Shown here piece after piece: positions 1 through 23,304 of a DNA stretch of 23,304 bases (positions are counted from its first letter, which is position 1; each line of letters begins with the position of its first letter). The notes beneath the pieces are model-generated. The model ran no database searches, had not been told where the DNA came from, and saw nothing but the letters and a program-made list of their open reading frames with translations. The translations under genes and the position numbers were made by a program. This stretch comes from a virus. The stretch is from IMG/VR virus record IMGVR_UViG_3300035201_000188, positions 1 to 23,304 of that record; one strand, 5' to 3'.

Positions 1-14
1 GTTGTAATCGCCAT
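1..14 (-). CDS. Start of a structural-module gene, cut by window edge
   Basis: Only the first codons are visible, reading M-A-I-T-T on the minus strand (the fifth codon begins AC, so it is Thr whatever the third base). The start is supported by a late-promoter motif (AATAAATA at 37-44) exactly 22 nt upstream, the same spacing as for the 678-aa gene, and by a weak TAAGA ribosome-binding sequence. By position it is the next gene of the late structural operon after the tail-fibre-like gene. Function cannot be stated from five residues. Confidence 0.6.
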
Positions 15-36
15 TTTACAATAGTCTTATTAAGGT

Positions 37-44
37 TATTTATT
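37..44 (-). promoter_or_regulatory. T4-like late promoter (AATAAATA)
   Basis: Minus-strand AATAAATA, fitting the NATAAATA late-promoter form described for T4-like cyanophages (T4 itself uses TATAAATA). It lies 22 nt upstream of the ATG at 14 and 9 nt from the end of the 678-aa gene, so it is in the only short gap between two structural genes. Confidence 0.7.
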
Positions 45-53
45 AAAAAATAG

Positions 54-2090
54 TTATACTTCTAATTGAAGCAATGTAATCGAATAATTGAAGGTTGTAG
101 TTACACCAGACTGGTTAGTTATTGCTGCAAAAACAGTAGTAGCAGAACCAGCATTTCCACCCAAAGCATAAGGTGTAAAGTTCAATGTTGTAGAACCAGC
201 ACTAACTGCAGCCTCTGCAATAACTCCACTACCTGCTGTAGGATCTTCTCCCACACTACGAGTAGAATCATTACTCCTGGATGCATCGTCAGTATATAGT
301 CTCAACCATCCTGCAGTTGATAATCCAACTTTCAACACTGCGTAAGACTTATATCCACTAAATTCAGTATTACCAATACCATTATTGTTAATGGATGCAG
401 TAGTTCCTGTAAATTCATATCTGGATGTCATCAATCCAGAATTAGTTCCAGTAGCAGAGAATTGAGCAGCAGTTGTTACACCACTAATATTGACATTACT
501 ACTTAATGTAGCAACACCAGAAACTCTCAAATAATCATCAATAACAACTTGACCACCTGCAGAATCTATTGTTAGATTTCCTGAAGCAGTATCAAGTTCA
601 TTGTTACCAGTGACACCAATTTGAATGTTGTCTATGGTAGCACCACCATTAGCATCTAAAGCACCAGTTAATGTTGTAATACCAGTTGCTTTTAAGTTGG
701 TGAATGTAGAACCTGCTGTGGTATCAATACCAGCAACATTATTACCACCAGATGCACTGACAGTAACAATACCAAGATGAATTGGAGTAACAGTAAGGTT
801 ATCTGCAAAGTTAATTGTTCCTGCAGTACCTACCGCTGAACCACTATCCTTAATAATAACACCAGAACCAGAACCAGTTACACCAGTTAGTCCTGAGCCA
901 TCACCAATGAATTTACTTGCAGTTACAATACCAGTAAATCCAGCATTACCGTCATTAAGACCAATACTTACTGCAGAACCAACTCTTAATCCACCATTAG
1001 CAGTTACGATACCAGCAAATGAAGCAGCACCATTAGTTTGAATAGTAGCACCAGTGCTAACCTTAACTCCTAAAGTACTCGTCTCAAAAGTCTTTGTACC
1101 TGCATAGTATAATTCAACACTACTTCCTGCTTCTGCCGTAATCATCGAGGCGTTATTCGCCTGATTATTGATCATTAAGTTAGAACTTTGAAGATATAAA
1201 TTACCCGCAGACTTTGTATCCTTAATGTAACTATGGCTGCCATCATGCCAAATGTCTAGGTCAGCAGCAGCACCAAATGATAGTTTTGCATTATCTTTAA
1301 AGTATGCAGTACTACCAAATCCAACAGTAGCACCTGTACCTGTTATGACTTTTGCATCAAAGGTTGCAGTTGCACCTACACTTATTTGGTTTATAACACT
1401 TACACCCGTTCCGACAGTATCGAACTGAGGTAAATCATTATGGAAGAGAGTTACACCACCATCATCTTTAAATCTAGCAAGAGTCTCACCAGAACCATAA
1501 ATGATTATGTCACCAGTTCCAGAGTCCTGAATGTAAGAATCCTGGCCATTATGATATATTTGAAAATCTGTTCCCCCACCGAAAATTGCTTTAGCATTAT
1601 CGGCAAATTCTAGTTGATTCTGACTCTTATCCCAAAAAATATTAGCACTATCACCAGTAAATGTTATATCGTCACTAAATGTAGCAGTTCCTGTTTGCTG
1701 AAGACTTGAATCAATTGTTGTAATACCAGTTATCTTAACATTACCATCAACAGTTAATTTTGAAGACGCTGTTGTAGTTCCTATACCAACATTACTAAGA
1801 GTTCCTGTGGTATTAATACCTGTAGTATTCTGTACGAAATATCCAGTTCCACCACCAGCACCTGAGTTTATAGTAACAATACCTGTTGGACCACCTGTAA
1901 GAGTTATATTTGATCCAGCAACAATCGAAGTTACAATTCCGGCAAGTAAAGTACTACCGCTATTTCCACCACCTCTTAGCAGAGCGTAGATCTCATCAAA
2001 GTTTGCATTTATTTTACCAGCAGCAGACCTCAGGCTATCACCCGTCCCGTCATTAGCGGCAGATCCAGTGCCTATCCCTTGCTTTGCCAT
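54..2090 (-). CDS. Tail-fibre-like structural protein, 678 aa
   Basis: Probable virion protein of the tail periphery. Residues about 1-40 form a charged head (starting MAKQGIGTGS) with an ANFDEIYALL helix of the kind seen at the N-terminus of many marine myovirus structural proteins. A long Gly/Thr/Ser/Ala-rich beta-type region follows, with many GIVT-like strands. Two copies of a fibre repeat are visible. One, at about 163-190, has DNAKAIFGGG and IYHNGQDSYIQD; the other, at about 265-290, has DNAKLSFGAA and IWHDGSHSYIKD, followed by a LYYAGTKTFET strand. Such repeats are common in marine phage tail fibres. No catalytic motif or membrane segment is seen. It has its own late promoter 22 nt upstream. 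The family assignment is by recognition; whether it binds the host is inference. Confidence 0.8.
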   Translation of the reverse strand: MAKQGIGTGSAANDGTGDSLRSAAGKINANFDEIYALLRGGGNSGSTLLAGIVTSIVAGSNITLTGGPTGIVTINSGAGGGTGYFVQNTTGINTTGTLSNVGIGTTTASSKLTVDGNVKITGITTIDSSLQQTGTATFSDDITFTGDSANIFWDKSQNQLEFADNAKAIFGGGTDFQIYHNGQDSYIQDSGTGDIIIYGSGETLARFKDDGGVTLFHNDLPQFDTVGTGVSVINQISVGATATFDAKVITGTGATVGFGSTAYFKDNAKLSFGAAADLDIWHDGSHSYIKDTKSAGNLYLQSSNLMINNQANNASMITAEAGSSVELYYAGTKTFETSTLGVKVSTGATIQTNGAASFAGIVTANGGLRVGSAVSIGLNDGNAGFTGIVTASKFIGDGSGLTGVTGSGSGVIIKDSGSAVGTAGTINFADNLTVTPIHLGIVTVSASGGNNVAGIDTTAGSTFTNLKATGITTLTGALDANGGATIDNIQIGVTGNNELDTASGNLTIDSAGGQVVIDDYLRVSGVATLSSNVNISGVTTAAQFSATGTNSGLMTSRYEFTGTTASINNNGIGNTEFSGYKSYAVLKVGLSTAGWLRLYTDDASRSNDSTRSVGEDPTAGSGVIAEAAVSAGSTTLNFTPYALGGNAGSATTVFAAITNQSGVTTTFNYSITLLQLEV

Positions 2091-2112
2091 TATCGAATAG
2101 TTTTAGTAGAAG

Positions 2113-2120
2113 TATTTATC
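2113..2120 (-). promoter_or_regulatory. T4-like late promoter (GATAAATA)
   Basis: Minus-strand GATAAATA in the 31-nt gap between the giant gene and the 678-aa gene, 22 nt upstream of the ATG at 2090. It fits the NATAAATA late-promoter form. No clear Shine-Dalgarno sequence lies between it and the start. Confidence 0.72.
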
Positions 2121-2121
2121 A

Positions 2122-5100
2122 TTAAGTAGAATAACCAACAGTTCTCAATTTAGGGTTCCTCATTATCATATCGCCAGTAGAGAGTCCAGCAAATCCGTTC
2201 TCTCCATAATAGACATATGAATTAGCCCTCTGTCTAGAACTACATGTAATCTTACCCCAACTATATTCACCAAAGTATGCTTGACCATTAGTAGAAGTAG
2301 AAATTGTACCTGCATAGACGTTACCACTTGCCTCATTATCAAGTTTTAATGTATCAGAATCGAATGTGATTCCTCCAGAATCCCAGTTCTCAGTACCAAT
2401 ACCCGTTAAGATTGTTGTATGGATTCTGGTAACAGATGTTGTACCAATTCCTATAACTTGCCGTTCAATAATATCTCTAGTATTAACTTGGAAGACAGAA
2501 TCAACAAATTCTGTAGAAACTCCGATTACACGATCATCTATTGATTTTGATGTGAATGGTGTTGCCCCAATTCCGGCACCTGTATCAGCAACTCCAACGT
2601 TGGAATTGTAAATAACAAAGTAATCTTGTGGATTTAATCCACATTGAGTTACTGCTGTTCCAGTTATTGTAGCATCTCTTAAATAAGAATCCTCCGGAAT
2701 ATATAAGTCAAAGATTAATTCAGGACCAGATGTTGTAGTTGTTGTACCAAATCCAACAATCCTTCCAGAGTCCCCAACCCAAGATTCGGGACTATTATCT
2801 TCTCTTGTATATGTAGGAGGACTAATTAATACAAGAGGAGCAGATGTTTGTGTATATCCAGCACCAGGAGTGGTAATAGTAATAGATGTAACAACACCTG
2901 CAGTAATAGATGCCGTTGCTTCTGCTCTAGCAGTTGTTCCTAATCCAACAGGATTCTGAATATTAACCTGAGGAGCACTTAAATACCCTCTACCACCAGT
3001 CGATATTGCAACTGATATAACCGTAGAACCTGTACCAATAAATGCAGTTGCAGCAGCACTAACTTTATCATCCTGAGAAACTAAAGCGATATCCTTCTGG
3101 AAAGTTACACTTACATCATTTTCATTATATGGATCAAAGAATGGTCTTAAATTATCAACATAAATGATAGTAGTTCCAACACCTACTGGTTGAGTTAAAT
3201 ATGCGTATGGGAAAATATTAGCCTGATATAATTCGCGATCTTTTGAAACAATTTTTCCATCAACATACTTATCTTCAAGTTGCCTACACCAAGTAAGAGG
3301 TCTTTGTATTTTAGTATCATCAATTAACCCTGGTCCGAAGAAGGGCATTGTATCTACTGCATCTGTAGCAGTAACTTCGGCAACAGTACGTGTATCTTGC
3401 TGGAGGAAATAATTGTCTTTATCATTTACTCTTGAATCATAATTAAGTTGAATTTCATCACCACGTTTGATAGTTTCTATAACTGAAACATCAACAACGT
3501 CACCACCACCAGTTCCCTTATAGAAGAGGAACTTCATTGTGTCGCCGTTATACTCTCCATTTGCTGTTGGACCTTTTGGTGCTTCACTAAATGTTATAGA
3601 ACTTCCACCATCAAACTCATATCCTTGTCCAGGAACCTGTAAAATATCGTTAATAAAGACGAGAATAGTATCTTGAACTGTTATCAGTGAACCTCTCTTT
3701 GCTACAATTGAATAAGGAAGGCCATTAAGTTTAATTGGGAATTTCCTCCTAACTCCATCAAATAGATCAGAGAAGTTATCAAGAACTTGAAGTTGTCCTA
3801 CTGACCATCCCGTAAATACATCATAATCAGCTTCCTCTACTGTTAATTGGAATTCATTAAAGTTAGCACTTGATGTAGTAGGAATTCCTGTTGTTCCTGT
3901 TAATGGTAATGTAAGGATATGTCCAACATTATAACCATATCCAGTATTCTTAACTTCAAAATCAATTACGGTAGAACCCATACTAACATTAACATCAATA
4001 GTTGCTTGTGCTCCACCAGTACCAGGAGAATCTGAACTATATGCAAGAGGAATATCAGTATAAGAAAGAGGATCATCAATTACAACATTCATTAATCTTT
4101 CAATACTTCCACTTCTTGCATATAAGTGCTGATATTCTGATTTACCACTATTAACAGTAAATGACTTAGTATCAATAATCGTAATAATAGTTGCTCCACT
4201 TGCAGCAGCATCAGTTCCTCTAGGTACTAATAGTGCTTCCTGAATTACTCCTCCACCTTGATAGTATTTCGCAAGTGTTGCTATTCCAGCACTTATTGAA
4301 AGTTCTGTAACTGTTGTACCAATTCCAACAACTTCCATACCACGATAGTTGTCAGTTGGTACTCTTGGATAGGTATGATTTGTAGCATTACCATCCTTAG
4401 TGCAATTGAAGGTTAACGAATCTGTAGCAATCTTAATATTTCTTCCTGTCCTTAAACTATGACCCATTCCCACATTAAGAACTAAATCACCAGTTGCGGC
4501 ATTGTATGATGTAGCAGAACTACCAGAACCAACAGCAACATCATAATAAACGATTGTTGTTATACCAACATTAAGAGTGATTGTAGTAGCAGTAGTTGCA
4601 GCAATTGAAACCTTATTCGCTGATATTGGGTCAGTAGACCTTGGATATGAATGATAACTAGCATTTCCATCCATATCACAAGTAAATGACATAGATTCAT
4701 CAACAATCCTTACACTCTGTCCTGTTATTAACTTATGTGCTTCTGCAAGAGTTAATACAAGCACTCCAGTTGAAGGTGTATATACCGCATTTGTTACATC
4801 ATGAGTTCGAGCAGTATTAATACCAACATTTACGGTAAAGGTATCAGTTGTAAATCTTGTGATAGGTATTGCATCATTGTTTGCAATAGGATCATTTGCA
4901 CGAGGATATGCATGGTCAGTATTATGCTGATCCATTTCACAAGAGAATGTTATTGCACTCGTAGCAATTCCAACAAAATTACCAGTATTTAAACCATGAC
5001 CAACAATTGTAAGAGTTAATTCACCAGTTTCCCCATTATACGTTGCACTTGTAGGAGTGGTTGTACCAACTCCAGCTGCAGTAACCCCTCCATCAACTGC

Positions 5101-8100
5101 ACTTACAAATGTATGAAGATAATTACCTCCAGATTTTACTCCACCTTTTTGAGCATAAGCAAAGTTATGTGTGTAGTTACCACCAGAAACTATTGCGCTA
5201 GTTGCAGCACTGACGAATGTATGCGTATATTGATCATTCTCTCCAGCAGAACCAACGTTAACGGTGATTGTTGCACTTTGATGAATAAGTCCACTTGCTT
5301 TTGCTGATACAAATGTATGAGTACTTGTATTACTGGAAGGTGCATTAGTTAATACATTAACTCTAAAGGTATTAGTTGTCTTATTTGAAATTGTTAACCA
5401 TTCACCACTAACCGGATCTGTTGCTCTAGGATATTCGTGCTGAGTCTTATGATCATTCTTAGCACAAGTAAATGTTAATGACTTATCAACTAATCTAATC
5501 TTGTCCCCATTGGAGAATCCATGAGCAGGAACTGTAAGAGTTAATACACCAGTAGTAGGGTTATATGATGCATTAGTTACTGTATATGCTGTACCATCAC
5601 TTGTAATCTCAACAGAAGTATCATATGCTTGATCTTTTCCGTGTGGATAGTAATCGGTAGTAAGACCAGAATGACCAGTAAATCCTAATCCAGTTAGGAT
5701 AGCAGTATCACCAACCTTCATCTTATGACCATATCCTATATGACCACCAGAAGAATAAGTATGTGTTAGTGTACTAATACCAGCAGTAAACTTAATAGCA
5801 GTAGGACTTGGAATACTTACTATAGTAAATGTATCTCCTGTTGCAGTATCTGAATTTGGCCAAGTAGTTGAACCATAATCAGTTCCAGAACGAGCAAGTC
5901 CAACATTTAATCCAGCAAGAGTGAAACTTCTACCAACACCCGTCTTATGAGCAATATTATGAGCTGATGCTAATGTAACTGTACCTACTCCAACCGCATT
6001 ATCATATGAGAAAGTTGTAACTCCTACAGTATTCAACCCAACACTTACGGTCATAATACCGCTTGCTGCATGGAAAGATGCAGTTGATATTGACATCGAA
6101 CCTGCATAATTACAGGTCATTGCTAATCCGCTAATCTTAACTTCATCACCAACTACCATTTCATGTGGTTTGAATGTTGTGATTGTGGCAATACCTGTTA
6201 CAGAATTATACCCAACATTAACAATATCTCTTGGAGTATAAAGTATTCCAGAATTTGTAATTGCAATCCCAGTTATATGACCATCAACAATCTGTGCTGT
6301 ACCCATCCCAATAAAGGAGGATCTATCTAGATAACTTTGTTCCTCTAAATTACTTGATGTTTGTATTGCAACATTAACAGTTTGAAGACCAACTCTATAT
6401 CCAGAACCAGTATTTCCAATTGAAATTGCACTAACTGTACCTGCAGAAGAAACTGTTACGGTACCACCAGCAGATACTAGAGGTTGATATCCAAATCCAT
6501 CAGTTGAACTAACAGAAACGATAACACCACCAACAGGAATATTTGCGTTATTGGGGTCAAATCCAACAGAACTTGCAGTTCCAGTGAAGGTAATTGTAGA
6601 AGCAGATCCCGCCTCACTCATTGTGTAGTTATTAACTAATCCAGGACCTTGGAATACGCCATTGATTATAATAATGGCATTATTAGTGGCAATTCCAGTA
6701 ACATTGGCATTATCTACTGTTAATGGGAATTCTTTAGTATACCCAGTAAATTTCTGGGAAATGTCATCATAAAGGTAGTTCTTCGTATATGTTTCTTCGG
6801 TACCATTTGGTATTCCTCCACGCATGAAGACCCTACCCTGGAAACTAGATGCTGTTGTAATACCTACCCAATCTCGTTCATCTGGTGGATTTGTGGTAGA
6901 ACCCATGGGTTGTTGACCATGAGGTGGTTCAATAAAGTGAACATTATTCTCAACAACATTATAATGACCTCTAATTTTTTGAACAGTTGTTCCCGTGGTA
7001 AATCCCGCTTCAGGAGTTCCTAACCACCCACGTCTAACTTTAATTTGGTTTGTTGATCCAATACCAACAGAAAGTATCTTCATACATTCTATCGTATTAC
7101 CACTACCAACTTGAATATAATCAGCCCCCGCAAACGATGAGATTCCAGTAAATTTAATAACATCCTGAGCCAATGCAGCACTATCTGCTAAAGTTGTAGT
7201 AACAGATGTTCCCGCAATTGGGGATTGAATCATATTATCAATCGCAAATAGAACTTTCTGATTTGGATTTACTCCAGTTAAGGAGTGTGATGTTCCAATA
7301 CCAACAGAACTAATATCTAATGGGACTGGTATAGAAGCTAATGCATCTTCAGCAGACCTTGCAAGTTGGATTTTATTTTCACTCTTCTTAATAACAAAAA
7401 CTGAACTTGGTGTAAATGTTGTTGCTCCAATACCAGCAAAAGTTGTATTTGCTATTCCAATAGCATCTGTAGTAAAACCACTAGAAACAGAATACTTAAC
7501 TTCTTCACCACTTACAAAGAAATGATTTGATAGTTCAATAGTATTATCAGCAACATTAATAGTAACTGGACTTGATCCGTCAAAGTTCCTTCTAAAGATA
7601 TCTTCTGTTTTATAAGATAAATTAAATGCTTTTCTAACCGTATTTTCTGTTCCTTCATATGTTGCACCATTTGATTCAATCGTAGCATTATTAAATTCTT
7701 TTAATATTTCTCCACCAACTTCTCTACCTCCAGGGATATTAGTATTCTCATCAACACGAAGAACATTCATGAAAATCTTAACATCAATATCTCTACCAGA
7801 AGCAGGTCTATAGGTAATCTCTGTCCTATCTTCAGACGCTCTTCTTCCACTAAGAGTACCTAAATCAGTGAAAGCAGTACCAACATGAACTTCACCATAC
7901 TCATTTAAGTATACTTGATTAGCAGCATCTGCTGCATAATCGTCAACAATAAGAAGTTCTGATAAACAATGGGAATTAGTAGCTGGATCAGTTGCTTGAA
8001 TTATACAATATGCAGCATCATAATCATCACTATAACTTCCAATACCAACTTCATCAGGATCAGCAGAAGCCTCCATAAAGGTGCTCTGAGTCTGCATAGT

Positions 8101-11100
8101 ACCATAAGTAAAGTCGTATGAAGACTCAGATGTATTCTTATATCCTTCAGTAGAGAATGCTACTGCAATTGCATTAATCCTTGTTGTTGTAAATCCTGCT
8201 TCAGGTGTATACTTAAGAACAATATCTTGACCATTCATATAAGAATAGAATGTTCCAATATTACCTGTTGATGAATATGGATCTTGATAACTATGGATAG
8301 TTAATTGACCATATTCCATCCAAGAAACTTCTGTTCCATCACAAATTAAACTTACTTCATCATATTCAACTCTTCCAGTATCAGTTTCGGCAGTAACCAG
8401 TATCTTTGCAGACCTGGTACCCGATATATTGGTTCCAACTCCAACAAACCTATAAATTTCGTCTGCAGCACCACCTGCTATTGAAACGTTTGTACTTGCA
8501 ATACTAATTAAACTTCCAGTAAAATCTGTTGATATACCAAGTGTTGTACTTCCAATTGAAGGAACCGAAGTCTCAATTCCAAGAACATTCCTATCAATAT
8601 TATATGAGAACGTTCTTACATTATAATTGTTTACTTCATACTTAGTTGGATAGAATCTAAGAACACTTTCACCACCTTCGAAGGTATAATCAAAACCTCC
8701 AAGGTCACTAACAGTACTAACATCACCATACTGGTTAATCATCGAGAAACCACGATCAATGTCATGTAGAGCATTGATCATCATTATCTGTCTCTCACCA
8801 CCATACAATCTGTCTCTTATGAGAGCAACAATCTTCTGACTTCTACCATCTTTAACGGATTGCCTTAAAATATCAGAATATCTTGTTGTTCTTGCATTAT
8901 CGTCAAAATACTGACTAATATCATCTACATTCAGAACTCTATTTCCAATAGACTCTGCATAATCGGTTAAAATACGATTTTTAATCGTAACTTCGTCAGA
9001 GAATGGTCTATCAGCAATAAAGTAATTCTCAGTAGCTAAATCGAAGATCTCAACACAATGTAGACTTTCTTCACCCAGCATATCAACAACAACAGTTGTA
9101 TCGCCAACAGGAATAGGATGAAGAGCATCTTGATCATCAGATGATGATTCCATCTGGAAATCACTCCACTTCCGGAATCCTGCAGTATGGTTTAATGCAC
9201 TAACAACATCTTTCCAATCTTCATAAGTAACTCTAGATTTAATAGAATATGAGAAATTCTGATAGTAATCGTTATCATGTATTCTTTGTAATTCATCATT
9301 CAAAAATCCGGTAGTATATTCCCAACCATTGTCAACAATTGCATAGTAATCTAGGTCATACTTTGCTTCAAATCCAAGTTTTCCAATAATCGTCGCTTTA
9401 GCACCTGTTTCTTGAGTTTCAAGAATTTTACCAAGTGTAAATTCTCGGTTACTTTCTACAGTTAACTCAGAATTTTCTTCATCCCATCTAGATATTACAC
9501 CAGACGCTAAGCCATCACTTACTGTCTCACCAACATTAAATAAATTATCTTTTAAGGTAGGAGCAAATCGTGGGAAAAATCTCTGTGGGGTTATTATTAC
9601 AGACGAATTAACACTATCAAATTGTCCTGGCAATTGATTATCTGCTTTAATAAGATGATCTGCCATGCTCCAAGATATTGTTGGATAAGCTCCTAAATTA
9701 GTACTTACACCACTTATAGTGAATAAATCATAATCATATTGAGAAGAATTATAACCATTACCAGTTGAAGCAACACCAACACTGGCATTCTCAACCATAA
9801 TATTCATTCCAACTTCAAACCAAAAATCTTCAACTCTACTACATGGAGTTCTTACCGTAGCAGTTGCTATTTGAGTATTTGAATCATAACTAATATCTTT
9901 AAATCTAACTCCATTTGGATTACCTATAGGTAAAATTGTAGGAGTAGTATTATACATACTATTCGAATTTTTAAGAATATTAACTTTCTTTTGAGCAGCA
10001 TTATATTCTAGATCAATATCAGTAACTATTTTCTTTGTTTTACCATCAAGAACAACCAAACTTGGTGGTGTATTATAGCCTCTTCCCACTGAAGTAATAC
10101 CAATAGCATTAAATCCAGTCAATTGTTCAAGAGTTAATACTTGTGGGAAAATTGCCCGTGGTCTTAATGTCTTATCTGTAGGATAATCAAATCCAACATT
10201 TTCTATAGAGGTTTTCTTAACTCTTCCAATATTATCACTAGAAGATTCTAATATAACTCCTGTTCCTAAATCAGAAGTTACTGTAGTAATTCCAGGTAAT
10301 TCTAAATACCCATTTCCACTACTAGTAATTTTAACATCGGTAATACGACCCACTGCAGTTGTAGAATCTGTATCATATTCTACAGTTGATGCAGAACCAG
10401 AATATGAAGTAACTTCAGGATATTTTGGTATATCGTAAATAAACGTATTTGATGATTGTTGGAGAATATTAAATCTTCCAGCATAAGCACTTTTTTTAGT
10501 TATAATTTCATTGTTAGAAGCAACATCCGCATCTGTTACAATTTCCTTATTAATCTTAGGATTTTCGGGTAAATCTACTGGATTTAATCTATAATAGAAT
10601 AATGATGGAGTATATTGATTAATTTTTAATGTTACTTTAGCATCAGTTGATACTCCAATATCACCAGTTTGAATAATATCAAATTCTTTACCTACACCAT
10701 TTGTTTGATATCTTTGGGTATATTGAGAATCTAGATAAAATTCTAATTCAAATGCTGGATAATCTGTAGAACTTTGTCTATAAGATAAAGAAGAATCTGA
10801 TAAATCAAAAGTTATAGTAGTATCATCATAATAAGTTAATGGTGGATTAACTAGACAAAGTGTTCCAACATTTGCAGTCGTAATACCAACAAATGTTGGA
10901 ATTCCTTTTTGAGTCTCATACTTATCAGCAGTAAGTTTAATTCTATCCCTATCAATAACATAAACAAAATATTCTCTCTTATCAATCAATCCACCTGAAG
11001 GAGTATCGGATTTATGAATTATCTTTTGACCAGTAACTAAATTATGATTAGGAATAGAAATTGAATTTGGATTTCCTGTTATAGAAGCAGAAGTTGTAAT

Positions 11101-14100
11101 ACCACTGGCAGTAAAATATAATCCACCTGCAAACATTTTTCTATTTGTAGGATCATACTTTATCGTCGTAATACCAGTATTTCTTGGATTAATACTAACA
11201 ACAACTTCGTCCTTATGACGTAATCTGTGAGATGAAGCACAAGCAACGGTTACTAAATTTTGCTCTATTGATCCTTTTACAATATCATTATACTTTATTG
11301 TTTTAAAACTATGATAAAAACCAGTTCCTACACCACTAAAATAAGCCAATCCTTGATGAGATGTAGTATCTGCAGTTCCAACATATGATCCAGTTGAACC
11401 CAATCCAACCCTAACTGTTGATATACCAATTAAGTCATGACTTACTCTAGTAACATATAAAGATGAATAAGATGTAAGATCTATTTTATCACCAGTAGCA
11501 ACTTGATTTGCGGATGTAATAATCCCAATAGCATCAGCACCTAATGAATTTGTATGATATGTTACTTGATCACCAGTCTCTAATTCATGACCACGTAGAT
11601 AAATTGTTTGTGATGGTACAAAATGTTGTGTTGCTCCTGCTCCAGGATTTGCAAAGAATACGGTAGTACCTGCTCCTGTCAAAGTACCTGCAAGACCTAC
11701 AGGGAAAGCACTTCCCAATCCAACAGATTCTATTGGATTAAAATAGTATTCTCTATTGATTCTAGAAGTATATGAAGTATTAGCTGAAGAAACAAAAGTA
11801 AATTTCCTAGGAACTTCCTTTATAGTTGTTGTTGCAGTGTGAGATAATCCAGTTTGAGCTTTTAAATCTCTTAAAACTCTAACCCTAGAATTATATCGGT
11901 CTATATTTAATACTCTAACATACTCATCACCAAAGAAACCTGTTGTTAAAATACCAGCTAAACGTAGAACATCATTTTCCTTTATAGATGGATATCTTAA
12001 ATCACCTTTAACTGAGAGATACGTAACAATACCAGTAACTCCTTCAGTTGCAATTCCAACTTCTAATTGAAGTACATTGGTGCTAATACCAATGTTATAT
12101 GAACCTTCAAGTTTAGAATTTGTAGTGTTAATCCCAGAAAGTGATAAGAGAGTATTGTTTATAAATCCATGACTAGTTGTAGCGAATCCAACAAAAGCAC
12201 CAGGTCTACCTTCTAATGGATAAAACTCAACATCCTCCATTTTAGAGGCAGTTATAGAAATTGTTCCTATTCCAGAACCAGCAACTCTTGAAACTTTACC
12301 AGCTGCACCAAAAGTATTTGGAATATCCTTTTCAAAAACTAACTTATCACCAACTTTATAATTTGTTCCTCCTGTAAGTATACCAACTGAAGTTACACCA
12401 CCCTTTTCAGCAAACCTAATAACAGAATCAGTTGGGATATAATTATAAGGTTCAATTACATAATTATATCCACTATGATCCTTATCTAAAGAATATGGAT
12501 AAGTGTTTCTGCTCCAATCCGTTTCATTTAAATCTACTGCTTCCTGATTAGATAATCTTTCAAAGTTAAATGGTTCTGGTTTTGCATTATAAGTATCTCC
12601 AATTAAATAAGGAAATGCTGGTCTCTTATAATTAACAAATGGTCCAGTTCCTTCAACCTGTGACTCAAATGTTGCAAAGTATGCATAAGTACCATTTGGA
12701 TATTCTGGTGTTACACAGAATCTTCCATTTTTCTCATCAAGAATACCATCATCAGATGAATATGACCACTCAAAATCTTCTACAAAGAATTCTTCTGGGA
12801 ATACTGTAGTTGGAGGTCTATTTACTAATGCTACTGATCTTTCCTTATATCCAGATTTTAACTGAATAATTGAACCACCAGTTCTTGAAGTATATCCATA
12901 TGGTCCATAAATTGGATAACCATCATATGACCAACCAATAATAGGAGAGTGTTTATCAGTATTCGACTCTTGACCATTTGCAAGAGTTAAATCTTTCTTA
13001 CCATATAGAACATCGCCATCAGATCCAGATGTATAAAGAATCTTTCTTAAACTTCTAGGAGCATATAGATATGAACATTGTAATTCATAATCTTTATTTG
13101 TTGGTACAGAAATAAAGGCATCATCATTAAGTATACTTCTAAAATTCCTTCTAAATTCATTTACTCTCCATTTTTGCACCCTTGGTTTAAAGTATGCACC
13201 CTTTCCAGAAGCTACTACCTTAATTATTGTAGTAGATGAACCATAACCAATTCCACCTTTATTAACTTTTACTGAAAGAACTTTACCAGTATTTGGATCA
13301 AGTTCTGGAACTAAATCTGCTCCTGTTCCGAAACCACTAATAGCTAGAGATGGTGGTGAATTATAATCCGTTCCTCCAAAATTAACACTAACATCTACAA
13401 TATTTCCTGCAGAATTTATTACTGGAGTTATAAAAGCATCATTTCCAGACCATAATTTAACATCCGGATCTCTCTCAAAATTAAGTATTTCTGAAGAACC
13501 ATACCCAACTCCCTTTTCAATTAGATGAATTGAAGTTATTTCACCTCTTACAATTGGTTGTGCTATACATTCAAATGTATCACCTGCAATAGAAGATATT
13601 CCGACTGAACCTACTACATCTACAGTGATAGGTGGATAATTAAAACTATGAGTTCCTAAACCAGTTGATCTAAATTCAGCAAATTGGTTTGTATTATAAT
13701 AAAAATCTTTTACAGTAGTTCCAACTCCAACATTAGCTAATTTAAAAGAGTTTTCATCTAGAACTTTAATATAATAATCTAACGTAGTGGAAAGACCTGA
13801 TATAATAGTATTTTGTCCATCACCAATATCTAAAGAATATCGAACAACTTCTAAATCTTTAAACTGATGATCCTGAATGGTTATAATATCTGATGCCGTA
13901 TTAACACCAACTGGTTGGAAAGTTCTCTTTTTATTCTTATATCCAGATCCAGGATTAGTAAGAGTAATTGAACCTACTACTGCTTTACCGTTTAATGATT
14001 GTAAATCATGATTTCCTTCACCAAAATCAGTAAATCCAGTGGTACCAACACCAGCAATTGCATCAGGTAATGTTGTATATAATTTAATATTTTTATCATC

Positions 14101-16761
14101 TACTGGACCAACATAATATACTGCTCCTGTACTAAGACCTGTTAAAGACTTCTTCCCATGAGTTTCGTATCTAACTCTTTCACCTGCTCTAAATTTATGA
14201 TAAGTACTAAATCCAATAATAGACGTGTCAAGACCTACTCGAATTGCTGCATCTAATCCTGTTGCATCAAAGGTAACTATATGCTCCTTAGTAACTAATT
14301 TGGCAATTGCAGTTGCCCCTTCTCCTCCACCACCACTAATATTAACAATAGGAGTTTCAATATAATCATATCCAGGATTTAGGACTTTAATTTCTTTAAA
14401 ATTACCCTCAACAGCAACAACTCCCGTCGCTCCTGTGCCCACAGCGTCGATAATACTCAGAACGGGTGGATTTATCACATCATAGTTTTCACCGCCCTTG
14501 GTGACCTCTACAGAGTCCAATTGACCCGCATATACAGCGTCTCTGGACTTATAATTTAAAATTTCTACACCATTGATGAGAATCCCAGTATTTCCAATTG
14601 GTGTCTCATGAACCTTTCCATCATAGACTGGTTTACCTATTTTTCTTAATAGTTTTTGGGGTTGTATTTTCCTATCTTTAAAATAATATTTCTCTACAGT
14701 ATTATTTTCAATAGTAACATAATCAATACTTGTTTCAACTTCAGCAAAAATACCAGCACTGATGTTTGATCTACTCTTTGCAAATTTTACCTTATTATCA
14801 TCAATCCTGTATACAAAGTAAAGACCTTCTGAAAAGAGTTGACTCTTAACCCACTCTTGACGTATAACATTCCCTTCAGAGTCTATTGTATCAACACCAT
14901 CTTTATCTGGAGTATAATAAACAGCATCTCCAGTATAGAAATTATGGTCAACACCAGTTGTTAAAACAATTTCTGTTTCTCCTTCAATATAAGTTCCTGA
15001 AATAACTACCTTAGAATCTTTGGTATTTAATTTTAATCTACCAGTAGCTGGTAAGGAGTTTGAAGCAACTAAAACAGAATCAGAACCTACATAAATGTTT
15101 TGAATATTTGCAATAAGATTGTTTAAATTGATGTGTATATCTGAGTCTACTCTTGAAAATTCTCTACGAACATTAACAATCGTTTCGTGGATGCTTTCAC
15201 CAGTTTCACTTGGGGCTGGCAGACCTTCACCTCGAATTATGCAATTATATTCATCATAAACATCTCTTACTTCAAATTTATTATCTAAAAGAACATTATT
15301 TTTATCATACATTCTTACATTATCACCAATCCTAAGAATATTAGGATCTTTAGTGATTAATCTATAAGTAGAGTTTACTTCGTCAATTAAGAATAAGAAT
15401 TTTATATCATAATTCTGTATTGTGTTAAAAAGCCAATTATTTTCAGCGAATGAAGTACCAATTAAACCTAATGATTTAGTTTTTATTTTTGCACCTTTAG
15501 TGTAATAACGAGTATTGGGTGGAACTGTTAAATTGTTTAATACAGATCTAATTTTTACTCTTATTCCATCTGTAGTCCCTGCACCAGTATCAGAAGAATA
15601 AGCATAGGTATTTTGGTCTATAACTGCCTGATCTTTAATCGTTGCTCCAACTGAAGTTGTATTAATACCCAAAAACTGGTTAAGAGTCTTATGAGAATAC
15701 GTCGCTATTCCACTAGATCCATTTCCATAGTTAAGAGCAAGAGTACCTGAATTTGGAAATCCTAATGTTGAGTCAACATCAATATAAGTTTGTGCAACTC
15801 CTACATCACCAATTACAAGTGATTTAGCATGACTAGCAAAATTACCATTCATTAGTTCCATAGAACCATCACCTAGGTTCCATGAACTATCAAGACTAAC
15901 TTTCCAAAAAATGTTAGTACTAAGACCAATATTAATGCTTTCTACATGTGCAACTGGAGCAGATGCGGGGTCAATATTCTCAAAGTGATCCTGAAAAAGT
16001 GTTTTATTTACTAATTCTAAGGGATTTCCCATTATTGATTCTACAATAATGTCCCATGTCTTCCTAAAACCAGCATTAGACGGAGAAATCACATGATCCA
16101 TCGGTCTATGGAGGTCAGCATTCTCATTAAAGAGTGCTTTAAAGAGAATTTTAAAGGATTCGTCTGTTCCTCTTGAAGAATAAAAATCCTTTGACCTTGT
16201 AATAAAGGTTCCTTTATCTAAATCATCATGAAGATCCTTTTGAATTCCATATAATAACTGATTCTTAATCTTTCTTAAAAATTCTTCTAAAAATAAAGCA
16301 CTTAAATTCTCTACTATAGTGTCTTCTTCATGCGCTTCAGCTTCAGAAGTTGAAAAAATCAAATCTTCTGGGTTCTCTGGATTCGTGTAAGAAGTAATTC
16401 CACTAAAACCCCGAACACAATCAACAAAACTTATATCAGTCTTACTTCCATATGAAATAATCTCATTATTAATCTTTAATAATCCATTATTATCTGGAAA
16501 TCCAAACGTAGCAGGGACATTAAGGGTAGTATCGTAATCTTCAGCTCTTGTGGTGAGTGTTGTTTCCTTAGTAATATTTCCACATTCACTTAATTTTATA
16601 TACTTATCAATATTACTAATTAAATCAATTGGACCACCTTGATACTCTTGTCCTTTATAATAGGCACTCAAAAATTCACCGACTAGCGGAAATTCACTTT
16701 GGACATAAGAAGGTAATTGTTGTTTTACAATCTTATTAAACTGGACCTTTTTTTGTGCCAT
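2122..16761 (-). CDS. Giant modular baseplate/tail structural protein with YHYH domain, 4879 aa
   Basis: By far the largest gene here. Residues 1-270 are mostly helical and non-repetitive (HRPMDHV, NAGFRKTWDIIVES), a plausible baseplate-anchoring head. Beta-rich repeat territory follows. About 15 motifs of the form xxxGxGYxxxP lie near residues 755-1175, 1464, 2150-2225, 3450-3500, 4272 and 4590-4635. About 1230-1400 is a YHYH-type domain (HSPIIGWSYDGYPIYGPYGY, then CVTPEYPNGTYAYFATFE). About 2490-2525 carries YYQNFSYSIKS and AGFRKWSDF, similar to a segment of other T4-like structural proteins. About 2540-3010 is a unique acidic domain. About 3720-4165 holds four copies of a module with FTC and H-YPR-DP motifs. 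It starts 3 nt after gp6. T4 encodes gp7, gp8 and gp10 after gp6; that this protein replaces one or more of them is inference. Confidence 0.9.
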   Translation of the reverse strand: MAQKKVQFNKIVKQQLPSYVQSEFPLVGEFLSAYYKGQEYQGGPIDLISNIDKYIKLSECGNITKETTLTTRAEDYDTTLNVPATFGFPDNNGLLKINNEIISYGSKTDISFVDCVRGFSGITSYTNPENPEDLIFSTSEAEAHEEDTIVENLSALFLEEFLRKIKNQLLYGIQKDLHDDLDKGTFITRSKDFYSSRGTDESFKILFKALFNENADLHRPMDHVISPSNAGFRKTWDIIVESIMGNPLELVNKTLFQDHFENIDPASAPVAHVESINIGLSTNIFWKVSLDSSWNLGDGSMELMNGNFASHAKSLVIGDVGVAQTYIDVDSTLGFPNSGTLALNYGNGSSGIATYSHKTLNQFLGINTTSVGATIKDQAVIDQNTYAYSSDTGAGTTDGIRVKIRSVLNNLTVPPNTRYYTKGAKIKTKSLGLIGTSFAENNWLFNTIQNYDIKFLFLIDEVNSTYRLITKDPNILRIGDNVRMYDKNNVLLDNKFEVRDVYDEYNCIIRGEGLPAPSETGESIHETIVNVRREFSRVDSDIHINLNNLIANIQNIYVGSDSVLVASNSLPATGRLKLNTKDSKVVISGTYIEGETEIVLTTGVDHNFYTGDAVYYTPDKDGVDTIDSEGNVIRQEWVKSQLFSEGLYFVYRIDDNKVKFAKSRSNISAGIFAEVETSIDYVTIENNTVEKYYFKDRKIQPQKLLRKIGKPVYDGKVHETPIGNTGILINGVEILNYKSRDAVYAGQLDSVEVTKGGENYDVINPPVLSIIDAVGTGATGVVAVEGNFKEIKVLNPGYDYIETPIVNISGGGGEGATAIAKLVTKEHIVTFDATGLDAAIRVGLDTSIIGFSTYHKFRAGERVRYETHGKKSLTGLSTGAVYYVGPVDDKNIKLYTTLPDAIAGVGTTGFTDFGEGNHDLQSLNGKAVVGSITLTNPGSGYKNKKRTFQPVGVNTASDIITIQDHQFKDLEVVRYSLDIGDGQNTIISGLSTTLDYYIKVLDENSFKLANVGVGTTVKDFYYNTNQFAEFRSTGLGTHSFNYPPITVDVVGSVGISSIAGDTFECIAQPIVRGEITSIHLIEKGVGYGSSEILNFERDPDVKLWSGNDAFITPVINSAGNIVDVSVNFGGTDYNSPPSLAISGFGTGADLVPELDPNTGKVLSVKVNKGGIGYGSSTTIIKVVASGKGAYFKPRVQKWRVNEFRRNFRSILNDDAFISVPTNKDYELQCSYLYAPRSLRKILYTSGSDGDVLYGKKDLTLANGQESNTDKHSPIIGWSYDGYPIYGPYGYTSRTGGSIIQLKSGYKERSVALVNRPPTTVFPEEFFVEDFEWSYSSDDGILDEKNGRFCVTPEYPNGTYAYFATFESQVEGTGPFVNYKRPAFPYLIGDTYNAKPEPFNFERLSNQEAVDLNETDWSRNTYPYSLDKDHSGYNYVIEPYNYIPTDSVIRFAEKGGVTSVGILTGGTNYKVGDKLVFEKDIPNTFGAAGKVSRVAGSGIGTISITASKMEDVEFYPLEGRPGAFVGFATTSHGFINNTLLSLSGINTTNSKLEGSYNIGISTNVLQLEVGIATEGVTGIVTYLSVKGDLRYPSIKENDVLRLAGILTTGFFGDEYVRVLNIDRYNSRVRVLRDLKAQTGLSHTATTTIKEVPRKFTFVSSANTSYTSRINREYYFNPIESVGLGSAFPVGLAGTLTGAGTTVFFANPGAGATQHFVPSQTIYLRGHELETGDQVTYHTNSLGADAIGIITSANQVATGDKIDLTSYSSLYVTRVSHDLIGISTVRVGLGSTGSYVGTADTTSHQGLAYFSGVGTGFYHSFKTIKYNDIVKGSIEQNLVTVACASSHRLRHKDEVVVSINPRNTGITTIKYDPTNRKMFAGGLYFTASGITTSASITGNPNSISIPNHNLVTGQKIIHKSDTPSGGLIDKREYFVYVIDRDRIKLTADKYETQKGIPTFVGITTANVGTLCLVNPPLTYYDDTTITFDLSDSSLSYRQSSTDYPAFELEFYLDSQYTQRYQTNGVGKEFDIIQTGDIGVSTDAKVTLKINQYTPSLFYYRLNPVDLPENPKINKEIVTDADVASNNEIITKKSAYAGRFNILQQSSNTFIYDIPKYPEVTSYSGSASTVEYDTDSTTAVGRITDVKITSSGNGYLELPGITTVTSDLGTGVILESSSDNIGRVKKTSIENVGFDYPTDKTLRPRAIFPQVLTLEQLTGFNAIGITSVGRGYNTPPSLVVLDGKTKKIVTDIDLEYNAAQKKVNILKNSNSMYNTTPTILPIGNPNGVRFKDISYDSNTQIATATVRTPCSRVEDFWFEVGMNIMVENASVGVASTGNGYNSSQYDYDLFTISGVSTNLGAYPTISWSMADHLIKADNQLPGQFDSVNSSVIITPQRFFPRFAPTLKDNLFNVGETVSDGLASGVISRWDEENSELTVESNREFTLGKILETQETGAKATIIGKLGFEAKYDLDYYAIVDNGWEYTTGFLNDELQRIHDNDYYQNFSYSIKSRVTYEDWKDVVSALNHTAGFRKWSDFQMESSSDDQDALHPIPVGDTTVVVDMLGEESLHCVEIFDLATENYFIADRPFSDEVTIKNRILTDYAESIGNRVLNVDDISQYFDDNARTTRYSDILRQSVKDGRSQKIVALIRDRLYGGERQIMMINALHDIDRGFSMINQYGDVSTVSDLGGFDYTFEGGESVLRFYPTKYEVNNYNVRTFSYNIDRNVLGIETSVPSIGSTTLGISTDFTGSLISIASTNVSIAGGAADEIYRFVGVGTNISGTRSAKILVTAETDTGRVEYDEVSLICDGTEVSWMEYGQLTIHSYQDPYSSTGNIGTFYSYMNGQDIVLKYTPEAGFTTTRINAIAVAFSTEGYKNTSESSYDFTYGTMQTQSTFMEASADPDEVGIGSYSDDYDAAYCIIQATDPATNSHCLSELLIVDDYAADAANQVYLNEYGEVHVGTAFTDLGTLSGRRASEDRTEITYRPASGRDIDVKIFMNVLRVDENTNIPGGREVGGEILKEFNNATIESNGATYEGTENTVRKAFNLSYKTEDIFRRNFDGSSPVTINVADNTIELSNHFFVSGEEVKYSVSSGFTTDAIGIANTTFAGIGATTFTPSSVFVIKKSENKIQLARSAEDALASIPVPLDISSVGIGTSHSLTGVNPNQKVLFAIDNMIQSPIAGTSVTTTLADSAALAQDVIKFTGISSFAGADYIQVGSGNTIECMKILSVGIGSTNQIKVRRGWLGTPEAGFTTGTTVQKIRGHYNVVENNVHFIEPPHGQQPMGSTTNPPDERDWVGITTASSFQGRVFMRGGIPNGTEETYTKNYLYDDISQKFTGYTKEFPLTVDNANVTGIATNNAIIIINGVFQGPGLVNNYTMSEAGSASTITFTGTASSVGFDPNNANIPVGGVIVSVSSTDGFGYQPLVSAGGTVTVSSAGTVSAISIGNTGSGYRVGLQTVNVAIQTSSNLEEQSYLDRSSFIGMGTAQIVDGHITGIAITNSGILYTPRDIVNVGYNSVTGIATITTFKPHEMVVGDEVKISGLAMTCNYAGSMSISTASFHAASGIMTVSVGLNTVGVTTFSYDNAVGVGTVTLASAHNIAHKTGVGRSFTLAGLNVGLARSGTDYGSTTWPNSDTATGDTFTIVSIPSPTAIKFTAGISTLTHTYSSGGHIGYGHKMKVGDTAILTGLGFTGHSGLTTDYYPHGKDQAYDTSVEITSDGTAYTVTNASYNPTTGVLTLTVPAHGFSNGDKIRLVDKSLTFTCAKNDHKTQHEYPRATDPVSGEWLTISNKTTNTFRVNVLTNAPSSNTSTHTFVSAKASGLIHQSATITVNVGSAGENDQYTHTFVSAATSAIVSGGNYTHNFAYAQKGGVKSGGNYLHTFVSAVDGGVTAAGVGTTTPTSATYNGETGELTLTIVGHGLNTGNFVGIATSAITFSCEMDQHNTDHAYPRANDPIANNDAIPITRFTTDTFTVNVGINTARTHDVTNAVYTPSTGVLVLTLAEAHKLITGQSVRIVDESMSFTCDMDGNASYHSYPRSTDPISANKVSIAATTATTITLNVGITTIVYYDVAVGSGSSATSYNAATGDLVLNVGMGHSLRTGRNIKIATDSLTFNCTKDGNATNHTYPRVPTDNYRGMEVVGIGTTVTELSISAGIATLAKYYQGGGVIQEALLVPRGTDAAASGATIITIIDTKSFTVNSGKSEYQHLYARSGSIERLMNVVIDDPLSYTDIPLAYSSDSPGTGGAQATIDVNVSMGSTVIDFEVKNTGYGYNVGHILTLPLTGTTGIPTTSSANFNEFQLTVEEADYDVFTGWSVGQLQVLDNFSDLFDGVRRKFPIKLNGLPYSIVAKRGSLITVQDTILVFINDILQVPGQGYEFDGGSSITFSEAPKGPTANGEYNGDTMKFLFYKGTGGGDVVDVSVIETIKRGDEIQLNYDSRVNDKDNYFLQQDTRTVAEVTATDAVDTMPFFGPGLIDDTKIQRPLTWCRQLEDKYVDGKIVSKDRELYQANIFPYAYLTQPVGVGTTIIYVDNLRPFFDPYNENDVSVTFQKDIALVSQDDKVSAAATAFIGTGSTVISVAISTGGRGYLSAPQVNIQNPVGLGTTARAEATASITAGVVTSITITTPGAGYTQTSAPLVLISPPTYTREDNSPESWVGDSGRIVGFGTTTTTSGPELIFDLYIPEDSYLRDATITGTAVTQCGLNPQDYFVIYNSNVGVADTGAGIGATPFTSKSIDDRVIGVSTEFVDSVFQVNTRDIIERQVIGIGTTSVTRIHTTILTGIGTENWDSGGITFDSDTLKLDNEASGNVYAGTISTSTNGQAYFGEYSWGKITCSSRQRANSYVYYGENGFAGLSTGDMIMRNPKLRTVGYST
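4265..5600 (-). repeat. Four-copy protein repeat (FTC...HxYPRxxDP module) in giant gene
   Basis: Coding repeat spanning residues of about 3720-4165 of the giant protein. Each unit of about 75-80 residues reads: YN-x-x-TG-x-L-x-LT, then a H-x-L-x-TG turn, then S-(L/I/M)-(T/S)-F-(T/S/N)-C, a D/H/N-rich loop, H-x-YPR-x-x-DP, and a final T-x-T-(F/I)-x-(V/L)-NV strand. The four histidine-YPR motifs are HEYPRATDP, HAYPRANDP, HSYPRSTDP and HTYPRVPTD. Between units 1 and 2 lies a separate insertion of short HTFVSA-type repeats (about 5100-5320). More diverged relatives seem to lie upstream in the protein (about residues 3500-3720). Boundaries are estimates by eye. Confidence 0.75.
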
Positions 16762-16764
16762 GTT

Positions 16765-18699
16765 TTATCTTACAATGCTTCTAGCGTTATAACTTGGAGT
16801 AACCCTATAGGTAGTCCCTGATGGATCTGAACCAGAACTAATTTCATCAATAACCATGTCAACATTACTTCTGTCTAGTTGTAAATACAAATCCTGCAAC
16901 CCAATAACATCATTTGATTCTGGAATTGCTGATATTTCCATGATTTGTACGTTATCTTTTATTTTACCAGACACTATATTTATTGGGTTTAGTGTAATGC
17001 GTCCTTTCTCATAGTCAATTGCACCTACATTTCGCCTTACAGGTACTGAAGGTGTATTCCTGTCTCCAGGTAATGTAAATAATCCAATTTTACCCCTTTT
17101 CTTATCTGAATCTGGAATATCATATAAGTAGACTTCATCAGATATATCTAATACTCTAAAAGCACTAGATCTGATATTATAACCTTCCATTGAAGAAATA
17201 TGGAACTGATTACCAAAATCAATCGCATATTCTGCAAATTGGTTAGTAGCAAGTCTCAAATCTCTTCTTATTTGAATAGTAGTAATATTAGAAGTTACTG
17301 CTTCATGGCTTTGGTCAATAATCTTCAAAAATTTACTATATTTGAATCTAGCACCATATTTGTTCAATTCTGCGGAATCTGCATACCCATCAATATTAGA
17401 TTTTACAAGAGTAGAGACTCTTGCGACATTTTTTGCTAAATTTACGTTATAATAGACATTACTGTTAGTTTCAATGAACAAATACTTCAAATCAAGGATT
17501 TGGGGGACAATTCCTGCTACAGAGTACTTTTTAAGAGCTCTTTTGATATTTTCTTTAACTGCATTTGATACAAAGTCGCCAGTTCTTGGTTTTATGCTAA
17601 TAAAGACCTTTCCATACTGTGGAGGAACTAATTCTTCACCTCCATAAACAGAAATTGACTCTGTATCGGGATAAATCTTGTTTGGAATCAAAATTTCATA
17701 GTCATTTGCCGTCAATGCTCTATTTTGAGTCGCATATACCTGTGGAGCATACTTTTTAACGGAATTTGTGCTTTCAATCACCTGTCCTCCGGATGAGGGG
17801 TTATTTGAAGTGATTAAAGAGACGCCACTAGTGATATTTACTGTAGATTCGTTACGAATATAGAATACTTTTCCACTAAAACTGAAATTTGATATTCCAT
17901 TAGCAGATTCACCTGTAGTTTTAACGTAAGTAGCTTCAACAACGTTTCCATCTTGTAAAGCCTTACCAAAAATCCCATCTCCGAAGATTAATTCATAATG
18001 TTCATCTTCAACTTCATGAACAAAGTATATTGGAGACGTTCCTGTGATTGTTGACCCAGTATTTTGTTCAAAAAGGTTATCTTGTCTAGTATAAGTTAAA
18101 GATACAGAAGAATTTGGACTTGGCCTTACAGCAACCCTAAGTGTATCTAAATCTATCCCTGCATTTGATAAAATAAACTTATCAAATGGATTTCTTGAAG
18201 AATATTCGAAAGATTGCTCAATAACTGTCCCTTCAAATATCTCTAAATCATCAAAAGTTGCAATTCCATCAACAACAGTAGCAGATTTGTCCTCAGTAAT
18301 CCCAAAAACGAAGGATTGTCCACCAAATTGCTTAGTTGTACCTGCAACAGGACCTTTTTTAAGGGTTACAGTGGGTGGAGTTGGGTTTACTGTTGAAATA
18401 TCGACAAAAAAGTTAATATTTGTTCTAGATGATTTTTTAGATCTTGGTAAATATCCAATATTTCTTGCAAGTGCGACAACATTCTCTCTTAATGTAGCAC
18501 TATCGATAAAAACTTCATTTGATACCATGTTGGCATTATATGAAGTAAGGTATGTGTTATATGCTAAGACATCTAATATGGTTGATAGGTTGGATCCTTC
18601 AAAATCATAGTCTGTAAAATCCGAACTAGATTTTAAGTAATCTTTGAGGGTAGTTTTAACCTGGTCGAAATCTAGACCAGTAAAGTTTAAAAGTGGCAT
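16765..18699 (-). CDS. 6: Baseplate wedge protein gp6
   Basis: Homologue of T4 gp6, the wedge subunit that joins the baseplate arms into a ring and contacts gp7, gp25 and gp53. The 644-aa length is close to T4 gp6 (660 aa). The N-terminus (MPLLNFTGLDFDQVKTTLKD, then YDFEGSNLSTILDVLAYNTY) and the region near residues 60-90 (NEVFIDSATLRENVVALARN) are characteristic of the cyanophage gp6 family and of the wider baseplate J-like group. A middle part with VTLKKG and a GDGIFGKAL loop also fits. The ATG directly follows the gp25 stop (TAA-ATG), suggesting translational coupling, and the gene ends 3 nt before the giant gene. No truncation or frameshift is visible. The upstream gp25 and a late promoter support a late virion role. 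Confidence 0.93.
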   Translation of the reverse strand: MPLLNFTGLDFDQVKTTLKDYLKSSSDFTDYDFEGSNLSTILDVLAYNTYLTSYNANMVSNEVFIDSATLRENVVALARNIGYLPRSKKSSRTNINFFVDISTVNPTPPTVTLKKGPVAGTTKQFGGQSFVFGITEDKSATVVDGIATFDDLEIFEGTVIEQSFEYSSRNPFDKFILSNAGIDLDTLRVAVRPSPNSSVSLTYTRQDNLFEQNTGSTITGTSPIYFVHEVEDEHYELIFGDGIFGKALQDGNVVEATYVKTTGESANGISNFSFSGKVFYIRNESTVNITSGVSLITSNNPSSGGQVIESTNSVKKYAPQVYATQNRALTANDYEILIPNKIYPDTESISVYGGEELVPPQYGKVFISIKPRTGDFVSNAVKENIKRALKKYSVAGIVPQILDLKYLFIETNSNVYYNVNLAKNVARVSTLVKSNIDGYADSAELNKYGARFKYSKFLKIIDQSHEAVTSNITTIQIRRDLRLATNQFAEYAIDFGNQFHISSMEGYNIRSSAFRVLDISDEVYLYDIPDSDKKRGKIGLFTLPGDRNTPSVPVRRNVGAIDYEKGRITLNPINIVSGKIKDNVQIMEISAIPESNDVIGLQDLYLQLDRSNVDMVIDEISSGSDPSGTTYRVTPSYNARSIVR

Positions 18700-19101
18700 T
18701 TATCTAGACGGTAATAACACAAATTCTAATTGTTGGGCATCAACATCAGCACCAATTATCTCAAAAGTAATTACAACATTAAATTCATTATTATCATAAT
18801 TTGGTATTGACTCTACATCCAATAAGTTGACCCTTGGTTCATAAGTATTAATAGAATATTCAATCTCTTCACGTATTGTAACTGCAGATATTTCATCAAT
18901 ATTCTCAAATAAGGATTGAGATATATTAGAACCAAAATCCGGATTGAAAATTTTCTCTCCAGGTACTGTAAATACAATATTTCTTATGGAACGAGCAATA
19001 GCAGACTCATTTTTTAAGCCAATAAGGTCATCATTAAGAGGATTACTCCTAAAGGACATACTAACGTCTTTATATTGTTGTTTTACACGCTCTAGAGGCA
19101 T
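18700..19101 (-). CDS. 25: Baseplate wedge protein gp25
   Basis: Homologue of T4 gp25, the small sheath-nucleating wedge protein; 133 aa against 132 in T4. The gp25/GPW domain covers about residues 25-118. Visible family features are NESAIARSIRNIVFTVPGEK near 30-50, then FNPDFGSNISQSLFENID and an acidic C-terminal half with NNEFNVVITFEI. In contractile injection systems this fold carries an EPR-type core motif; here YEPRVNLLDVE (about 91-101) supplies it. It is the first canonical gene of the structural operon, has a late promoter 20 nt upstream, and abuts gp6. The start is fixed by this promoter spacing and by length; the ribosome-binding site is weak. Confidence 0.94.
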   Translation of the reverse strand: MPLERVKQQYKDVSMSFRSNPLNDDLIGLKNESAIARSIRNIVFTVPGEKIFNPDFGSNISQSLFENIDEISAVTIREEIEYSINTYEPRVNLLDVESIPNYDNNEFNVVITFEIIGADVDAQQLEFVLLPSR

Positions 19102-19121
19102 AAAAAATACTAATTCTAACT

Positions 19122-19129
19122 TATTTATT
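19122..19129 (-). promoter_or_regulatory. T4-like late promoter (AATAAATA) for gp25-gp6
   Basis: Minus-strand AATAAATA in the 36-nt gap between the 56-aa ORF and gp25, 20 nt upstream of the gp25 ATG. Motif and spacing match the two late promoters at 37-44 and 2113-2120. It probably drives gp25, gp6 and the giant gene as one late unit. Confidence 0.72.
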
Positions 19130-19137
19130 AAGGATTT

Positions 19138-19308
19138 TTACCGATACTCAGTAATTACCTCATAACTTTCAATTTCATTGCAATTTTGGTCTTCATCATC
19201 GACTAAACGTTCATAAAAGTCCGTGGAACTTTCCATTTTATCACTTTTTTTAGGTGTTATCCTATCATTAGTGATTTCGCGAAGCATTTTTCCGTTAAAA
19301 TTTTCCAT
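19138..19308 (-). CDS. Small acidic protein of unknown function, 56 aa
   Basis: Unrecognised. The product is a hydrophilic, strongly acidic peptide: it begins MENFNGKMLREI, has a short basic patch (RITPKKSDK) and ends in an acidic tail with DDEDQNCNEIES. No membrane segment or signal peptide is visible. The start is supported by an AGG about 8 nt upstream. It lies between the terminator that closes the preceding operon (19339-19373) and the late promoter of gp25, so it may be transcribed from a promoter I cannot identify or by readthrough. Its size and acidity fit the many tiny cyanophage genes, but the call rests only on an open frame that fills the gap well. Confidence 0.5.
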   Translation of the reverse strand: MENFNGKMLREITNDRITPKKSDKMESSTDFYERLVDDEDQNCNEIESYEVITEYR

Positions 19309-19338
19309 AATTTTGACCTAGATGGGAATTTTGGTAAT

Positions 19339-19373
19339 AAAAAAGGAATATCCGGTTATGACCAAGATATTCC
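19339..19373 (-). terminator. Rho-independent terminator closing the small-gene operon
   Basis: On the minus strand an 8-bp perfect stem (GGAATATC at 373-366 with GATATTCC at 352-345) encloses a 13-nt loop that can itself form a GGT/ACC mini-stem, and is followed directly by six T residues (positions 344-339). It lies 30 nt past the stop of the 67-aa membrane-protein gene, and separates the early/middle operon from the late baseplate genes. The plus strand lacks a T run after the stem, so it acts in one direction. Confidence 0.85.
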
Positions 19374-19402
19374 ACTAAAAATATAACGTTTATTGTGCTT
19401 AT

Positions 19403-19606
19403 TTAGACACCTTTTGTTTCGTTTATAGCCTCAACGATAATATTTTTCAATTCGCGACGTTTTTTCTTGCCTAAACCTGCTCTTGTATCAATTTGAACCT
19501 TCAACCAATAGATAAACGCAAGAACAAGGATAAATTGAATACCTTCACCCCATGAAAGGTTCCATGCTTCATTCAAATCAAGCGTTGCTGCTGATATTAA
19601 ATTCAT
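19403..19606 (-). CDS. Small single-pass membrane protein, 67 aa
   Basis: No function recognised. One hydrophobic helix is visible at about residues 23-38 (IQFILVLAFIYWLKV), preceded by an amphipathic N-terminus and followed by a basic cluster (GLGKKKRRE at about 44-52) and a short amphipathic helix. By the positive-inside rule the C-terminus would be cytoplasmic. The ATG overlaps the stop of the upstream 50-aa gene as ATGA, and a GAGGG lies 8 nt upstream, so translational coupling is likely. It is the last gene before a rho-independent terminator. Possible roles such as an accessory lysis or membrane protein are guesses. Confidence 0.75.
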   Translation of the reverse strand: MNLISAATLDLNEAWNLSWGEGIQFILVLAFIYWLKVQIDTRAGLGKKKRRELKNIIVEAINETKGV

Positions 19607-19755
19607 TTTCCTTGCCCTCTATAAGGTTTTTTTGCATTATTGCGAGAGGTTGCTGTATATTTGGTGTGCTTACCATTTCCCTGACGAGTTTTCTTCGGAA
19701 TTGATTCAATAAATTCTGAAGCACCCCACTGACCGCTTTTTGTTTTAACTGGCAT
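19603..19755 (-). CDS. Small basic conserved-type protein, 50 aa
   Basis: Hydrophilic and strongly basic: it begins MPVKTKSGQWGASEFIESIP, then has KKTRQGNGKHTKY and ends with KKPYRGQGK. It resembles a small basic protein I associate with cyanomyovirus genomes, though I cannot name a role; nucleic-acid binding would fit the charge but is only inference. It has the best ribosome-binding site of the cluster, GGAGGA 5 nt before the ATG. It overlaps the 55-aa gene upstream by 11 nt and the 67-aa gene downstream by 4 nt (ATGA). Confidence 0.75.
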   Translation of the reverse strand: MPVKTKSGQWGASEFIESIPKKTRQGNGKHTKYTATSRNNAKKPYRGQGK

Positions 19756-19912
19756 TTACTTCCTCCATTGTAATTAAGTTAACATCATCTATATTACCTT
19801 CTATATTACCATAATAAACTTCAGATAGTTCCAAAAGGGCATCTGCGGCATCTTCATAAGAAAGATGTCTATACATAACCTTTCCATCATATAAGACATT
19901 GAACTTTTTCAT
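19745..19912 (-). CDS. Small acidic protein of unknown function, 55 aa
   Basis: The sequence begins MKKFNVLYDGKVMYRHLSYE and continues with an Ala/Leu-rich acidic helix (DAADALLELSEVYYG) and an acidic tail (IEGNIDDVNLITMEEVN). It looks like a compact beta-beta-helix domain of the kind common in small cyanophage proteins; no named family recognised. Its ATG shares one base with the stop of the 28-aa gene (TAATG), and its 3' end overlaps the 50-aa gene by 11 nt; the ribosome-binding site of that gene lies inside it. This is tight packing in one operon. Confidence 0.7.
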   Translation of the reverse strand: MKKFNVLYDGKVMYRHLSYEDAADALLELSEVYYGNIEGNIDDVNLITMEEVNAS

Positions 19913-19998
19913 TAGTTTGGATTGTAGAGTTTCATATAATATACGAAGGATACAATTCCAAGAACAATTAATAACCCAATACCTGAAAGTATATTCAT
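19912..19998 (-). CDS. 28-aa single-helix membrane peptide
   Basis: The product is almost only a membrane helix: MNILSGIGLLIVLGIVSFVY is followed by the short polar tail YMKLYNPN. Its ATG overlaps the stop of the 58-aa gene (ATGA), an AAGGA lies 8 nt upstream of it, and its stop shares a base with the next ATG (TAATG). These junctions and the absence of any other reading for this gap support it as a real gene despite its size. Role unknown; a partner for another membrane protein, such as the 67-aa protein three genes on, is speculation. Confidence 0.6.
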   Translation of the reverse strand: MNILSGIGLLIVLGIVSFVYYMKLYNPN

Positions 19999-20171
19999 AC
20001 TCTTAGTCCTTCTAATTTACGAGCAACGCTTTCCGGTGATGCCTTTACCTTATAAGAGACTTTATCTCTACGAGAGAGTTCGGTGAGAATCTCTGCTTGA
20101 AGATCCCATAACTCACTGGATGCACGATGGTTAATCGGCCAGTGAGTTCTTTCTTCTGATAGTACTCTCAT
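19995..20171 (-). CDS. Small helical protein of unknown function, 58 aa
   Basis: I chose the ATG at 20171, one base after the glycosyltransferase stop, rather than the in-frame ATG at 20249. The longer reading would overlap the C-terminus of the glycosyltransferase by about 77 nt, and its extra hydrophobic residues would be a frame-shifted copy of that gene. The protein begins MRVLSEERTHWPINHRASSE and continues with a charged helix (LWDLQAEILTELSRRDK) and a C-terminal ASPESVARKLEGLRV. It is basic and soluble, with no recognised family. It couples to the 28-aa gene by ATGA. Confidence 0.72.
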   Translation of the reverse strand: MRVLSEERTHWPINHRASSELWDLQAEILTELSRRDKVSYKVKASPESVARKLEGLRV

Positions 20172-20172
20172 G

Positions 20173-20970
20173 TTAAATAACGCGAGTTTTTTCGTGACCC
20201 ACACGAATACGAGGATCGCACCAAATCTCATAATCAGCATCCTGTGCATCTAAACAGAACGATACGTCTTCGCCGCACATGTCTTGTACATCGCCACTCT
20301 CAAAGACTTGCATCTTAGGAGCAAACCAAGGATACTCAAGAGATTCAAAAACGCCATGTTTAATAAGCACCCAACCAAAACCAGTGTAATCACAAGTAAA
20401 AGGCTTCCGACGCTTACCAATAGTCTCAACGGTTTCGTGATTCATAACACCACCGTTCTTTCTGAAATCATCTTCCTCTAACCAATGAGCAACGGAGGTA
20501 GTTTGTCCATCTTCTGTGGCATACCAACCTGCTGCAATTGCTTTTTCTTTCTCTGGGTCTGTGCTGCCATCTTCATTAACAGCATCTGCAGGAAGTGCCA
20601 TGTCACACAACTGCCAAAACTTGTTAGTGTCAAAGACTATATCACTATCAATCCAGAGTTGATAATCATAGGTTAATTTTCCGTCCCATGGAATCTGTTT
20701 TGGACCACGTAATACATTTGCTCCGAGTACCTTACAACGTGCAAAGTTTACCATTGATGAGTAATCCTGAGATATCTGAATACTCATTCCATTCTGTACC
20801 ATGTCAAAGCATAACTGTACAAAATTCTTAAGGAAGATATAAGAGCAACCTCTGCCGGGTAAGCAGAAAACAATTGCCTTTCCTTTCCATCTTGCTTTGA
20901 TTGCATCTATGTCCCAATCGGGTGCTTTCTGTTTAGGTGCAACCGTTTTTACTTTAAATCCTTTAGCCAT
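20173..20970 (-). CDS. GT-A-fold glycosyltransferase-like protein, 265 aa
   Basis: Probable sugar transferase. After a basic N-terminus, residues about 31-36 (KAIVFC) look like the first strand of a GT-A Rossmann-like fold. YDYQLWIDSDIVFD supplies the metal/nucleotide-sugar DxD at 108-110. TGFGWVLIKHGVFESL at about 196-211 is the acceptor-side segment seen in family-2-like enzymes. GEDVSFC at 233-239 provides the usual catalytic ED, and GHEK at 258-261 a possible metal-binding His. About 265 aa suits a single-domain cytosolic enzyme. Its own sigma70-like promoter lies 23 nt upstream, and it heads a chain of overlapping tiny genes. The substrate is unknown: phage DNA, host surface glycan and virion protein are all possible. 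The assignment is from motifs only. Confidence 0.75.
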   Translation of the reverse strand: MAKGFKVKTVAPKQKAPDWDIDAIKARWKGKAIVFCLPGRGCSYIFLKNFVQLCFDMVQNGMSIQISQDYSSMVNFARCKVLGANVLRGPKQIPWDGKLTYDYQLWIDSDIVFDTNKFWQLCDMALPADAVNEDGSTDPEKEKAIAAGWYATEDGQTTSVAHWLEEDDFRKNGGVMNHETVETIGKRRKPFTCDYTGFGWVLIKHGVFESLEYPWFAPKMQVFESGDVQDMCGEDVSFCLDAQDADYEIWCDPRIRVGHEKTRVI

Positions 20971-20992
20971 AAAAGAGAACTCACTTCATTAT

Positions 20993-21021
20993 ATTTTACC
21001 ACGTTATTTAGAGTTCGTCAA
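20993..21021 (-). promoter_or_regulatory. Sigma70-like promoter (TTGACG-N17-TAAAAT)
   Basis: Minus strand: TTGACG at 21021-21016, a spacer of exactly 17 nt, then TAAAAT at 20998-20993. It lies 22 nt upstream of the glycosyltransferase ATG and overlaps the last codons of the 78-aa gene. Near-consensus boxes with ideal spacing suggest early or middle transcription by unmodified host polymerase. Confidence 0.7.
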
Positions 21022-21254
21022 TATGAATGTTCTTCGTCAACTGGTAGTAGTTTCCCCGGTCCTCCAAGACCTACCTTAGGGGCGAGTCTCTCATAACTTA
21101 AATCATCCTCCGTATAATCTCCCCCTAGAAGGTCAATCATTACTTTGAGCAACTGCCATTTCTCTTCGAATTCCTCTTCCGATAGATTACAATATAAACA
21201 CCTCTCCTTCGCGTAGATATGATAAGTTGTGTCGTCTACATCTTGCATAATCAT
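21018..21254 (-). CDS. Conserved-type cyanophage hypothetical protein, 78 aa
   Basis: The core reads TYHIYAKERCLYCNLSEEEF, then EEKWQLLKVMIDLLGGDY, and the C-terminus carries DDLSYERLAPKVGLGGPG. I recognise the YHIYAK...NLSEEEF...LSYE pattern as a small protein repeated in many cyanomyoviruses, but no function is known to me. The single CxxC pair (about residues 19-22) could bind metal or form a disulphide, though one pair is too little for a claim. Starts at 21254 or two codons later (21248) are both possible; neither has a good Shine-Dalgarno sequence. Two upstream promoters (21504-21532 and 21436-21444) give it a leader of 180-240 nt. Confidence 0.8.
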   Translation of the reverse strand: MIMQDVDDTTYHIYAKERCLYCNLSEEEFEEKWQLLKVMIDLLGGDYTEDDLSYERLAPKVGLGGPGKLLPVDEEHSY

Positions 21255-21382
21255 TGGCGAATTTTTGTATATATGAAAGAAGTAATAAGGCGAAATTTTA
21301 CTGGCGGAATTTTTTTTATATCTCCGTATCTCTCTCTCGATTTGTCACCTCTGTAGGTTAGGGTTGTTTAGCTTTTTAACAA

Positions 21383-21397
21383 CGCCCGCCGCCCGCC
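21383..21397 (-). other. G-rich patch, possible two-tetrad G-quadruplex
   Basis: Minus strand reads GGCGGGCGGCGGGCG: four G runs of 2, 3, 2 and 3 separated by single C residues, in otherwise AT-rich DNA. It would lie in the leader RNA of the 78-aa gene. Only two tetrads could form, so stability is doubtful. Confidence 0.4.
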
Positions 21398-21435
21398 TAT
21401 CACATAAGAACGCTAATCACTGTCAGATACGCATC

Positions 21436-21444
21436 ATTATACCA
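21436..21444 (-). promoter_or_regulatory. Extended -10 promoter (TGGTATAAT)
   Basis: Minus-strand TGGTATAAT, a perfect TATAAT with the TGN extension that can replace a -35 box. The sequence 17 nt upstream (AATGGC) is a poor -35. It lies 60 nt downstream of the promoter at 21504-21532 and would give a leader of roughly 175 nt for the 78-aa gene. Confidence 0.5.
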
Positions 21445-21503
21445 TGGCTTATTACAAGGCCATTCGTGTTACTAACTGTGTCTGTCCTATGTGTTACTCT
21501 ATC

Positions 21504-21532
21504 ATCATAACATAACACACAGTAACTGTCAA
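21504..21532 (-). promoter_or_regulatory. Near-consensus sigma70 promoter (TTGACA-N17-TATGAT)
   Basis: Minus strand: perfect TTGACA at 21532-21527, 17-nt spacer, TATGAT at 21509-21504. It points to the 78-aa and glycosyltransferase genes. The strongest host-type promoter in the window, so probably early. Confidence 0.75.
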
Positions 21533-21543
21533 GAACTGTGTGT
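21515..21543. repeat. 9-bp perfect dyad bracketing the -35 box
   Basis: ACACACAGT at 21515-21523 and ACTGTGTGT at 21535-21543 are perfect inverted repeats with an 11-nt centre that contains the -35 hexamer (21527-21532). This geometry fits an operator; as RNA of the 54-aa transcript it could also form a 9-bp hairpin. Confidence 0.55.
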
Positions 21544-21564
21544 CTGCTATGTGATACTTAAGGG

Positions 21565-21729
21565 CTACTGATTAAGGTCTTCTACGTATACATTAATGTC
21601 CTCATAATCACCATCCAATTCTAATACCTTTGCCCAGTCAATTTGGTGAGGATTAAAGTCACTTTCTACTGACAGATTGAGTGTAATTCTATATTGTTTC
21701 TGTGTCCCTGCTATGTTATAAAAAGACAT
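21565..21729 (-). CDS. Small acidic protein of unknown function, 54 aa
   Basis: The product begins MSFYNIAGTQKQYRITLNLS and continues with ESDFNPHQIDWAKVLELDGD and a C-terminal DINVYVEDLNQ. Alternating polar and hydrophobic residues suggest two beta strands around a short helix. The general look (xxYNI, ITLNLSVES, VYVEDL) matches tiny conserved proteins I associate with cyanophage genomes; no function is known to me. A sigma70-like promoter (21763-21791) lies about 34 nt upstream and an AATAAATA late-type motif about 75 nt upstream. There is no good Shine-Dalgarno sequence before the ATG. Confidence 0.65.
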   Translation of the reverse strand: MSFYNIAGTQKQYRITLNLSVESDFNPHQIDWAKVLELDGDYEDINVYVEDLNQ

Positions 21730-21762
21730 GGGAAATTGGGGGATTTAGAGTGTTACTATTGT

Positions 21763-21791
21763 ACTATAACATACTGTGGAAAACGTGTCAA
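21763..21791 (-). promoter_or_regulatory. Near-consensus sigma70 promoter (TTGACA-N17-TATAGT)
   Basis: Minus strand: TTGACA at 21791-21786, spacer of 17 nt, TATAGT at 21768-21763. The spacer contains one TTTTCCACA box (21783-21775), so a protein binding the box would compete with or assist polymerase. The 54-aa gene starts about 34 nt downstream of the -10. Confidence 0.7.
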
Positions 21792-22087
21792 GTTCGGTGA
21801 GTGTATTTATTGCCTTATGTGTATAAAACTGTGTGGTGTTAAGTGTTATTTCGGAGGTCTGTACTTTCTTGGGCGTTTGTGTTATAATCTGCTCGCCAAG
21901 ATCACTACAAAATATCACATTCCCACACCTAATTACCCTCCTATTTGTGAATACATTTAAAACACGAATAGAAAGCAACCTTATATTTATTCTTGCAATT
22001 AGAACGTCATTTATGATAGTTTTCCACAGATTAGGGGTATTAATTGTGGAAAACTGTGTACATACCTGTGTAATACATAGTGGAAAA
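21775..22087. repeat. Cluster of TTTTCCACA (DnaA-box-like) 9-mers
   Basis: Exact TTTTCCACA occurs at 21775-21783 (minus), 22020-22028 (plus) and 22045-22053 (minus); TTTTCCACT at 22079-22087 (minus) differs at one base. From memory, TTTTCCACA is the DnaA-box form reported around the chromosomal origin of Synechococcus. I did not notice another exact copy elsewhere in the window; one TTTTCCACT occurs inside gp6 near 17869. Confidence 0.6.
22018..22055. repeat. Perfect 11-bp inverted repeat
   Basis: AGTTTTCCACA at 22018-22028 and TGTGGAAAACT at 22045-22055, separated by 16 nt. The arms are two of the DnaA-box-like 9-mers in opposite orientation. There is no T run on either side, so an ordinary terminator is unlikely. 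Confidence 0.8.
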
Positions 22088-22117
22088 CTACTGTCCTTAT
22101 CTGTTAGTTTACCCCTG

Positions 22118-22297
22118 TTAATCGTATCCATATTCGTCCTTAATTAGTGTACGTAATTTGTCTATCTCTTTATCACTTGCATACCATACATAAGCATCAC
22201 ATAACCAGTCTAATTCCTTTGGGTTTTCTGATACTATTCTTACCAAATCATCTATCATTAAGTTTGCTTCTTTCTGCGTTAATTTGTTGTTGTTCAT
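22118..22297 (-). CDS. Small protein of unknown function, 59 aa
   Basis: Begins MNNNKLTQKEANLMIDDLVR, continues IVSENPKELDWLCDAYVWYA and ends in a charged helix (SDKEIDKLRTLIKDEYGYD). It looks all-helical and acidic, with no membrane segment and no recognised family. It starts 11 nt after the stop of the 70-aa gene, on the same strand, so it is probably the last gene of that co-transcribed set; the 388-nt non-coding region follows. The ribosome-binding site is weak. Confidence 0.7.
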   Translation of the reverse strand: MNNNKLTQKEANLMIDDLVRIVSENPKELDWLCDAYVWYASDKEIDKLRTLIKDEYGYD

Positions 22298-22308
22298 TGT
22301 TAGTTTGT

Positions 22309-22521
22309 TTAGTAAGAGTTTTTGTTAATTAAGTCATTAAATTCGTCTTCTCCAATATCATCTTTCATCTTCTCTTTTAACTCATTTAATGTATAACTTG
22401 AATAGTCATCTTCTAGGCACTGATAAGCATATTGATACACATATTGCTCCTCCATATTATCAAGAATTGATTGACAATAGTCTGCTCTAAGTGATGCTAA
22501 ATCGATGTTAGTTGTTTTCAT
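22309..22521 (-). CDS. Small acidic helical protein, 70 aa
   Basis: Begins MKTTNIDLASLRADYCQSIL; the middle has DNMEEQYVYQYAYQCLEDDY and the end is strongly acidic (KEKMKDDIGEDEFNDLINK). Predicted by eye as mainly helical and soluble, unusually rich in Tyr, Asp and Glu. No family recognised. Its ATG overlaps the stop of the upstream 81-aa gene as ATGA, indicating coupled translation of the two. Confidence 0.75.
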   Translation of the reverse strand: MKTTNIDLASLRADYCQSILDNMEEQYVYQYAYQCLEDDYSSYTLNELKEKMKDDIGEDEFNDLINKNSY

Positions 22522-22763
22522 TTTGTGTTAACCTCTTTGATGTAATTGTCTAGGGCACGTAGTAACTCTGCACCTGCAATTGTTAGGTCATTGATTTGTT
22601 CACTGATGGGTTTATTACGTTGGGTTTCTATCTCCTTAACGTAAGATTGTAAGTCGTTTGTTGTCATTTTGGGTTTGTTGATTAGGGTGTTTAATTGTTG
22701 TTTTGAGATGACTGAATCGGCAGCCTCTTGTATAACTTTATTGAGTTGATTACGGTTGTACAT
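22518..22763 (-). CDS. Small helical protein, 81 aa
   Basis: Begins MYNRNQLNKVIQEAADSVIS, then KQQLNTLINKPKMTTNDLQS, and ends with an amphipathic helix (IAGAELLRALDNYIKEVNTK). Heptad-like spacing of Leu/Ile in both halves suggests a helical bundle or a short coiled coil; no named family recognised. It starts 4 nt after the 57-aa gene stops and overlaps the 70-aa gene by ATGA, so it is inside the same tight operon. Confidence 0.75.
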   Translation of the reverse strand: MYNRNQLNKVIQEAADSVISKQQLNTLINKPKMTTNDLQSYVKEIETQRNKPISEQINDLTIAGAELLRALDNYIKEVNTK

Positions 22764-22767
22764 ACTG

Positions 22768-22941
22768 TTAATAATTACGTAAAGTACGCCATGGTTTAAT
22801 GTTAGATTGTGGGATATATTCGGGGTTCTTGACGATTACTTTACGGTGTGTCTTTGTGTCAATAACTTTAACATATTGGGCACTGATTGGGGAAGGGATT
22901 GTTGTAAACTTGGTGAATGATGTTCGTCTGATAAGTTTCAT
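22768..22941 (-). CDS. Small basic protein, 57 aa
   Basis: Begins MKLIRRTSFTKFTTIPSPIS, then AQYVKVIDTKTHRKVIVKNP, ending with a Trp/Arg patch (KPWRTLRNY). Basic and beta-rich in appearance, in contrast to its acidic neighbours. No family recognised. The ATG follows directly on the TAA of the 59-aa gene (TAA-ATG), the same junction type as gp25-gp6, so translation is likely coupled. Confidence 0.7.
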   Translation of the reverse strand: MKLIRRTSFTKFTTIPSPISAQYVKVIDTKTHRKVIVKNPEYIPQSNIKPWRTLRNY

Positions 22942-23121
22942 TTAAGCGTCCTCATCTTGTGGGAATTCTTTTAACTTTGCATCTGCAAGTGCTCCGACCA
23001 TTACCCATACTTTCTCACCTGAAAGTACGTTCTCTCGACATATATGTTCTACGCAATCTTCAAGCACTAACATAACTTCTGTTGCTTCATTTTGCAGTTG
23101 TTCGTTGTTACTTTGTGACAT
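22942..23121 (-). CDS. Small acidic protein, 59 aa
   Basis: Begins MSQSNNEQLQNEATEVMLVL, then EDCVEHICRENVLSGEKVWV, ending acidic (LKEFPQDEDA). Probably two helices, soluble; no family recognised. It is the first gene after the terminator at 23144-23174, so a promoter should lie in the 22 nt between them or overlap the hairpin. A TATACT (23144-23139, minus) is the only -10-like candidate, without a matching -35. Confidence 0.7.
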   Translation of the reverse strand: MSQSNNEQLQNEATEVMLVLEDCVEHICRENVLSGEKVWVMVGALADAKLKEFPQDEDA

Positions 23122-23143
23122 GGGATTAGGTGAGTGTGAGTAT

Positions 23144-23174
23144 AAAAAAAGGCGGAACGATTAGTTCGCTCCGC
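23144..23174 (-). terminator. Strong rho-independent terminator
   Basis: Minus strand: GCGGAGCG (23174-23167) pairs with CGTTCCGC (23159-23152) over 8 bp including one G-U; an additional A-T closes the loop, and the hairpin is followed by C and seven T residues (23150-23144). It ends the partial gene at the right edge, whose stop codon lies in the loop. Confidence 0.9.
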
Positions 23175-23304
23175 TGTTAGGATGTCTAACCTCATCTTGG
23201 TACTTAGGGTTAAACAATTGGTACATTTTGTTGCCGATTGAGTTCATTAATGCTGCCTCTTTATCACCATAATCTTGATAATCAGCAAGGGCAGAATCAA
23301 TTGC
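23161..23304 (-). CDS. C-terminal part of an unidentified gene, cut by window edge
   Basis: The last 47 codons of a gene that begins beyond the window. The visible end reads AIDSALADYQDYGDKEAALM, then NSIGNKMYQLFNPKYQDEVR and HPNSGAN. It is acidic and then polar, soluble in appearance, and no family can be named from this fragment. The frame is open to the window edge. A start at the internal ATG (28-residue product) cannot be excluded. The last codons encode the 5' arm of the terminator hairpin. Confidence 0.65.
   Translation of the reverse strand, partial: AIDSALADYQDYGDKEAALMNSIGNKMYQLFNPKYQDEVRHPNSGAN

Follow-up and report, generated by a model that had tools for sequence, protein, structure and literature searches.

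In bacteria, promoters that are regulated by DnaA, as for example in the autorepression of dnaA, carry DnaA boxes in or near the core promoter. Replisomes of the T4 type are independent of DnaA. In T4, the minimal origins oriF and oriG consist of a promoter and a downstream AT-rich tract (PMC3016281), with transcripts priming the leading strand from R-loops. For the T4-like cyanophages, which are abundant in the ocean, both the control of middle transcription and the sites of replication start are unsettled; these phages are reported to lack motA and to use sigma70-like early promoters, with an unclear middle mode (PMC2984593). For Syn9, PMC2984593 cites a prediction of a single theta origin without giving its position. 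The cyanobacterial DnaA-box consensus is TTTTCCACA (PMC4674748). Here, an array of this 9-mer upstream of the gp25 gene of a marine T4-like cyanobacterial virus is described and compared with these systems. Published accounts of DnaA boxes at this site were not found in a literature search, which was short on subscription journals.

Results

The window, which is the whole stretch of DNA analysed here, comprises the 23,304 bases of the record IMGVR_UViG_3300035201_000188. An earlier note on this DNA had pointed to three exact copies and one single-mismatch copy of TTTTCCACA in an AT-rich non-coding stretch, with fewer than one exact copy to be expected by chance. The motif count confirmed the copies: all four boxes are located within a gap of 388 bp between an ORF at 21565-21729 (-) and an ORF at 22118-22297 (-) (Table 1), and the whole record contains zero further exact copies beyond those at 21775, 22020 and 22045, which excludes a uniform scatter. 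A 128-aa ORF overlapping the gap (21745-22131) was without a PHROG match. The expectation of less than one copy also held, as a first-order (dinucleotide) Markov model of the gap gave a mean of 0.008 exact copies and reached three copies in 0 of 20,000 trials; the probability of three random sites landing within 279 bp, the span of the three exact copies, is about 0.0004. The array of exact boxes is not a product of chance. With one mismatch allowed, TTTTCCACA is not enriched over the whole window (8 copies found, 10.5 expected). The gap does not exceed the rest of the window in AT content, the GC content being 0.35-0.36 in the gap and 0.351 in the window. The two boxes at 22020 and 22045 form a convergent inverted repeat, AGTTTTCCACA-N16-TGTGGAAAACT, with arms of 11 bp, a feature absent from the earlier note.

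Sequences upstream of dnaN from 26 picocyanobacterial genomes contained 19 exact copies of TTTTCCACA in 9.9 kb, and dnaN together with the downstream sequence of these hosts, a control of 69 kb, contained none. The reversed word was found 0 times upstream of dnaN and twice in the 69 kb. These counts and the published consensus bear out that the 9-mer is the DnaA-box form of Synechococcus, as stated in the earlier note. Host oriC regions also exhibit convergent box pairs, with a spacer of 11-12 nt in nine of ten such pairs. The array is a real host-type DnaA-box array, and its sequence suggests that DnaA would bind to it. An origin of the array by transfer from host oriC was considered and rejected, as the comparison gave just short matches centred on the boxes.

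Table 1. Positions of the boxes, predicted promoters and neighbouring features in the window.
Feature	Position	Strand	Basis
Left arm of convergent pair, exact TTTTCCACA	22020-22028	+	motif count
Right arm of convergent pair, exact TTTTCCACA, spacer 16 nt	22045-22053	-	motif count
Convergent pair; related phages carry such a pair upstream of gp25, spacer mostly 14-16	22018-22055	.	pair scan
Single-mismatch box TTTTCCACT; variant also present in host oriC regions	22079-22087	-	motif count and host comparison
Exact TTTTCCACA within the P1 -35/-10 spacer	21775-21783	-	motif count and promoter prediction
P1, predicted sigma70 promoter TTGACA-N17-TATAGT, 11/12, TG before -10, towards gp25	21763-21791	-	promoter prediction
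P2, predicted sigma70 promoter TTGACA-N17-TATGAT, 11/12, TG before -10	21504-21532	-	promoter prediction
54-aa ORF, PHROG 12516, just downstream of P1; similar small ORF at the same place in Bellamy	21565-21729	-	
Second conserved element, CCCTAACCTACAGAGGT in the window (CCCTAACCTACARAGGT in related phages)	21347-21363	-	
GTGATCTTGGCGAGCAG, tentative counterpart of the S-CAM22-type GTCTTAGCACG motif	21889-21905	-	homology tentative
gp25, baseplate wedge gene, syntenic anchor; array about 2.7-3.0 kb upstream	18700-19101	-	
gp6, baseplate wedge gene, adjoins gp25	16765-18699	-	

At least two exact boxes within 300 bp were detected in 12 of 20 complete cyanomyovirus genomes (S-CAM22, P-SSM7, Syn9, Syn33, S-SM1, Syn19, Syn1, S-PM2, S-SM2, P-TIM68, S-IOM18 and S-RIM2), and all 12 clusters are located at most 10 kb upstream of gp25. 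P-SSM2, P-SSM4, P-HM2, P-RSM4, S-RSM4, S-SSM7, S-SKS1 and Bellamy have no such cluster. In 20,000 randomisations a maximum of five genomes contained any cluster and a maximum of two a syntenic one, the 20 genomes being related and not fully independent in this test. An alignment with related cyanophages had been proposed in the earlier note, and the cluster is indeed conserved and syntenic there. Its arrangement varies: Syn1 has direct repeats, with three boxes on one strand at intervals of 12 nt, S-PM2 shows another order, and some relatives (L040, L012, L370) reach 6-7 exact boxes within about 300 bp. The pair is non-coding in the window, but in S-CAM22 and P-SSM7 an annotated small ORF overlaps it with its 3′ end. 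Isolated exact copies of TTTTCCACA were also noticed at the 5′ end of uvsY (Syn9 120824, P-SSM4 122053, S-RIM2 118195), where they are probably conserved coding sequence. One of the two exact copies in T4 (NC_000866, 115853-115861) is found near the annotated oriF, some 50 bp ahead of gene 25; this is possibly a coincidence.

A scan of viral contigs for the convergent pair, TTTTCCACA-N(8-24)-TGTGGAAAA, yielded at least 120 stretches. Among the matches listed, the spacers peak at 14-16 nt (96 of 125 pairs, a number that includes the pair of the window three times through overlapping loci), gp25 follows 2.1-8.6 kb downstream of the pair and in the expected orientation in all 60 loci containing gp25, and uvsW is located upstream in 11 of 11 loci. 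A control with the reversed motif likewise gave at least 120 loci, in which a spacer of 10 is dominant, yet gp25 or gp6 was present in 0 of the 120 listed. The abundance of the pair was therefore dropped as evidence, and it is its synteny that counts. In viral contigs that are not T4-like, the control motif, ACACCTTTT-N10-AAAAGGTGT (L463-L582), is in its own right a frequent inverted element, the spacer being fixed at 10 nt.

The order of features towards gp25 was compared in 28 non-redundant loci, chosen for containing both the pair and the second conserved element, and reads box pair, 110-360 nt, P1, small ORF, P2, 90-180 nt and CCCTAACCTACARAGGT. At least one sense sigma70-like promoter was predicted between the pair and the second element in 26 of them, with a sense promoter density of 2.59 per kb versus 0.45 antisense and 0.41 genome-wide. 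The word CTTGACA and further boxes were among the most enriched words flanking the pair. Scans for Rfam families, tRNAs and terminators gave no match at the site. Directly downstream of gp6, the window contains a single ORF of 4,879 aa (2122-16761, -), at a place where relatives have a giant virion structural protein (or gp7).

In 13 of the 20 complete cyanomyoviruses the second element occurs as a single copy, which is located 1.3-5 kb upstream of gp25, and it is absent from T4, HTVC008M, P-SSP7 and two hosts. Loci fetched by this element alone exhibited an exact box at most 1.3 kb upstream in 15 of 48 cases (reversed word: 3; permuted word: 0). CCCTAACCTACARAGGT is strongly conserved in marine T4-like phages (L324-L427 and isolates), often with TATAAAAA before and an AT-rich tract after it, and may belong to the 5′ part of a transcript, early or late, or else act as a DNA element. 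The tract mostly ranks in the top 0.1-2% of 60-bp windows and is modest with 100-bp windows. In S-CAM22-type phages a further motif, GTCTTAGCACG, is located 58-59 nt after the box pair (S-CAM22 42502), and the window (21874-21905, -) and Bellamy contain GTGATCTNNGCGAGCAG, which is related to it. As Bellamy and P-SSM4 have kept the promoters and the second element and lack the boxes, the latter appear to be a regulatory addition to a conserved core.

In the window, P1 reads TTGACA CG TTTTCCACA GTATGT TATAGT, which places the box at 21775 between the -35 and -10 hexamers. When 2.9 million viral contigs were searched for TTGACA-N-TTTTCCACA-N7-TATAAT, 41 contigs matched, of which just about 11 are non-redundant, so that they represent one phage group and not many independent gains. 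The second element is located downstream in 39 of the 41 and additional boxes upstream in 31; in all 36 that contain gp25, this gene follows downstream and on the same strand. The box of the window starts 2 nt after the -35 hexamer versus 1 nt in the 41 contigs, a shift of a single nucleotide; the 2-nt pattern itself was found in only two contigs, both unrelated and neither contributing to the counts of 41 and 39. No contig was obtained with the box moved by 3 nt as a control. The reversed 9-mer in the same promoter position was found in 26 scattered, unrelated contigs without the second element, and because of these the raw count of boxes inside promoters was dropped and only the synteny of the promoter-box contigs is used as evidence. 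The P1 spacers of S-CAM22, P-SSM7, Syn9 and S-SM1 are without a box, and just one group of marine phages has the box inside P1. Bellamy-type P1 promoters (L407, L409, L421, L332 and Bellamy from 73466 on) have a recurring spacer, ATATCTCTCAGGCATTC, in place of the DnaA box of the window's group, as if a different regulator were used.

The cumulative GC skew, which had been suggested as a further check of an origin, was calculated for ten complete phage genomes, the window being a 23-kb fragment. With most genes on one strand, the raw curve is almost monotonic, and the detrended curve has no turn at the cluster; the skew was consequently rejected as support for an origin. After strand correction the minima of the ten cyanomyoviruses fall at about 93-121 kb, which makes this region a candidate for the single origin that has been predicted. 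The gene uvsY is located at 82-122 kb in 14 cyanophages versus mostly 19-59 kb for the array site.

Discussion

The best explanation, which is put forward tentatively and at somewhat less than even probability, is that the array makes up a control region through which an early transcription unit responds to host DnaA. Its computed support consists of the identity of the motif with that of host oriC, the clustering, the synteny, the promoter architecture and the recurring box in the P1 spacer. Host DnaA would bind to the pair at 22018-22055, to the weaker box at 22079 and to the box at 21775, and would act from there on P1 and P2, two near-consensus sigma70 promoters that are predicted to read towards gp25. 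DnaA on the P1-spacer box would be expected to exclude RNA polymerase and thereby repress P1. Repression is the likely sign of the regulation because this box occupies the spacer of the core promoter right behind the -35 hexamer. The pair would serve as an auxiliary site about 230 bp upstream of P1, and P1 might open once phage copies titrate DnaA or once DnaA activity drops. Counting against this explanation, the P1-spacer box is confined to a single phage group, and most phages have the pair 110-360 nt upstream of P1, which is far for direct repression. A box overlapping or near the core promoter, as is typical of DnaA-regulated promoters, is what is found at the predicted promoters of this locus.

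The earlier note had offered an origin or a host-DnaA-responsive switch as alternatives. The switch gained from the box that the window and no fewer than 39 related contigs have in the predicted core promoter, and the origin was weakened by the skew, by the eight of 20 genomes without a cluster and by the absence of boxes from Bellamy and P-SSM4. Both readings are not exclusive, as DnaA control of P1 and P2 transcripts could also gate a transcription-primed origin. The virus probably lets host DnaA control either an early gene switch or the start of DNA copying.

That the array is a DnaA-assisted origin, recruiting host DnaA or opening the duplex beside promoters whose transcripts prime the leading strand like the R-loops of T4 oriF/oriG, is unlikely but deserves serious consideration. 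The 9-mer is identical to the host oriC box, the convergent pair occurs in both, the 6-7 boxes of some relatives are an oriC-like number, the promoter with its candidate AT-rich unwinding tract downstream would resemble the T4 minimal origins, and T4 oriF is likewise located between uvsW and gene 25. However, the detrended and the strand-corrected skew have their minima mostly at 94-120 kb and none at the cluster, the candidate melting tract is just modest, promoters and second element persist without boxes in Bellamy and P-SSM4, and homology to oriF is weakened by the distant uvsY, the neighbour of oriF in T4. It is rather doubtful that many marine T4-like cyanophages use a hybrid origin, in which DnaA on an oriC-like array would gate R-loop initiation primed by transcription; for T4-type phages this would be an undescribed mode.

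It appears quite improbable that the array is bound by another host- or phage-encoded protein whose site equals the DnaA box. The assignment to DnaA is drawn from the sequence, and the differing spacer of Bellamy-type P1 promoters would fit with regulators bound to the spacer being swapped, but the 9-mer matches the host DnaA box at every position, and the pair has a geometry close to that of host oriC. A role as decoy, in which the array copies of the phage would titrate host DnaA and stop initiation at the host chromosome like datA of E. coli, is very improbable. Good 9-mers, several per genome and multiplied by the phage copy number, would suit it, as would a conserved promoter core that can do without boxes, yet there are just 2-7 exact boxes per phage genome, and titration needs neither a fixed spacing nor a fixed place beside promoters. 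That the inverted pair acts at the RNA level, as a hairpin serving in termination or processing, is hardly credible and was rejected for lack of covariation at the bases flanking the 9-mers, with direct repeats or other orders in relatives (Syn1, S-PM2) and no terminator call at the pair, even though the pair of the window gives a good RNA fold (z = -2.4).

Conservation of a host-DnaA array at a single defined site would tie the timing of these phages to the cell-cycle initiator of their host, and the array would offer a specific and testable handle on transcription control and replication start in laboratory phages such as Syn9, S-SM1 or S-CAM22.

Among known systems, cyanobacterial oriC resembles the array in using the same 9-mer, in having several boxes within about 300 bp and in the convergent pair. 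Unlike oriC, the array has no adjacent dnaN or dnaA, its neighbours being small phage ORFs and gp25/gp6; its spacer is 14-16 versus 11-12 nt, strong predicted phage-early promoters adjoin it and the skew does not turn there. T4 oriF, also called ori(uvsY), is similar in its position between uvsW and gene 25 and perhaps in its promoter followed by an AT-rich tract, but it is located 3′ of gene 25 at uvsY with a MotA middle promoter, whereas the cyanophage array is tens of kb away from uvsY and its region contains predicted sigma70-like TTGACA/TATAAT promoters and boxes. The iterons of T4 oriE (12-nt direct repeats with an unproven role) are likewise a short repeat array at a syntenic site of related T4-like phages, but the cyanophage repeat is the host DnaA box, is mostly arranged as a convergent pair and is found at a different locus. 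With DnaA-regulated bacterial promoters the locus has in common the box in or near the core promoter; it differs from them in that here the box fills the -35/-10 spacer of a predicted early promoter of a lytic T4-like phage.
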